From NCBI RefSeq assembly GCF_013201725.1, contig NZ_CP053835.1, positions 2,170,001 to 2,234,000 of the forward strand: a DNA stretch of 64,000 nt, in the 5' to 3' direction. The translations under genes were made by a program, and so were the position numbers. Within the stretch, counting starts at the first letter, position 1. The number at the start of each line of letters is the position of its first letter. The notes below the pieces were generated by a model. That model worked only from the letters and a program-made list of their open reading frames with translations. It was not told the origin of the DNA and searched no databases. Below, piece by piece: positions 1 to 64,000 of this stretch. The stretch is from Arcobacter defluvii (GTDB taxonomy: Bacteria; Campylobacterota; Campylobacteria; Campylobacterales; Arcobacteraceae).

Positions 1-2
1 TA

Positions 3-983
3 GTATTATTTATAATTCTTATTATACTTTCAGTATTTTCACTAACTTTAGGACAATATGATTTATCAATAAAACAAATTGTTCAATTTTTATTGTACAA
101 ATTGGGATTTGAAAATATACCAAATTCCCAATTGATACAAAACATAATTGTAGAAATACGATTTCCAAGAATAGTTGGTGCTATTTTAATAGGTGCATCT
201 TTAGCAATTTCAGGAGTTGCATTTCAATCAATGTTTAGAAATCCTTTGGTATCTCCTGGTATTTTAGGAGTATTATCAGGAGCTTCTTTTGGAGCAGCTT
301 TAGGAATGATTTTTTTTAAAGATTTTCTTTTCATTCAAGCTTCTTCTTTCATTTTTGGAATTTTAGCAGTTTTTATTGCTTTGTTTATTTCAATGTTTAA
401 TAAACAAAATCAAATAATTTTACTGATTTTAGGTGGAGTAGTAAGTTCTGCTTTTTTTAGCTCACTTTTATCAATTACAAAATATATGGCTGACCCTTAT
501 GACCAACTTCCTGCGATAGTTTATTGGCTTATGGGAAGTTTAGCTTTAATTGATAAACATACTATTTATATAGTAACTATTCCTATATTACTTGGGATTT
601 TTTTAATGATATTTTTATCAAAATATTTAAATATTTTAAGTCTTGGTGATGAAGAAGCAAGAAGTTTAGGAATAAATGTAAAACTTATTCGTTTTGTCAT
701 TATTTTAATTGCAACATTTATAAGTGCATTTACTGTTGTACTTGCTGGAATGATTGGTTGGGTTGGACTTGTAATTCCTCATATTGCAAGATTATTATTT
801 GGTTCAAATAATATGATTATTGTACCAATTAGTGCCCTACTTGGTGGAATTTATCTTTTAATCATTGATAATATTTCAAGAACTTTATTTAGTGTGGAAA
901 TTCCTATAGGAATTTTAACTTCGCTTATTGGTATTCCATTTTTTGCATATGCTTTAAAAAATGTAAAAAAAGGATGGGCTTAA
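3..983 (+). CDS. FecCD-family ABC permease (5' end cut off)
   Basis: Inner-membrane permease of a siderophore, heme or cobalamin-type ABC importer. The frame is open to the window edge, so the gene starts upstream; an internal TTG at 93 is not a convincing start. About 326 residues are visible with many hydrophobic helices. Family hallmarks are present: GDEEARSLGIN, the loop that contacts the ATPase, and GLVIPHIARLLFG near the C-terminus. It is followed with overlap by the ATPase gene, and then by three TonB receptors and a binding protein, so it is the inner-membrane step of that uptake system. Substrate is not readable from sequence. Confidence 0.93.
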   Translation, partial: VLFIILIILSVFSLTLGQYDLSIKQIVQFLLYKLGFENIPNSQLIQNIIVEIRFPRIVGAILIGASLAISGVAFQSMFRNPLVSPGILGVLSGASFGAALGMIFFKDFLFIQASSFIFGILAVFIALFISMFNKQNQIILLILGGVVSSAFFSSLLSITKYMADPYDQLPAIVYWLMGSLALIDKHTIYIVTIPILLGIFLMIFLSKYLNILSLGDEEARSLGINVKLIRFVIILIATFISAFTVVLAGMIGWVGLVIPHIARLLFGSNNMIIVPISALLGGIYLLIIDNISRTLFSVEIPIGILTSLIGIPFFAYALKNVKKGWA

Positions 984-1741
984 TGTTTAAAGTTGAGAAT
1001 TTAAAATTTTCTTATGGTAAAAAAGAGATTCTAAAAGGAGTTAATTTTGAGATTAATTCTAGTGATATTATCTCAATTTTAGGTCCAAATGGTTGTGGGA
1101 AAACAACTTTATTAAAAATCTTATTAGGTTTTTTAAAACCAAATTCTGGAGAAGTTTATTTTGAAAATAGACCAATAAGAGAAATAAAAATAAAAGAATT
1201 TTGCCAAAAAGTTGCTTACATTCCTCAAATTCACAATGGTGCATTTGGCTACTTAGTAAAAGATGTAGTTTTAATGGGAAGAATGCCTTATAAATCACTC
1301 TTTTCTAATTTTAATAAAGAAGATAAAAAGATTGCTTTAGAAGCTTTGGAAATAATGGGGATTGCCAACTTAAAAGATGAAATATATACAACTTTAAGTG
1401 GTGGGCAAAAACAGTTGATTTTAATAGCAAGAGCTATCGCTCAACAAGCAGATATATTTATTATGGACGAGCCTGTTAATGGTTTAGATTTTGGAAATCA
1501 ATATAAACTACTAAATAAAATAAAAGAGTTATCTAAAAAAGATTTAACTTTTATAAAAACAAGTCACCATCCAGACCATGTTTTTTTTGCTTCAAATGAA
1601 GCAATATTTTTAAATGAAGGAAAAATTTTAGAAAAAGGTAAACCAATAGATATTATCAATGAAGAAAATATTGAAAAAGTTTACAATTTAAAATCAAAAA
1701 TTGAACATTTGCATGATAGAAAAATTTGTATGGCTATTTAA
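983..1741 (+). CDS. ABC transporter ATP-binding protein (FecE/BtuD-like)
   Basis: Cytoplasmic ATPase that powers the preceding FecCD permease. Walker A GPNGCGKTT lies near residues 34-42, the signature LSGGQKQ follows, and the Walker B region reads IFIMDEP. Length is 252 residues, usual for the family. An ATG at 974 is also in frame, but AAGGA at 969-973 lies 9 nt before the ATG at 983, which overlaps the permease stop (TAATG), so 983 is preferred. The overlap implies translational coupling. Confidence 0.93.
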   Translation: MFKVENLKFSYGKKEILKGVNFEINSSDIISILGPNGCGKTTLLKILLGFLKPNSGEVYFENRPIREIKIKEFCQKVAYIPQIHNGAFGYLVKDVVLMGRMPYKSLFSNFNKEDKKIALEALEIMGIANLKDEIYTTLSGGQKQLILIARAIAQQADIFIMDEPVNGLDFGNQYKLLNKIKELSKKDLTFIKTSHHPDHVFFASNEAIFLNEGKILEKGKPIDIINEENIEKVYNLKSKIEHLHDRKICMAI

Positions 1742-1804
1742 AAAATTTTAAATAGCGTTATATATAAATATATATAAAGAAACATAGAAAATAAAAGGAA
1801 AAAT

Positions 1805-3883
1805 ATGAAAATAAAATTATCATTAATCACTATTCAAATGTGTGCTTTTGTTGCTTTTGCAGCACAAAATACAAAGATTGAAGAGATTAAAATCAAGGAT
1901 TCTACACTATTAGAAGAATCACTAAGTAGTTCAAAATCAACTATTAATGTTGAAGAAAAAGTTGTTAGTTCAATGAATGATGCTTTAGATAAAGAGTTTT
2001 ATGTTGAGTTTAAAAAATCAAGTTCTTATGCATCAGAACCATATATAAGAGGTAGAGGAAATAAAGGTGTTCCTGTTTTTATAGAAGGTATGAGATTAAA
2101 TGCAGGACATGATGATTCAACAAATTTATTTAGTATGACTGATGTATCTGAAATTGAAGTTTATAGAGGTGCAAATGGTGCAAAACTAGGTATGGGAGCT
2201 ATGAGTGGAGCTGTTGTTGTAAAATACAAAGAACCTGAATTTAACTCAACACAAGATTTTAAAGTATCTGGATTTTTAAATGGAAAATATGAATTTTTAT
2301 CAAATGATGGTTATACAAGCTCAATAGGTACTAGTTTATATAACAACTTAATCAACGTTTCATTAAGTGCAGGAATGAGTGATTTTGATAATTATGAAGA
2401 TGGAAATTCAGATGAGATATTACACTCTGAATATGAAACGCAAAATTATAATGGAAGTTTTGCAATAAAAACAGGAGATGATAGTTATATCTACACAAGA
2501 TATACAAAAGATAAAGCAGATTCACAAGATCCATATACAAGATGGTTTAATGTTACAAATGGATTTTGGACATATACAGATAGACCAAATGATGAAGCAA
2601 AAACTTATTTTATAGGTTATAGAGAGGATGAAATTGCTGGTGGTTTTACTAATTTTGATGTTCAATATTTTAATAATAGATCTCATTATGATTTAAATAC
2701 AAAAAGAGAAGCTACTATATCTGAACAACAAGAATTATTTAGAAATAGCACAACAGAAGGAATCAAAATTTCTGTTGATAAAGAGTTAGGAAATCACTAT
2801 TTAAGTCTTGCAGGAACTTACTCTGATATGGATATTACAAATGGAGTAAGAAGTTACAACTACAATACTAAAACTTGGGGTAGTTGGATGAGTGCATTTG
2901 GAATAACTGGTGGTGGAATAGAGACTTATAATCTATCTTTAGCAGATGATATTCATTATGACAAATTATTTTTTAACTTAGCTGCTGGTTATGAATATGC
3001 TAAAAGAGATGTAACTTCTAATATAAATACAAATAAATATATCAATGATGGACTAATTCCAACTGCACTTTTAGGTGAAATTGTAAAAGAAAATACAAAT
3101 GAGAAAGACAACTTAGTATCTCTTAGTGCAACTGTTGGTTATGAAGTTTCAACTGCGTTTATACCTTATTTGAAATTATCAAATGCAACAAGAACCCCTT
3201 ATTTCAATGAACAATATGGAAATAATCCAAGTAATGGTTCTCAAATACCAAATCAAGATTTAGAGAATGAAAAAGTATATGGTATTGATATTGGAGCTGA
3301 TGGTCAAATTGGTAAGGCTTATTATACGAGTGCTTTATATTATCAAGAATATAAAGATTATATTGAATTAGTAAATACAGGATATAAAACAACTGCTAAT
3401 TTACCTATAAAACAATTTGTAAATTTAGATGAAGCTTCTATTTATGGAGCTGAATTAATGCTTGGATATGAACTATTTGATGATATTTATGCAGAAGCTT
3501 CTTACACATATACAAGAGGAAAAAATAAAGATGATAACACTCCATTAGCTTATATAACTCCACAAAAAGTAACTTTAAGTCTATCACAAAAAAAAGCAAA
3601 AGGTTTAAGTTGGAGAATAGAAGAAGAATTAGTTGATAATCAAGACAAAATTTCAAGTATTAATGGAGAAAAAGCAACTTCAGGTTATGGACTTACAAAT
3701 GCTTCAATTGGTTATGGTTTTACTAATTTTGGGATTTTTAAAACAGCAAATATCTCTTTTGAATTAAATAACATTTTAGATAAAAATTATAGAGAACACT
3801 TAAGTAAAGCCTCTTCTACTGCTTATTATTTACCAAATGAAGCGGGAATAAATGGTGCTTTAGCAATAAATCTTAAATTTTAA
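1805..3883 (+). CDS. TonB-dependent outer-membrane receptor 1
   Basis: Outer-membrane gated channel for a metal chelate. It has an N-terminal signal peptide (residues about 1-20, ending AFAAQ), a plug with PYIRGRGNKGVPVFIEGMRL and IEVYRGANGAKLGMGAMSG, and a long beta-barrel ending in the aromatic residue F. The 692 residues match the family. It begins 63 nt after the ABC ATPase gene, preceded by AAAAGGAAAA. Two more receptors follow at once, with 14 and 27 nt spacers. Substrate is unknown; context suggests iron-siderophore, heme or another TonB-dependent metal complex. Confidence 0.92.
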   Translation: MKIKLSLITIQMCAFVAFAAQNTKIEEIKIKDSTLLEESLSSSKSTINVEEKVVSSMNDALDKEFYVEFKKSSSYASEPYIRGRGNKGVPVFIEGMRLNAGHDDSTNLFSMTDVSEIEVYRGANGAKLGMGAMSGAVVVKYKEPEFNSTQDFKVSGFLNGKYEFLSNDGYTSSIGTSLYNNLINVSLSAGMSDFDNYEDGNSDEILHSEYETQNYNGSFAIKTGDDSYIYTRYTKDKADSQDPYTRWFNVTNGFWTYTDRPNDEAKTYFIGYREDEIAGGFTNFDVQYFNNRSHYDLNTKREATISEQQELFRNSTTEGIKISVDKELGNHYLSLAGTYSDMDITNGVRSYNYNTKTWGSWMSAFGITGGGIETYNLSLADDIHYDKLFFNLAAGYEYAKRDVTSNINTNKYINDGLIPTALLGEIVKENTNEKDNLVSLSATVGYEVSTAFIPYLKLSNATRTPYFNEQYGNNPSNGSQIPNQDLENEKVYGIDIGADGQIGKAYYTSALYYQEYKDYIELVNTGYKTTANLPIKQFVNLDEASIYGAELMLGYELFDDIYAEASYTYTRGKNKDDNTPLAYITPQKVTLSLSQKKAKGLSWRIEEELVDNQDKISSINGEKATSGYGLTNASIGYGFTNFGIFKTANISFELNNILDKNYREHLSKASSTAYYLPNEAGINGALAINLKF

Positions 3884-3897
3884 AAAAAGGGAAAAAT

Positions 3898-5823
3898 ATG
3901 AAAAAAACAATTATCTACTCAACACTAATAGCATCTATTTTATGTGCTAGTGAAAATGAACAATTTACACTAGGACAAATTGACATCAGTGAACAAAAAG
4001 ATGTAAATAATTCAACTGAAATTCTTAGTGAAGATATTCAGTTACATAACTATACTGATATCTCAGAAGCATTAAGTAACACATCAGGTGTTTATTTATC
4101 AAATACAGGAGCAAGAGCTGAAAAAACAATCTCTATTAGAGGTTTTAATTCTACAAGAGTTGCTGTATTTATGGATGGTATTCCTATGTATGTTCCTTAT
4201 GATGGTAATTTTGACTATGGAAGATTTACAACTGCTGATTTATCTAAAATTGATATCTCAAAAGGTTTTTCATCTGTTAAATATGGTGCAAATACAATGG
4301 CTGGAGTTATAAATCTTGTATCAAAAAAACCTACAAAAGAGTTTGAAGGAGATATAAGTCTTGGTACAACTTTTGATAATGATTTTGGATTAAGTCAATA
4401 TACAACTGCTCTAAACTTAGGGACAAAACAAGATAAGTATTATTTACAATTTTCTGGAAGTATAAAAGATAGAGACCATTTTGATTTATCTGATGATTAT
4501 AAAGCAACTTCAAATCAACCAGAAGGTGAAAGACTTCACTCAAGTTCAAATGATAAAAAATATAGTTTAAAAGCTGGTTGGACACCAACTGATGAGAGTG
4601 AATATGCAATTATGTATTCTAAAATTGATGGTGAAAAAGAACAACAAAATACTACAATAGATGACAATTCATTAAGCCGTTCAAGATATTGGAATTGGCC
4701 ACAATGGGATAAAGAAGGATTTTATGCTTTTACAGATAATAAATTGGGAGATAATTATCTAAAAACTAGATGGTTCTATGATAAATTTGATAATTATTTA
4801 GAAAATTATAACACAGATTGGAAAAAAGTAACTTGGGGAAGTAGATATGAAGATTATAGTTATGGAACATCTGTAGAATTTGGTATGCCATTTAAAAATC
4901 ATGAATTAGTATCTTCTGTTAGTTATAAATATGATTCTCATAAAGGTTATGATGAAAATGATGTAAAAAATGAAGATTATGCAGACAAAACAGTTTCTCT
5001 AGCACTTGAAGATACATACTCTTTAACTGATTCATTGGCACTTGTTACAGGAATTAGTTATGATAGATTAGATGATGATAAAATCTGGGATGAAGATGGA
5101 ACTTTCAACATAGGAAGTATGGATAGTTTTAATCCACAAATTGGTCTTTTCTATGACATAAACGAACAACAAAAAGTAAGCTTCACAATTTCAAGAAAAA
5201 CTCATCTACCAACAATGAAAGAGAGATATTCTGAAAAAATGGGAGAAGGTTTAGCTAATCCTGATTTAGATGCAGAAAAAGCTACTCATTATGAAATTTC
5301 TTATTCAAATATGCTTACTTCAAACTTTGATGTTAAAACAAATCTATTTTTATCAGATTATAAAGATGCAATACAATCAGTAAATGTTGGTAGTTTAACT
5401 CAAAATCAGAATATTGGAGATTTTAGACACAAAGGAGTTGAACTAGAATTAAACAGTTACTTTGATAAGTTCTCATCAGGAATCAACTACACATATATAG
5501 ATATTGAAGATAGAGATGATAGCGAATATAAAAGAACTGGAATAGCTAAACATGCAACCTTTCTTTATGCTAAATATGACATCCTAAAAGATTTGTATAT
5601 TTATGCAAATTTGAAAAATGAAAAAGATATATATCTTCAATATAGAAATAATACTTACGATAAAAGTAATTTTACAACTGTTAACACAAAACTTTCATAT
5701 GAATATAAAGATATAACTTTTGAAGCTGGTGTGAAAAACTTATTTGATGAAAATTATTACTATGATTTAGGATTTTATGAACCAGGTAGAGAATACTTTT
5801 TCAATATGAAATATAGCTTCTAA
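3898..5823 (+). CDS. TonB-dependent outer-membrane receptor 2
   Basis: Second receptor of the tandem. A signal peptide (about residues 1-17, ILCASENEQ) precedes a canonical plug: ISEALSNTSGVYLSN, SIRGFNSTRVAVFMDGIP and KYGANTMAGVINLVSKKP. The barrel ends FFNMKYSF, a typical C-terminal aromatic signature. At 641 residues it is of normal size. Its plug is the most classical of the three and resembles FecA/CirA-type ferric-chelate receptors. AAAAAGGGAAAA precedes the ATG at 14 nt after the upstream stop, so it is probably co-transcribed. Confidence 0.92.
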   Translation: MKKTIIYSTLIASILCASENEQFTLGQIDISEQKDVNNSTEILSEDIQLHNYTDISEALSNTSGVYLSNTGARAEKTISIRGFNSTRVAVFMDGIPMYVPYDGNFDYGRFTTADLSKIDISKGFSSVKYGANTMAGVINLVSKKPTKEFEGDISLGTTFDNDFGLSQYTTALNLGTKQDKYYLQFSGSIKDRDHFDLSDDYKATSNQPEGERLHSSSNDKKYSLKAGWTPTDESEYAIMYSKIDGEKEQQNTTIDDNSLSRSRYWNWPQWDKEGFYAFTDNKLGDNYLKTRWFYDKFDNYLENYNTDWKKVTWGSRYEDYSYGTSVEFGMPFKNHELVSSVSYKYDSHKGYDENDVKNEDYADKTVSLALEDTYSLTDSLALVTGISYDRLDDDKIWDEDGTFNIGSMDSFNPQIGLFYDINEQQKVSFTISRKTHLPTMKERYSEKMGEGLANPDLDAEKATHYEISYSNMLTSNFDVKTNLFLSDYKDAIQSVNVGSLTQNQNIGDFRHKGVELELNSYFDKFSSGINYTYIDIEDRDDSEYKRTGIAKHATFLYAKYDILKDLYIYANLKNEKDIYLQYRNNTYDKSNFTTVNTKLSYEYKDITFEAGVKNLFDENYYYDLGFYEPGREYFFNMKYSF

Positions 5824-5850
5824 CAATTTAGATTGAAAAAAAGGGAAAAA

Positions 5851-7923
5851 ATGAAAACCAATTATTTAAGAAATAAGACTTTTAATTTAGTTGCAACAAC
5901 TGCAATTTTATTAGCTAATAATGTAACAACTTTACAAGCAGATGAAACAAATTTTGCAATAGATCAAATCAATATAGAAGATAGTAGTTACAGTGATTAT
6001 GAATCTAGAGAAGATTTAAAACTATCAAGTACAAAAAATCTTTATAGGGTTGAAAAAACTGCACAATTTGGTACAGAAGTAATAACACAAGAAGAGATAA
6101 AAGCTCAAAATCCAAAAGATATTTTTGATTTATTAAATAAAACTGCTGGATTAGATGTTACTTATCAAGGAAGAAAACATCCATATTTTGTAAATATGAG
6201 AGGTGGAGGGAATATCACTTATATTTTAGATGGAGCAATTTTAACTGGTACTGCTGATAGAATTTTAGTAAAACTTCCTATGAGTGCAATTGAAGAGATT
6301 CAAATAGTTAAAAGTTCAACATCTTTAACTTTAGCTCCTTCAATAGATATTGGTGCATCAAATAGTGGTTCAGGAAATAGTATTGGATTTATTATAATCA
6401 GAACAAAACAACCTAAAAAAACTGAAGGTGTTATTTCTACATACTATGAAAAAAGCGAAAGTCATCCAAGTGCAAATGGTCAAAATATATATGTAGGGAC
6501 AACTTTTGCTAAATCTGATGATTTAAGTGGATTTGTTGGAGGGATGGTATCAAGATATGATAGACCTAGTAATAATGAATGGTTTGATGGAAGTGATGCA
6601 AAATCAGGTATGATAAATGCAGGATTTACTTATAATAAATTAAAAATGAATCTTATGGGTTATAAAGATGAAGGGATGTTTGAATTTCAAAAAGGCGTAG
6701 ATAAAACAGGAGCAATTAGCACAGTTGAATGGTATTATGACCCTTTAAAAACAACTATTCTTTCACTTGATGGTAATTATGCTTGGAATGAAAATCAAAT
6801 AACTCTATTTAGTTTATCAAATAGTGAATATAAACATACAGAATATACTCCAAATGCAAAAGATTATGAAGAAAAAACAAAAACATATAGTTTAAGACAT
6901 AATATGACTTTTGACGATACTTTAATACAACTTGGAGGACAAATAACAAATAGTAAAGGTAATGGTTCTAATTTATCATATAGCTATAATTCATATGATA
7001 CAAGTGTATATGGTGGTGCAATATCTATAGAGCAAGGATTATTTGATAACTCCTTAATTTTAAATGCTGGATATAGAATTGATCAAAAAAAGATTGATCA
7101 TTCAACATCAGCAAAAAATCAAACTTCCTACAATAATTTAAAAGATGCTAATAACAATAGTGACCTTCCTGAAGCAAAAGTTCTAGCTTTAGGAGCGATG
7201 TATAACTTTGACAATATACATTCACTTAGTGTTAGATATTTAAAAACAAATGAAGGTGGAGGAGATTTTGATTTAATTACAAATGATGGTTCTGAACTTC
7301 ATGAAGAGAAACAAGATAGGTTTGAAGTTGGAATAGAAGGGAAATATTCAAAAGCTTTTAATCCAATGATAACTTATTTTGATGTTGACATAAAAAATGA
7401 AAAAAGTGTTGCAACAGATTCTAGTGGGAATACACTATATTACACTGATTCAAGTGGAAATGAATACTATTATTATAATGAAGAAGACTCAAGAAGAAAA
7501 GGTTTAGAATTTGCCATAAAAGGTACAATAAATGGAGCAACAACATATAAACTCTCTTATACAAGAATGTTAGATAACACAACAGATAATGAAGATAGTA
7601 TTGGTATTGATACACCAAGAGATCTTTACACAGCTATGATAAGTCATACTTGGGATAGTTATACATTTAATGTTTCAGCTAAAAAAGTTAGTGATTATAC
7701 AAGTTCATCTAGTGCAATGGGAACTTCTACAAATGGTGACTTAGGAGATTATATAAGAGTTGATGCAAATGTTTCAAAAGATTTTAAAATCTTTAATTTT
7801 GATTCTATATTTAAACTTTATGGAAGAAATATTACTGATGAAAACTATGCAACTAGATATACAACAGGTTATTACTATGATAGAGGAAGAGTAATAGGTG
7901 CTGAATTAAGCCTATTATTTTAA
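5851..7923 (+). CDS. TonB-dependent outer-membrane receptor 3
   Basis: Third receptor, 690 residues from the ATG at 5851, which follows AAGGGAAAA; an in-frame TTG at 5833 lacks a ribosome-binding site. It has a long signal peptide ending near TTLQADE, and a plug with EVITQEEIKAQNPKDIFDLL, MRGGGNITYILDGAI and IEEIQIVKSSTS. The plug then departs from the usual YG-x-GA-xGGVINI pattern (APSIDIGASNSGSG). The barrel ends GAELSLLF. The plug is divergent enough that its ligand may differ from those of the other two. Confidence 0.9.
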   Translation: MKTNYLRNKTFNLVATTAILLANNVTTLQADETNFAIDQINIEDSSYSDYESREDLKLSSTKNLYRVEKTAQFGTEVITQEEIKAQNPKDIFDLLNKTAGLDVTYQGRKHPYFVNMRGGGNITYILDGAILTGTADRILVKLPMSAIEEIQIVKSSTSLTLAPSIDIGASNSGSGNSIGFIIIRTKQPKKTEGVISTYYEKSESHPSANGQNIYVGTTFAKSDDLSGFVGGMVSRYDRPSNNEWFDGSDAKSGMINAGFTYNKLKMNLMGYKDEGMFEFQKGVDKTGAISTVEWYYDPLKTTILSLDGNYAWNENQITLFSLSNSEYKHTEYTPNAKDYEEKTKTYSLRHNMTFDDTLIQLGGQITNSKGNGSNLSYSYNSYDTSVYGGAISIEQGLFDNSLILNAGYRIDQKKIDHSTSAKNQTSYNNLKDANNNSDLPEAKVLALGAMYNFDNIHSLSVRYLKTNEGGGDFDLITNDGSELHEEKQDRFEVGIEGKYSKAFNPMITYFDVDIKNEKSVATDSSGNTLYYTDSSGNEYYYYNEEDSRRKGLEFAIKGTINGATTYKLSYTRMLDNTTDNEDSIGIDTPRDLYTAMISHTWDSYTFNVSAKKVSDYTSSSSAMGTSTNGDLGDYIRVDANVSKDFKIFNFDSIFKLYGRNITDENYATRYTTGYYYDRGRVIGAELSLLF

Positions 7924-7932
7924 GGCTTTATA

Positions 7933-8952
7933 ATGTTACGTATTTTTATTATAAGTGTGGTTTTTCAAATTATGTTAGTAGCTCAAATAAAAACAGTTAT
8001 TGATATGTTCAATAAAGAGGTTGAAATTCCCTCAACAGTAAAAAAGATTTATGCTCCATCACCTTATGGCTCACTTGCATTATATGCGATGGATTCATCT
8101 TTACTTGCAGGATGGATTTTTGAAATTGATTCAAAAAACTATCCGTATTTAAGTGAAAATATGAAAACTCTTCCAGTTATTGGAAGAGTTTTTGGAACAG
8201 GACAAAGAGCAAATTTAGAAGTTTTATTATCCCAACATCCTGATTTAATACTTATGTGGTCGCATAATGATGAAATTTCACAAAAAGAAGAGGAACAACT
8301 AAAACTTTTAAACTCCCCAATTATTTATGTAAAGGAAAAAAATCTATTTGATTATCCAAATATTTTTAAATTTTTAGGAGATACTCTCAATTTAGAAAAA
8401 AGAGGTGAAGAATTAGCTTCTTATACACAAAATGTTTTTAATAAAGTTGAAAAAACCTTAAAGGAAATTCCTAATGAAAAACGTCCAAAAGTTTATTATG
8501 CCCAAGGTGTAGATGGACTTGCAACAGAATGTAATGATTCAATTCATGTGGAACTTTTACAAATTGTAGGAGACGTAAATATTCATAGATGTCAAACTTC
8601 AAGCCATAAAGGTTTTGAAAAAATTTCTATGGAAAAAGTTATTCAATACAATCCCGATGTAATACTAATTCAAGAAAAAATATTTTTTGAAAATATAAAA
8701 AATTCTGAACTATGGAAAGATATAAAAGCTGTAAAAAATAATAAAGTATTTTTAATTCCTAAAAAACCATTTAATTGGTTTGATAGACCACCTTCATTTA
8801 TGAGAATTTTGGGACTTCAATGGCTAATGGCAAACTTATATCCAGAGTATTACATATTTAATAAAAATGAAGAAATCAAAAAGTTTTATAAACTATTTTT
8901 AAATGTATCAATTACAGATGAACAAATATCAAACATCTTAAATGATTTATAA
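7933..8952 (+). CDS. ABC transporter periplasmic substrate-binding protein (BtuF/FecB/TroA-like)
   Basis: Periplasmic binding protein for the ABC importer at the window start. A short N-terminal hydrophobic segment serves as signal sequence; no lipobox cysteine is seen. The family pattern is visible: VKKIYAPSPYGSLALYAM, NLEVLLSQHPDLILMW, MEKVIQYNPDVILIQE and VFLIPKKPFNWFDRPPSFM. Length is 339 residues. It starts 9 nt after receptor 3, preceded by AAGG. Conserved aromatic and arginine residues in the last motif could contact the ligand, but I cannot name that ligand. Confidence 0.9.
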   Translation: MLRIFIISVVFQIMLVAQIKTVIDMFNKEVEIPSTVKKIYAPSPYGSLALYAMDSSLLAGWIFEIDSKNYPYLSENMKTLPVIGRVFGTGQRANLEVLLSQHPDLILMWSHNDEISQKEEEQLKLLNSPIIYVKEKNLFDYPNIFKFLGDTLNLEKRGEELASYTQNVFNKVEKTLKEIPNEKRPKVYYAQGVDGLATECNDSIHVELLQIVGDVNIHRCQTSSHKGFEKISMEKVIQYNPDVILIQEKIFFENIKNSELWKDIKAVKNNKVFLIPKKPFNWFDRPPSFMRILGLQWLMANLYPEYYIFNKNEEIKKFYKLFLNVSITDEQISNILNDL

Positions 8953-8962
8953 AAGGAAAATA

Positions 8963-9592
8963 ATGAATGCACATATAAAAGGAGCAAAAGATCCTAAAGG
9001 TTTTGACAATATTGTAAAAGAAATTTTTGCACCAATATATCCAGTTATTTCACAACAAATTATAGAAAAAACCTCTTTAGTTGAGGGTAAATGCCTTGAT
9101 GCAGGTTGTGGAACTGGAGCATTAGGAAGAGCTTTTGCGAAAAAAACAAAAATGCAAATCACATTTTTTGATAAATCACCTGAGATGTTAAATCTTTCAA
9201 AACAGTATGTAAATGATGAAAATCTATCTAATCGTAGTTCATTTCTATTTGGTGATATTCATGATATTCCTTGTGAAAATGAAAGCTTTGATTTAGTTAT
9301 AAGTCGTGGCTCAACTCCATTTTGGGATGATTGGTCTAAAGCTTATGATGAAATTTTTAGAATCTTAAAAATTGGAGGTCAAGCTTATATTGGTGGTGGT
9401 TTTGGAAACAAAAATCTAAGAAATCAAATACGAAAAAAAATGGAAGAAAAAGAACCAAATTGGAGAAACTCTTTTAAAGATAGATTGGAAGAAAAAAAAG
9501 AGACTCTTCCAAAAATCATAAAAGATTTAAAACCAACATATTTTGAAATTATAGATAATGAGAGTGGATTTTGGCTCTATATGAAAAAATAA
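8963..9592 (+). CDS. class I SAM-dependent methyltransferase
   Basis: Small cytoplasmic methyltransferase, 209 residues from the ATG at 8963 (preceded by AAAAGGAAAA; an earlier in-frame ATG at 8942 overlaps the upstream gene and lacks a site). Motif I is LDAGCGTGALG, motif II VTFFDKSPEML-like, and the post-motif region is FDLVISRGSTPFWDDW. A methyltransferase between a metal-chelate binding protein and exbB/exbD is unusual. It could modify the imported chelate or a metallophore, but the substrate is unknown. Confidence 0.85.
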   Translation: MNAHIKGAKDPKGFDNIVKEIFAPIYPVISQQIIEKTSLVEGKCLDAGCGTGALGRAFAKKTKMQITFFDKSPEMLNLSKQYVNDENLSNRSSFLFGDIHDIPCENESFDLVISRGSTPFWDDWSKAYDEIFRILKIGGQAYIGGGFGNKNLRNQIRKKMEEKEPNWRNSFKDRLEEKKETLPKIIKDLKPTYFEIIDNESGFWLYMKK

Positions 9593-9606
9593 AAAAAGGA
9601 TTTTAG

Positions 9607-10536
9607 ATGAAATTTGGATTATTATTACTATTTGAATATGAAGAAGATTTTCAAAATAGTTTAAAAAAACAGCTTGAATTAATAAAACTATATGATGATT
9701 TTATAGATACTATTTGGGTAACCGAGCACCATTATAATCCATTGAGGATTAATTCAACTCCTTTGATGTTACTTAATCATCTTGCAACTCATACAAATAA
9801 AAACTTAGGAGTTGCAACCCTACTTTTAGGTTTATATGATCCTGTTTACATTAGTGAAAATATATCAATGCTTGGTAATTTAACAAATAGAAAACTTTTC
9901 ATAGGAATTGCAAAAGGTGGAAGAAGTGAAGTAAAAAATTCTCATTTAAATTTAAATGAAAAACTTGCAAGAAAAAATCTTATAAAAAAATATAAAGTTG
10001 TGAAACCTTTACTTGATAATAAAACTATTTCATTTAAGAAAAAAGAGTTTTTTATTTCTCCTAAAGTAACTAATAAAATTGAATTTTCTGTTGCTTCTTT
10101 ACATGATAAATTGATTAAATTTGCTGCACAAAATGATTTACCTTTGATGGCTGGACATAAATGGAGTATAAAAAAAATTGAAGATTTAATTTACACTTAT
10201 CAATCTTTTCACAAAAAAAATCAAAAACCAAAAATCATTCTTTCAAGAATGTTTTGCCCAACAAATGATAAGCAAAATATTATCAGTTTAATCAAAAAAA
10301 AGATGCAAAAGCAAAAAGAACTTGTAAAAAAATTTAATAAAAATCATGAAACAAAAATTTTGGATGAAACAATTTTTGATGAGAGTTTGATTGGTTCTTC
10401 AAAAGAGATAAAAGAAAAAATTGAGTTTTTTAAAAATCTAGGAATTGAAGAGATCATTTTACGACCTATTTCAGAACAGATTAATTTAAAAGATATTAAA
10501 GCAACAATAGAAATAAAAAAGGAAGAAATATTATGA
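9607..10536 (+). CDS. LLM-class (luciferase-like) flavin-dependent oxidoreductase
   Basis: TIM-barrel flavin-dependent monooxygenase of the bacterial luciferase class, 309 residues. Supporting features are the start MKFGLLLLFEYEEDF, the DTIWVTEHHYNPLR motif (canonical WVAEHHF), and the GVATLLLGLYDPVYISENI and IGIAKGG segments. Its stop overlaps the exbB start by 4 nt (ATGA), so it belongs to the TonB-energising operon. It may oxidise or cleave an imported ligand; that role is inferred from context only. Confidence 0.82.
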   Translation: MKFGLLLLFEYEEDFQNSLKKQLELIKLYDDFIDTIWVTEHHYNPLRINSTPLMLLNHLATHTNKNLGVATLLLGLYDPVYISENISMLGNLTNRKLFIGIAKGGRSEVKNSHLNLNEKLARKNLIKKYKVVKPLLDNKTISFKKKEFFISPKVTNKIEFSVASLHDKLIKFAAQNDLPLMAGHKWSIKKIEDLIYTYQSFHKKNQKPKIILSRMFCPTNDKQNIISLIKKKMQKQKELVKKFNKNHETKILDETIFDESLIGSSKEIKEKIEFFKNLGIEEIILRPISEQINLKDIKATIEIKKEEIL

Positions 10537-10961
10537 TAGATACACTAAAAATTTATATTGAGTATAGCATTATTGGAGTTTTAGCACTTATGAGTTTTTT
10601 AACTCTATGGTTTGCTTTTGAAAGATACTTTTTTCTTTCAAAAATAAAACTAGAAGATTATAAAAAAGTTGGTGAATTAGAAAATGATTTAACAAAAAAT
10701 ATCACTACTTTATATACTATTGCTTCAAATGCTCCTTATATTGGACTTTTTGGAACTGTTTGTGGAATAATGATAACTTTTTATAAAATTTCTGAAAGTT
10801 CTAATTTTGATACAAATAGTGTGATGATGGGATTGGCTTTAGCTTTAAAAGCAACGGCTTTAGGTATTTTAGTTGCTATTTTTACAACAATCATTTATAA
10901 CGCAATAGCTAGAAAAATCGATGTTTTAATGGCAAGATGGAGAGATTTAAATGAAAGTTAA
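10533..10961 (+). CDS. exbB: ExbB/TolQ/MotA proton-channel protein
   Basis: Inner-membrane proton channel subunit that energises TonB. At 142 residues it is the short form common in Campylobacterota, with three transmembrane stretches. The core motif APYIGLFGTVCGIMITFYKI and the segment MMGLALALKATALGILVAI are characteristic. The start overlaps the LLM gene by 4 nt and the end overlaps exbD by 11 nt, indicating translational coupling. Confidence 0.95.
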   Translation: MIDTLKIYIEYSIIGVLALMSFLTLWFAFERYFFLSKIKLEDYKKVGELENDLTKNITTLYTIASNAPYIGLFGTVCGIMITFYKISESSNFDTNSVMMGLALALKATALGILVAIFTTIIYNAIARKIDVLMARWRDLNES

Positions 10962-11331
10962 AAAATTTGACTCTATGAATGTAATCCCATTTATAGATAT
11001 TATTCTTGTTTTATTAGCTATTGTTTTAATTTTTTCTACCTTTATTGCTCAAGGTAGAATAGAAATAACTCTACCAAAAGCATCTACAAATGAACAAACT
11101 GATTTAAAATTTAAAGAGTTAATTATTGATGCAAATGGTCAATTAGTATTTGAAAAAGAAAATCTTGAAATAAAACAATTAAAACAATTACTACAAACTC
11201 TTCCAAAAGATACACCTATATCTTTAAAAGCTGATGAAAATACTCCTTTTAAAACTTTTGTACAAATAATAGATATTTTTAAAGAGTTAAAAATGGATAA
11301 AATATCTATAATTACAGAGTTACAACGATGA
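10951..11331 (+). CDS. exbD: ExbD/TolR biopolymer transport protein
   Basis: Second motor subunit of the TonB complex, 126 residues. It has one N-terminal transmembrane helix with the essential aspartate in the motif NVIPFIDIILVLLAI, followed by a periplasmic domain ending in IDIFKELKMDKISIITE. It overlaps exbB by 11 nt and tonB by 4 nt (ATGA). Confidence 0.95.
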   Translation: MKVKKFDSMNVIPFIDIILVLLAIVLIFSTFIAQGRIEITLPKASTNEQTDLKFKELIIDANGQLVFEKENLEIKQLKQLLQTLPKDTPISLKADENTPFKTFVQIIDIFKELKMDKISIITELQR

Positions 11332-12014
11332 ATAATTCACTAAAAGCTTTTATAATTTCTTTGTTAATTCATGCCTCACTATTTGCAATGATATTCAATT
11401 TTGAAGAACCAAAGCCAGAAAAGAAAGAGCTTATAATCTTAAATATGAATATGATTCAAAATATATCCCAAGTTCAAAAACAAGAGATTCAACAAATACC
11501 AGAAATTGAAAAGAAAATTGAAGAAAAAGTTATAGAACCTGAACCTATAAAAGAACCAACTCCAATAAAAAAAGAGATTCCTAAAAAAATAGAAAAAAAG
11601 ACTGAAAAACCAAAAATTAAACCTCTAAAAAAAATAGAAGAATCTAAAAAAATGGAAGAAATCACAGAAAAAGTTATAACAAAAGAAGAAATAAAAAAGA
11701 TTGAAAAAGTTAAAACAGAACCAAACTATCAACAAAAATATCTAGATGACAATCTTGCTAGTATTATTAAAGCTATAAAAAAATATAAGAAATATCCTCT
11801 ACAAGCTAAAAAAAGAGGAATGATAGGAAAAACCTTAATTCAATGTACAATCACTACAAGTGGAAAACTTATAAATATAAAAATATTAGAAGGTTCAAAA
11901 CATAATTTGTTGGATGAGAACAGTATAGAAATTTTAACAAAAGCTTCTAAAGAGTTTGTAGCTCCACAAAAAGATGTTACTTTAACCATCCCTTTTAACT
12001 ACGAATTAAATTAA
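11328..12014 (+). CDS. tonB: TonB energy-transducing protein
   Basis: Periplasm-spanning protein that passes proton-motive energy from ExbBD to the three outer-membrane receptors. An N-terminal anchor (about residues 6-24) is followed by a Glu/Lys/Pro-rich spacer (residues about 27-130). A C-terminal TonB domain follows, with IIKAIKKYKKYPLQAKKRGMIG and the strand motif GKTLIQCTITTSGKL. Length is 228 residues. It is the last gene of the locus, followed by a strong hairpin at 12026-12057. Confidence 0.94.
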   Translation: MNNSLKAFIISLLIHASLFAMIFNFEEPKPEKKELIILNMNMIQNISQVQKQEIQQIPEIEKKIEEKVIEPEPIKEPTPIKKEIPKKIEKKTEKPKIKPLKKIEESKKMEEITEKVITKEEIKKIEKVKTEPNYQQKYLDDNLASIIKAIKKYKKYPLQAKKRGMIGKTLIQCTITTSGKLINIKILEGSKHNLLDENSIEILTKASKEFVAPQKDVTLTIPFNYELN

Positions 12015-12025
12015 TTTTAAATCAT

Positions 12026-12057
12026 CATATAAATAACATTTAGATGTTATTTATATG
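12026..12057. terminator. bidirectional terminator between tonB and csp
   Basis: A perfect 13-bp inverted repeat (CATATAAATAACA / TGTTATTTATATG) with a 6-nt loop TTTAGA lies between the convergent tonB and cold-shock genes. The arms are AT-rich and no long T tract follows, but position and perfection support a shared terminator. Confidence 0.75.
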
Positions 12058-12081
12058 AATATGCGAAAAATCAAAAGTTGA

Positions 12082-12300
12082 TTAGATTGTTTCTACACTT
12101 TTAGCTTGTTCACCTTTAACACCTGTTCCAATTGAGAAAGTAACTTTTTGACCATCTTCTAATGAAACTCTACCAAATCCACTTTTTTTTACTTCACTAT
12201 GATGTACGAATAAATCTTTATCACTATCATCTAATTGAATAAATCCAAAACCTTTTTCATTGTTGAACCATTTTACAGTTCCGTTATATCTATCGTTCAT
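12082..12300 (-). CDS. cold-shock domain protein (CspA family)
   Basis: Single cold-shock-domain RNA/DNA chaperone, 72 residues. RNP1 reads KGFGFIQL and RNP2 reads DLFVHHSEV; the N-terminal GTVKWFNNEKGFGFI is canonical. AAGGAAAAT precedes the ATG. A TATAAT-like box lies close to the start (in GTATAATAAAC on the - strand), so the leader may be short. It is monocistronic by spacing. Confidence 0.95.
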   Translation of the reverse strand: MNDRYNGTVKWFNNEKGFGFIQLDDSDKDLFVHHSEVKKSGFGRVSLEDGQKVTFSIGTGVKGEQAKSVETI

Positions 12301-12462
12301 AGATTTTCCTTGTTTATTATACTTCTTTTATTAAAAAGTATAAAGTTAATATATATAAAGCTAAAATTGAGTTATTAATTTTTGAGAGTTTTGTATGGTT
12401 ACTAAAAATCAAGTCAAAGAATTTATTACAATTGGTTATCTTTAAGTTTAGTACTTTATCTG

Positions 12463-12488
12463 AAAAAAAAAATAAAAGCAAGCTTTTA
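12463..12488 (-). terminator. intrinsic terminator after msrB
   Basis: Reading the - strand, TAAAAGC-TT-GCTTTTA is followed directly by a run of ten T. This lies just beyond the msrB stop and is a classical Rho-independent arrangement. Confidence 0.8.
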
Positions 12489-12516
12489 CTCTTTTTTTTA
12501 AGAAATATACAAAATT

Positions 12517-12879
12517 TTAAGCTTTTGCTTCAAAATTTAAAGAAATTGAATTTACACAATGTCTAGTATCTTTTGATGTAAATCCTTCTCCTTCAAAAAC
12601 ATGCCCTAAATGTGCCCCACAAGAAGCACAAACTATTTCTATTCTTCGACCATCTCTATCTGGAACTCTTTTTACAGCACCTTTTATTTCATCATCAAAA
12701 CTAGGCCAACCACAACCTGATTTAAATTTATCTTCACTTTTATATAAAGGCGTATCACATTTTTTACATGTAAAGATACCTTCTTCATAAAAATCATTAT
12801 AAATCCCAGTAAATGGATATTCTGTTCCTTTATTTTCAATTACATATTTTTCTTCTTGAGTTAATTCATTATATTTCAT
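12517..12879 (-). CDS. msrB: peptide-methionine (R)-S-oxide reductase MsrB
   Basis: Repairs methionine-R-sulfoxide in proteins. The 120 residues carry both zinc CxxC pairs (CKKC and CASC), the SGCGWPSFDDEI motif, and the catalytic cysteine in DTRHCVNSISLNF. It is a stand-alone domain without MsrA fusion or signal peptide. It lies 15 nt downstream of the receiver/degenerate-kinase gene, so it may share a transcript with the signalling cluster. Confidence 0.96.
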   Translation of the reverse strand: MKYNELTQEEKYVIENKGTEYPFTGIYNDFYEEGIFTCKKCDTPLYKSEDKFKSGCGWPSFDDEIKGAVKRVPDRDGRRIEIVCASCGAHLGHVFEGEGFTSKDTRHCVNSISLNFEAKA

Positions 12880-12894
12880 TATATATTTTCCTTC

Positions 12895-14037
12895 TTATTT
12901 ATCAAATCTTATACTATATTTTATTCCATTTTGAGTTTTTTCTATATTTAATAATCCAAAATTTTTTTCAATAAATACTTTCACTAAATAAAAACCTAAA
13001 TCAAAATTATCATATTTAAATAAATTTGGAGATGCAAAGAATTTTTTTATTTGATGTTCATCGTAATTATCTGAATTATCTTCATAAGTTATATAAACTG
13101 ATTCATCAATATTTTCAAAAGAAATATCTATTATTTTATTTGTTACTAAATTTGTAGATTTAAAACTATCAATTGATTTTAAAATTAATTTATTAAAAAT
13201 ATGTTTGATTTCATCAAACACTATATTCAAGGAAATCAAATTATTACCTTTTATATTTACTTTTATATCCAAATTATCTATTTCATCTCTCAATGAAAAA
13301 AGTGTATTGTCTAAAGATACTTTTAAATTAACATCTTCTTTATTTTTATGATTATTAAAAAACTTATGAAAATCTCCCATAATTTCATCTAATTTTTTTA
13401 CTTCCATTAACGTTTTTTTAAAAACATTATCTGATTTAAAATCTTCATTATCAGCAAATTTAAAATCTAAAGATTGTAAATAAAGCCTTATTTTATCAAC
13501 TGGTTCTTTCCATTGTAAAGATATTACATCAATTATTGCTGCCATTGCATCTATTTTTGAATGTTGAACTATTATTTCATCTTTATGTCTTAACTCTTCA
13601 ACTTGCTCTTTTACCTTTTGATTTAGATTTTTATTTATGTGTTCTAACTCTTGCATAACACTTGCTAATTTTAGATGAACCTCAACTCTTTTTAATAAAA
13701 CTTCACTATAAAATGGCTTTGTTATATAATCAACTGCACCTAATTCAAAACCTTTCACTATATCTTTTTCATCATCTTTTACAGTTAAAAAAACAACTGG
13801 TATTTTTTTTGTTTTTTCATTAGATTTGATTTTTGAACATACTTGATAACCATCCATAATTGGCATAACTACATCAAGTAAAATTAAATCAAATTGATTT
13901 TTTTCTAATAATTCTAAAGCTTTATCTCCATTTTGTGCATAAATAACATTATAATCCCTCAAAATACTCATAGCAACTTGTAAATTTTTAGGGTCATCAT
14001 CTACTAATAAAATTCTATTTTCATACTTTTTATGCAT
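12895..14037 (-). CDS. response-regulator receiver domain fused to a degenerate histidine-kinase module
   Basis: 380 residues. The N-terminal CheY-like receiver is intact (ILLVDDDPKN, phospho-acceptor in FDLILLDVVMPIMDGYQV, Lys in ITKPF). A coiled coil follows, then a region laid out like a HisKA/HATPase kinase. Where relatives read NIAHQWRQPL this protein reads DVISLQWKEPV, so the phosphate-accepting histidine is replaced by leucine. The N-box (LILKSIDSF) and G1 box (EDNSDNYDE) are also eroded. It is probably a pseudokinase output or scaffold that receives phosphate on the receiver. It lies 12 nt after the upstream receiver gene. Confidence 0.85.
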   Translation of the reverse strand: MHKKYENRILLVDDDPKNLQVAMSILRDYNVIYAQNGDKALELLEKNQFDLILLDVVMPIMDGYQVCSKIKSNEKTKKIPVVFLTVKDDEKDIVKGFELGAVDYITKPFYSEVLLKRVEVHLKLASVMQELEHINKNLNQKVKEQVEELRHKDEIIVQHSKIDAMAAIIDVISLQWKEPVDKIRLYLQSLDFKFADNEDFKSDNVFKKTLMEVKKLDEIMGDFHKFFNNHKNKEDVNLKVSLDNTLFSLRDEIDNLDIKVNIKGNNLISLNIVFDEIKHIFNKLILKSIDSFKSTNLVTNKIIDISFENIDESVYITYEDNSDNYDEHQIKKFFASPNLFKYDNFDLGFYLVKVFIEKNFGLLNIEKTQNGIKYSIRFDK

Positions 14038-14049
14038 CTTATACCCTTT

Positions 14050-14448
14050 TTATAATCTATTAAATTTATCTTCTAATTGTTTCAGTTTTACATATGAATT
14101 TGCTTTTGTAATTAACTCTATGTTGATAAAAGGCTTTACAACATAATCAAGCCCTCCACTTTCATAAGCTTGTTCTATATCTTGAGTTGAATCTTTTCCT
14201 GATAAAAAAATTACTGGAATATTTTTTGTTTTTTCATCACTTTTTAATTTAGAACAAACTGTAAAACCATTCATATCAGGCATCATAATATCAAGTAAGA
14301 TTAAATCAAAATCATGTTCATTTACAAGTTTTAATGCCATTTCCCCACTTTTTGCATAATACATTTTATGACCTTCATTTTTTAAAATATTCATTGCCAT
14401 TTGAATATTTTTAGGTACATCATCAACTATCAATATTTTACTTTCCAT
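14050..14448 (-). CDS. single-domain response regulator (CheY-like)
   Basis: Stand-alone receiver of about 132 residues with no output domain. Acidic pocket is ILIVDDVPKN, phospho-Asp lies in DLILLDIMMPDMNGFTV, then VIFLSGKDS and Lys in YVVKPF. An in-frame TTG at 14454 has a better-placed ribosome site (AAGGTAAAACTTG) than the ATG at 14448, so either start is possible. It overlaps or abuts the hybrid-kinase stop. It likely relays phosphate between the sensor upstream and the receiver/pseudokinase downstream. Confidence 0.88.
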   Translation of the reverse strand: MESKILIVDDVPKNIQMAMNILKNEGHKMYYAKSGEMALKLVNEHDFDLILLDIMMPDMNGFTVCSKLKSDEKTKNIPVIFLSGKDSTQDIEQAYESGGLDYVVKPFINIELITKANSYVKLKQLEDKFNRL

Positions 14449-17400
14449 TTTCAAGTTTTACCTTTAAGTTATCAATTAATTCTATATAAGTATTCATTAA
14501 ATAATCAACTTTCTCAATATCAAAAGCTTCAATATTTTTTAATAATTCTGAAGAATAATCTTTTAATAAATAAATATCTTTTTGTATTGATAAATCATAT
14601 AATTTCTGTGCAAATTCTTCAATTAAAGAGAAATCTCCTCCATCTTTAATCTCTTTCCATTCATCTCTTAACTCATTTTCTAATTTATCAATAACTTCTT
14701 GCAATTTTTTAATATCAATAACTTTATAAATATCTTTTTCTAGAAAATCTTCATTTACAAAAAAATATTTTAAATATTTACCTAACTCTTCTATTAAATC
14801 ATCTAAAATAACAGGTTTTCTTAAATATCCATCAAAACCATATTTTGACACTTTTTCTAAATCTTTTCCCATAACAGAAGCTGTAAGAGCAATCAAAGGA
14901 ATATTTTTTAATCTTTCATCATTTTTTATTATTACAGCAGCTTCATATCCATCCATTATAGGCATTCTTAAATCCATAAGTATTAAATCAACATTTATAT
15001 TTTTTAATTTATCTAAAGCTTCTTGCCCATTATTAGCCATTATCAAATCTATATCATAATCTTTCAAACTTGCTTGTACTAACTTTCTATTCTCTTCTAC
15101 ATCATCAACTACTAATATTTGTGCTTTTTCAAAAGCAATATTTGAAGCTGATAATTTATTTGAATTAGTTTTTTCTTCCATAGAACTAACAGGAATATCT
15201 CGCAAAATTACTCTAAAAATAGAGCCTCTATTTTTTTCACTTTGAACCTCTATTTCACCATTCATCATATGAACAAGCTTTGCACAAATTGCAAGACCTA
15301 AACCTGTCCCACCATATTTTGCAACATCTTGATTTTTCACTTGTTCAAAAGCATTAAAAATTGATTTTAGATTATTCCCATCTATACCAATTCCAGTATC
15401 TTCAACACTAAAAATCAAATCTATTTTACTTTTTATATTATCTTTATATACATTTTCAACTTTTAGTTTTATGTAACCTTTTTCTGTAAATTTAATCGCA
15501 TTTCCAATTAAATTAAATAAAATTTGTCTTATTCTTACACCATCCATTATTATATACTTTGGTATTGTTTTATCAATTTCTACAATAAAAGTTATATTTT
15601 TACTTATAATTTTTGAATGAAAAATAGATTCAATTTCTAAAAACATATTTGTAGGGTTTATTGATTCTTGTTTTATTTCAAGCTTTCCTGCTTCAATTTT
15701 TGAAAGATCTAAAATATCATTTATAATTCTTAATAAAGAATCTCCTCCTTTTTTTATAGAACTCAAATACTCTTTATGCAAAGGATTTTGTATTTCTTTA
15801 TCTAAAATTTCTGTAAATCCAATAACAGAATTCATAGGAGTTCTTATTTCATGGCTCATATTTGCCAAAAACTCACTCTTTTGTCTAGCGATATTTTCAG
15901 CTACATCTTTTGCTTTTTTTAATTCTTCATTTAAAGAATTTATATTATTTCTCTCTTTTTCTAGCTCTTTTTGGATTTTTTCTTTTTCTTTTATCTCTTG
16001 TTTTAGTTTTCTATTCCAATAAAAAATTATGCTTAGAATAATAAAAGATATAACACTTATTTTCCAGATTAAATCATAATCAATATTTTTTCCACTATCA
16101 ATTTTTATCCATTTTCTATAAATTTCATCTTTTCTATCTTGGGGAATATGTTTTAAAATTTTATTCATAATTGATACTAAAATAATATTGTCTTTTTCAA
16201 CACCAAATCTATATTCAGTGTTGTATCCAGTAATTCCAACTATTTTTAAATTACTTAAACTATATATTTTGCTGTAATAATCAAAAGTTGGGATATCTAA
16301 TATAAAATAATCTATCATACCTGTTGATAATGCTTTTAATCCTTCTGGTATATCTTTAAAAGTACCAAAAATTTCTAAATCAGGATTATCTCTTTTTATC
16401 ATTTCAGTTATAAAATGCCCTTCAACCAAACCTAGTGTTTTATTTTTTATATTTTCTAAATCTTTTATGGAACTTATATATCTTTCATTTTTTTTATTTC
16501 CAATAATTACAATTTGAGAAGAAAAATATTTTGAAGTAAAATCTAAGATTTTTGACATTGAAGGAGTTATTGTAACAGCATCAAGTATTTTTATTTCTTT
16601 ATTTTTTAGTAAATTAACAGAATCTTGCCAACTATTTGTATCAAGATGTGAAAAATTAATTCCACTAACTTCTTTTAATAAATTTAACATATCAGGAATA
16701 ATTCCAACATATTTGCCATCTTCATAAAAAGAAAAAGGTGGCCATTTGGGATCACCAGATAAATATATTATTGGATTTTGTTTTAACCAATCCAATTCTT
16801 CTTTTGAGAAATTTATTAATCTTTCTTTTGATTCATTCTCTAATATCCATTTTTTATTTATTTTATCTTTTTCTTCTTCGCTAATACTATCAAGAACTTT
16901 TTGAATTATGTCAAATAAAATTTTATTCTCTTTTAAAACTGCTATTGATAACTTTGCACTTTCAAAATCTGATTTCATCTTTATTTCTAAATTTGTAAGT
17001 AAATCTTTTTCTATAAAATATGTAACAACAGCCAAATTTCCTAAATAAAAATCTGCTTTTCCATAAGAAATAGCTTTAAAAGCTTCTTCATTTGACTTAA
17101 CAAAATAAAACTTCATATTAGGAAACATTCTAGATAAATCTTCATATATATAATTGTTTTTTTGAACAGCTACTTTATAATTTTTTATTTCATCAAAAGT
17201 ATTAAGTTTTAAATCTTTTCTTCCAACAACAACGATTTCAACATCTAAATAAGAATCTGTAAAATTAAGATAACTTTCTCTTTGAGAAGTTTTTGCAGCA
17301 CAAGCTAATAAATCTAGCTCTTTTTTTTGAATTTTATCTAATACATTTATCCAAGCATCAGAATATATATCAAATCTTAAACCTGTATATTTAGTTATAA

Positions 17401-17608
17401 GATTTAAATATTCAGAAGAGACTCCTTGATGTTGACCAGTTATATCTATGTAGTCAAAAGGAGGCCAATTTGCATCTACCCCTACTTTTATTTTGGGATT
17501 ATTTTTTATCCAAGTTAATTCTTCTTTTGTAAAAATTAAATTATTATCTCTTTCAACATTACAGAAAAGCACAGAAACAAATAGTAGTAAAAAAGTTATA
17601 TATTTCAT
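14438..17608 (-). CDS. BvgS-like hybrid sensor histidine kinase with two periplasmic solute-binding domains
   Basis: 1056 residues. After a signal peptide come two consecutive SBP_bac_3 (Venus-flytrap) domains, each starting with the LTWIKNNPKIKVGVDANWPPF type motif (about residues 28-255 and 270-500). A transmembrane helix (about 510-530), a coiled coil, HisKA (EFLANMSHEIRTPMNSVIGF), HATPase (NAIKFTEKG, DTGIGI, GGTGLGLAI) and a receiver (LVVDDVEEN, LILMDLRMPIMDGYEA) follow. The final roughly 100 residues are helical but contain no histidine, so there is no functional HPt. It senses an unknown small ligand in the periplasm. Confidence 0.92.
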   Translation of the reverse strand: MKYITFLLLFVSVLFCNVERDNNLIFTKEELTWIKNNPKIKVGVDANWPPFDYIDITGQHQGVSSEYLNLITKYTGLRFDIYSDAWINVLDKIQKKELDLLACAAKTSQRESYLNFTDSYLDVEIVVVGRKDLKLNTFDEIKNYKVAVQKNNYIYEDLSRMFPNMKFYFVKSNEEAFKAISYGKADFYLGNLAVVTYFIEKDLLTNLEIKMKSDFESAKLSIAVLKENKILFDIIQKVLDSISEEEKDKINKKWILENESKERLINFSKEELDWLKQNPIIYLSGDPKWPPFSFYEDGKYVGIIPDMLNLLKEVSGINFSHLDTNSWQDSVNLLKNKEIKILDAVTITPSMSKILDFTSKYFSSQIVIIGNKKNERYISSIKDLENIKNKTLGLVEGHFITEMIKRDNPDLEIFGTFKDIPEGLKALSTGMIDYFILDIPTFDYYSKIYSLSNLKIVGITGYNTEYRFGVEKDNIILVSIMNKILKHIPQDRKDEIYRKWIKIDSGKNIDYDLIWKISVISFIILSIIFYWNRKLKQEIKEKEKIQKELEKERNNINSLNEELKKAKDVAENIARQKSEFLANMSHEIRTPMNSVIGFTEILDKEIQNPLHKEYLSSIKKGGDSLLRIINDILDLSKIEAGKLEIKQESINPTNMFLEIESIFHSKIISKNITFIVEIDKTIPKYIIMDGVRIRQILFNLIGNAIKFTEKGYIKLKVENVYKDNIKSKIDLIFSVEDTGIGIDGNNLKSIFNAFEQVKNQDVAKYGGTGLGLAICAKLVHMMNGEIEVQSEKNRGSIFRVILRDIPVSSMEEKTNSNKLSASNIAFEKAQILVVDDVEENRKLVQASLKDYDIDLIMANNGQEALDKLKNINVDLILMDLRMPIMDGYEAAVIIKNDERLKNIPLIALTASVMGKDLEKVSKYGFDGYLRKPVILDDLIEELGKYLKYFFVNEDFLEKDIYKVIDIKKLQEVIDKLENELRDEWKEIKDGGDFSLIEEFAQKLYDLSIQKDIYLLKDYSSELLKNIEAFDIEKVDYLMNTYIELIDNLKVKLENGK

Positions 17609-17663
17609 TTTAAGCCTTTCTTTAAAAGTTAAAACAAAATATTATAACATAAAAAAATATTTT

Positions 17664-18278
17664 TTAAAAAACTATAAACTCTTCTTCTAAAATTATTTTA
17701 TTATCAAAAAGTATTCTTCCAAGAAAAACATCTCCAACTTTAAATAAACCAACACCTTTAGGTGTTCCGCTCATTAAAATATCACCATCTTCAAAACTTA
17801 AAAATGTTTTTGCTTCATTTATAATCTCATTTGGTTTATTTATCATCAAAGAATAATCACCTTTTTGTTTTAATTCACCATTTATGTAAAGTTCAATTTC
17901 TAATTTTGAAATATCTTTATCAAAACTAATAAATTTTGAAAAAACAGCAGCTCCATCAAAAGCCTTTGCTCTTTCCCAAGGTAAACCTTTTGCTTTTAAT
18001 TTACTTTGAACTTCTCTTAGTGTTAAATCTAAACCAAATCCAACAGCGCTTATTTTATCATCTTCAATTAAAAATGAAATCTCAGCTTCATAATGACAAG
18101 AATTTTGATTTTTAGGAAAAACCAATCTATTTGAAACTGCTGAATTTGGTTTAATAAAAAATACCATATCTTCTGGAACTTCGTTATTAAGTTCATTTAT
18201 ATGATCCATATAATTCCTTCCAATACAAACAACTTTTGATGGAATTATTTCAATATCATCTAAAAATATTTTATTCAT
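17664..18278 (-). CDS. fumarylacetoacetate hydrolase (FAH) family protein
   Basis: 204-residue cytoplasmic enzyme of the FAH fold, which hydrolyses or decarboxylates acylpyruvate-type 2-oxo compounds. Visible features are VCIGRNYMDHINELN, the metal-ligand motif HYEAEISFLI, GLDLTLREVQ, KAFDGAAVFS and MSGTPKGVG. It is compact, resembling YcgM/FAHD1 enzymes. It lies 14 nt after the TauE/SafE permease gene. Substrate cannot be told; oxaloacetate decarboxylase or acylpyruvase activity are the known options for this size class. Confidence 0.9.
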   Translation of the reverse strand: MNKIFLDDIEIIPSKVVCIGRNYMDHINELNNEVPEDMVFFIKPNSAVSNRLVFPKNQNSCHYEAEISFLIEDDKISAVGFGLDLTLREVQSKLKAKGLPWERAKAFDGAAVFSKFISFDKDISKLEIELYINGELKQKGDYSLMINKPNEIINEAKTFLSFEDGDILMSGTPKGVGLFKVGDVFLGRILFDNKIILEEEFIVF

Positions 18279-18292
18279 AATTTTCTCTTCTT

Positions 18293-19096
18293 TTAAATAA
18301 ATGTAAGTAACATTTTAATACTTAAAAGCATTAATAAACAAGCAAATACTTTTTTTACAATTCCAACTGGTAAAATATGTACCAATTTAACACCAATTGG
18401 TGCAGTTAGAAAACTAAAAAAAGCAACTATTGCAAATGCAGGCAAAGATACATAACCTAAAATTAAATCATCCAAATTTGTGTGAGACCAACCATTTATC
18501 ATATAACCTAATGTTCCACTTATTGCTATTGGTAAACCAATAGCAGCACTTGTACCTATAGCTTTTTTAAGTTCTACATTTTGCCATAATAAATAGGGAA
18601 CACTAAGAGAACCTCCACCAATAGAAACCATTGCTGAAATTGCTCCAATTAAAGAACCAGAAAAAAACTGAATAATAGGAGAGAAAAGAGTTCTACTTGG
18701 TTTTGGCTTTTTATTTAAAAACATTTGAATAGAAACATATGCCATAAAAACTGAAAAGAATATGGCCAAAAATAACGAACTTAAAATTGAAGCTAAAAAG
18801 GTAGCTAAAAATGTTCCTATTAAAACTCCAGGTGCCATCATCTTAACAACATCCCAAAGAACACCTTGTTTTTTATTATGTGCTCTTAAACTAGAGATTG
18901 AAGTAATAACAATAGTTGCCATTGAGGTTCCTAGTGCTAAATGTACAACATTTTCACTAGAAATCCCTTGTGCTAAAAATAAAGCTGTTAATACTGGAAC
19001 TATTATTCCACCTCCACCTATTCCTAATAAACCTGCTGCTATCCCTACTATAATACCTAATAAAGCATAAGCAATTAAAAATTCTAATCCAAACAT
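18293..19096 (-). CDS. TauE/SafE-family sulfite/anion exporter
   Basis: 267-residue polytopic membrane protein with about eight helices in two repeats. The repeat hallmarks are GIAAGLLGIGGGGIIVP near the N-terminus and GAISAMVSIGGGSLSVPYL in the second half. The family exports sulfite, sulfonates or organic anions. Coupling to an FAH-type hydrolase gene could mean export of a small organic acid, but that is conjecture. Confidence 0.92.
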   Translation of the reverse strand: MFGLEFLIAYALLGIIVGIAAGLLGIGGGGIIVPVLTALFLAQGISSENVVHLALGTSMATIVITSISSLRAHNKKQGVLWDVVKMMAPGVLIGTFLATFLASILSSLFLAIFFSVFMAYVSIQMFLNKKPKPSRTLFSPIIQFFSGSLIGAISAMVSIGGGSLSVPYLLWQNVELKKAIGTSAAIGLPIAISGTLGYMINGWSHTNLDDLILGYVSLPAFAIVAFFSFLTAPIGVKLVHILPVGIVKKVFACLLMLLSIKMLLTFI

Positions 19097-19131
19097 TTAA
19101 ATACCTAAAATATAATATTTATTGATAGAAA

Positions 19132-19158
19132 TTATAACATTGTATTATTATGTTATAA
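19132..19158. promoter_or_regulatory. inverted repeat in divergent tauE/dsrE promoter region
   Basis: A perfect 9-bp dyad, TTATAACAT / ATGTTATAA, with a 9-nt spacer sits between the divergent permease and DsrE genes. It could be an operator or a transcript hairpin. No cognate regulator is adjacent. Confidence 0.4.
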
Positions 19159-19220
19159 CTTATATATAAAAAATATAATGATTATTATATAATTAAAAAA
19201 ATCTATTATAAGGTTAAAAA

Positions 19221-19562
19221 ATGAAAAATAATTTATTAATTGTTTGGACAAATGGTGATATTGAAGTTGCAAATAAATTTCCACTTTTATACTCTTCTGT
19301 TATATTAGATAGAGGATATTGGGAAACAGCCCATTTAATGCTATGGGGACCATCTATTTTATTAGCAAAAAACAATCAACAAATCCAAGAACAACTAAAA
19401 AAAATACAAAAAACAGGTGTAAAAATGAGCGCTTGTATTGTCTGTGTAGAAGACTATGAAGCAACTTCTATTTTGGAAGAATTAAATATAGAAATTACTC
19501 ATACAGGTGAACTTTTAACAAGTGCATTAAAAGATGATACTTATGCTGTTATGACTATTTAA
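19221..19562 (+). CDS. DsrE-family protein
   Basis: 113 residues with the DsrE/DsrF-like fold: NNLLIVWTNGDIEVANKF at the N-terminus, LMLWGPSILLA, and a central cysteine pair in KMSACIVCVEDY. The family handles sulfur transfer or acts as small partner proteins. AAGG precedes the ATG. It overlaps the convergent NUDIX gene by 4 nt at their 3' ends. Confidence 0.85.
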   Translation: MKNNLLIVWTNGDIEVANKFPLLYSSVILDRGYWETAHLMLWGPSILLAKNNQQIQEQLKKIQKTGVKMSACIVCVEDYEATSILEELNIEITHTGELLTSALKDDTYAVMTI

Positions 19563-20215
19563 TATTTATCAATAACATCTTTTATTAAAACTGAAGTAAT
19601 TCCCCAAATTACTTCTCCTTCATACTCATAAACCCAAATTTTATGTCTTTTATTTCCCCAAGGTTTTTTATAAGTATCAGGAAGCCCAAGTTCTTCAACA
19701 GGGAAAAATATCTCTTTATTTCCATTTTCATCTATTTTATATGGCTGAATCTCATGAGCTAAAGTATACTCTTTTGGTTCATTATCTTTAAAAAAAGAGA
19801 TAGGAATAACTATCGTTTTTTCAACTTCATTATGATCAATCTTCATATTATTATAAGCTTTTTTCTTAACTCTTGCTACAAAAGATTCAATTATTGCACC
19901 AATTGGAGCTACATAAGTATCAAGTTGTCCTAAAATTTTTATATCTTTTTTAGGAATTCCTAACTCTTCATAAGTCTCTCTTAAAGCTGTATCTTTAAAA
20001 TCTTTATCGACATCTGATTCAAAACCACCACCAGGGAAACAAATATCTCCACCTTGTCTAATATGTGCAGCTCTTTTTTGAAATATCAAATGATATTCAC
20101 CATCTATTTTTACAAGTGGTATTAATACAGCACTATTAAAAAATCTATCCCTTCCCAAAACATTTGGATGTTTTGGAAGTTTTGATACTAATTTTTTTAA
20201 ATTATTTTTTTTCAT
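19559..20215 (-). CDS. NUDIX hydrolase, CoA-diphosphatase-like
   Basis: 218-residue nucleotide-diphosphate hydrolase. The N-terminal QKRAAHIRQGGDICFPGGGF segment is the CoA-pyrophosphatase extension, followed by the Nudix box with core TALRETYEELGI. The sequence beyond, with HEIQPYKID and the GITSVLIKD ending, matches NudL-type enzymes that cut CoA to phosphopantetheine. It directly abuts bioA (1-nt separation). Confidence 0.88.
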   Translation of the reverse strand: MKKNNLKKLVSKLPKHPNVLGRDRFFNSAVLIPLVKIDGEYHLIFQKRAAHIRQGGDICFPGGGFESDVDKDFKDTALRETYEELGIPKKDIKILGQLDTYVAPIGAIIESFVARVKKKAYNNMKIDHNEVEKTIVIPISFFKDNEPKEYTLAHEIQPYKIDENGNKEIFFPVEELGLPDTYKKPWGNKRHKIWVYEYEGEVIWGITSVLIKDVIDKY

Positions 20216-21484
20216 TTATTTTTTCTTTATAGATTTTATAGCATCACACATTGTTCTAATTATTTTTATTAAATTTTTTTCTTCTATTGTATATGCAACT
20301 ATTGAATAAACAAGTGTTCCAAAAGGTCTTATCCAAACACCATTTTTTACGCAATAATCTTGAATTTCTTGTGCAAAACAATCCTCTTTTAATTCTATTA
20401 TTCCTATTGCACCTATATTTCTTACATCTTTTACTAAATCTAAACCTTTAATTGTTTCTAATTCTTTTTTAAAAATTTCTTCTATTTTGTTTACTTTTTT
20501 TTGCCAAGAAGAACTTAGAAGTAAATCAATGCTAGCATTTGCAACACTACAAGCAAGTGGATTTGCCATAAACGTTGGACCATGCATTAAAACACCAATT
20601 TCACTATCAGAGATAGTATCACTTATCTCTTTTGAAGTAATCATAGCAGCCATTGTCATATAACCACCTGTTAAACCTTTTCCAACGGTGATAATATCTG
20701 GTTTAATATTTGTCCATTCAAATGCAAACATACGCCCAGTATGACCAAAACCTGTTGCAATTTCATCGAAAATCAATAAAATATTATATTTATCGCAAAG
20801 TTCTCTTGCTTTTTCTAAATAACTAGGATTATAAATTCTCATTCCACCTGCACCTTGTACAATTGGTTCAAGAATAAATCCAGCAATTTCCTGATGATGT
20901 TTTTCTAAAATATTTTCTAAATCTTTAATCTCTTTTGAACAATCACTATCAAATCCAAGAGCAGGAGCAGTTGTAAAAATATTTTTACTCAAATATGAAC
21001 CATATATAGAATGCATTGAATTTAAAGGATCACAAACACTCATCGCCCCTAAAGTATCTCCATGATAAGAATGTTCCAATGCCAAAAATTTATACTTATT
21101 TAAACCTTTTGCTTTTTGATATAAAATTGCCGTTTTTAATGAAACTTCAACAGAAACTGAACCACTATCACATAAAAAAACTGAATTTAATCCTGTTAAT
21201 TTTACCAATTTCTCACATAAGATTGAAGCTTGTTCATGAGCTAATCCTCCAAACATTATATGAGGCATAATATCAACTTGTTTTTTTATCGCTTCATTTA
21301 ATTTTGGATGATTATAACCATGAATTGCACTCCACCAAGAACTCATACCATCAATTAATTCAACACCTGTTTCTAAAAAAATTGTTGTATTATTTGTTTT
21401 TTTTACTGGAAGAATTTTTGTTTTGCTAGGAAGAGCATTATAAGGATGCCAAACGTGTATATTATCTATATCTAACCAATTCAA
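20216..21484 (-). CDS. bioA: adenosylmethionine-8-amino-7-oxononanoate aminotransferase
   Basis: PLP enzyme of biotin synthesis that converts KAPA to DAPA with SAM as amino donor. The start is TTG, with AGGA 7 nt upstream. Hallmarks: VWHPYNALPSK, DGMSSWWSAIHGYNHP, HSYHGDTLGAMSVCDP, IFDEIATGFGHTG, and the PLP lysine in ITVGKGLTGG. Length is 422 residues, as usual. No other bio genes are in the window. Confidence 0.96.
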   Translation of the reverse strand: MNWLDIDNIHVWHPYNALPSKTKILPVKKTNNTTIFLETGVELIDGMSSWWSAIHGYNHPKLNEAIKKQVDIMPHIMFGGLAHEQASILCEKLVKLTGLNSVFLCDSGSVSVEVSLKTAILYQKAKGLNKYKFLALEHSYHGDTLGAMSVCDPLNSMHSIYGSYLSKNIFTTAPALGFDSDCSKEIKDLENILEKHHQEIAGFILEPIVQGAGGMRIYNPSYLEKARELCDKYNILLIFDEIATGFGHTGRMFAFEWTNIKPDIITVGKGLTGGYMTMAAMITSKEISDTISDSEIGVLMHGPTFMANPLACSVANASIDLLLSSSWQKKVNKIEEIFKKELETIKGLDLVKDVRNIGAIGIIELKEDCFAQEIQDYCVKNGVWIRPFGTLVYSIVAYTIEEKNLIKIIRTMCDAIKSIKKK

Positions 21485-21549
21485 ATAGTTTTCCTATATT
21501 TTAATTGGTTAAATTATATCTAAAGATTATTACAAAATTGATAAATCTT

Positions 21550-24159
21550 TTACACTACGCAATCTAAGATAATTAAAAGTAATGTACCTTTATATTTTTC
21601 ATTATTATATTCAAACTCAGTATTTGAAATATCAATATACCCATCCATATGTTTATGAATTATTTCTTGACACATATAAAGTCCAATTCCTGTACCTTGA
21701 TGCTGGTGTTTTGTAGTGAAATATGGTTCAAAAACTTTTTCTATAATTGCAGGAGGAATTCCTCCTGCATTATCCCTTATTTTTATCAAAGCTTTTCCAT
21801 TTTCTCTTGTAATATCAATAAATATTAATCTATTTCCATTTTCTACTGATAATAATGCATCTTTTGCATTATTAAAAATATTTATCAATACTTGTATTAA
21901 TTCTGTTTCATATCCATTTACTTTTATATCATTTATATTATAAATTATTTTTATCTTATTTTCTATGAAATTTGCACTTAATAAATCAATTGTTTTTTTA
22001 CAACATCTTTCTAAATAAAAATCCTCTTTTTCTTTTTGTGGTTTAAAAAAATATCTAAAATCATCTATTGTATTTGATAAATATTTTGATGTATTTAAAA
22101 TTGAATCAATTGTTTTATAAAAGAACTCATCATCTAAATCATTAACTTCTTTTTTTAATTTAATTCCACTTGCATTTGTTGTTATTAAAGATAATGGTTG
22201 TCTCCATTGATGGGCAATATTTTCTATCATTTGTCCCATAGAAATCATTTTTTGTTGTTGAGATAAAATCCTATCTTTTTTTAGATTTTTTTCAACTTCT
22301 TCTTTGATTCTATCTTCTAATTGATTATTTATTTCTTTTAATTTTTTTGTTTTTTCATTAACAACATTTTGTAATTTTTCATTTAATTTTTTTAGAAGTC
22401 TTTGTCTATATAAAATTCCTAAAAAAAGTATAAATAAAACAAATGATACTTTCCAAATAATAGAATAATCAAACTCTTTTTTATGTTCAGTAAAAATCCA
22501 TTTATTTAAAATCTCATTTTTAACTAAATCATCAATACTTAAAACAGCTTTTTGAATTATTCCATACAAAATATTGTCACTGCTATTAATTGCAATTGAA
22601 ACATCCATTGTCTCATCTAATTTTGCTGAAATGGCAATTTTTGTAAGATATTTTGTTTGTATTTTATACCAAGATGTGGAAATAGTATCTATATGACCAA
22701 ATGTTTCTTCATTTAAAAGCTTTTTTATTCCTTCATCTATATTTTTAACAGTTACAAAATCTATATTTTTATATTTTTCTTTAAAAGTATTAATAAGTGC
22801 AAAATCTTCAACAATTGATATTTTTTTCTTTTTTAAAGTAGATAAATTATTTATAAAAGAAACATCACTCTTTGTCAAAAGAACCAATGGAATACTCAAA
22901 TAGGATTTCGTAAAATTAAAAAACTTTTCTCTATCTTTAGTCCAAATAGCAGATGATAAGATATCACATTTCTTATTTTTAGCCAATTCTAAAGAATCAT
23001 GCCAAGTTTCAGTTTCAATCAATTTTATAGGTTTTTTTATTCTACTTTCAATTAAAGAGATATAATCAGCAACAAAACCAACAAATTTTCCATCTTTTAT
23101 ATCACTATAAGGCATAGAATTAGGAACAACACACATATTAATAATATCTCTTTGTTCTAAATATTTTAATTCAGATTCAGAAAAAGTTAAATTTCTTAAA
23201 TTATTTAAATCAAAAACAAATTTATCTAAATCAATTGGTTTTGGAATTAATCCCATAAGATTATATAAATCATATATTCTTTGTATTTTGTCTTTTTTTA
23301 TTTCTCCTAAATTTACTGTATTAAAATAAGAGAGTTTTCTTAACTCTTTAGCTTCATAAATAAGTTCATCTTTTTTTAAATTTTGAGTATCATATTTATT
23401 TATAATAACATTTGAACTCTCTTCAATATTTGAATATGCGTATTCCCAACCTTTTAAAGAGGCTTTTTTAAATAATAAAACTGTGTTTAAATCACTATTT
23501 ATTAGATTCTCACTTGTATATAACATATCACTATACATATCAAAACCATATCTTTTAGGATCAAAAATATTATATTTTATACCTTCTTTTTGGAGTTCAT
23601 ATGGTGCTTTAGAAATATATCCTGAAATAATGTCTGTTTTTTTGTTTATTAAATCATTAATATTATGAGTATGTTTCATAAACTTTAAATTATCAATTTT
23701 TATTTTATTTGAAATTATCATTGCTTTTAAAGATACTTCACTAGCATCATCAATAGTTGTCATAATTTTTTTATTAGAAAAATCATTTATACTATTTATT
23801 CCAGAATCCATTGTGCTTATTAAAATCAAAGGAGTTGCCTGAAAAAGAGCATATAAAGCAACTATATTTCTATTTTTAGTTCGTTCTAGTATTAAAGTTT
23901 CACGACCAACTGCAAAATCAATTTTTCCATCACTAACTTCTTTAGGGATATCTATTCCAAACTCAAAAGGTTTTATTTCAACATCTAAACCAACTTCTTT
24001 ATAAAAACCTTTTTCTTTCGCCATATAATAACCAGCAAATTGAAACTGATCAAACCAAGAAAGCTGTAATGTTACTTTTTTTAATTCTTGCGAATAAGAT
24101 ATTGTAGAAATAAATAATAATATATAGAAAAAAGATTTTAAGAATTTTATAAATTTCAA
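21550..24159 (-). CDS. sensor histidine kinase with NMT1/THI5-like and SBP_bac_3 periplasmic domains
   Basis: About 869 residues from a TTG at 24159, chosen because AGG lies 6 nt upstream and it yields a clean signal peptide (FIKFLKSFFYILLFIS); an in-frame TTG at 24195 is also possible. Domain order: NMT1/THI5-like ABC-binding domain (LQLSWFDQFQFAGYYMAKEKGFYKEVGL), SBP_bac_3, transmembrane helix, coiled coil, HisKA (ENIAHQWRQPLSLI), HATPase (NIFNNAKDAL, NAGGIP, GTGIGLYM). No receiver is attached and no partner regulator is adjacent. THI5-type domains bind pyrimidine or sulfonate-like ligands, so a nutrient sensor is likely. Confidence 0.9.
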   Translation of the reverse strand: MKFIKFLKSFFYILLFISTISYSQELKKVTLQLSWFDQFQFAGYYMAKEKGFYKEVGLDVEIKPFEFGIDIPKEVSDGKIDFAVGRETLILERTKNRNIVALYALFQATPLILISTMDSGINSINDFSNKKIMTTIDDASEVSLKAMIISNKIKIDNLKFMKHTHNINDLINKKTDIISGYISKAPYELQKEGIKYNIFDPKRYGFDMYSDMLYTSENLINSDLNTVLLFKKASLKGWEYAYSNIEESSNVIINKYDTQNLKKDELIYEAKELRKLSYFNTVNLGEIKKDKIQRIYDLYNLMGLIPKPIDLDKFVFDLNNLRNLTFSESELKYLEQRDIINMCVVPNSMPYSDIKDGKFVGFVADYISLIESRIKKPIKLIETETWHDSLELAKNKKCDILSSAIWTKDREKFFNFTKSYLSIPLVLLTKSDVSFINNLSTLKKKKISIVEDFALINTFKEKYKNIDFVTVKNIDEGIKKLLNEETFGHIDTISTSWYKIQTKYLTKIAISAKLDETMDVSIAINSSDNILYGIIQKAVLSIDDLVKNEILNKWIFTEHKKEFDYSIIWKVSFVLFILFLGILYRQRLLKKLNEKLQNVVNEKTKKLKEINNQLEDRIKEEVEKNLKKDRILSQQQKMISMGQMIENIAHQWRQPLSLITTNASGIKLKKEVNDLDDEFFYKTIDSILNTSKYLSNTIDDFRYFFKPQKEKEDFYLERCCKKTIDLLSANFIENKIKIIYNINDIKVNGYETELIQVLINIFNNAKDALLSVENGNRLIFIDITRENGKALIKIRDNAGGIPPAIIEKVFEPYFTTKHQHQGTGIGLYMCQEIIHKHMDGYIDISNTEFEYNNEKYKGTLLLIILDCVV

Positions 24160-24298
24160 GTTTAACCTCAATATAATTGTTATTGAGTATATCAAAAAAT
24201 AATTTATAAAGTAAATAAAAAATGTCTAAATTATGACAAAATAAGAAAAGTAATTATCCAAAATAAAACTGATTATCATATATAAATAACTAATTAAT

Positions 24299-24338
24299 AA
24301 AAAAAGAGAAAATTGAAAAATAATTTACAATTTTCTCT
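24299..24338 (-). terminator. terminator after purH
   Basis: On the - strand an 11-bp stem (AGAGAAAATTG / CAATTTTCTCT, 12-nt loop) is followed by a run of T (bases 24299-24305 read A on the + strand). It lies about 30 bases beyond the purH stop. Confidence 0.75.
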
Positions 24339-24366
24339 TATAAGCAATTTAAATTAAAATTTATTT

Positions 24367-25899
24367 TTAGTGTAAGAAGTGTCTAATTCCTGAGAAATAT
24401 AAAGCCATGTCATATTCATCAGCAGCAGCAATAATTTCATCATCTCTGATACTTCCACCTGGCTCAATTACACATTTAACACCAGCAGTTGCAGCTGCAT
24501 CTATACTATCTCTAAATGGGAAAAATGCTTCAGATGCCAACACTGCACCAGTTACATCAAGTCCCATATCTTCTGCTTTTCTTAAAGCTGCTTTTGATGC
24601 ATCAACTCTTGAAGTCATACCCATACCAACAGCAACCATTGCAGAATTTTTTACATAAACTACACAATTTGATTTTGTTAAAGAAGCAATTTTATAAGCA
24701 ATTTCCATATCTTTTACTTCTTGTTCAGTTGCAATTCTTTTTGACATAAGTTTTGAATTTCTTACTTCATCTTCTTGTACTTTATCTGCATCTTGGAATA
24801 CAAATCCACCATCAACTCTTTTAAAGTCAACTTTATCATTTGCAAGTTCTAAATATTGTGTTCCTTGTTCAAATAATTTGATTCTTTTTTTAGCTTCAAA
24901 TACTTTAATTGCATCTTCAGTAAAACTTGCAGCAAAAATAACTTCTAAGAATATTTCATTCATTTTTTCTGCTAATTCTTTATCAACACAACCATTAACA
25001 GCAACTACTCCACCAAAAGCAGAAACTGGGTCACATTTTAATGCTTCAACATAAGATTCTAATAATGTATCTTTAATTGCAAATCCACAAGGATTTCCAT
25101 GTTTAACTATGCAAATAGCTTTTTCTTTTCCAAAAGCAGCAGCAATTCTAGCAGCTCCACTAATATCACCCATATTATTGAAACTTGCTTCTCCTTTTAT
25201 AGTTTTAAACTTGTTTGTAAATTGTGAATCAAACTCATATAAAGCACCTTTTTGATGTGGATTTTCACCATATCTAGTATCAAATACTTTAGAACCAACA
25301 ATAAATTGTTTATTTCCAAAACCATTGTTGAATCTTTTATTCATATAGTTTGCAATCATAGAATCATAAGCAGCTGTATGCTCATATGCTTTAATCATTA
25401 AATCTCTTCTAAACTCAACTGTGTTTGTCTCATTTTTAAGATTATTTAATACTAAATCATAATCAGCAACATCAGTAACAATAATTACTGAATCAAAGTT
25501 TTTAGCAGCACTTCTCACCATCGCTGGTCCACCAATATCAATGTTTTCAATAATTTCTTCAAAATCATCAGTTTTTTCAATAGTTGCTTTAAATGGATAT
25601 AAATTTACACAAACTAAATCAATACCTTCAACTCCTAGTTCTTTTGCTTGATCAAGATGAGATTGTTTATCACGTCTATGTAAAATACCCCCGTGAATAT
25701 ACGGATTTAATGTTTTAACTCTTCCTTCAAAACATTCTGGAAATTTTGTAACTTCATTTGCTTCAATTACAGCTATTCCTGCATCTTTTAACTTATTATA
25801 TGTTCCACCTGTTGAAATAATTTCATAACCCAATGATACTAATTCTTTGGCAAAATTTTCAACACCACTTTTGTCACTTACACTAATTAATGCTCTCAA
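24367..25899 (-). CDS. purH: bifunctional AICAR formyltransferase / IMP cyclohydrolase
   Basis: Last two steps of purine synthesis to IMP. Start is the TTG at 25899: it has GGGGA 6 nt upstream and gives 510 residues, the usual PurH length, beginning (M)[19 protein letters not shown]. The longer open frame to 25992 adds 31 unrelated residues. Cyclohydrolase motifs ([28 protein letters not shown]) precede formyltransferase motifs ([33 protein letters not shown]). Confidence 0.97.
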
Positions 25900-26048
25900 T
25901 TTTTTTCCCCAAGTCTTATAATTTTTTGTGATTATACAAAAAAACCAATTAGGACTTGCTTCATCAAAAATTGTATATTTTTTATTTACCAATAAATTAT
26001 TTTCTGTGATAAAATGGTATTTCTAGCTATTATAAGAGGAGTTTAATA

Positions 26049-27866
26049 TTGGAAAATTTTAAAGATTTGAATCTTCTATGGATATTAGTTTGTGCATTTT
26101 TAGTTTTTATGATGCAACTAGGTTTTGCTTTAATTGAAACAGGTGTTGTTAGAAGTAAAAATACTATTAATGTAGCTATGAAAAATCTTATTGATACTGT
26201 TTTTAGTATTATTTTTTTCTGGTTATTTGGTTTTGGAATTATGTTTGGATTAGATAAGTTTGGATTATTTGGAACAACAAATTTTTTAATAGATGGAAAG
26301 GATTTTAATATAAATGGATTTTTTTTCTTTCAAGCTATGTTTGCTGCAACTGCAATAACTATTGTATCTGGTGCAGTTGCTGAAAGAATTAAGTTTAATG
26401 GTTACATCATAATCTCTATTATTGTAAGTTCCATTATTTATCCTATTTTTGGTCACTGGGCTTGGAATGATAATGGTTGGTTAAATAATTTAGGTTTTAT
26501 TGATTTTGCAGGTTCAACTGTTGTTCATTCAATTGGTGCGTGGATTGGACTTGCAGGTGCAATAGTTTTAGGTCCTAGACTTGGAAAATTTAGAAAAGGG
26601 AAAACAACATATTTTGCTCCAAGTAATCATAATTTTATAGTTTTTGGAGTATTTATACTATTTTTTGCATGGTTTGGTTTTAATGCTGGAAGTTTGTTGT
26701 CTTTTGAAACTATTGTAACTTCTATTTTATTAAATACCCTACTTGCTGGTGTATTTGGTGGATTTAGTGCTTGGATTATCACTTTATTTAGTAAAGATAA
26801 AGTTGGCGTAGAAATTTTTAGTTTTGGAATAATTGCAGGACTTGTAGGAATTACAGCTGGTTGTTATGAACTAAATGCAATACAATCTGCATTTATTGGT
26901 TTTATTTCTTCATTTATAATGCATTTTTCTGATATTTTTTTAACAAAAAAATTAAAAATAGATGATCCATTAAGCGTAGTAAGTATTCATGGCTTTGTTG
27001 GCGCTTGGGGAACTATTGCAGTTGGAATTTTTGCTGATTTACCAGAAAATTTCACTAGATTTCATTTTATATATGTTCAAACATTAGGAGTAATTATTGC
27101 TTTTTGTTTTGCTTTCACTTTTGGTTTATTAATTTTCTTTTTTCTATATAAAATTAATCTATTAAGAGTTAAAAAAAGACATGAAGTTTTAGGATTAAAT
27201 AGAAGTGAACATAATGCAAAATTACCTTGGGTTGACACTATACAAAGTATTATACAAATAATGAAAACAGGTAATATTGATAAAAAAATTTATGAAGAAA
27301 GAGATACAGAAATTGGAATAGTTTCAAAATTTTTCAATTATTTATTAAATATTTTAAGAGAAAAAAATGCGGAACTTAGAAATTCAAATAAAAATTTAAG
27401 TGTCAAAGCATACCATGATAATTTAACAAAAATTTTAAATAGAAATGGACTTTTAAAAAAACTTATGGAAAAAAATAATAAATATACTCTTGCAATAATA
27501 GATATAGATAAATTTAAATTAATTAATGATAATTATGGACATGATGTTGGAGATTATGTATTAAAAGATTTAGCAGCATTAATTTCAAGCAAAATTAGAA
27601 GTACAGATATTTTTGCTAGATGGGGAGGAGAAGAGTTTGTATTAATTTTAGATACAGCTGATTTACTTCAAGCTCAAAACATTGCTGATAACATAAGAAA
27701 AGAAGTTGAAATTTTTAAATTTAAAACTGTTAACAAAGTAACTATTTCAATTGGAATAAGCGAATTTAAAAATAAAAATGATACATTCGAGGATATATTT
27801 AAAAAAGCGGATCAAGCCTTATATCAAGCAAAATCTACTGGAAGAAATAAAGTTTATGTCTATTAG
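26049..27866 (+). CDS. ammonium transporter (Amt) fused to a GGDEF diguanylate cyclase
   Basis: 605 residues, TTG start with AGGAG 7 nt upstream. Residues about 1-390 are an Amt/Rh channel with eleven helices and intact hallmarks: FQAMFAATAITIVSGAVAER, the first twin histidine in STVVHSIGAW, WFGFNAGS, and the second in SIHGFVGAWGT. A cytoplasmic linker and coiled coil lead to a GGDEF domain whose signature is GGEEF, with an RSTD inhibitory site exactly five residues before it. It therefore looks like an active, product-inhibited cyclase that couples external ammonium to c-di-GMP. No glnK-type gene is adjacent. Confidence 0.94.
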   Translation: MENFKDLNLLWILVCAFLVFMMQLGFALIETGVVRSKNTINVAMKNLIDTVFSIIFFWLFGFGIMFGLDKFGLFGTTNFLIDGKDFNINGFFFFQAMFAATAITIVSGAVAERIKFNGYIIISIIVSSIIYPIFGHWAWNDNGWLNNLGFIDFAGSTVVHSIGAWIGLAGAIVLGPRLGKFRKGKTTYFAPSNHNFIVFGVFILFFAWFGFNAGSLLSFETIVTSILLNTLLAGVFGGFSAWIITLFSKDKVGVEIFSFGIIAGLVGITAGCYELNAIQSAFIGFISSFIMHFSDIFLTKKLKIDDPLSVVSIHGFVGAWGTIAVGIFADLPENFTRFHFIYVQTLGVIIAFCFAFTFGLLIFFFLYKINLLRVKKRHEVLGLNRSEHNAKLPWVDTIQSIIQIMKTGNIDKKIYEERDTEIGIVSKFFNYLLNILREKNAELRNSNKNLSVKAYHDNLTKILNRNGLLKKLMEKNNKYTLAIIDIDKFKLINDNYGHDVGDYVLKDLAALISSKIRSTDIFARWGGEEFVLILDTADLLQAQNIADNIRKEVEIFKFKTVNKVTISIGISEFKNKNDTFEDIFKKADQALYQAKSTGRNKVYVY

Positions 27867-27888
27867 GAAATCTTACTTTCCTAATAGA
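27859..27888. terminator. shared terminator between amt-GGDEF and purL
   Basis: Perfect 12-bp stem TCTATTAGGAAA / TTTCCTAATAGA with a 6-nt loop, overlapping the stop codon of the upstream gene and lying just before the convergent purL stop. Confidence 0.75.
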
Positions 27889-27897
27889 TATTATTTA

Positions 27898-30111
27898 TTA
27901 TAAATCTTGCTCAATTACTTGTTTGAATCTATTAAAATAGATAAAACTAACTTTATCTAATTCTTTATAGATATCATTAATAGAGATTTTATCTCCACCA
28001 ACTTGACCTATTTTGCTATATTCAATATTAAATGATTTTGCAACTTTTTCAAATGCTTCACAGTTTTCAGGTCTTACTTCAACGATAGCTCTACTTAATG
28101 ATTCAGAGAAAATATCTTTTGAATCATTTAATGAAATAGAGATTTCAATTCCTTTATTACCCACAACTGCCATTTTAGCTGCACTAATTGCAATACCACC
28201 AATATTTACATCTTTTGCAGATTTTAATAAACCTAATTTATTTGCTTCAATTACTGTATTCCATAAAGCTAACTCTTTTTCAAAATTTACTTCAGGATGA
28301 ATTCCAGCAACTTTTCCATACATTTTTTTCATATAAAGTGATGCACCAAATTCTGATTTTGTTTCACCTAAAATATATAAAATATTTCCATTTTCTTGCA
28401 CACTTGATGGTAATACTTTATTTGCATCTTCATTCACTCCAACCATTGCAATTGAAGGTGTTGGGAAAACCCCAACTCCATTTGTTTCATTATAAAGTGA
28501 AACATTTCCACCAATTACAGGAGTATTTAATTCTTTACAAGCTTTTTTAATACCTTCACAAGAAGCAGCAAATTGCCACATAACTTCTGGATTCGTTGGA
28601 TTTCCAAAATTTAAACAATCTGTGATTGCTTTTGGAACAGCTCCAGTCATAGCAACATTTCTTCCTGATTCCATAACAGCTGCTGCTGCTCCTAATTCTG
28701 GATTAATATAACAAAGTCTTGTATTACAATCTGCACTCATAGAAAGAGCTTTTCCAGTCTCTTTGATTCTTATACTTGAACCATCAAGTTTACCTGGACC
28801 TTTAATAGTGTTTGTTTGAACCATTGAATCATATTGAGAATAAACCCAAGATTTATCAACAACTTCCATATCTGAGAATAAATCATCAAATGCAACTTGA
28901 TTTGAAATTTCTTTATCTAATTTAATATTTTCAATGCCATCTAAATAAGCTGGTTTTTTTGTTGGTCTATCTAAAACTGGTGCTTGTTCACTTACAGGTT
29001 GAACAGGAACTTCTGCACATTTTTCACCATGCCAGAATAATTCCATATTTCCAGTTGCAGTTACTTCACCAATAACAGCAACATCTAATTCCCATTTTTC
29101 AAAAATATCAATAATTGCTTGTTCACAACCTTTTTTAGCACAAATAAGCATTCTTTCTTGAGACTCAGAAAGCATAAAGTCATAAGGAGTCATTCCCTCT
29201 TCACGTGCTGGAACTTTATCTAAATGCATAATCATTCCAGAACCAGATCTTCCAGCCATTTCAAAAGAACTTGAAGTAAGACCAGCAGCTCCCATATCTT
29301 GAATACCAACGATTAAATCTGCTTTAAACAGTTCTAAACAAGCTTCAAGTAATAATTTTTCAGTAAATGGATCTCCAACTTGAACTGTTGGTCTTTTTGA
29401 CTCAGAATCTTCATCAAAAGCTGCACTTGACATTACTGCACCACCTAGACCATCTCGTCCTGTTTTGCTCCCAACATACATTACTGGGTTTCCAATACCT
29501 TCTGCTTTTCCATAGAAAATTTCATCAGCTTTTGCTAAACCTAAAGTAAAAGCATTTACAAGGTTATTTCCAGCATAACACTCTTCAAATGTAGTTTCTC
29601 CACCAATTGTAGGAACTCCCATACAATTCCCATATCCACCAATACCAGCAACAACACCTCTTAATAAAAATCTGTGTTTTTGAGCTGTTTCACTATTTCC
29701 CTCAATTGAAGCAAATCTAATAGAATTCATATTTGCAATTGGTCTTGCTCCCATTGTAAATACATCTCTTAAAATTCCTCCAACTCCAGTTGCAGCACCT
29801 TGGTAAGGCTCGATAAATGATGGGTGATTGTGTGATTCCATTTTAAATACTGCAGCATATCCATCACCAATGTCAATAACACCAGCATTTTCACCTGGAC
29901 CTTGAATAACCCAAGGAGCTTTTGTTGGGAAACCATTTAAATATTTTTTACTTGATTTATATGAGCAATGCTCAGACCACATAGCAGAGAAGATACCAAT
30001 TTCTACATAGTTTGGTTCTCTTCCTAAAATTTCTTTGATATTTTCAAATTCTTCAAGTGTTAAAGAGTGAGCAAGTGCTATCTCTTGAAGGTTCATCTCT
30101 TGTTTTTGCAT
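27898..30111 (-). CDS. purL: phosphoribosylformylglycinamidine synthase subunit PurL
   Basis: Fourth step of purine synthesis (FGAR to FGAM). At 737 residues it is the small form that needs separate PurQ and PurS, neither in this window. Hallmarks: [19 protein letters not shown], the ATP-binding [35 protein letters not shown]-like [17 protein letters not shown], and [13 protein letters not shown]. It is separated from purH by the amt-GGDEF gene. Confidence 0.97.
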
Positions 30112-30176
30112 CTTTCGCCTTAAAATATGGTTGTTAAGTTAATGGCGATTATATCTAAAAAGAGTTAAATATTTTT

Positions 30177-31148
30177 TTAATCTTCTGATAGAATTTTTAG
30201 CTCATTATTTGCAACTTCAAAAAACAACTCTTTTTTTCCGTAAAATCTAACACTTGGGCTTAGATACTCTTCATCCATTAAAACTTTATACATTTTTTTA
30301 CCTAAAGAGTTAGGATAAGGTGATATATCTATATTTGAGAAATTTATTGTTTTACTTTCATTTTTTGCAAATATTTGCTCTTTATAATCTCTAAATTGAT
30401 TAAAATTTGATTTATCAGCTCTTTTAAAATCTTTAGAATAAAAAGATAAATAATCTTCAATTTTTGAATATTTCCATGCATCTTTCCATTTATATATTGA
30501 ACTTAAAATCAAAGCAACATCATCTTTTGAAGCTTTTGGAAAATCACCTTCACTTGTTAATAAAATTGTTTTTTTATAATCAATGTTTTTTTCTAAATTT
30601 TCTAATTCAGTATTATCTAAAGCTATACATCCTTTTGTAAATTTTTCTCTATCACCATCAAATGGCATACCATGAATCCAAATTCCTGAACCTTTTTTAT
30701 CTAAACTTTTATCAAATGAATTTGGATATGAAGTAACTAATGCAAATGGACCATAAAATTGATCAACTTGGCTTTTCTTCTCGATTAATTCATAAGCTCC
30801 TTCAGGTGTTTTCTTGTCACCTTCTGTATATTTATCACCAGAATTTTCTCCAACTATCACACTATTTCTTAAAACTAATTTGTAATCATTATTAACAATC
30901 TCATATAAAGACATTTCTGTCTGTTCTTTTTGAGTTAAAATTACATATTTTTTATATTCATAATATCCATAATCAACATTTTTATTTTCTAAATAATTTT
31001 TCCAATAATTTACATCTTTTAAACTATTTTCAATAACTTTTTCTACAGCGCTAATTCCTTCAAATCTATACACATTTACTAAATCATTTGCATACATATT
31101 AAAAGCAATAAATACAAAAAATACAAATTTAAACAAGCAATACTCCAT
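30177..31148 (-). CDS. L,D-transpeptidase-fold murein LD-carboxypeptidase (Pgp2/Csd6-like)
   Basis: Periplasmic YkuD-fold enzyme, about 320 residues, with an N-terminal signal segment. The catalytic motif HGMPFDGDREKFTKGCIAL carries the His and Cys; KKTPEGAYELIEKKSQ precedes it. A C-terminal NTF2-like domain (from about residue 210, SSIYKWKDAWKYSKIEDYL) is the hallmark of Campylobacterota Pgp2/Csd6, which trim tetrapeptides to tripeptides and set helical shape. Starts TTG 31151, ATG 31148 and TTG 31136 are all possible; only the last has GGAG at proper distance. It is divergent from the M23 peptidase gene. Confidence 0.9.
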   Translation of the reverse strand: MEYCLFKFVFFVFIAFNMYANDLVNVYRFEGISAVEKVIENSLKDVNYWKNYLENKNVDYGYYEYKKYVILTQKEQTEMSLYEIVNNDYKLVLRNSVIVGENSGDKYTEGDKKTPEGAYELIEKKSQVDQFYGPFALVTSYPNSFDKSLDKKGSGIWIHGMPFDGDREKFTKGCIALDNTELENLEKNIDYKKTILLTSEGDFPKASKDDVALILSSIYKWKDAWKYSKIEDYLSFYSKDFKRADKSNFNQFRDYKEQIFAKNESKTINFSNIDISPYPNSLGKKMYKVLMDEEYLSPSVRFYGKKELFFEVANNELKILSED

Positions 31149-31215
31149 CAATATTTAAGTTACGCAATTGTATAATACTTGCCCTAATTATTTAATAAAG
31201 AAGAAGTGAAGAACT

Positions 31216-32406
31216 ATGAAAAAAATTATTTTAACAATCATTATTTTATTTAATTTTTTATATTCGGCACAAGTTGAAGAACTTTCATGGCCAAGAGGAG
31301 AAAGCTTTTTAACATTTTTAGATAAATACAAAGTCCCTCAAAAATTATATTTTGATTTAGAAAAAGAAGACAAAGAGTTATGTTCAGAAATTGAAGCAGA
31401 TAGAAGATTTTATTTATATACAGAAGATGATGGCTCATTAAATCAAGTTTTAATTCCTGTTTCTGATGATATTCAACTTCATGTCTATAAAGATAGCAAC
31501 AATGAATATAAATTTCAAACTTTACCTATTAATTATACAGAATATACAGAAACTGTTGCTATAAAAATCACAGAATCTGTATCTCACGATATTCAAACTG
31601 CAACAGGAGATGTTACTTTATCATCAATATTAAAATCACTTTTTCAAGATCCTAGTGTAAATTTTAGAAAAATGAAAAAAGGTGATTTTATTGCTTTAAA
31701 ATATACTCAAAAATCTTATCTTGGAAGACCACTTGGAATGCCTGATTTAACAGCTGCAATGGTTCAAATAGCTGGGAAACCTTTTTATAGATTTAAAAAT
31801 GACAAAGATAATAAATATTATGATGAAAAAGGTGTTGGATTTACAAAATCTTATTTCTTTCAAATGCCAGTTACATTTCAAAGAATTTCTAGTGTATTTA
31901 CAAAAAAACGTTGGCATCCAGTACTAAAAAGATTTCGAGCACACTTAGGAACTGACTTTGCAGCACCTACAGGAAGAAATATCTATGCAGCTGCAGATGG
32001 AAGAGTTGAATTTATGGGAGTGAAAGGTGGTTATGGTAACGTTATTATCATAAATCATGGAAATGGATATAAGACATTATATGCTCACCAAAAAGGCTTT
32101 GCAAAAGGTATTAGACAAGGTACATCAATAAAAAAAGGAACACATATTGGATATGTTGGAAGCACAGGACTTAGTTCAGGTCCACATTTGCATCTAGGAT
32201 TATATAAAAATGGAACAGCTATTGATCCAATGAGTGTGATTACAAAACCAAAAATTGAAGGTTTAGATGGAAAAGAAAAAGCTTCTTTCTTAGCTAATAC
32301 TCAAAATATTATAAAAAAATTCAATAATGAAATTGAAAATGAAAATAGAACAATTCCTACAAGATTAGAAAGAATAACAGATAGAAGTGAAATAAATATA
32401 CTATAA
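31216..32406 (+). CDS. M23-family peptidoglycan DD-endopeptidase (Pgp3/Csd1-like)
   Basis: 396-residue periplasmic zinc metallopeptidase that cuts murein crosslinks. A signal peptide (residues about 1-17) is followed by an N-terminal regulatory region and a LytM domain with metal ligands in HLGTDFAAPTGR and GPHLHLGLYKNG, plus GYGNVIIINHGNGYKTLYAH. The divergent neighbour is an LD-carboxypeptidase, so both remodel peptidoglycan and probably determine cell shape. The MerR-type gene follows 15 nt downstream. Confidence 0.93.
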   Translation: MKKIILTIIILFNFLYSAQVEELSWPRGESFLTFLDKYKVPQKLYFDLEKEDKELCSEIEADRRFYLYTEDDGSLNQVLIPVSDDIQLHVYKDSNNEYKFQTLPINYTEYTETVAIKITESVSHDIQTATGDVTLSSILKSLFQDPSVNFRKMKKGDFIALKYTQKSYLGRPLGMPDLTAAMVQIAGKPFYRFKNDKDNKYYDEKGVGFTKSYFFQMPVTFQRISSVFTKKRWHPVLKRFRAHLGTDFAAPTGRNIYAAADGRVEFMGVKGGYGNVIIINHGNGYKTLYAHQKGFAKGIRQGTSIKKGTHIGYVGSTGLSSGPHLHLGLYKNGTAIDPMSVITKPKIEGLDGKEKASFLANTQNIIKKFNNEIENENRTIPTRLERITDRSEINIL

Positions 32407-32421
32407 AAAAGGTAAATAACC

Positions 32422-32763
32422 ATGGCTTTACTAAATAATGATAAAGATATATTACCTTTAAGTAGTATTTCTGAACTCTTAAGTGCAAAAATAAGAACTT
32501 TAAAAATGTATGAAGATAAAGGTTTATTACCTCAAAAAAACAACAAAATAAAAAAATTGTATTCAATTAATGACGTAAAAATCATTGCTTTTGTACACTA
32601 TCTAGCAAATATAAAAAAAATAAATGCAAATGGCATAAAATATATTTTAGAGATAATCGATGAAAATATGGATGAACAAAATAGAAATAGTTTTTTAGAT
32701 ATTATTGAATCAAAACTAGAAAATATTTCTGAAAATGATATACAAGACTTAGAATCTTTTTAA
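32422..32763 (+). CDS. MerR-family transcriptional regulator (HspR-like)
   Basis: 113 residues with a MerR winged-helix N-terminus: LSSISELLSAKIRTLKMYEDKGLLP and LYSINDVKIIAFVHYL, followed by a short dimerisation helix with no effector-binding domain or metal-binding cysteines. AAAAGGTAAATAACC precedes the ATG. It is co-directional with the M23 peptidase gene and upstream of ectABCD, so it could control either; the sequence does not decide. Confidence 0.85.
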   Translation: MALLNNDKDILPLSSISELLSAKIRTLKMYEDKGLLPQKNNKIKKLYSINDVKIIAFVHYLANIKKINANGIKYILEIIDENMDEQNRNSFLDIIESKLENISENDIQDLESF

Positions 32764-32939
32764 ATAATATTTATCTTCAATAATTACTTTTCATTTCTAC
32801 AAATTATATAATTTAACCAAACTAACCAATTTATCGTAACTACAGCTTTATTCTTTCATTAATATTTTCTTCAATTTAAGTTTAATTTAATACATATATG
32901 CTATAAATTTACACATATTTCGTAAATATTTAACATAAT

Positions 32940-32960
32940 ATATGTAAAATATTTACATAT
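32940..32960. promoter_or_regulatory. palindrome in the ectA leader, candidate operator
   Basis: The 217-bp gap before ectA holds a perfect 9-bp dyad ATATGTAAA-ATA-TTTACATAT ending 21 bases before the ectA start codon. A related half-site, CGTAAATATTTA, lies about 20 bases upstream. The placement suits a repressor or a regulator of osmotic induction. The rest of the gap is AT-rich without further obvious structure. Confidence 0.45.
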
Positions 32961-32980
32961 TATATGAAAAAAGGAGCAAT

Positions 32981-33469
32981 ATGAATGGAATAATATTTTC
33001 AAAACCTTGTATAGAAAATTCAAAAGATATTTTTAATTTAATAAAAAGATGTGACACTCTTGATTTAAATTCAGAATATCTTTATCTATTACAATGTTCT
33101 CATTTTAAAAAAACTTGTGGAATTGCTATTTTAGAAAATGAAGTAATTGGTTTTGTATCTGGATATTTTATTCCTGATAAGAATGATACTTTATTTATTT
33201 GGCAAGTAGCAGTTGATGAAAAATTTAGAGGACAAAATATTGCCATAAAAATTATTATTGATATATATAATAGAAATAATATTAATAATAAAATCAAATA
33301 TATATTATCAACTGTTTCACCAAGTAATAACTCTTCAAAAAGAGTATTTGAGAAACTTGCAGATAATTTTAATACAAAGATTGAAAATAAAACTCTTTTT
33401 TCATTGAATGATTTTTTAGATTCACATGAAGAAGAAATTCAATATCTAATTGGACCAATAAACAACTAA
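32981..33469 (+). CDS. ectA: L-2,4-diaminobutyrate N-acetyltransferase
   Basis: GNAT-fold enzyme, 162 residues, making N-gamma-acetyl-diaminobutyrate. Motifs: LIKRCDTLDLNSEYLYLL, LFIWQVAVDEKFRGQNIA (acetyl-CoA loop) and TVSPSNNSSKRVFEKLA, all characteristic of EctA. AAAAAAGGAGC precedes the ATG. First gene of ectABCD, 13 nt before ectB. Confidence 0.95.
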   Translation: MNGIIFSKPCIENSKDIFNLIKRCDTLDLNSEYLYLLQCSHFKKTCGIAILENEVIGFVSGYFIPDKNDTLFIWQVAVDEKFRGQNIAIKIIIDIYNRNNINNKIKYILSTVSPSNNSSKRVFEKLADNFNTKIENKTLFSLNDFLDSHEEEIQYLIGPINN

Positions 33470-33482
33470 AAAAAGGAGTAAA

Positions 33483-34763
33483 ATGAGAATATTTGAAAAT
33501 TTAGAATCAGAAGTAAGAGGTTATATTAGAAGTTTTCCAACTATTTTTAAAAAAGCAAAAGGTGCTATATTAACAGATGAACAAGGTGTAGAATATATAG
33601 ATTTTTTTGCAGGTGCTGGAACTTTAAATTATGGTCATAATAATGAACATATCAGTAAAGCTCTAATTGAATATTTACAAGAAGATGGAATAGTTCATGG
33701 TCTAGATATGGCAACAACAGCAAAAAAAGAGTTTTTACAAACTTTTGAAAGCTTAATCTTAAAGCCAAGAAATCTTGAATATAAATTGCAATTTACAGGA
33801 CCAACTGGTACAAATGCAGTTGAAACAGCACTAAAACTAGCAAGACTTGTAAAAGGTAGAAGTAATATTGTAGCTTTTACAAATGGCTACCATGGTTTAT
33901 CTCAAGGAGCTCTTGCAATTACAGGGAACAATGAATATAGAGATGAAAGTTATATAAGTAGAACCAATGCAACATTTATGCCATTTGATGGATATTTTGA
34001 TGATACTAATACATTAAAATATTTTAGAAAATTTTTAGAAGATGGAAGTAGTGGTGTTGATTTACCAGCTGCAGTAATTCTTGAAACAATTCAAGGAGAA
34101 GGTGGAATAAATGTAGCCTCTAAAGAATGGTTACAAGAACTTGAAGCAATTTGTAGAGAATTTGATATTTTATTAATAGTTGATGATATACAAGTTGGTA
34201 ATGGTAGAAGTGGAGAATTTTTTTCATTTGAATTTGCAGGTATCACTCCTGATATTGTAACATTATCTAAATCAATTGGTGGTGGGTTACCAATGGCTCT
34301 TCTATTATTTAAACCCCAATTAGACCAGTGGAAACCAGGTGAACATACAGGAACATTTAGAGGAAATAATCTTGCATTTGTTGCTTCAAAAGTATCACTT
34401 GAACATTATTGGCAAAATGACAATATCTCAAAAGCTGTTTTTTATAAAGAAAAAATTTTAAGAACAACACTTGAAAAAATTGCAGAAAAATACAAAGACA
34501 CTTATGAAATAGAAATAAGAGGAAGAGGTTTAGCATATGGATTTGAGATAAAAAATGACAAATCAATGGCTAGCGATTTATCTTCAATTGCTTTTGAAGA
34601 ACAATTGATTGTTGAAACTTGTGGAAGTGAAGGACAAGTTGTAAAATTTCTTCCACCTTTATTAATAGATGAAGAATTATTAATAGAAGGATTAAAAAGA
34701 TTTGAAAAAGCTGTAGATAGACTTATTGTTGAAAGAAAAAATAATTTAAAGGGAGAATATTAA
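33483..34763 (+). CDS. ectB: diaminobutyrate-2-oxoglutarate aminotransferase
   Basis: PLP class III aminotransferase converting aspartate semialdehyde to diaminobutyrate, 426 residues. Features: N-terminal FENLESEVRGYIRSFPTIF, FTGPTGTNAVETALKLAR, VDDIQVGNGRSG, and the PLP lysine in TLSKSIGGGLPMALLL. Adjacent to ectC with no spacer. Confidence 0.96.
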   Translation: MRIFENLESEVRGYIRSFPTIFKKAKGAILTDEQGVEYIDFFAGAGTLNYGHNNEHISKALIEYLQEDGIVHGLDMATTAKKEFLQTFESLILKPRNLEYKLQFTGPTGTNAVETALKLARLVKGRSNIVAFTNGYHGLSQGALAITGNNEYRDESYISRTNATFMPFDGYFDDTNTLKYFRKFLEDGSSGVDLPAAVILETIQGEGGINVASKEWLQELEAICREFDILLIVDDIQVGNGRSGEFFSFEFAGITPDIVTLSKSIGGGLPMALLLFKPQLDQWKPGEHTGTFRGNNLAFVASKVSLEHYWQNDNISKAVFYKEKILRTTLEKIAEKYKDTYEIEIRGRGLAYGFEIKNDKSMASDLSSIAFEEQLIVETCGSEGQVVKFLPPLLIDEELLIEGLKRFEKAVDRLIVERKNNLKGEY

Positions 34764-35159
34764 ATGATTGTAAGAGATATAAGAAAAGAAATTATTGGAA
34801 CATCAAAAGAAGTATTTGCAAAAGATAATCAATGGGTTAGTAGAAGAATGTTATTAAAAGAAGATGGAATGGGCTTTTCATTTCATGAGACTATAATAAA
34901 AGCTCATTCAAAAACACATATTCATTACAAAAATCATTTAGAAGCTGTTTATTGTGTAAGTGGAGATGGAAAAATTGAAGATTTAAAAACTGGCATTATC
35001 AATGAAATTTATGATGGAATTATGTATGCGTTAAATGAAAATGATGAACATTATTTGTATGGAGGGAATGTTGATATGAGATTAATTTGTGTATTTAATC
35101 CTCCACTTACAGGAAAAGAAAATCATGATGAAAATGGTGTTTATCCATTAATTGATTAA
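34764..35159 (+). CDS. ectC: L-ectoine synthase
   Basis: Cupin-fold enzyme that cyclises N-gamma-acetyl-diaminobutyrate to ectoine, 131 residues. Starts MIVRDIRKEIIGTSKEVFA; metal-binding cupin segment HYKNHLEAVYCVSGDGKIED and the C-terminal CVFNPPLTGKENHDENGVYP are diagnostic. Its 3' end overlaps the open frame of ectD, whose real start is 10 nt downstream. Confidence 0.97.
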   Translation: MIVRDIRKEIIGTSKEVFAKDNQWVSRRMLLKEDGMGFSFHETIIKAHSKTHIHYKNHLEAVYCVSGDGKIEDLKTGIINEIYDGIMYALNENDEHYLYGGNVDMRLICVFNPPLTGKENHDENGVYPLID

Positions 35160-35169
35160 AAGGAGAAAA

Positions 35170-36063
35170 ATGAAAAATTTATATCCATCAAGAGGCAAAG
35201 AAGAAAAAATCATAAAGAGAGTTGATAAAGTTGTTTATTCTAAAGAAAAAGTTGGAAAATATTCGTTAAATGAAAAAGATATTATATCATATGAAGAAAA
35301 TGGTTTTATAATAATACCTAATGCATTTAATGAAAAAGAAATTAAAAAATTTAAAGAAGAGTTATCCATACTTGAAAAAAATGAGAAAAATAGAAAAAAT
35401 AGTGAGTTTATAACAGAACCAAATAGCGATAAATTAAGAACTATTTTTAATCAGCATTTTTTTAGTAAAATCTTTAAAAATCTATCAAAAGATTCAAGAA
35501 TATTAGATAAAGTTAAACAAATTCTAGGAAGTGAAGTTTATATTCATCATGGAAGAATAAATATAAAAAGAGCATATCAAGGAAAATCTTTTCCTTGGCA
35601 TAGTGATTTTGAAACTTGGCATAGTGAAGATGGATTACCAAATTGTAGATGTCTGTCTGCGTGGATTATGTTAAGTGATAATACAGAATTTAATGGTCCT
35701 TTATATTTAATAAAAGGTAGCCATAAAAAATTTGTATCTTGTGAAGGTATTACACCAAAAGATAATTATAAAAAATCTTTAAAAAAACAAGAATACGGAG
35801 TTCCTAGTATAAATGCAATCAAAGAGTTATCTAAAAAAGATAAATTAGTTTCAGCATTAGGAGATGCTGGTACTTTAGTTTTACATGATGGTAACATATT
35901 ACATGGAAGTCCTGATAATATTTCACCTGATGATAGAACAAATATTTTTTATGTTTACAATAGTGTAAAAAATATTCCACTAAAACCTTTTGCTTCAAAA
36001 TCTCCAAGAGCCGATTTTTTATGTTTAAAAGATTTTAAACCGTTAAAAACAATAAATCAATAG
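35170..36063 (+). CDS. ectD: ectoine 5-hydroxylase
   Basis: Non-haem Fe(II)/2-oxoglutarate dioxygenase producing 5-hydroxyectoine, 297 residues from ATG 35170, which has AAAGGAG upstream. Iron ligands are His and Asp in the EctD signature FPWHSDFETWHSEDGLP and the distal His in LVLHDGNILHGSPDN. Arg in DDRTNIFYVYNSVKN would bind 2-oxoglutarate. Its stop codon lies within the terminator stem at 36051-36081. Confidence 0.96.
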   Translation: MKNLYPSRGKEEKIIKRVDKVVYSKEKVGKYSLNEKDIISYEENGFIIIPNAFNEKEIKKFKEELSILEKNEKNRKNSEFITEPNSDKLRTIFNQHFFSKIFKNLSKDSRILDKVKQILGSEVYIHHGRINIKRAYQGKSFPWHSDFETWHSEDGLPNCRCLSAWIMLSDNTEFNGPLYLIKGSHKKFVSCEGITPKDNYKKSLKKQEYGVPSINAIKELSKKDKLVSALGDAGTLVLHDGNILHGSPDNISPDDRTNIFYVYNSVKNIPLKPFASKSPRADFLCLKDFKPLKTINQ

Positions 36064-36081
36064 AATTTCTATTGATTTATT
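36051..36081. terminator. shared terminator between ectD and folE
   Basis: Perfect 14-bp stem AATAAATCAATAGA / TCTATTGATTTATT with a 3-nt loop. It contains the ectD stop and reaches into the folE stop, so it can serve both convergent transcripts. Confidence 0.75.
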
Positions 36082-36649
36082 TATGAAGAGATTGAGCAAC
36101 TATTGATAAAAACTCATCTTTAGTTGTTTTATTTGTTTTAAAAAGCCCTCTTAAAGCAGATGTAACAGTAGTTGAACAAATTTTTTCAACTCCTCTCATT
36201 TCCATACACATATGTCTTGCATCAATCATAACTGCAACACCTTTTGGTTTTAAATGTTCATTTAAAGCATCACAAATTTGCTCAGTTAATTGTTCTTGAA
36301 TTTGTAATCTTCTTGCAAAAACATCAACAACTCTAGGAATTTTACTAAGTCCAATAACTTTTCCATTTGGAATATAAGCAATATGTGCTTTTCCAATAAT
36401 TGGTAACATATGATGTTCACATTGAGAATAAAATTCTATATCTTTTACCACAACCATTTCATCATTTGTTGATGTAAAAAGAGCCTTTTCAATTATTTCT
36501 TTCGGGTCTTGTTTATAACCACTGCACATAAATTCAAAAGCTTTTCTTACACGACTTGGAGTATCAATTAATCCTTCTCTATTAATATCTTCTCCTATAT
36601 GCGTAAGAATTTTTTTCACAGCATTTTCAAATTCAATTTCTTTAGTCAT
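36077..36649 (-). CDS. folE: GTP cyclohydrolase I
   Basis: First enzyme of tetrahydrofolate synthesis, 190 residues. Zinc and catalytic residues are in [20 protein letters not shown] and in [36 protein letters not shown] is canonical. It is separate from the corA operon by 46 nt with its own start context. Confidence 0.97.
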
Positions 36650-36695
36650 TAAAATTTTCCTTTAAACTTTTATTATATTATTTTGATAAGATTTA

Positions 36696-37649
36696 CTAAA
36701 TCCAACCTTTCTTTTTAAATATTAAAATTGGTGTTATTGAAGAAATTATCATAAAAACTATTGAAAATATATATCCATATTCCCAATGAAGTTCGGGAAT
36801 AAACTCAAAGTTCATTCCATAAATACTTGCTATTAATGTTGGAGGAAGAAATATAACATTTACAATTGTAAAGATTTTTATAACTTTATTTTGTTCAATA
36901 CTCAAAATACCAATAAAGATATTTTGTAAATAATCTAATCTTTCAAAATTAAAATTTGTATGATCAATCAAGGATTTAATATCTTTTAACATAATTGGTA
37001 ATTCATTTTTATCATCAACAAATTTTTGAGATTTTAATAAAGAGTTTAAAATTCTTTGTTTATCTGTCAAATTTTCTCTAATTTTCATATTTAAATCTTC
37101 AAAGTATGAAATCTTTTCAAGAATTTCTTCATCATCATTTGAATAATCTGTAAATACATGTTTTCTTATTTTTGTAATTTCTTTTGATAAATTTTCAATT
37201 GTATCAGCATCAGCATCAATTCGAATATCTATAATTTGACAAAAAATAGAGTAACCATTTTTAAACTCTCTTGGAGAAATTAAAAGTTTTTTAGTAAAAG
37301 TATTAAAACTCTCCAATTTTTTATATCTAACAGAAATCAATAATGTACCTTGTAATATAAATGATACCGTTTCATTGAAAGCTGATTTATTATCATTTAT
37401 CAAAAAGTAACTATTTATTTCTATTCTATTATTTTCTTCCCAATATCGAGAACTCAACTCAATCTCTTCACTCTCTTGTTTCGTAGGGAATTTCATATCA
37501 AAAAGATTTTCAACTGCTCTTATTTCATCAATTGTTGGTAAAAGCATATCTATCCAAATTACACTATTTTTATCTTCATTGCTATCAAAAAATTCTATTC
37601 CTTCAATAACATTAAGTCTATTTCCTTTTTTCACATAACAATTAATCAA
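36696..37649 (-). CDS. corA: CorA-family magnesium/divalent-metal transporter
   Basis: 317 residues: a cytosolic alpha/beta domain, long helices, then two C-terminal transmembrane helices. The selectivity signature is present in IASIYGMNFEFIPELHWEYGY between the helices. The basic tail KKKGWI is typical. It lies 12 nt after the type II secretion F-like gene, so it may be read through from that operon. Confidence 0.95.
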   Translation of the reverse strand: MINCYVKKGNRLNVIEGIEFFDSNEDKNSVIWIDMLLPTIDEIRAVENLFDMKFPTKQESEEIELSSRYWEENNRIEINSYFLINDNKSAFNETVSFILQGTLLISVRYKKLESFNTFTKKLLISPREFKNGYSIFCQIIDIRIDADADTIENLSKEITKIRKHVFTDYSNDDEEILEKISYFEDLNMKIRENLTDKQRILNSLLKSQKFVDDKNELPIMLKDIKSLIDHTNFNFERLDYLQNIFIGILSIEQNKVIKIFTIVNVIFLPPTLIASIYGMNFEFIPELHWEYGYIFSIVFMIISSITPILIFKKKGWI

Positions 37650-37661
37650 GGCTACTCCTTT

Positions 37662-38852
37662 TTAAATGTTTATCATATTTCCCATATCCCAAATAGGCAT
37701 AAATATTGCCAATACTATCCAAAGAATTAATCCCATAATTATGATTAAAAATATAGGTTGTATTAAAGATATTAGTAAATTCATTTTATCATCAAATCTA
37801 TTTTTGTAAATCTTTTTTATTTCATCTATTGTAATACTTAAAGAGTTAGAAACCTCACCTGTATTAATCAGATTTAAAACTATATCATCAAATATTTGTG
37901 TTCTTAAAAAAGAATCATTGATACTTTCACCATTTTGTAATAAGTTATCAATTATATATATTTTATCTAAAAGATATTTGTTTTTTAATAAAATTTTTGA
38001 AGAAATAAAAGCTTTATGAAATTCATAGTTTGATTTTAACATTATATCTATTACTAAAAATAGTTTATACAGTTGCATATATAAATAAATATCTTTTATT
38101 AAAATTATTTTTTCAACAAAAAACTTATCAATTTTATATTCAAAATTACTATTTTTTTTATAAAAAAAACTTATTAATAGTAAAAATAACAAAAAAACTA
38201 AAAATAAATATAAAAAATAGTTTTCAAAAAAATATTCAGTTTGTAATAAAATCTTAGTAGCCAAAGGAAGTTCATTTTGAGTTTGAGAAAAAATTATTTT
38301 AAATTTAGGAATTACAAAACTAAAAATTGCAAATAAAGAAAGGAAAAAACTTATAACTAAAATAATTGGATAAAATATCGCCTTATAAAAACTCTTTTTT
38401 ATCTCTTGGTTTTCTATCAATAGTTTACTTAAAGCTTTAATATTTAATGCAATATTTCCTGTATCTTGAGAAATTTTTAAAAAAGATAAAATTATTTGAT
38501 TTATCTTAAAGTTTTCAAGATTTTTATCTATTGCTTTTCCATTTGATAATGAATATTTTATTGTATTTAAAAACTCAACAATTTGTTTATCTTTTTTATT
38601 TTTAATTAAAATATCTAAAGCATCAGATATATTTATATTTGATTGAAGCATTAAACTTAGTTCATAAAAAAGTAAATTTAATTTTTTTTCATTTATTCTT
38701 TTTTTTCTTCTAAAATCTATTTTCAAATAATTCTTGTATTCTTTAATTTCTATAATATTTTTTGGTAATTTTTCTTTTGATAAATCTGAAGTTTCTAAAA
38801 TGATTTTTTCTATTTTTTCTTCACTTTGATATTTAATTTTATATTTTTTCAC
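37662..38852 (-). CDS. type II secretion / type IV pilus inner-membrane protein (GspF/PilC/CtsF-like)
   Basis: Polytopic platform protein, 396 residues, with two T2SF domains (LFYELSLMLQSNINISDALDIL and LFLVIDIMLKSNYEFHKAF), each followed by membrane helices, and the C-terminal LNLINTGEVSNSLSITIDE motif. It shares the ATG/stop junction with the ATPase gene. In Campylobacter, neighbours of this kind (ctsE-ctsF) serve DNA uptake; no pseudopilin gene is present here. Confidence 0.88.
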   Translation of the reverse strand: MKKYKIKYQSEEKIEKIILETSDLSKEKLPKNIIEIKEYKNYLKIDFRRKKRINEKKLNLLFYELSLMLQSNINISDALDILIKNKKDKQIVEFLNTIKYSLSNGKAIDKNLENFKINQIILSFLKISQDTGNIALNIKALSKLLIENQEIKKSFYKAIFYPIILVISFFLSLFAIFSFVIPKFKIIFSQTQNELPLATKILLQTEYFFENYFLYLFLVFLLFLLLISFFYKKNSNFEYKIDKFFVEKIILIKDIYLYMQLYKLFLVIDIMLKSNYEFHKAFISSKILLKNKYLLDKIYIIDNLLQNGESINDSFLRTQIFDDIVLNLINTGEVSNSLSITIDEIKKIYKNRFDDKMNLLISLIQPIFLIIIMGLILWIVLAIFMPIWDMGNMINI

Positions 38853-40213
38853 TACAATGTAACCACTTTATAAACTTCCTCTAAAGAAGTAAGATTTTGT
38901 GATACTTTACTTTTTCCATCATCTAAGAGTGTTTTAAAATTTACTGTTTTTAGATATTCTTTAAATTCAGAAATTGAAGCTTTTTTGAATATCAAAGATG
39001 AAATATTTTCATCAACTTTTAAAATCTCAGCGATACAAGATCTATCATAGAACTTTGTAAAATTACATTTTATACAACCAACTGAACCGCAAAATTTACA
39101 ATAATTTAAAACTAATCTTTGAGCCATTATAAGTTTTAAGGTAGTTGAAATCAAAAAAGGATCAGCTTCCAAATCTATAAGCCTTGAAATAGTTTCTATA
39201 GTTGAATTTGCATGAATACTCGCAATTACCAAATGTCCAGTCAAAGAAGCTTGTAAAGCAATATTTAGCGAAAATTTATCTCTTATTTCTCCAATAAATA
39301 TAATGTCAGGATCTTGTCTTAAAATATTTTTCAATACAACTTCAAAACTAAGTCCAATCTTTGAATTTATAGGAATTTGACAAATAGAATCAATTTTATA
39401 TTCAATTGGATCTTCAACTGTAATAATCTTTTTTTCTTCACTATTTAATTCTTTTAATATGGAATATAAAGTTGTAGTTTTTCCACTTCCAGTAGGACCT
39501 GAAATCAATATTAAACCTTGAGTTAATTTCAAACTTTCTTTCAGAACATCCAATAAATTTATAGATAAGCCTAAAGTTAGAAGATTTTTATTTATATTTT
39601 TATTATCTAAAATTCTTAGAACTATTGATTCAGCTTCTAAAGTAGGCATTGTTGAAACTCTAAAATCATATTTTTTATTTTCTATAGTTAAAGAAAATCT
39701 TCCATCCAGAGGAAGACGTGTCATGGTCATATCCAAATTAGAAATTAATTTTATATAAGATGAAATCAATCTAAAAAATTCTTCTTTAAATGTAAAAAAA
39801 GTTTTTAATTTTCCATCTACTCTAAATTTAAATACAACTAATTCTTTATATTTTTCAATATGAATATCACTTGCACGAACTTCTATTGAAAAAAGCAATA
39901 ATTCATCCAAAAATTGATTTACATATTTTTCAAAACTATTTTGAAAAATAGATTTTGTGCATAATGTAAAAAGAGAAATTTTTCTATCTAAATTACTCAG
40001 AATAAATAATAATTCTAACTCATCAACCTCTTCATAACTTATTAATTTTACAAAATCGTTCTTTATACTATTTAAATTTGAGCTTTTACAAACAGCTACT
40101 TTCAAATAAATATTATCTTCAAAAAGAGGAACAATTTTATTTTTTATAAAATACTCTGTGTCATATCTTTCGAATAATGAATAATCAATCAAGTTTTTTA
40201 AGATACTCTTCAT
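38852..40213 (-). CDS. type II secretion / type IV pilus assembly ATPase (GspE/PilB/CtsE-like)
   Basis: Hexameric ATPase, 453 residues. RASDIHIEKYKELVVFKFRVDG opens the core, Walker A is GPTGSGKTTTLY, the Asp box ITVEDPIEYKID and Walker B DPDIIFIGEIRD follow, with the His box TGHLVIASIHANS. A four-cysteine zinc element, CKFCGSVGCIKCNF, is retained as in GspE. The first 28 nt overlap the upstream gene, indicating coupling. Confidence 0.92.
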   Translation of the reverse strand: MKSILKNLIDYSLFERYDTEYFIKNKIVPLFEDNIYLKVAVCKSSNLNSIKNDFVKLISYEEVDELELLFILSNLDRKISLFTLCTKSIFQNSFEKYVNQFLDELLLFSIEVRASDIHIEKYKELVVFKFRVDGKLKTFFTFKEEFFRLISSYIKLISNLDMTMTRLPLDGRFSLTIENKKYDFRVSTMPTLEAESIVLRILDNKNINKNLLTLGLSINLLDVLKESLKLTQGLILISGPTGSGKTTTLYSILKELNSEEKKIITVEDPIEYKIDSICQIPINSKIGLSFEVVLKNILRQDPDIIFIGEIRDKFSLNIALQASLTGHLVIASIHANSTIETISRLIDLEADPFLISTTLKLIMAQRLVLNYCKFCGSVGCIKCNFTKFYDRSCIAEILKVDENISSLIFKKASISEFKEYLKTVNFKTLLDDGKSKVSQNLTSLEEVYKVVTL

Positions 40214-40877
40214 TTAATAACTCCAATTTTATCTCTTCATTTTCATTTTTTAAAACAACAAAATTTCTCTGTATTTTTATAAGTTCTAAACCATTTATTT
40301 TTTCATTTTTCTTAACCCAAATATTATTTATAAAAGCATAATCTGCAATAATTGCATTTATTTTTAAATCTTTTTTTTCAAATTCTTTATTAGTTAATTT
40401 GTTTATATTTTTTTCATTCTTTATTTTTGATATATTTTTAATATAAAAATTATTTAAATCTATATTTAAATCAAACAAAAAATCTCCAGTATTTTCTTTA
40501 TTATTTAAAAGTAAAGAATTTATTTTTGTAAAATTATTTATATTTTCTATCTCTTTTAAAAAAAATAAAATAGATTTTTCTTTAGATAAACCTTTTAAAT
40601 TTATAAAATTTTCATCTCTTTGACTACTAAGAATTGTGATATTATTATTTTTAGATAAATTTTCTAAAGTGGAAAATAATTCCAAAAATGAGCCATCAAA
40701 TCTTTCATTTTTTTGAGTAAAAGAATTTAGTTTATAAGACAAATCATCTTTTTTATCATCAATATTTTGAATAATGAAAAAATATAAAGAAATAAAAATT
40801 AATAAAGGTAAAATATAAAGTTCAATTTTTATTTTTTTAGAACTATTTATAAATTTATTATTCAAAAATTTTAACAT
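40185..40877 (-). CDS. single-pass membrane protein of the secretion/competence operon (PilO/PilP-like)
   Basis: 230 residues with one N-terminal transmembrane helix (about residues 18-38), a Lys/Asn-rich periplasmic region, and a C-terminal beta-rich tail (INGLELIKIQRNFVVLKNENEEIKL) resembling GspC/PilP HR domains. I do not recognise a specific family. Position between a PilN-like protein and the ATPase matches the ctsX/ctsP positions of Campylobacter transformation loci. It overlaps both neighbours by 20-30 nt. Confidence 0.7.
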   Translation of the reverse strand: MLKFLNNKFINSSKKIKIELYILPLLIFISLYFFIIQNIDDKKDDLSYKLNSFTQKNERFDGSFLELFSTLENLSKNNNITILSSQRDENFINLKGLSKEKSILFFLKEIENINNFTKINSLLLNNKENTGDFLFDLNIDLNNFYIKNISKIKNEKNINKLTNKEFEKKDLKINAIIADYAFINNIWVKKNEKINGLELIKIQRNFVVLKNENEEIKLELLNEEYLKKLD

Positions 40878-41748
40878 TAATAATTACTTCATAAAGATTT
40901 TTTTCTTCTTGGAAATTTATAGAAGAAGAAATAATATTTTTTCTATTATTCTCAAAAAATTGATAAATATTTTCCTTAGTAAATGAATTTAAAATAACTT
41001 TTGCATCATTTTTTCTATATTCTAATTTTATCAATTTTAAATTATTTAATTTTATATCTCGTAATAAATAATCTAATTTCTCTTCTAAACTAAAAAAAAG
41101 ATACTTATTATTTATCGTTTCTTTTTCTATTTTATTTAATATTTCTGAATTTTCTATTTTATTTTTCTGAGGAAAAATAATAAAAAATGAAAGAATAATA
41201 AAAAAAATATATCCTAGATAGAAACTAAAACTATAATCCTTTTTTAAATTTATATTTTTTAAAGTTGTTGTTATTTTTTTTCTTTGATAAAGTTCTTTTA
41301 ATTCATCTAAATATTTATTATCAATTTGTTTGTAATTTTCTATTCTAATTTTTAATTTTTTATTTAAGTATTCTATAAATTCTTCTATGGATATTTTCAA
41401 ACTTATATTTTGAAAATAATAAAAGAAACCATTTTTATATAAACAAAAAAAATCATCACATATATATAAATCTATTTGATTTTTAATTATTTGATTTTCA
41501 TAAAAAAGTTCAAAAACTTGAAAATCAAAATATTTGTATTTATTTTTTAAAAGAAATACTTGATATAAACTCAATTCTGTTATAAAATTTAAATAGATTT
41601 TATCTGTTTTATTTAGAGTAATATCATTTATTTTCAATGAGCTATTAAAAAAATTTTTTAGATTTTTATCTTTGATCTTTTCTGAAACTTCAATTTCAAA
41701 AAAAGTAAATTGTTTTAAAGGAGAGAATTCATTCATATTAATGCTCAC
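40858..41748 (-). CDS. bitopic membrane protein of the secretion/competence operon (PilM/PilN-like)
   Basis: 296 residues. The N-terminal 170 residues are cytoplasmic and Lys/Ile/Asn-rich; a single membrane helix (FYLGYIFFIILSFFIIF, about 178-194) is followed by a coiled coil and a small C-terminal domain ending in VIINVKIFE. This layout resembles PilM/PilN fusions or GspL. Start is GTG at 41748 or ATG at 41736; neither has a strong ribosome site. It is the first visible gene of the operon. Confidence 0.68.
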   Translation of the reverse strand: MSINMNEFSPLKQFTFFEIEVSEKIKDKNLKNFFNSSLKINDITLNKTDKIYLNFITELSLYQVFLLKNKYKYFDFQVFELFYENQIIKNQIDLYICDDFFCLYKNGFFYYFQNISLKISIEEFIEYLNKKLKIRIENYKQIDNKYLDELKELYQRKKITTTLKNINLKKDYSFSFYLGYIFFIILSFFIIFPQKNKIENSEILNKIEKETINNKYLFFSLEEKLDYLLRDIKLNNLKLIKLEYRKNDAKVILNSFTKENIYQFFENNRKNIISSSINFQEEKNLYEVIINVKIFE

Positions 41749-41834
41749 ATTTTTATAACTTTTTTAATTATTTAAGTATATAAAAATGAAGCTTAATTAT
41801 AATAATATATATTATTATAATTTTAAAAAGATTA

Positions 41835-42719
41835 TTATAAAGTTATATCATAACCTAAAGCTTTTAATCCTTCTTTATTTTTTGTCCAACCTTTTTTAAT
41901 TGAAACAAAAAGTTCTAAGTAGCATTTTTTACCTGTTAATTTTTCTATTTTTGCTCTTGCATCTTTACCAATTCTTTTTATAGCAGTTGCACCTTTACCA
42001 ATAATCATACCTTTTTGAGTATCTTTTTGTACAATTATTGTTGCTTTGATAACATCAACATTACTTTTTTCTTCTACTTTATTTATCATAACATCAGCTT
42101 CATATGGAATTTCATCACTAATATTTTCAAAAATTGCTTCTCTAATAAATTCTTTAAAGATATCTCTTAAATGCTCAGTAGTTATAATCTCTGGATCAAA
42201 TAAATAAGGGTGTACAGGTAAATATTTAACAACATTATTTAATATATCTGATTGTTTTGTTTGTTTTTTTATAGAAATAGGAATAATACATTCATAATTA
42301 TTACTAAATTTTTCATACTCTTTCATCTTTTCAATAATCTGTGCATTTGATACAAAATCTATTTTTGTGAGAAGTAATATATGTTTAACATTTTTTTTAT
42401 TTTTTTCTAAAAAATCTTCATAATAAGAAATTTTATCTGTAATTGGAGCTAAATATAAAATTAAATCACAATCTCCCATAGCTTTTAAAGCTTCATCTAA
42501 CATATATTGATTTAAAAGTTTTTCCGTTTCATGAATACCTGGAGTATCAACAAATATAATTTGATCACCATTATGCATAACTATTATATTTGATCTTTTT
42601 CTTGTAGCATTTGCCTTGTGAGAAACCATTGCAATCTTTTCACCTACAAGCCAATTTAAAAGAGAACTTTTTCCAGCATTTGGACGACCAACTACTGAAA
42701 CATATCCGCATTTTGTCAT
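41835..42719 (-). CDS. era: GTPase Era
   Basis: Ribosome-assembly GTPase for the small subunit, 294 residues. G1 GRPNAGKSSLLN, G3 VDTPGIHE, G4 LLTKIDFV, and the C-terminal KH domain with GMIIGKGATAIKRIGKDAR and LFVSIKKGWTKN. Normal length. Confidence 0.97.
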   Translation of the reverse strand: MTKCGYVSVVGRPNAGKSSLLNWLVGEKIAMVSHKANATRKRSNIIVMHNGDQIIFVDTPGIHETEKLLNQYMLDEALKAMGDCDLILYLAPITDKISYYEDFLEKNKKNVKHILLLTKIDFVSNAQIIEKMKEYEKFSNNYECIIPISIKKQTKQSDILNNVVKYLPVHPYLFDPEIITTEHLRDIFKEFIREAIFENISDEIPYEADVMINKVEEKSNVDVIKATIIVQKDTQKGMIIGKGATAIKRIGKDARAKIEKLTGKKCYLELFVSIKKGWTKNKEGLKALGYDITL

Positions 42720-42788
42720 TATTTACCTTTATTAATTAATAGTGTAATATTACCATATTTTTATTCCAAAGGGCTTTAAATAGTCCTT

Positions 42789-44300
42789 TTATCTTCTTCT
42801 AAAATTTAAACTTTGTAAAATATCATTTTTTGTAATTATTTCATTATCATTTAGATCAGCAATTGTTCTAGCAACTTTTAAAACTTTATTTATACTTCTA
42901 AAAGATAATTGATAATTAAATCTTGCTTTTTCCATAATAATTTGACTTTCTTCATCTAAAATACAATATTTTTTTATATCTTCATCAGCTAATTTACCAT
43001 TTAATTCTTTTTGACCTCTATTTTTTTGTTTTGTAAATGCTTTTATTACATTTTCATGCAATTCTTTAGATGTCACTCTATTTTTAGTATCATTAAAACT
43101 ATCATTCATAACTAAATATAAATCTATTCTATCTAAAAATGGTTCACTTAATCTATTTTTATACCTTTGGATTTCAAGTTCATTACATCTACACTCTTTT
43201 ACACTAGACAGGAGATTTCCACATGGACAAGGATTCATAGCTGCTATAAAAATAAATTTAGTTTCATATAATATTTTATTATTAACTCGAGAAATCAATA
43301 TTTTATTATCTTCCAATGGTTCTCTAAGTGCTTCTAAAACTGATTTTGGGAAATGAGGTAATTCATCAAAAAATAAAATACCATTATTACTTAATGCAAT
43401 TTCTCCCATCCTTGCATTTGAACTTCCGCCGCCAAATATTGAGGATTTGGTACTTGAATGATGAGGAGAACGAAAAGCTCTCAATGGAATAAAATCCACT
43501 TCTTTAAAATCCAATGCTTGGAGTTTAGCTTTTTCTAAAATTTCTTCTAAACTCATTGGTGGCATAATATATCTCAATCTTTTAGAAATCATAGATTTAC
43601 CACAACCAGGACTTCCTTCCATTATCAAATTATGATTTCCAGCAGCACTTATCATAGCAGCGAATTTTGCCATATCTTGACCTATCACATCTTTGAAATC
43701 TTCCAAATAATTTGTATCATAAAAATACTTTTCATCTTCTATTTGTAAAGTTTTATATTTAATATCTTTTTTTTCATATAAATATTTTTCTTTATCTTCT
43801 ATTTTTACAAATTCAATAGCATCATTTAAATTTTTTATTTTATAAATTTCTAAATTAGGAATATTTACTAATTTTTTTGCACTTTCTTCACAAACTACAA
43901 CTTTATTAATTTGCCCTTTTTTTGATAAAGATAAAACTAAAGGGAAAATCAAACTTGTATCTTTAATATTACCATCGAGTGCTAATTCACCAAAAAAATA
44001 ATAATCACTAAAATCAATTTTATTAGTATCAAAAAAAGCTATTTGTAAAGCAATTGCTAAATCAAAATGAGTCCCTTTTTTAGATATTTCAGAAGGAGAT
44101 AAATTTATTGTAATTTTCAAAGGAGGAAATTTAAAACCATTTATTAAAAGTGCTGATTTTACTCTGTCCCTTGATTCGCTTATGCTCGTACTAATCATAC
44201 CTACTATTGTAAAATTTGGTAAGCCTTTGGTAAAAGTTGATTCAACATCTATACATATTGCATCAATTGTATCTAAAGATGCTGATTTTATGATTTTCAT
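42789..44300 (-). CDS. comM: YifB/ComM-family Mg-chelatase-like AAA+ protein
   Basis: 503 residues. N-terminal Lon-protease-like ChlI domain (DAICIDVESTFTKGLPNFTIVGM), then a Mg-chelatase AAA+ domain with Walker A GSPGCGKSMISKRL, RAFRSPHHSSTKSSIFGG, ILFFDELPHF and the zinc motif MNPCPCGNLL...CRC. In naturally competent bacteria ComM is a branch-migration helicase that integrates incoming DNA. The competence-like operon lies 1 kb downstream on the same strand, with era between. Confidence 0.93.
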   Translation of the reverse strand: MKIIKSASLDTIDAICIDVESTFTKGLPNFTIVGMISTSISESRDRVKSALLINGFKFPPLKITINLSPSEISKKGTHFDLAIALQIAFFDTNKIDFSDYYFFGELALDGNIKDTSLIFPLVLSLSKKGQINKVVVCEESAKKLVNIPNLEIYKIKNLNDAIEFVKIEDKEKYLYEKKDIKYKTLQIEDEKYFYDTNYLEDFKDVIGQDMAKFAAMISAAGNHNLIMEGSPGCGKSMISKRLRYIMPPMSLEEILEKAKLQALDFKEVDFIPLRAFRSPHHSSTKSSIFGGGSSNARMGEIALSNNGILFFDELPHFPKSVLEALREPLEDNKILISRVNNKILYETKFIFIAAMNPCPCGNLLSSVKECRCNELEIQRYKNRLSEPFLDRIDLYLVMNDSFNDTKNRVTSKELHENVIKAFTKQKNRGQKELNGKLADEDIKKYCILDEESQIIMEKARFNYQLSFRSINKVLKVARTIADLNDNEIITKNDILQSLNFRRR

Positions 44301-44452
44301 ATTTTAAACCTATTTAATAATATTATAAATTATATTTTACCTTTAAAAAAATAAAATACATCTTTTATATTAAAAGCTGAAAATTCTAGTTTTATAACTT
44401 TTTTTTTAACTTCACTTGATATAATAGGCAAAAAATCTAGGAAGACTTTATT

Positions 44453-44833
44453 ATGTCAGAAATTATGAACTGCCCTGAATGTAATCATGAAATATTAACA
44501 AGAATGGGAACAATTTGTCCAAATTGTGGTTATACTGTGGGATATTTTAATGGAGATGGTAAAAGAAAAAAATATGGTAAATTTTTTGCATTAACTGTAT
44601 TCATACCATTTATCTCTTTTGTAACTATTCTATTTGCACAAATGAATAAATATACAATGATAGTTGGAATTGCAATATTCTTTTATTTAGCAATAAAATC
44701 TTGCCCATTATTATTTAAAGATATATTTTTAACAAAATTTGAAAGAATATTTTTTTGGTTAGTTTGGATTTTTGCAAATAGTTTGTTATTTGCTTTAATA
44801 TTTAATATTTTAAAGAAAGGATTTGAAGGATAA
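44453..44833 (+). CDS. zinc-ribbon membrane protein of unknown function
   Basis: 126 residues. An N-terminal rubredoxin-like zinc ribbon (CPECNHEI and CPNCGYTVGY) precedes three or four transmembrane helices (about residues 44-62, 68-85, 100-122). AGGAAG lies before the ATG. It is divergent from comM and convergent with def. I do not recognise the family; the layout suggests a small inner-membrane protein with a cytosolic metal site. Confidence 0.8.
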   Translation: MSEIMNCPECNHEILTRMGTICPNCGYTVGYFNGDGKRKKYGKFFALTVFIPFISFVTILFAQMNKYTMIVGIAIFFYLAIKSCPLLFKDIFLTKFERIFFWLVWIFANSLLFALIFNILKKGFEG

Positions 44834-44848
44834 AAATTACTTTTTATC
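44829..44848. terminator. shared terminator between zinc-ribbon gene and def
   Basis: 8-bp perfect stem GATAAAAA / TTTTTATC with a TTAC loop, extendable by three pairs including one wobble, straddling the stop codons of two convergent genes. T runs are available on both strands. Confidence 0.65.
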
Positions 44849-45352
44849 TTTCATTCTCTTTTTCCACTCTTTTTCAAATTTTTTTCTTTTTAAAATAGAT
44901 AAATTTTCAATAAATAAGTGTCCTGATAAATGTTCCATTTCATGTTGCCAGGCAACAGCTAAAAAATCTTCACATTCCATCGTTTGTTTATTTCCATATC
45001 TGTCGAAATATTCAACTATGATATGTTGAGCTCTTGTTACATCTTCACTAAATCCAGGGACACTCAAACAACCTTCTGTGAAAATTTGAGTTCCATCTTT
45101 ATGTGTAATTACAGGATTAATTGCTTCAATTAAATCTTTTTTATCTTGAATATCTTCTTCATTAGGAATATTTATTATTAAAACATTTAGAGGAAGTGCA
45201 ACTTGAATTGCAGCAAGCCCTACCCCATTTTGAGACATCATTGTTTCATACATATCATCTAAAAGTGTATGCAGTTCTAAATCAAACTGTACTACATCTT
45301 TAGATTTTAATCGAAGTAATTTATTTGGATAAGTTATAACTTCTCTAACCAT
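44837..45352 (-). CDS. def: peptide deformylase
   Basis: Removes the N-formyl group from nascent proteins, 171 residues. All three motifs are present: GVGLAAIQ, EGCLSVPG and WQHEMEHLSGHLF with the metal ligands. It lies 11 nt after clpP in a tig-clpP-def operon, linking folding, quality control and maturation of nascent chains. Confidence 0.97.
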   Translation of the reverse strand: MVREVITYPNKLLRLKSKDVVQFDLELHTLLDDMYETMMSQNGVGLAAIQVALPLNVLIINIPNEEDIQDKKDLIEAINPVITHKDGTQIFTEGCLSVPGFSEDVTRAQHIIVEYFDRYGNKQTMECEDFLAVAWQHEMEHLSGHLFIENLSILKRKKFEKEWKKRMKDKK

Positions 45353-45363
45353 ACTATAATTTC

Positions 45364-45948
45364 TTATTTATGTTTTGCTATAACTTCGTCAATTAAACCA
45401 TAAGCACAAGCTTGTTCAGCACTCATAAAATTATCTCTATCTGTGTCTTTTTCAATAACTTCTAATGGTTGTCCTGTTTGCTCAGCTATCATAGCATTTA
45501 AAGTATCTTTCATTCTTTGAATCTCTTTTGCCTGAATTTGAATATCAGTAGCTTGACCTTGAGCTCCACCTAATGGTTGGTGAATCATGATTCTTGAATT
45601 TGGTAAAGAATATCTTTTTCCTCTCGTTCCAGAACTCAATAAAAATGCACCCATTGAAGCTGCTTGTCCTATACAAATAGTACAAACATCAGGTTTAATA
45701 TAATTCATAGTGTCATAGATAGACATACCACTTGTAATTACTCCACCTGGAGAGTTGATATATAAATAGATATCTTTATCTGGATCTTCAGCTTCTAAGA
45801 AAAGTAATTGTGCAACAACAGTTGAAGCTACTGCATCATTTATCTCTCCACTTAACATAATAATTCTATCTTTAAGAAGTCTTGAATAAATATCATAACT
45901 TCTCTCTCCTCTTCCTGTTTTCTCAACTACATATGGTATATAACTCAT
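45364..45948 (-). CDS. clpP: ATP-dependent Clp protease proteolytic subunit
   Basis: Serine protease, 194 residues, forming the tetradecameric chamber. Catalytic Ser in [15 protein letters not shown], His in [14 protein letters not shown], Asp in [16 protein letters not shown]-terminal [22 protein letters not shown] is canonical. It lies 13 nt after tig. Confidence 0.98.
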
Positions 45949-45961
45949 AATTAATCCTATA

Positions 45962-47263
45962 TTATTTTCCTAATTTTTCATCTAATAATTTAGATATAAC
46001 TTTCTCTTCAATCATAGACATTTTAATTGCAGGTAAATATCCAGCTTCTTGATATTGTTTTACAATTTCTTGTGGATTTTGTCCCATTTGCATTGCTTCA
46101 TAATAAAGAACTTGCATAACTTCTTGATCACTTACTGTTACGTTTTCAGCTTTTGCAAGAGCATCAATAATAAATGTTGCTTTTACTGAATTTACTGCAT
46201 CTTCTTTTAATTCATTTCTGATTTCTTCTACTTTTGAAGCGTCTTCTTTTAATGTATTGATTTCGTCTTCACTCATTGCTCTAATTTTGTTATTTAAAGC
46301 AAAATTGATTTCTTGATCAACTACAGAATTTGGTAATGCAAATTCTATTCTCTCAACTAAAGTTTCTAAATACGCAGGTTTTAATTCTTCTCTATAATAT
46401 TTAGATTTTGCTTCAGCTTTCATTTGCTCTTTAACTTTTTCTCTTAAATTATCAATTGTTACATTTTCTTCACCTGGTAACATTCTTTGAGCAAATTCAT
46501 CATTTAATTCAGGAGTAACTTTTTCTTGAATTTCATGTAAAGTTACTTTAAATACAGCTTCTTTTCCTGCTAAATTTTTTGCTTGATAAGATTCTGGGAA
46601 AGTTACAGTAATATCTTTTTGCTCATCATATTTCATACCAACAACTTGATCCTCAAATCCTGGGATAAATGAACCTGAACCAATTTCTAATGGATATTTT
46701 TCAGCTTTTCCACCTTCAAATGCAACACCATCAACGAAACCTTCAAAATCAATTAATGCATAATCTCCATCTTTTACAGCTCTTTTTCTTGCAATTTTTG
46801 CTAAAGGAGCAGAAGATGCAGCAATTTCAGTTAATCTTGCATCTATTTCTTTTACATCTATTTCTTTATCTTCTACTGCTGGAACTAAAGATTTATAATC
46901 ACCTAAATCTATATTTGGTTTACAAGCAACTGATACTTCAACTTCAATTGAACCATCTTCTTTTTTATCAAATTTTGTAATACTTGGTTCACCAATTAGA
47001 TCTTCATTTTTAATGTCTAATAATTTTAATCCATCATTTAAAACTTTTCTTATAGCATCAGATTCTGCATCTTCTCTTAATTTATCTGCAAATCTTTGTT
47101 TTACAACAGCAACAGGAACTTTACCTTTTCTAAATCCTTGAATGTTCATAGTTTTAGAAGCTTGTTTTGCAACTTTTTCTAAATTCGCTTCTATAATCTC
47201 TTTTGCAACAGTTGCAGTTATAACTGCATTAGCTTCATCAACTCTATTTGCGTTAAATTCCAT
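45962..47263 (-). CDS. tig: trigger factor
   Basis: Ribosome-associated chaperone and prolyl isomerase, 433 residues. Ribosome-docking motif [14 protein letters not shown] near residues 43-56, FKBP-type domain with [19 protein letters not shown] and [11 protein letters not shown], and a helical C-terminal arm ending in [14 protein letters not shown]. First gene of tig-clpP-def. Confidence 0.97.
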
Positions 47264-47354
47264 TAAATTTACTCCGATTGTTATAATTTTAACCGAGATT
47301 TTATCTAAAAATTACTAAGGCTTTACTAAAATACCTTTTTTTAAGGAGTCTAAC

Positions 47355-49055
47355 TTGCATTTCATATATTATAAAGTACTATTTTTGATGTTAATACCTA
47401 GTTTTATATTGATGTATTTTATATTAACTAAACATAATAAATTAGAAAAATATTTTTCAAAAAATGCTTTAAAAAAATTAAGTATTTCAAATCAATACTT
47501 TTCAAATAAAAGTAGAAACATTACTCTTTTTTTATCTTTAATTTTTATGATTATTGCTTTAGCTCGCCCAGTAACACATGAAAAGATAAATAATTCGCAA
47601 ACTAAATTAACTCCTATAATAATTGCTATTGACGTTTCAAAGTCAATGAAAGCTGTTGATTTATATCCAAATAGATTAGAATTTGCAAAGAAAAAACTAT
47701 TAAATATTTTGGATAATTCAAAAACTCAAGCCATAGGATTAATACTATTTGCAAAATCTTCATTTTTACTTTCTGCTATAACTGAAGATTTTAATTCTCT
47801 AAAAATTTTAATAAATAATCTAGATTCTGGGATTAATTTTGATAATGGAACAAATATATATTCAACTTTAGAAACAACAAATAAATTGTTAAAAAATTAT
47901 TCAAATAAGAATCTTCTTTTATTAACTGATGGCGGAGATAAAGAAAACTTTGAAGAGGAAATAGAATTTGCATTAAAAAATAAGATAAAAATTTATACAT
48001 TAGCTCTTGCAACAAAAAAAGGTTCAGCTATAAAAGAAGAAAATGGAAATTTTTTAACATCAAAAGATGGAGATATTGTAAATGTTAAACTGAATCAAAA
48101 TATAAAAGATTTAAGTTTAAAAACAGGTGGTGGTTATATAGAATATTCATTAAACGATAGTGATATAAATCAAATTCTAGAAGATATAAACTCTAAGTCA
48201 AATAAAGAAAGATTTGAAGATAGAAAATATAAAACATATACTGAACTCTTTTATTATCCTTTAGCAATCGCTATATTTTTACTTTTGATTGCTTTTTCAT
48301 CAATACCAAATCTAAACAAAACAAAACTTGCAATTTTTATTTTATTTATTAATTTTAATTTTACAAATTCACAACTTTTTGCCTCATCAATTTTAGATTT
48401 TGATACGATAAAAGAGGCAAATAAAGCTTATGAAAATAAAGAGTATAAAAAAGCTTCAAAAGAGTTTGAAAAACTTGATTCAAATGAATTTAGAGATTAT
48501 GATTTAGCAAATAGTTTGTACAAAGAGAATAAATTTAAAGAAGCTATTGAGTTATATAAAAATATTAAAACTTCATCAAATGATTTAGAGTTCAAAAAAC
48601 TTCATAATTTAGGAAATGCTTATGCCAAAAGCAATGATTTACAAAATGCAATAAAAAATTATGAAGAAGCATTAAAACTAAAAAATGACTCAAAAACTAA
48701 AGAAAACTTAGAATTAGTAAAAAAACTTCAAAAAAACAACCAAAATCAAAATAATCAAAATGATAATGAAGAAAATAAGAATCAAGAAAATAAAAACCAA
48801 GATGATAAGAATAATCAAGAAAATAAAAAGCAAGAAGATAAAAATCAAAAAAACAATATAAACTCAAATAAAAAAAATAAAGAAGAATTAAAAAAAGATA
48901 ATGAATTAAATAAAAATCAACAATCAGAAAAAAAGGAAGAAATTTCAAATTTTGAAGAAGAAAAATGGATTAAAGAGTTAGAAAATCAAAAAACAAATTC
49001 TTTACTAAAAAAAATGGAATCTTCAAAAGAAGATTCCATCTCAAATCCTTGGTAA
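47355..49055 (+). CDS. BatA/BatB-like VWA membrane protein with TPR and BatC-like tail
   Basis: 566 residues, TTG start with AAGGAG 6 nt upstream. Two N-terminal membrane helices are followed by a von Willebrand A domain with MIDAS residues in IIIAIDVSKSMKAVDL and LLLTDGGDKENF, a third helix (about 298-312), and TPR repeats (AYENKEYKKASKEFEKLD; NLGNAYAKSNDLQNAIKNYEEAL). A strongly Asn/Gln/Lys/Glu-rich stretch follows, with a BatC-like end KWIKELENQKTNSLLKKMES. It combines parts that in other bacteria are separate Bat proteins, thought to act in envelope stress tolerance. Confidence 0.88.
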   Translation: MHFIYYKVLFLMLIPSFILMYFILTKHNKLEKYFSKNALKKLSISNQYFSNKSRNITLFLSLIFMIIALARPVTHEKINNSQTKLTPIIIAIDVSKSMKAVDLYPNRLEFAKKKLLNILDNSKTQAIGLILFAKSSFLLSAITEDFNSLKILINNLDSGINFDNGTNIYSTLETTNKLLKNYSNKNLLLLTDGGDKENFEEEIEFALKNKIKIYTLALATKKGSAIKEENGNFLTSKDGDIVNVKLNQNIKDLSLKTGGGYIEYSLNDSDINQILEDINSKSNKERFEDRKYKTYTELFYYPLAIAIFLLLIAFSSIPNLNKTKLAIFILFINFNFTNSQLFASSILDFDTIKEANKAYENKEYKKASKEFEKLDSNEFRDYDLANSLYKENKFKEAIELYKNIKTSSNDLEFKKLHNLGNAYAKSNDLQNAIKNYEEALKLKNDSKTKENLELVKKLQKNNQNQNNQNDNEENKNQENKNQDDKNNQENKKQEDKNQKNNINSNKKNKEELKKDNELNKNQQSEKKEEISNFEEEKWIKELENQKTNSLLKKMESSKEDSISNPW

Positions 49056-49081
49056 AACAAAAGATTAATAATCTTTTGTTT
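49055..49081. terminator. shared terminator between the VWA gene and ppk2
   Basis: Perfect 12-bp stem AAACAAAAGATT / AATCTTTTGTTT with an AAT loop followed by T residues, overlapping the stop codon of the VWA gene and the end of ppk2. Confidence 0.8.
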
Positions 49082-50183
49082 TTCTCATTTGTAAAAGTTC
49101 TCTTTGAACAGAAATATTTATATCTTCATTTGCTTCAAAATCTAAAGAATAATTTCTACCATCATAATCAACAGAATTTAAAATAATCTTCATAGCTTCT
49201 AATCTTGCAAGATGTTTATCATCACTTCTTACTATATGCCAAGGGGCACTTCTTGAAGTTGTTCTTCTAAGCATCTCATATTTTTTTTCAGAAAATTCAT
49301 CCCATAAATCTTGTGCTTGCATATCAACTTCAGAAAATTTCCATTGTCTTAAAGGATCATGAATTCTTCTATCAAATCTTCTTTTTTGTTCTTCTTTTGA
49401 AACAGAAAAATAAAGTTTAATTAAAATCATTCCTTGTCTTACTAAATCTTGCTCAAAATTTACAATATCTTCCATAAAAATTTCATGTTCTTCAGGAGTA
49501 CAAAATCCAAAAATTGGCTCAACCATTGCACGATTATACCAAGATCTATCAAATAACACTATTTCTCCACCTGTTGGGAAATGAGTAATATATCTTTGTA
49601 AAAACCATTGATTTTTTTGAGTTTCTGTTGGTTTTCCAAGAGCAACAATTCTGTAATGCTTATTATTCATATATCTTGTGATTCTTCTAATTGCTCCACC
49701 TTTTCCAGAAGCATCTCGCCCTTCAAAAAGAATAATCATTCTTTTATTCTCTTTTTCAAGCCAATCTTGAAGTTTTATTAATTCTATTTGATATTTTTTC
49801 AAAGCTTCTAAATCATAAATCTTTTGAACGCCTTCTGTTAAAACTTGTGAATTTAGTTTTTTATAATCACCTAATATTGACTTGAGAAATTCATTTTCTT
49901 CCTGTAATTGTTTTAAGGCTTCATTATCTTTCACTACCAATTTTTCTTCCTTTAAAGCATTTGTTTCTTCTGTTTTTGATACAATTGAGTCTTTGAATGC
50001 TTGCATTAAATCTACTGCATCTTTTCTACTTAAATTATCTCTTTTTGCATAACCTAAAACTTTTACATATCTCTTTTTATCATATTGAAATCTAGCAATA
50101 TATTTTTTACCAAATTCAGGATGAGCTTCTTTTGAAATATATAATCCACTATAATTTGTTCTTTCAAATTCATTTAAATTCAT
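49065..50183 (-). CDS. ppk2: polyphosphate kinase 2 with N-terminal integrase-arm-like extension
   Basis: 372 residues. The C-terminal about 260 residues are a PPK2 kinase, which makes nucleoside di- or triphosphates from polyphosphate: Walker A ILFEGRDASGKGGAIRR, lid and Walker B FDRSWYNRAMVEPIFGFC, and RRIHDPLRQWKFSEVD. Residues about 8-65 (YSGLYISKEAHPEFGKKYIA, RYVKVLGYAKRD) are extra for PPK2 and resemble the Arm/AP2-like domain of tyrosine integrases. It starts where the second ppk2 ends (coordinates share one base). Confidence 0.93.
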   Translation of the reverse strand: MNLNEFERTNYSGLYISKEAHPEFGKKYIARFQYDKKRYVKVLGYAKRDNLSRKDAVDLMQAFKDSIVSKTEETNALKEEKLVVKDNEALKQLQEENEFLKSILGDYKKLNSQVLTEGVQKIYDLEALKKYQIELIKLQDWLEKENKRMIILFEGRDASGKGGAIRRITRYMNNKHYRIVALGKPTETQKNQWFLQRYITHFPTGGEIVLFDRSWYNRAMVEPIFGFCTPEEHEIFMEDIVNFEQDLVRQGMILIKLYFSVSKEEQKRRFDRRIHDPLRQWKFSEVDMQAQDLWDEFSEKKYEMLRRTTSRSAPWHIVRSDDKHLARLEAMKIILNSVDYDGRNYSLDFEANEDINISVQRELLQMRKTKDY

Positions 50184-51124
50184 TAATGCAACCTTGCGAA
50201 CTTATTCTCATGTTCCATATTCTCTATTTCTGCTGTGCCACTTATCAATATAGAATCATCAATTTTAAATATATCGTCATTTGTTTTTTTATCATAATTT
50301 ATATTTTTTAAAATATGTCTAATACAATTTAATCTAGCTTTTTTCTTATTATCACTTTTAATTACAATCCATGGGGCAATGTCTGTATTTGAGGCCATTA
50401 ACATAGAAAATTTAGCTATTGTATATTTTTCCCATAAATTCTGAGATTCTTTATCGACAGGAGATAATTTATATTGTTTTAATGGGTCAACTTCTCTTTT
50501 TTTGAATCTTTTTAGTTGTTCTTTTTTTGAAACTGAAAAATAAAATTTCATCAAAATAATTCCTGATTTTACTAACATTTTTTCAAATTCAGGAACTTCT
50601 CTTAAAAATTCATGATGTTCTTCTGTTGTACAAAATCCCATTACAGGTTCAACTCCTGCTCTATTGTACCAAGACCTATCAAATAAAACTATTTCTCCTG
50701 CACTTGGAAGATACTGTGTATATCTTTGAAAATACCATTGAGTTTTTTCTATATCACTTGGTTTTTCTAAGGCTACAACTCTTGCACCTCTGGGATTTAA
50801 ATGCTCAGTGATTCTTTTTATAGTTCCACCTTTTCCAGCCGCATCTCTTCCTTCAAAAATCATTAAAATTTTAAGACCATTTTCTTTCACATAATTTTGA
50901 AGTTTTAAAAGTTCAATTTGAAGTCTTGTTAATTCTTTTTCATATTCTAAGGTATCTTTCTTAACCCAAATCTGAACTTTTTCAACTCCATTTTCTTCTT
51001 TTTCTTTTAATTCATTTCTTTTTCTATCTCTGTTTTTATAATCATGTTTTATCGTTTCTTCCGCATCAATAACTTCCATATCAGAAAATTCATGACCTAT
51101 TATATTTCGTTCTTGCCCCGACAT
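50183..51124 (-). CDS. ppk2: polyphosphate kinase 2, second copy
   Basis: 313 residues, lacking the N-terminal extension of its neighbour. Walker A IFEGRDAAGKGGTIKR, FDRSWYNRAGVEPVMGFC, and KKREVDPLKQYKLSPVD are conserved. The two paralogues are clearly related but distinct, so they may differ in nucleotide preference (ADP, GDP or NMP). It ends at the first base of its tandem partner. Confidence 0.94.
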   Translation of the reverse strand: MSGQERNIIGHEFSDMEVIDAEETIKHDYKNRDRKRNELKEKEENGVEKVQIWVKKDTLEYEKELTRLQIELLKLQNYVKENGLKILMIFEGRDAAGKGGTIKRITEHLNPRGARVVALEKPSDIEKTQWYFQRYTQYLPSAGEIVLFDRSWYNRAGVEPVMGFCTTEEHHEFLREVPEFEKMLVKSGIILMKFYFSVSKKEQLKRFKKREVDPLKQYKLSPVDKESQNLWEKYTIAKFSMLMASNTDIAPWIVIKSDNKKKARLNCIRHILKNINYDKKTNDDIFKIDDSILISGTAEIENMEHENKFARLH

Positions 51125-51141
51125 TAATCTCTCCTTGACTC

Positions 51142-52290
51142 CTATGAAAGTCTTTCTTTGTAATCATTATATCCAAAGTTTTTAACAATTTGATAACAAT
51201 TATTGTCTTGTTTTATTACAATTGAAGGTAACTTTATACCGTTAAAAGTTGTTGTTTTTACCATTGTATAATGAATCATATCTTCTAAAATAATTCTATC
51301 TCCCACTTTTAAAGGCTCATCAAAAGAGTAATCACCAATAATATCTCCAGATAAACAAGTATTTCCACCTAGCCTATAAGTATATGCTTTTTCTTGTGCA
51401 ACACCACTATTTCTAATCATAGCTCTATAAGGCATAGCTAAAGTATCAGGCATATGTGCTTCTGCACTTGTATCTAAAATTGCTAAATCCATACCATTGT
51501 GAATTATATCTAAAACAGTTGCTACTAAATAACCAGTCTGCCAACCAATAGCTTCACCTGGCTCCATATAAACTTTTAAGTGTGGATATCTTAATTTGAA
51601 ATCTTTTAAAAGTTTGATTAATCCTTCAACATCATAATCAGCTCTAGTAATATGATGACCACCACCAAAATTTACCCATTTTAGTTTGTCAAAATATTGG
51701 CTAAAGTTTTTCTCAAAAGCTGCAAGTGCACCTTCAAGTGCATCAACATTTTGTTCACAAAGTGCATGAAAATGAAAACCATCTAAAAATTCAAGTTGTG
51801 TTTCATCAAAATTTGCTTTTGTTGTTCCCATTCTTGAAAATGGTGCACAAGGATTATATAAATCTACTTCAACTGAAGAGTATTCAGGATTTAATCTAAT
51901 TCCTAAAGATACTTTCCCAAAAGCTTTATCTTTAAATCTTTTTAATTGACTAAAAGAGTTAAAAACAAGATGATTTGAAATAGCTATAATTTCATCTATC
52001 TCTTCATCTTTAAAAGCTGGACTATAAGTATGAACTTCTCCACCAAACTCTTCTTTTGCTAAAATTGCTTCATGAAGTCCTGAAGCACAACAACCTTTAA
52101 GATATTTTTTACATAAATCAAAAGTTGAATGCATTGCAAAACCTTTAAGAGCAAGAAGAATACTGATATCAGCTTCATCTTGAACTCTTTTTAAAAGTTT
52201 TAAATTTTTTTCAAGTAATGTTTCTTCACAAACAAAAGCTGGACTTGGAAGCTTATCAAAGCTATCTACTGTTGTATAACTATTCTTCAT
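51142..52290 (-). CDS. nspC: carboxynorspermidine/carboxyspermidine decarboxylase
   Basis: PLP enzyme of alanine-racemase-like fold, 382 residues, last step of the alternative spermidine pathway. PLP lysine in [51 protein letters not shown], and the catalytic Cys in [14 protein letters not shown]. Its first 11 bases overlap the rubredoxin stop, indicating coupling. Confidence 0.96.
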
Positions 52291-52444
52291 AGGCTATAAA
52301 ATCTTCTTTCCCTACTCCACAATCTGGACAAGACCAATCTAGGGGTAAATCTTCAAATGCAGTTCCTGCCTCAATCCCACTATCAGGATCACCAACAGCT
52401 GGATCATATATGTAGTCACAAGCTGTACAAATATATTTTTGCAT
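52280..52444 (-). CDS. rubredoxin
   Basis: 54-residue one-iron electron carrier. It begins [20 protein letters not shown] and ends in [13 protein letters not shown], with four cysteines in the rubredoxin pattern CxxC...CxxC. AGGAG lies upstream of the ATG. It sits between the two carboxynorspermidine enzymes and overlaps nspC by 11 nt. The electron partner is not evident; oxidative-stress reductases are usual in microaerophiles. Confidence 0.95.
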
Positions 52445-52468
52445 AATAAACTCCTCTATTTAAGTTTA

Positions 52469-53662
52469 TTATAACTCTAAAATTTTCCAAGGAAGACCTT
52501 GAGTCATTAACTCATCCATAAATGGTTTTGCATCAAACTCTTCAATGTTAAATACTCCTGTATTTTTCCAAATACCTTTGTAAAGTAATTTAGAACCAAT
52601 CATTGCAGGAACTCCTGTAGTATAACTTACAGCTTGTGCTCCTGTTTCTTTATAACACTCTTGGTGGTCACAAACATTATAGATATAAACTTTTTTTGGT
52701 TTTCCATCTTTAATACCTTCAATGATACATCCAATATTTGTTTTACCAACAGTTCTTGGTCCAAGGCTTGCTGGGTCTGGTAATAATGTAGTTAAAAATT
52801 CAATTGGAGTAATCATCATTCCTTTATGTTCAACTGGCTCAATTCCTAACATTCCAACATTTTGTAAACAATTCATATGTTGAATATAAGCATCACCAAA
52901 AGTCATAAAGAATCTAATTCTTTTTAAACCTTTAATATTTTTTGATAAAGATTCTAACTCTTCATGATATAGTAAATAAGATGGTTTTACACCGACTTCT
53001 GGATAATCATGCTCAACTCTAATTTCTAAAGGAGTAGTTTCAATCCATTGACCATTTTCCCAATATCTACCATTTGCAGATACTTCTCTTAAGTTAATTT
53101 CTGGATTAAAGTTTGTTGCAAATTTATAACCATGGTCACCAGCATTACAATCCATAATATCTATATAGTGAATCTCATCAAATAAATTTTGTTGAGCATA
53201 TGCACAAAATACTCCTGTAACACCTGGGTCGAAACCTGAACCTAATAATCCCATAATTCCAGCTTCTTTAAACTGCCCATCTCTTTCCCATTGAAGTTTA
53301 TATTCAAATTTTGCTTCATCTGGATGTTCATAATTTGCAGTATCTACATAATCAACTTTACATTTTGTACAAGCGTCCATTATTGTTAAATCTTGGTATG
53401 GTAATGCTACATTTAATACTAATTTTGGATTTACTTTTTCAATTAATTTTACTAATTCATCAACACTGTCAGCATTAACACTTGCTACATCGATTTTTAC
53501 ACCTTGATTTTTTAAAATATCAGCAGCAATTGCTTCACATTTAGAAACTGTTCTAGAAGCTAATGTAATATGTTCAAATGTGTCAATATTCATTGCACAT
53601 TTAACAGTGGCTACTCTACTTACACCACCTGCCCCAATAATTAAAATACCTTTTTTGCTCAT
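52469..53662 (-). CDS. carboxynorspermidine/carboxyspermidine dehydrogenase (saccharopine-dehydrogenase family)
   Basis: 397 residues from ATG 53662 (GGAG 8 nt upstream; an in-frame GTG lies at 53671). Rossmann motif GILIIGAGGVSRVATVKCA, then NVALPYQDLTIMDACTKC and GLLGSGFDPGVTGVFCAYA. This is the partner of NspC, condensing aspartate semialdehyde with a diamine in the spermidine route used by Campylobacterota. It lies 24 nt before the rubredoxin gene. Confidence 0.94.
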   Translation of the reverse strand: MSKKGILIIGAGGVSRVATVKCAMNIDTFEHITLASRTVSKCEAIAADILKNQGVKIDVASVNADSVDELVKLIEKVNPKLVLNVALPYQDLTIMDACTKCKVDYVDTANYEHPDEAKFEYKLQWERDGQFKEAGIMGLLGSGFDPGVTGVFCAYAQQNLFDEIHYIDIMDCNAGDHGYKFATNFNPEINLREVSANGRYWENGQWIETTPLEIRVEHDYPEVGVKPSYLLYHEELESLSKNIKGLKRIRFFMTFGDAYIQHMNCLQNVGMLGIEPVEHKGMMITPIEFLTTLLPDPASLGPRTVGKTNIGCIIEGIKDGKPKKVYIYNVCDHQECYKETGAQAVSYTTGVPAMIGSKLLYKGIWKNTGVFNIEEFDAKPFMDELMTQGLPWKILEL

Positions 53663-53900
53663 TTTATTCACTCCGATATATTTTTATGTAACCATTATAC
53701 AGTTTTAAAGTATAAGAACTATTGAAAGAAAAACTCTTTCGTTATTTAATAACAATTCGATTACAATTAACAAGCTTTTAATAATTTGTTATGTAAACTT
53801 CGTCTTTAAGTTATGGGGATGACTTGGTATCGATTAGAGCAGTGAGTATTAGTTGCATGTCGGCCTGAACATGCCGTTACGCGGTTCATTTTTTTTAGAC

Positions 53901-53945
53901 GCAAACAATACAAATTACGCTCCAGCTTACGCAAAAGCTGCGTAA
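53901..53945 (+). other. tmRNA proteolysis-tag coding segment
   Basis: Fourteen codons plus TAA within tmRNA give ANNTNYAPAYAKAA. The ANN...APAYAK-AA pattern is that of Campylobacterota tags and is a taxonomic clue. The first codon GCA is the resume codon. Confidence 0.92.
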
Positions 53946-54180
53946 GTTTAACAACTTATTGACTCGCCTAACGGCTTGAGTCTCGGAGGCTAGCACTACA
54001 GATTCTATCTATGTAGATTATCGCTGGTTCACCCTAGATAGATTATTTTTGAAGGATTGATTGAACTTCAAAAAGAAATTCCAAATCTTAGCTTTTTGAT
54101 TGCTTCGGGAGTTGAGTTGTCATTAAGTGAAATTTTTCAACTCTGCTAAGCATGTAGACGCTAATATAAGCTGTTTTAAG

Positions 54181-54210
54181 ACTGCGGTTCGATCCCGCAC
54201 ATCTCCACCA
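54181..54210 (+). other. probable island attachment site in the tmRNA 3' end
   Basis: The T-arm and acceptor end of tmRNA abuts the integrase gene 143 bases downstream. Tyrosine integrases very often use this part of tmRNA as att core. The tmRNA remains intact, as expected after integration. I see no second copy up to base 64000. Confidence 0.65.
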
Positions 54211-54258
54211 ATAACTTTTTCAAATTTCTTAAATCCTAATCAAACTTCATCAAACCTC

Positions 54259-54287
54259 TTTACAATCGGGCTTTCTAAAGGTATAAT
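54259..54287 (+). promoter_or_regulatory. sigma-70-type promoter of the integrase
   Basis: TTTACA (54259-54264), a 17-nt spacer and TATAAT (54282-54287) lie 65 bases before the integrase start. The match is close to consensus. Confidence 0.65.
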
Positions 54288-54296
54288 ACTTTTTCA

Positions 54297-54324
54297 ACAA
54301 TTATCAATTTTAATCAATAATTGT
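54297..54324. promoter_or_regulatory. inverted repeat in the integrase leader
   Basis: ACAATTAT and ATAATTGT form a perfect 8-bp dyad with a 12-nt spacer, just downstream of the TATAAT box. It may bind a regulator or an excisionase, or fold in the transcript. Confidence 0.4.
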
Positions 54325-54330
54325 CAAATC

Positions 54331-54351
54331 AGGTTACTAATAGGTTACTAA
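54331..54351 (+). repeat. direct repeats before the integrase, candidate arm sites
   Basis: AGGTTACTAA occurs twice in 21 bases (54331-54340 and 54342-54351), one helical turn apart and immediately upstream of the integrase start codon. Such spacing fits arm-type integrase or excisionase sites. Confidence 0.45.
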
Positions 54352-54352
54352 A

Positions 54353-55453
54353 ATGGCATATGTAAATTCAAAAAAATTTGGCTCTACTGTTCAACATTAT
54401 AAAAAAGAAAATGGTGATATTAGTTATTACATTACATACAAAGATGAATTTAACAAATTAAAAAGAATTAAAGTTGGTGATAAATCACAAGGTATAACTG
54501 AACCTTATTGCAATAGAAAAAGAAATGAGATTTTAAATAAAATTAGATTGGGAGAAGATATTCCAATCAAACAAAAAAAGAGAGATTCTACAACGCTTAA
54601 TAGCATTGCAGAAATATATTTTACAGATAAAAAATCAGCTGAAAAAAGAAAATCAAAATATGATATCCACATCAAGCCAGTTTTTGGAAATTCAAATGTA
54701 AATAGCATTAAAAGAGAAGATATTTTAAACTTTAGAAACCACATACTAGAAAAAGGAAAATCTTTACAAACAGCAAAAGGAATTATCCAATTAATTTCTA
54801 CTATTTATAATTATAATATTCAAGAAAAATCACTAAAAATATTTAATCCTGCAATTGGGATAAAATGGGATAAACAATATAAGATAGATAATACAAGAGA
54901 AAAATATCTTGACCTAAATGAGATTAAATTATTACTCTCTAAAATATCAAACAACCCTACTCTTTTATTGTTTGTAGAGCTTTCACTACAAACGGGTGGA
55001 AGATTAGAAACTATCTTACATATTCAGAAAAAACATATAAATTTTCAAGAGGGTTCAATTCAACTAAAAAATCTAAAAACAAATGACACATACACAGGTT
55101 TTATTCAAGATGAACTATCAAATAAATTAAAAGAAATTTGTGAGAAATTAAATGTAAATGACTATGTTGTACATTTTGAGAAAGGTAAAAAATCTACATC
55201 AAGACAAATTCAGAATCGTTTACAACCCATAATAAATGACCTTTTTAATCAAGGTTTAGAAAAAGATGATTCTAAAAATAGAACTGTAATTCACACACTA
55301 AGACACACTTTTGCATCTCATTTAGCAATTAATGGAACTCCTATTTTTACAATAAAAGAGTTAATGAATCACTCTGATATTGAACAAACAATGAGATATG
55401 CAAAACTTGCTCCTGATTCTGGGAAAAAGAATGTACTTAATCTTTATAAGTGA
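54353..55453 (+). CDS. tyrosine recombinase / phage integrase
   Basis: 366 residues. An N-terminal arm-binding domain (STVQHYKKENGDISYYITYK), a SAM-like core-binding domain (about 80-165) and a catalytic domain with Arg in LQTGGRLETIL (about R217), HTLRH (H314, R317, H318), MNHSD and the nucleophile in MRYAKL (about Y349). All catalytic residues are present, so it should be active. It sits next to tmRNA and should integrate and excise the island. Confidence 0.95.
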   Translation: MAYVNSKKFGSTVQHYKKENGDISYYITYKDEFNKLKRIKVGDKSQGITEPYCNRKRNEILNKIRLGEDIPIKQKKRDSTTLNSIAEIYFTDKKSAEKRKSKYDIHIKPVFGNSNVNSIKREDILNFRNHILEKGKSLQTAKGIIQLISTIYNYNIQEKSLKIFNPAIGIKWDKQYKIDNTREKYLDLNEIKLLLSKISNNPTLLLFVELSLQTGGRLETILHIQKKHINFQEGSIQLKNLKTNDTYTGFIQDELSNKLKEICEKLNVNDYVVHFEKGKKSTSRQIQNRLQPIINDLFNQGLEKDDSKNRTVIHTLRHTFASHLAINGTPIFTIKELMNHSDIEQTMRYAKLAPDSGKKNVLNLYK

Positions 55454-55602
55454 TTTTACTTTAATATAAATAAGTTTTATGGACTCAGATTACTTTAATA
55501 TTTATTTACAATTATTGATAAGCAATTTCTGAGAATAAACATTTATGTTAATTTAAAATTAATAAATAAAATATTAAAATCATCAAGCCTTTATAAACTG
55601 GC

Positions 55603-55634
55603 TTGACATTCTCACCTTTTTGGTATGCTAAAAT
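55603..55634 (+). promoter_or_regulatory. promoter of the 419-residue island gene
   Basis: TTGACA at 55603-55608 is followed by TGCTAAAAT at 55626-55634, a plausible extended -10. A 6-bp dyad CAAGCC/GGCTTG (55584-55605) overlaps the -35 box and may be an operator. The rest of the 55454-55742 gap is AT-rich with no gene seen. Confidence 0.5.
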
Positions 55635-55742
55635 GTTTATTATACAAACTATGTTTTGTTTTTTAATAAAGGAACAAACTTAGGTAGAGAGAATTATTCT
55701 AAATATATTGTTCTAAAAGATTAAATTACAAGGACATACACA

Positions 55743-57002
55743 ATGGACCCTCAGCAAAAAGATAGAATGATAAATTCTATAATAAATCAGTTACAAATAA
55801 AAGATGTTGTTATTAAAGATAAAATGTTTAAAATAGTTAATGAAGCTATTTTAGTTAATTACGATTCACTTAAGTTGTTAGCTAAAAGTCTCAAGAATAT
55901 TTTAGAAATTCAACATAGTAAAATATTGAATGTAATAGCTAAATCTTTAGGTTATCAAAATCATCATTCTATGAAAGCTAGTTTTGATAAATTAAATTCT
56001 AAAGATTTAAAAATACAAATAAATGAAAATGATTCAGTTTTAAAGAAGCTTTTTTTAATTAAAGATGAGTTTATAAAAAAATTTGGGATTGAAAAAACTT
56101 ATATTTTAAGTGTACCATCTAACAAATTTGAATTCAATTTTGTATTTAATAAAAAAGGCTTAACTTTAAGAAGTAAAGAAAAAATAGAAATAAATAGATA
56201 TTTGAATTCTTATGGAATTGAAGTATATAAAACTTACATTACTATTTCTAAAATATCTAAAGATAGTTTAATAAAAATAGCATTTAATATCCTAAATAAA
56301 TATAAGAGCTTTTTTGAGCCAATTTGGTATGAAAATAATGATAAGTTAAATAATTATATCCATTTAACAAAAAATTGGTCTATGCTCTCTTATATTGATA
56401 TAAAAATAATTAATAATTCTTTAATAGTTGATAGTTATTCAAGTGATTTAGCTGATAAAGTAATCATCAATTTTTTAGACTATATTTTTAATTTTGGTAC
56501 TTTAAAGGATATTGAATTTTTTGAGAATTGTTTAAAACAAAGTACCATATTAATTTCTAAAAAAGATATTAATAAACTTGAAGATTTAGCAAGAGTTTAT
56601 GATTGGGAAAATCAACAGATTTTAAGTTCTTTTATAAAAAGTGGAACTGAAGATATTGGAGAAACTCTTGAAGATATTAATTATACCATTTCAATAATGG
56701 AATACATGAGAACTCCTTTAAAACAAATTGAAATTACTAATAATAAAACTATTAAAGAGATCATTATTGATAACTGTGTTTATTTTTATAATTTGGGAAA
56801 TAAATATAATAAGAATATCATTAAAGAAAAGCTATTTATAGAGTTATTAAAAAAAGAAAAAAAAGATTATTTTGATATGATGGAAGATATTGAGGATACT
56901 GATATTTACTTAACTCATCACAATATATGCAATAGTATAGAGAAAATCACTGATGAGATTTTTAATTTTTTGAATATGTATAAAAACTCAAAAAATATTT
57001 AA
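55743..57002 (+). CDS. unknown island protein with mobile-element-type N-terminal helical domain
   Basis: 419 residues, no signal peptide or membrane helix. AAGGACATACACA precedes the ATG. Residues about 38-80 (LKLLAKSLKNIL... NVIAKSLGYQNHHSMKASF) resemble the short N-terminal domain annotated as glyoxalase-related in plasmid and ICE proteins, where the pattern is L..AK.L........S...L..IA...GY.....L.A. The rest is alpha/beta with Ile, Lys and Asn bias, and no catalytic motif that I recognise. It stands alone between a promoter and a strong hairpin. Confidence 0.75.
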   Translation: MDPQQKDRMINSIINQLQIKDVVIKDKMFKIVNEAILVNYDSLKLLAKSLKNILEIQHSKILNVIAKSLGYQNHHSMKASFDKLNSKDLKIQINENDSVLKKLFLIKDEFIKKFGIEKTYILSVPSNKFEFNFVFNKKGLTLRSKEKIEINRYLNSYGIEVYKTYITISKISKDSLIKIAFNILNKYKSFFEPIWYENNDKLNNYIHLTKNWSMLSYIDIKIINNSLIVDSYSSDLADKVIINFLDYIFNFGTLKDIEFFENCLKQSTILISKKDINKLEDLARVYDWENQQILSSFIKSGTEDIGETLEDINYTISIMEYMRTPLKQIEITNNKTIKEIIIDNCVYFYNLGNKYNKNIIKEKLFIELLKKEKKDYFDMMEDIEDTDIYLTHHNICNSIEKITDEIFNFLNMYKNSKNI

Positions 57003-57030
57003 TAATATGCGTAGAAAAAATAAATAAATT

Positions 57031-57059
57031 TTTTACTAGAGAGCTTTTCTCTAGTAAAA
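57031..57059. terminator. terminator hairpin after the 419-residue island gene
   Basis: Perfect 12-bp stem TTTTACTAGAGA / TCTCTAGTAAAA with a GCTTT loop, about 30 bases after the stop, in the 171-bp gap before a convergent gene. It is probably bidirectional. Confidence 0.8.
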
Positions 57060-57173
57060 TATCTTAACTTTCAAAAAGTAAATTTAAATCATCAAAACTT
57101 ATTGTTTGGATTAACCTATATTTTCATTTGTTCTTATCAACTTTTAATACTCTTAAAATATTTATAAATATAA

Positions 57174-57929
57174 TTATTTTTTATATTTACCTCTATCAGT
57201 CAATAATGTTGTATTATTAATTATTTGTAAAATACAAATAATTATTGTAATTAGAATTACACTAGAAGCAATATTGATAATATACATAAATTCTCTTTTA
57301 TTTATTTTTTCATCTTCTATTGTTTCTATAAATTTTATTTCTTTGGGTAAAAATAAATTTGAAACAGATTTCACAAATTTTTCATGTTCTTCAAGTAATT
57401 TTTCTTTATCATTCAATGAATTTTCTATTTTTAGTTTATATCCTTCTGTATTTAACATAATAATATCTTTTGTTGTAATATAAAGCATTATAGACATTAA
57501 TACAATAACTGACGCAAACATTTTTAATGCATTTATTGATAAATTTATATCTTCTTTGGTATTTGTTTTAAACATAAAAATAAATATACTACTTACAAAT
57601 AACATACTAAAACTAATAACATTTTTAATAGATTCTCTATAATCCATATAAATTGTAGAAAGAAGAATAGTAATAAAAGATAATCCTAACATCAATATTA
57701 AGATTCTTTTTAAATAATTTATATTATTTCCTAACCATTTATTCAGTTCTACTTTAATTATTATAATATATAAAACTACTAATACTATTATGTTGAACAA
57801 TATAAATATATTTTTATTTATGTTTGGGAAAGGTAAATATATCAAGAACAAGAAAAAAAATAATGTACCTATAAAAGAAAAAAGCAAAATTTTTTTTGCA
57901 AAATTTTTTTCTCTAAGTATATTTAACAT
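57174..57929 (-). CDS. six-helix membrane protein of unknown function
   Basis: 251 residues with about six transmembrane segments: ILLFSFIGTLFFFLFLIYL, IFILFNIIVLVVLYIII, ILMLGLSFITILLSTIY, SMLFVSSIFIFMF, MFASVIVLMSIMLYIT and, after a hydrophilic loop (NDKEKLLEEHEKFVKSV), VILITIIICILQII. No known family is recognised. It is the last gene of the - strand island run, 107 bases after the DUF726 hydrolase fragment. Confidence 0.7.
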   Translation of the reverse strand: MLNILREKNFAKKILLFSFIGTLFFFLFLIYLPFPNINKNIFILFNIIVLVVLYIIIIKVELNKWLGNNINYLKRILILMLGLSFITILLSTIYMDYRESIKNVISFSMLFVSSIFIFMFKTNTKEDINLSINALKMFASVIVLMSIMLYITTKDIIMLNTEGYKLKIENSLNDKEKLLEEHEKFVKSVSNLFLPKEIKFIETIEDEKINKREFMYIINIASSVILITIIICILQIINNTTLLTDRGKYKK

Positions 57930-58036
57930 ACTAAAACTCCTATTTTAAAATATTTTAGGAATTTTAGCAAAAAGAAATATATTTTAATAAAAAGATTACA
58001 TAATTATTGATATTATCCAATATAATAAATAATTTT

Positions 58037-58909
58037 TTATACTTGTAAAATTTTGTTTAAATTTTGTTTATATTCTGTGTGTCCTTTTATATATTCTGTT
58101 ACATCAATATTATCAATTTTTTCATTTTCTATAGGATGTCTACCAATGGGATCTCCAAATTCAAATTTAACTCCTTCTCCTACTTTGTAAAGTGTTTGTA
58201 GAACCGTATCATTTTTACTATAATAGTTTCTTATCTTACCACTTACACTATTATGGAGTTCACTCCAACATACTCTACTATCATCATTTTCACAATTTTT
58301 ATCAACGGCTCCACCTAGAAGATGAACATCTTTAATAAAATATTTATCTTTGGTTTTTAAAGAGGCTAAACATGAATAAATAACTCTAGCTCCTAGAGAA
58401 TGTCCAATCAAAATATACTCTTTATCTGTTCTTGCTATAATATCAGCTAATAATGCTCCTGTTTGGTATGCTTTTATACTTGCAACCGACCATGGATTTG
58501 TTGCTAATCCTAAAGTTTGAATAGCTAAACCTAAAGGTGCAACTTTTGTAGCAACAGCCTTTGAAGCAGATAAAGTAGCTTTAAGAGTAGTATTCTTTAA
58601 ACCTTCACTACTTATTACCTGACCAAATGAAGTTACTAAACTCATTAATCTTTTTGATTCCCATTTAACATAATAAATAGTGTTTTTTTTATATTTTTCT
58701 TCTAATCCATCAATCCAAGGTTGAGTTGCATTTTTATTTTCTTCATTTAAAAAACCATCAATACAAATAATGATTGGTTCAATACCTGGCTTGATTTTTA
58801 CTATTTCAAATCCATCAATATCCCCAAAATAACTATTAGATATAACTGCTCCATAACGACCACCTAAAGCACTTCCAGGTAACAACAGCAACTCCTCCTG
58901 CCATTCCAA
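58037..58909 (-). pseudogene. DUF726-like alpha/beta hydrolase, C-terminal part of a frameshifted gene
   Basis: Carries the hydrolase core: SALGGRYGAVISNSYFGDIDG, IICIDGFLNEENK, YYVKWESKRLM, the nucleophile elbow LIGHSLGARV and a late His in DPIGRHPIEN. Its apparent first residues (MEWQEELLLLPG) come from a TTG with no usable ribosome site and are out-of-frame translation of the Gly/Ala-rich segment of the upstream frame. Removing one base near 58875-58880 joins both frames as VAVVT-GSALGGRYG. Real coding in this frame therefore starts around 58876. Confidence 0.82.
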
Positions 58910-59594
58910 ACCCTCCAGCTGCTAATGCACCTCCTCCAAGGGTTGCCAATCCTGCATTTGTTGCAGCTGCACCAGAATATCCTAAAATACTACTAGCTCC
59001 TATAGCACCACCTATAGCTGGTGCCGCCAAGAAAGCAAGGGGAGCTATTACAGCTGCTCCCCCAAGAGTAAAAGCAGCTGTAGTTCCAATCTTTTTGTAA
59101 TTTAGTTCCGTTCTTTCAACAATATCACGATACTCACCTATACTTTCTAAAGACCAATTTAGAGATTCAAATTTTGCAATTTGTCCTTCATGAACAGCAC
59201 AAAAATTATTAGACCACATACCAATATTTTCATCTTTAAGCTCTGAATATTTTGCTTTATTATTACACGCTCTACATTTAACAATTTCATGTCCGCAGCC
59301 ATCACAAATATAAATATTTCTAGATAAATTATTCTTTTCTTTTAGTGTACAAGTATGAATTTCAAAGCACCATGAACAATAACTTTTTATTTGTTCTAAT
59401 CCTGAATCTAAAAATTTATCAGACATACTTTCAAGATTATCTTGAGCTGCTTTTTTGGTTTTATTTGCAATATCATTTACATTATCTAATATTTGATTTG
59501 GAATATTTTCTTTAATTGAATCTGAAGTATTTTCTACAGCTTCTTTGGCTTTTTTAGCAATCTCTTCTGCTTTTTTCTTTAAATTACTTAACAT
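58836..59594 (-). pseudogene. DUF726-like protein, N-terminal zinc-ribbon part of a frameshifted gene
   Basis: 252-residue open frame. A Lys/Ala/Asp-rich amphipathic N-terminus (about 1-70) precedes a zinc-binding segment (CSWC, CDGCGHEIVKCRAC). Hydrophobic Gly/Ala-rich helices follow (GTTAAFTLGGAAVIAPLAFL to AAGGFGMAGGVAVVT), like the membrane-inserting part of DUF726/TMCO4 proteins. After VAVVT the frame runs into unrelated WKCFRWSLWSSYI and stops, while the expected continuation is found one base out of frame. The intact protein would be about 518 residues. Confidence 0.82.
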
Positions 59595-59628
59595 ATTAAT
59601 TTATCCTTATATATAATTGATAAGTATA

Positions 59629-59799
59629 TTAAATAAATTTATCAATATTTTTTCTTTCCATTTTATTTCCACACTTTGAACAAACTGGACTCATCGCTAT
59701 TAAATCTTTAGGACTAAAAGCATCACTTCGAGGAGCAACAATTTTGCTAGAACCACAATTTGGACATACTAGTTTATATGGATTTGGTTGAATAGCCAT
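59629..59799 (-). CDS. small zinc-ribbon protein
   Basis: 56 residues: starts MAIQPNPYKLVCPNCGSSKI, then VCSKCGNKMERKN. Two CxxC knuckles spaced by 24 residues form a zinc ribbon. AAGGAG lies 9 nt upstream of the ATG. It sits between the secreted-protein genes and the zinc-ribbon hydrolase gene on the same strand, so it may share their transcript. Function unknown. Confidence 0.8.
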   Translation of the reverse strand: MAIQPNPYKLVCPNCGSSKIVAPRSDAFSPKDLIAMSPVCSKCGNKMERKNIDKFI

Positions 59800-59825
59800 A
59801 AATCTATACTCCTTAGATTGTATTA

Positions 59826-60587
59826 CTAATTTAAAGTATAGAAATATGAGCCATAATTTGTCTCAATTTGTATTTCTAATATACGTTTACATTCCCATGC
59901 CATTACCTCTAAAGAATCAAATTTATCTAATTCTAATGGATACTTTGGAACTTTATTTATTATCCTATTTTTTCTTATTATAGGCATTAAATCTGTTTCA
60001 CAATTTCCTCCATTAACAATTACATTATTTATTGTTAAATTTGCATCTAAAGAATTTATTTCAAAAAGAGCATTTTTAGGTGTTTTACTTGTTTTTACAT
60101 AAATTTCCATTGGATTTTCTGGTTTAATAAGTGGTAAATTATTTTTCTTTGATGAATTATTCTTAGAATTAGATATAAATTGAGTACATATAGTTAATAA
60201 ATTATTAAGCTCACTTGTAGAATTTGTTGGCTCAAAATAAAAACCTCCTATAGATGAAGCTACATAAAATCTATCTGCTGTTTGTAAATATTTTAATATT
60301 TCATTCCAATTCGAAATATCATCTATATTTTTTACATTAAGAGGAGAAGCAAATGTTCTTCTTACATTATCAATAGACATAATAGCATACACATTCGTTG
60401 GATTTATTTTTCCTATAGAATCTTTTAATAAAACTGAACTTTGTTTTTTGTTACAACTAATTTCAAATACTTGGTTTTTTTCATTTTTGATTGAGAATAT
60501 ATTAGTTCCCTGAATATTACTACTCTGCCACACATCTGCAATTAATACACTACAAAAAAATAGTATTATTGATATACTTTTTTTCAT
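59826..60587 (-). CDS. secreted protein with one two-cysteine envelope module
   Basis: 253 residues with a signal peptide (SISIILFFCSVLIADVW). Residues about 30-140 form a module that starts NIFSIKNEKNQVFEISCNKK and ends FYFEPTNSTSELNNLLTICTQF. The same module occurs twice in the next upstream gene. The C-terminal 100 residues contain another cysteine pair (GGNC, WECKR). No known family is recognised; the two module cysteines could form a periplasmic disulfide. Confidence 0.78.
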   Translation of the reverse strand: MKKSISIILFFCSVLIADVWQSSNIQGTNIFSIKNEKNQVFEISCNKKQSSVLLKDSIGKINPTNVYAIMSIDNVRRTFASPLNVKNIDDISNWNEILKYLQTADRFYVASSIGGFYFEPTNSTSELNNLLTICTQFISNSKNNSSKKNNLPLIKPENPMEIYVKTSKTPKNALFEINSLDANLTINNVIVNGGNCETDLMPIIRKNRIINKVPKYPLELDKFDSLEVMAWECKRILEIQIETNYGSYFYTLN

Positions 60588-60656
60588 TTTTTATCCTTTT
60601 TCTATTTTAATATTTTTATTTCTCTAAATAATGATTTCTTTTTTATTAATAAACTT

Positions 60657-61547
60657 TTACATTGTATATTCCGTACAACTCTCAACAATACCTTCTAATA
60701 TTTTTTGAGAATTTACTGGCTCAAAAGTATATTTTTTACCATTTTCAGCCTCTATTACAAAATGTTTAGAATTTTGTAACCAATACATAAAATTACTCCA
60801 AGCTGTATCATCACTACTTGTTCTTTCATCTATGCTAATATGAGTTGGTGTAATTATTTTTCTTTCACCATCAAAAATTACATTAATAACTCCTCCTAAT
60901 CCAATTTCAGAATCCATTAAATTAATACTTCCACCTTCAAAGTTACAAGCGATTTCTAATCTACTATTATTCTTATTAGATATGTGATACAGTGAATTCC
61001 CTTGATGCCATCCATTTTCCCAAAAATCTTTAGATTCTGAAACTTGATTATTTGTTTGTATATTTTCCTTCTCTTCAGAACTTGATTTACTGTAACAATC
61101 TTCAAAAACATTAATTAAATCTTTTGAGTTCTTAGGAGTAAACATAAACATATTATTTTCAGCTTTAACAAAGATATTATTTGCATCTGTTAGCTCATGT
61201 AAAAAATAGTTAAAATTATGTGTTTCTTCTTCTGATGATATATTTTTATATATCATAGTTGGAAAAATTGTCGATTTTTTACCATTTAAAGATACAGTAA
61301 TATTATCAGTAGTATAACTTTTATTATCACTACCCAATAAACCTATCAATGCAATTTCTTTATCACAAGTAAGCATAAGGCTTTCATCTTTAGTATTTTT
61401 TAAAGTGTATACCGAAATTTCCTTAGTTTTTACAATATCCCATTTATCTTTTGTAAATAAACTATTTGCAGCATTTTTCAAATTACCTAATTTATCATCT
61501 GCAAACAAACTACCTATTAACAATACTAAAATTAGTAACTTATTCAT
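60657..61547 (-). CDS. secreted protein with two tandem two-cysteine envelope modules
   Basis: 296 residues from ATG 61547 (GGGGGA 7 nt upstream; the frame extends to 61562). Signal peptide LLILVLLIGSLFADD. Module 1 runs from ISVYTLKNTKDESLMLTCDKE to FMFTPKNSKDLINVFEDCYS; module 2 from SLYHISNKNNSRLEIACNFE to YTFEPVNSQKILEGIVESC. Both share the pattern Y-x-(K/N)N...L-x-(C), T/P-rich middle strand, (F/W)-x-YFLH or YWLQ, F-x-P-x-NS and a terminal cysteine. It is a paralogue of the downstream gene. Confidence 0.78.
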   Translation of the reverse strand: MNKLLILVLLIGSLFADDKLGNLKNAANSLFTKDKWDIVKTKEISVYTLKNTKDESLMLTCDKEIALIGLLGSDNKSYTTDNITVSLNGKKSTIFPTMIYKNISSEEETHNFNYFLHELTDANNIFVKAENNMFMFTPKNSKDLINVFEDCYSKSSSEEKENIQTNNQVSESKDFWENGWHQGNSLYHISNKNNSRLEIACNFEGGSINLMDSEIGLGGVINVIFDGERKIITPTHISIDERTSSDDTAWSNFMYWLQNSKHFVIEAENGKKYTFEPVNSQKILEGIVESCTEYTM

Positions 61548-61915
61548 ATATTTATCCCCCATTTTCCTTTTGCAAATTTCACTTCATCACTATTGGGATT
61601 TGTAAAATGCCATCCTAATTCTAAATAGTTTTTAGCTGTCATTTCATTACCTTTTATTCCTAACCAAATTTGTAAACCTAAGAAAACTAAATTTAATACA
61701 ATAATCAATCCCAATGATTCTTCTTCATCATACATCATTGAAGGAGCAATAATATAAACAATCCCTAGAGATAATAGTATTCCTCCCCAAATATATAACC
61801 TTCTTAAAAATAATGGTAATCCAAAGAAACTAGAAAATAGAAATAATATCCAGCTCCATCCTACTTTAATTTCTTTTACTTCTCCAGTTTTTGGATTAGT
61901 CATCTCAATTTTCAT
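61544..61915 (-). CDS. small membrane protein, DUF2628-like
   Basis: 123 residues. KVGWSWILFLFSSFFGLPLFLRR, two further hydrophobic segments and the tail IKGNEMTAKNYLELGWHF resemble the DUF2628-type pattern, a buried SW-F-F-x-P start and KGN...K.L...G end. It overlaps the start of the two-module secreted protein gene, so the pair is probably translationally coupled. Function unknown. Confidence 0.7.
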   Translation of the reverse strand: MKIEMTNPKTGEVKEIKVGWSWILFLFSSFFGLPLFLRRLYIWGGILLSLGIVYIIAPSMMYDEEESLGLIIVLNLVFLGLQIWLGIKGNEMTAKNYLELGWHFTNPNSDEVKFAKGKWGINI

Positions 61916-61977
61916 TTTAATTCCTTGTGCAATTTTTATTAATAAACAATATCTATAAAAAATATTTTTTTACAATA

Positions 61978-62316
61978 CTAAAAACCATATACATCTACAT
62001 AAAATTCATCTTTTTTATCTGTACTCTCAACAGTATAAGTTATAGGCAAAGTACGTAAATCATCATTACCAATCATTTTAAAATTAGCAGCACATTCATA
62101 TCTATCAATACTTTTATCATGTTTAGTTGTTCTTATTGCCTCTATTTCAAACTGCAATTTAGATATTAAAGAATTTAAACCTTGTTCTTTAAGTTCATTT
62201 TTTGCAATATCTATAACTAAATCTTTTGTTACTGCATCTGAACATTTTGGTGTACTACTACACCCAATAAAACTAAGACTAATTATCCCTAAAATTAAAG
62301 AATTAATTTTTTTCAT
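61978..62316 (-). CDS. lipoprotein of unknown function
   Basis: 112 residues with a lipobox: SLILGIISLSFIGCSSTPKC, Cys at about residue 19. The mature part has two more cysteines (CSDAV, YECAANF) and ends PITYTVESTDKKDEFYVDV. It heads the - strand island run and shares its promoter region with the divergent XRE regulator, which carries two palindromic sites. Confidence 0.75.
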   Translation of the reverse strand: MKKINSLILGIISLSFIGCSSTPKCSDAVTKDLVIDIAKNELKEQGLNSLISKLQFEIEAIRTTKHDKSIDRYECAANFKMIGNDDLRTLPITYTVESTDKKDEFYVDVYGF

Positions 62317-62338
62317 TTATTTCCCTTTTGTAATTTCT

Positions 62339-62402
62339 CTTGTTATTACAAGTTGTAAAAATAATTTTAACCTAATAAACTTAAAACTTGCTACTACAAG
62401 TT
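62339..62402. promoter_or_regulatory. two palindromic operators between lipoprotein and XRE genes
   Basis: CTTGT-TATT-ACAAG at 62339-62352 and AACTTG-CTACTA-CAAGTT at 62385-62402 are variants of one dyad (CTTGnnAnnACAAG), 46 bases apart start to start. They lie in the divergent promoter region; the second ends just before the XRE ribosome site. Autoregulation by the XRE protein with control of the lipoprotein operon is the likely role. Confidence 0.6.
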
Positions 62403-62415
62403 AAAAAGGTTCGAA

Positions 62416-62676
62416 TTGAAACATATCTACGATATGAATGATACTTACATAGATGATTTTCATAAAATTATTGGTCAAAATGTGAAAAAAATAAGAAAAG
62501 AAAAAGGCATAAGTCAATTAGATTTAGCTCACCGAATTGGTCATAAATCAGTTAGTATAATATCTTGTGCAGAAATAAATCACAAAAACAATCATTTTAA
62601 TATAGAACATTTACTAAAAATAGCATATGTTCTTGAAGTTGATATTTGTGAATTTTTTAAAAAATATGAAAGTTAA
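62416..62676 (+). CDS. XRE-family helix-turn-helix regulator
   Basis: 86 residues, TTG start with AAAAGG 6 nt upstream. HTH: IGQNVKKIRKEKGISQLDLA, HRIGHKSVSIISCAEIN, then LLKIAYVLEVDICEFFKKY. It is a single DNA-binding domain, typical of phage and island repressors. It is flanked by the two palindromes upstream and by the convergent Gp2-like gene downstream. Confidence 0.92.
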   Translation: MKHIYDMNDTYIDDFHKIIGQNVKKIRKEKGISQLDLAHRIGHKSVSIISCAEINHKNNHFNIEHLLKIAYVLEVDICEFFKKYES

Positions 62677-62694
62677 TATTTTAATTTTTACTCT

Positions 62695-63297
62695 TTAATT
62701 CTTATCTACACTTCTTGGTCTTCCTACATTACTTTTATTCTTAGGTGCAATACCCCTTGTAAAAGCTCTATCTTTAGTATTTGTTTTTAAAGAGTCTATA
62801 CTTTGTTCATCTTTACACAAATAAGTTAATACTTTTTCATCAAAAAGCTTTCTTTTATTTTCATCATTATACTCTATCACTCCAATAGCCTTATTTTCTT
62901 TATAATCGTTTTGATTACAATTGTGATAAATTCCCCTACCCTTTGCAATGTTATCTTTCCAATACTCTCCTATTTTTTTACCTTTTGTAACATCCTCCCT
63001 AACTTTTTGACCATCATAGATTGCTAACATATGAAAATGAACTCCTTTATCTTCTCCTACTTCTTTTTTTGCCACATAACCAACCATTCCTTCAAATACT
63101 GTTGGTTTCGATCTTTTATTATTTAACATTGTTTTAAAATTCTTATTAGCCTCTTCTAAAGTTACATTATCCTTATGTTCTTTTTTATAACCTAAATCTA
63201 CCCTAACCATATTCAATCTTGAATAATTTTTTGATAAGTCATCTATATACTTTTTTGTACTTTCCAATCTTTGGTTAGTTTTTTTGTTTTCTTTCAT
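62695..63297 (-). CDS. inovirus Gp2-like protein (YagK/YfjJ domain, HUH motif)
   Basis: 200 residues from ATG 63297 (AAAGGA 6 nt upstream; TTG at 63303 also in frame). RLNMVRVDLGYKKEHKDNVT, GYVAKKEVGEDKGVHFHMLA with HFH at about 87-89, WKDNIAKGRGIYHNCN, IGVIEYND and the late YLCKDEQSI followed by GRPR fit the Inovirus Gp2 / YagK-YfjJ family. The HUH-type histidine pair and the tyrosine in YLCKDEQ suggest a rolling-circle replication initiator-like fold. This implies a phage-satellite or prophage origin for this end of the island. Confidence 0.82.
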   Translation of the reverse strand: MKENKKTNQRLESTKKYIDDLSKNYSRLNMVRVDLGYKKEHKDNVTLEEANKNFKTMLNNKRSKPTVFEGMVGYVAKKEVGEDKGVHFHMLAIYDGQKVREDVTKGKKIGEYWKDNIAKGRGIYHNCNQNDYKENKAIGVIEYNDENKRKLFDEKVLTYLCKDEQSIDSLKTNTKDRAFTRGIAPKNKSNVGRPRSVDKN

Positions 63298-63374
63298 TTT
63301 CAATCCTTTATATTTATATTTTTATTCATATAAAGTTTTGAATACAGAGTGATCAATAAATTAATGATTATAAA

Positions 63375-63449
63375 GGTATCTATTACTTATCTTGGTATCT
63401 ACTAATATAATATTTATAATTACTTATATATTTATTAATATTACTTATA
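63375..63449. repeat. short direct repeats upstream of the Gp2-like gene
   Basis: GGTATCTA occurs at 63375 and 63394 (19 bases apart) and ATTACTTAT at 63382, 63419 and 63440. They lie in the 331-base stretch (63298-63628) without a confident gene, upstream of the Gp2-like gene. They resemble iterons or operator repeats of a replication module. Otherwise the stretch is AT-rich and I see no further structure. Confidence 0.4.
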
Positions 63450-63628
63450 ACATTAAAACCTAAATTATTTCACTATTCCATAATGATGTATACATTCTAT
63501 ATTATGGTTGTTTTATTATCTTTAATAATTGTATTTACAATATACAAAGTTATGGAAAAAGAAAAAAGAAAATCTATCCACAACCCAAACCCTTTGAGGT
63601 TTAGGCTATTTTATTTTCTGTTCAATTT

Positions 63629-63769
63629 CTATAAAATCTTTCTAATTCGTTTTCTCTCCTTTTTATCTTTGATATTTTGGTAATATTTTTGCAAGAAATT
63701 TAATCCCTCTTTTGTCCAACCTTTGAAGTTATTTTTGGATTCTTTATAAATGTATTCATTTTTTAACAT
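63629..63769 (-). CDS. short basic protein coupled to DUF2958 gene
   Basis: 46 residues (starts MLKNEYIYKESKNNFKGWTK, ends KERKRIRKIL). Its ATG overlaps the DUF2958 stop (TAATG), and AAAGG lies 7 nt upstream, so translation should be coupled. Strongly basic; no family recognised. An overlapping open frame on the + strand (63483-63683) lacks a ribosome site. Confidence 0.5.
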   Translation of the reverse strand: MLKNEYIYKESKNNFKGWTKEGLNFLQKYYQNIKDKKERKRIRKIL

Positions 63770-64000
63770 TAAGAAGCCTTTTTAATTACTGATAATCTAG
63801 TAGGTTTAAAAGATAAATCCCTTTCAACACCAAGTCCAAGACTTCCTTTTATACTTTTAATCTCTTCTAGTGAAAAGTATCCAAGTTCAGCTCCAAAGGG
63901 AGAGATTACATATCCAAAGCAGATATTATTATCTATTGAAATTTCAGTAATAAACCAAGTCCAACCCTCTAAAAATAGCTTTACATAGGCTATTGGATTG
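63769..64000 (-). CDS. DUF2958-family protein (5' end outside window)
   Basis: C-terminal 76 residues are visible: NPIAYVKLFLEGWTWFITEI, CFGYVISPFGAELGYFSLEE, then LGLGVERDLSFKP. This is the DUF2958 pattern (W..TE....FG.....ELGYFSL.E......VERDL.F.P), common on plasmids, prophages and conjugative elements. Function unknown; it marks the region as mobile DNA. Confidence 0.8.
   Translation of the reverse strand, partial: NPIAYVKLFLEGWTWFITEISIDNNICFGYVISPFGAELGYFSLEEIKSIKGSLGLGVERDLSFKPTRLSVIKKAS

What the first reader, a model, noticed from the sequence alone, without database searches (positions are those of the whole stretch)
59826..61547. A repeated two-cysteine secreted module, three copies in two adjacent island genes
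The two neighbouring secreted proteins share a domain of about 100 residues, once in one and twice in the other. Each copy starts with a Y/F-x-(I/L)-x-N strand leading to a Cys (ISCNKK, LTCDKE, IACNFE). Each has a mid strand with T/S-P, then a YL/FL/WL helix (EILKYLQ, NYFLHEL, MYWLQNS). Each ends F-x-F-x-P-x-NS and a final Cys (TICTQF, EDCYSK, VESCTEY). I recognise no known family. Paired cysteines and signal peptides suggest a disulfide-stabilised periplasmic or surface domain that expanded by duplication.
Basis: seen in the sequence. Interest (0 to 1): 0.65.

Follow-up and report, generated by a model that had tools for sequence, protein, structure and literature searches.

The report
Island-borne YfjT/YkfB-type secreted domains, three copies
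Two neighbouring genes on a mobile DNA island encode exported proteins built from three copies of one small two-cysteine domain; it is a distant version of the uncharacterised E. coli cryptic-prophage proteins YfjT and YkfB, also found in phages, and it most likely works in the cell envelope for the mobile element, perhaps by keeping out rival phages.

Summary
The three copies (one in protein A, two in protein B) are homologous well above chance (Smith-Waterman Z 9.8-17.5), keep W and both Cys, and follow signal-like N-termini. "No known family" needs correcting: the module belongs to the E. coli YfjT/YkfB "phage-associated" family, PHROG 3429, function unknown (30 of 32 aligned members match, best E 1.8e-15; window copies linked by profiles trained without them). 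AlphaFold2 gives a confident beta-rich fold (pLDDT 82). Nearest solved structures are Bartonella IalB and the MotY N-domain (Z 6.9-7.7, next 4.8); the nearest viral model is a Serratia phage protein (E 2.7e-6, TM 0.74). The genes sit in a 19-kb island beside ssrA that shares DUF932 and YfjJ genes with CP4-type islands. In a P22-like phage the module occupies the sieA (superinfection exclusion) slot. Best guess: an element-encoded periplasmic protein that interferes with incoming phage or an envelope partner. Family assignment is firm; function is only inferred.

The parts
59826..60587 (-). protein A: signal-like N-terminus, YfjT/YkfB module, linker, VNxGNC domain (253 aa)
60165..60536 (-). module copy 1 (A), C45/C134 of A
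   Evidence: model of A
59829..60101 (-). VNxGNC C-terminal domain of A (C196/C233); standalone or fused in other genomes; Ig-like only by a low-confidence model
60657..61547 (-). protein B: signal-like N-terminus plus two modules (296 aa)
61083..61460 (-). module copy 2 (B1), C61/C151 of B
60660..61034 (-). module copy 3 (B2), C201/C291 of B; closest to the other genomes' copies; AlphaFold2 model pLDDT 82
59629..59799 (-). zinc-ribbon protein (56 aa) just downstream of A; its homologue lies just downstream of the A-like gene in genome G302
61544..61915 (-). small membrane protein (123 aa) directly upstream of B; matches PHROG 4915 (unknown function)
53815..54210 (+). tmRNA gene next to which the island is inserted
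54329..54352 (+). 24-bp direct repeat, second copy at genome 2243565-2243588 (outside the window): probable attL; island about 19.3 kb
54353..55453 (+). tyrosine integrase of the island
62695..63303 (-). YagK/YfjJ C-terminal-domain (inovirus Gp2-type) protein shared with CP4-type islands

Best explanation
A and B are exported, element-encoded envelope proteins made of divergent YfjT/YkfB (PHROG 3429) domains. Shown: homology of the three copies, family membership, a common predicted fold, mobile-island context, and the partner domain fused to A's module. Inferred from established knowledge: Sec export, and a disulfide between the N-terminal-half Cys and the C-terminal Cys in the oxidising periplasm. 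Inferred and uncertain: the domain is a binding scaffold that protects the element's territory by superinfection exclusion, docking on an envelope receptor or on the injection machinery of incoming phage, with the VNxGNC domain as a recurrent partner. Repeating the module would multiply or diversify binding sites. I put family membership at about 0.93 and the exclusion function at about 0.35.
For: Family: a profile of gammaproteobacterial and single-module members trained without the window copies scores B2 2e-15 and A 2e-10 (Z=1), and the reverse profile scores YkfB 6e-11; profile-profile probability 97%. PHROG 3429 matches 30 of 32 members, best 1.8e-15. Mobility: 37 of 44 gammaproteobacterial loci show CP4-type cassette genes; 27 viral contigs; a P1-like Punavirus; only 6 of 397 Campylobacterota genomes, in 2 of 68 genera; island beside ssrA with integrase and 24-bp repeats. 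Exclusion: in viral contig L067 the module gene plus a small membrane-protein gene lies between the ejection-protein gene (PHROG 342) and Arc-like, Ant and tail genes, the place of sieA in P22, where sieA adjoins mnt and gene 16 is followed by gene 9 (PMC10883804). Other phages have proteins of the same predicted fold. Partnership: module and VNxGNC genes are adjacent in Plesiomonas and K. aerogenes and fused in A, G302 and two G353 proteins.
Against: No PADLOC model matches A or B. The sieA-slot evidence rests on one phage architecture, read in one contig (L067; L068 matched at the same coordinates but was not read). [quoted passage not shown] CP4 cassettes also carry toxin-antitoxin and maintenance genes, so location does not prove defence. 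No functional study of YfjT or YkfB was found. The nearest solved folds (IalB, MotY) have other roles.
Confidence: 0.4

Rival explanations
1. The proteins are secreted factors that act on a eukaryotic host or on other cells, like IalB of Bartonella or IrmA of E. coli, which is encoded in a CP4-44-type island at a comparable position.
For: IalB is the top solved fold match in Foldseek. irmA lies in the flu-yeeR-irmA-aec70-aec71-yeeS cluster of the CP4-44 region (PMC6480617), much as ykfB lies before DUF905, antirestriction and RadC genes.
Against: Profiles of the module and of the VNxGNC domain find neither IalB nor IrmA sequences in the PDB. Relatives occur in phages and in environmental Aeromonas and Zobellella, which argues against a dedicated host-interaction role.
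Confidence: 0.2
2. The module is a periplasmic assembly or anchoring domain, like the MotY N-domain in the flagellar T ring, used by the element for an envelope machine.
For: MotY N-domain gives the highest VIA-align Z (7.7 and 7.2).
Against: Z under 8 can be a common arrangement. No flagellar or conjugation genes were recognised among the island ORFs examined. MotY's peptidoglycan-binding domain is absent from A and B.
Confidence: 0.15
3. The proteins are periplasmic immunity or inhibitor proteins that neutralise an envelope-active enzyme, for example the neighbouring DUF726 hydrolase or a foreign lysozyme or lipase.
For: A DUF726 hydrolase gene lies two genes downstream of A; in G302 a patatin-like phospholipase gene lies within about 2 kb of the A-like gene.
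Against: The window DUF726 gene is frameshifted and looks cytoplasmic (zinc-ribbon N-terminus, no obvious signal peptide). In the family searched, no other genome has both DUF726 and the module. CP4 loci lack such enzymes beside the module.
Confidence: 0.12

Closest known systems
YfjT/YkfB family of E. coli CP4-57/CP4-6 cryptic prophages (PHROG 3429, unknown function)
   Same: W-xx-G...Y-x-I...I-x-C start, helix, F-x-P/L strand, final Cys; signal-like N-terminus; island or phage context with DUF932 and YfjJ-type genes
   Different: YfjT/YkfB are single modules of about 155 aa, most with an extra loop after the first Cys; the window copies lack that loop, are doubled in B, and are fused to a VNxGNC domain in A
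IalB, invasion-associated protein B of Bartonella (PDB 3dtd)
   Same: best Foldseek hit in PDB (E 0.02, prob 0.85), VIA Z 6.9 over 100 residues
   Different: 16% identity; no profile match to the Pfam library's IalB model; no evidence of a host invasion role
MotY N-terminal domain (PDB 2zf8, 8z5n)
   Same: VIA Z 7.2-7.7 over 113-114 residues
   Different: 6-7% identity; no OmpA-like peptidoglycan-binding domain in A or B
P22 SieA superinfection exclusion locus
   Same: a phage-encoded module sits in the corresponding place in L067
   Different: [quoted passage not shown] sequence relation not tested
IrmA of pathogenic E. coli
   Same: small secreted protein in a CP4-44-type island
   Different: fibronectin-III-like fold; not found by either profile

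Membership tests
YfjT/YkfB (PHROG 3429) | sequence similarity detectable by independent profile | tested here: met
   B2 2e-15, A 2e-10 (Z=1), hhalign 97%; 30 of 32 members match PHROG 3429. Window B2 alone gives only E 0.029, so its membership rests on the intermediate relatives
YfjT/YkfB (PHROG 3429) | conserved W, one Cys pair and final strand F | tested here: met
   W and both Cys present in every complete row of the alignments
YfjT/YkfB (PHROG 3429) | carriage on CP4-type islands or phages | tested here: met
   integrase, DUF932 and YfjJ shared
IalB (Pfam PF06776) | Pfam profile match | tested here: not met
   no IalB match up to E 1 (E 5)
IalB (Pfam PF06776) | IalB fold | tested here: inconclusive
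   Z 6.5-6.9, above the background rows but below 8
MotY N-domain | MotY-N fold | tested here: inconclusive
   Z 7.2-7.7
MotY | C-terminal peptidoglycan-binding domain | tested here: not met
   no OmpA-family Pfam hit in A or B
IrmA | sequence relation to 5EK5 | tested here: not met
   not listed at E up to 10
Superinfection exclusion proteins | blocks superinfecting phage | not testable with these tools
   needs a plating assay
Known anti-phage systems (PADLOC) | PADLOC model match of A or B | tested here: not met

The most novel reading that the evidence does not exclude
YfjT/YkfB-type domains, alone, in tandem or coupled to a VNxGNC domain, are an unrecognised, widespread class of periplasmic exclusion proteins carried by CP4-type islands, P1-like and P22-like phages and some other phages, from Campylobacterota to Gammaproteobacteria, built on an IalB/MotY-N-like scaffold.
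Probability: 0.3. Interest if true: 0.72.

Novelty: new variant of a known kind. Interest (0 to 1): 0.42.

Why it matters
YfjT and YkfB have sat in the E. coli K-12 genome without a function. The window links them across phyla to multi-domain versions, to a predicted fold like that of IalB and MotY-N, to a partner domain that recurs as neighbour or fusion, and to the exclusion slot of a P22-like phage. That turns two orphan prophage genes of a laboratory strain into directly testable candidates.

Tried and rejected
Plain Pfam, NCBIfam, PHROG and PDB sequence searches with A and B gave nothing useful. The first genome-contig scan with the three copies failed; the bridge came from the same-genus single-module protein of G008. 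Weak hits in G025, G083, G235, G252, G290, G311 and G340 were dropped: none reached E 1e-3 with the better profile. The G037 hit overlaps a region of secretion-type genes, holds two stop codons and was judged chance. IrmA as a homologue was considered because of its island and position and was not supported. A viral-contig search for the VNxGNC domain found nothing. Fold rows for the whole A model outside the module are mostly immunoglobulin domains at Z up to 6.5 on a low-confidence region (pLDDT 31-72), so Ig-like for VNxGNC is only a hint. FERM-domain rows (Z about 3.5) are background. A census in Gammaproteobacteria could not be run.

Full report
Observation. The three segments align over their whole length with 13 invariant columns, among them W, both Cys and F-x-P-x-N-S. 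BLASTP E-values between the copies are 2e-8 to 8e-15 and Smith-Waterman scores are 9.8 to 17.5 SD above shuffles. Both proteins start with signal-like hydrophobic segments (MKKSISIILFFCSVLIAD; MNKLLILVLLIGSLFAD), read by eye rather than by a signal predictor. Each module has exactly two cysteines.

A has a second domain after a polar linker, with the motif VNxGNC and a second Cys further on. A same-genus genome has it as a separate 124-aa exported protein (G011). In a Plesiomonas island it is the gene directly after a YfjT-like gene. In Klebsiella aerogenes it again follows a YfjT-like gene, there apparently frameshifted. In the window and in three proteins of genomes G302 and G353 the two are fused. 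The domain also ends a 261-aa E. coli island protein and a 253-aa Acinetobacter protein with other N-termini. A recurrent neighbour pair that is fused elsewhere suggests that the two parts work together; this is inference.

Family. Direct library searches find nothing for A and B. A profile of the three copies finds relatives in a few Campylobacterota genomes. With a 10-member profile the count is 6 of 397 genomes, in 2 of 68 genera. One of these, the single-module 152-aa protein of G008, finds Klebsiella and E. coli plasmid-borne island genes and K-12 ykfB (E 9e-13 to 8e-9); some RefSeq records call the product 'YfjT/YkfB family phage-associated protein'. Profiles made separately from the YkfB side and from the window side recognise each other's members (2e-15 to 3e-6, Z=1; B1 did not pass the filter), and profile-profile comparison gives 97%. 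PHROG 3429 (unknown function) matches 30 of 32 members, best 1.8e-15; window B2 alone scores only 0.029. The family assignment therefore rests on intermediates, but it is consistent in every direction. NCBIfam and Pfam have no model for it.

Context. The window island lies next to the tmRNA gene (53815-54210). It starts with a 24-bp repeat directly before the integrase start codon and ends at the second exact copy 19.2 kb away. It encodes a tyrosine integrase, a YagK/YfjJ-type protein, a DUF932 protein, a Rad52-family protein, a DUF5906 protein and a DUF2958 protein. DUF932 and YfjJ-type genes are shared with the gammaproteobacterial and viral loci (49 and 8 hits). In 44 gammaproteobacterial genome loci the module lies near CP4-type cassette genes (GTPase, DUF932, WYL, antirestriction, RadC, CbtA/YeeU) in 37 cases. 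The small zinc-ribbon gene after A has a homologue directly after the A-like gene of G302, so that pair is conserved too. The G008 locus carries an AbiEii-type nucleotidyltransferase (Pfam), and the right end of the window island holds a similar-looking gene that was not tested.

Fold. AlphaFold2 on B2 with 32 rows gives pLDDT 82 and pTM 0.77: about six strands, a helix, two strands and a short C-terminal helical part. The model of A shows the same elements for its module, at lower confidence in the middle. In the PDB, IalB (3dtd) is Foldseek's first hit (E 0.02). After realignment the MotY N-domain (8z5n, 2zf8) and IalB stand at Z 7.7, 7.2 and 6.9, with the next row at 4.8 (that 8z5n chain B is MotY is inferred from its aligned range and the entry title). 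IalB is also the best match for the module part of A (Z 6.5). These Z values are below 8, so a relation is suggested and not shown. Among viral predicted structures there are two clear matches: a Serratia phage 'putative adhesin' (E 2.7e-6, TM 0.74) and a Vibrio phage protein (E 1.3e-4, TM 0.63).

Phage positions. A P1-like Punavirus carries a member (E 2e-7 to YkfB). In viral contig L067 the module gene and a 96-aa membrane-protein gene lie between an ejection-protein gene (PHROG 342, E 3e-108) and Arc-like, Ant and tail-protein genes. In P22 that interval holds sieA next to mnt; SieA blocks DNA injection by acting on the ejection proteins (PMC10883804). Mapping the P22 order onto this contig is my reading of gene order, backed by PHROG names but not by an alignment of the two phages.

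Mechanism. Most likely: exported to the periplasm (established Sec biology plus signal-like N-termini), one disulfide per module (inferred from the invariant Cys pair), acting as a binding domain in the envelope for the benefit of the element. Superinfection exclusion is the best-supported specific role (about 0.35), from the mobile distribution, the sieA-slot member and the phage-encoded same-fold proteins. Rivals are a host-interaction factor, a MotY-like assembly domain, and an immunity or inhibitor protein.

Duplication. In a 17-sequence tree B2 joins the single-module proteins of G302 and G353 (support 0.58) and A joins B1 (0.83); the two modules of G013 pair with each other (0.98). The window's copies are thus old and deeply diverged, and two-module proteins probably arose more than once.

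Verdict. It is a divergent, multi-module and fused variant of a known but uncharacterised mobile-element family.

Noticed in passing
window 58037-58909 and 58836-59594: A DUF726 alpha/beta hydrolase gene is split over two frames near 58886; the Pfam match continues from one ORF into the other, and the first part matches PADLOC candidate PDC-M09A (E 1e-10). Relative G032 has it in one frame, G069 also in two pieces. Mutation, sequencing error or programmed frameshift is open.
   Followed up: partly
window 54329-54352 and genome 2243565-2243588: Exact 24-bp direct repeat flanking a 19.2-kb island beside the tmRNA gene, directly before the integrase start codon.
   Followed up: yes
window 59829-60101; L012, L043, L044, L116, L117, L118: The VNxGNC exported domain has no Pfam or NCBIfam model, yet recurs from Campylobacterota to Gammaproteobacteria, often in CP4-type islands, alone or fused to different N-terminal parts.
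   Followed up: partly
L116 7396-7767: The Klebsiella aerogenes YfjT-like gene beside the VNxGNC gene ends in an unrelated tail, apparently a frameshift.
   Followed up: no
L012 1071-1469: In G011 the standalone VNxGNC gene adjoins a gene for a small Cys-containing secreted protein that resembles LprI/DUF1311 from memory; not tested.
   Followed up: no
L037 10260-11382 and genome 2242172-2243424: AbiEii-type nucleotidyltransferase with a small partner gene beside the G008 module gene (Pfam E 1e-15); a similar-looking pair at the right end of the window island, not tested by Pfam.
   Followed up: partly
window 55743-57002, 57174-57929; L119 14117-14962, 17064-18578: Island ORFs of 419, 251, 281 and 504 aa without significant Pfam or PADLOC matches.
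   Followed up: no
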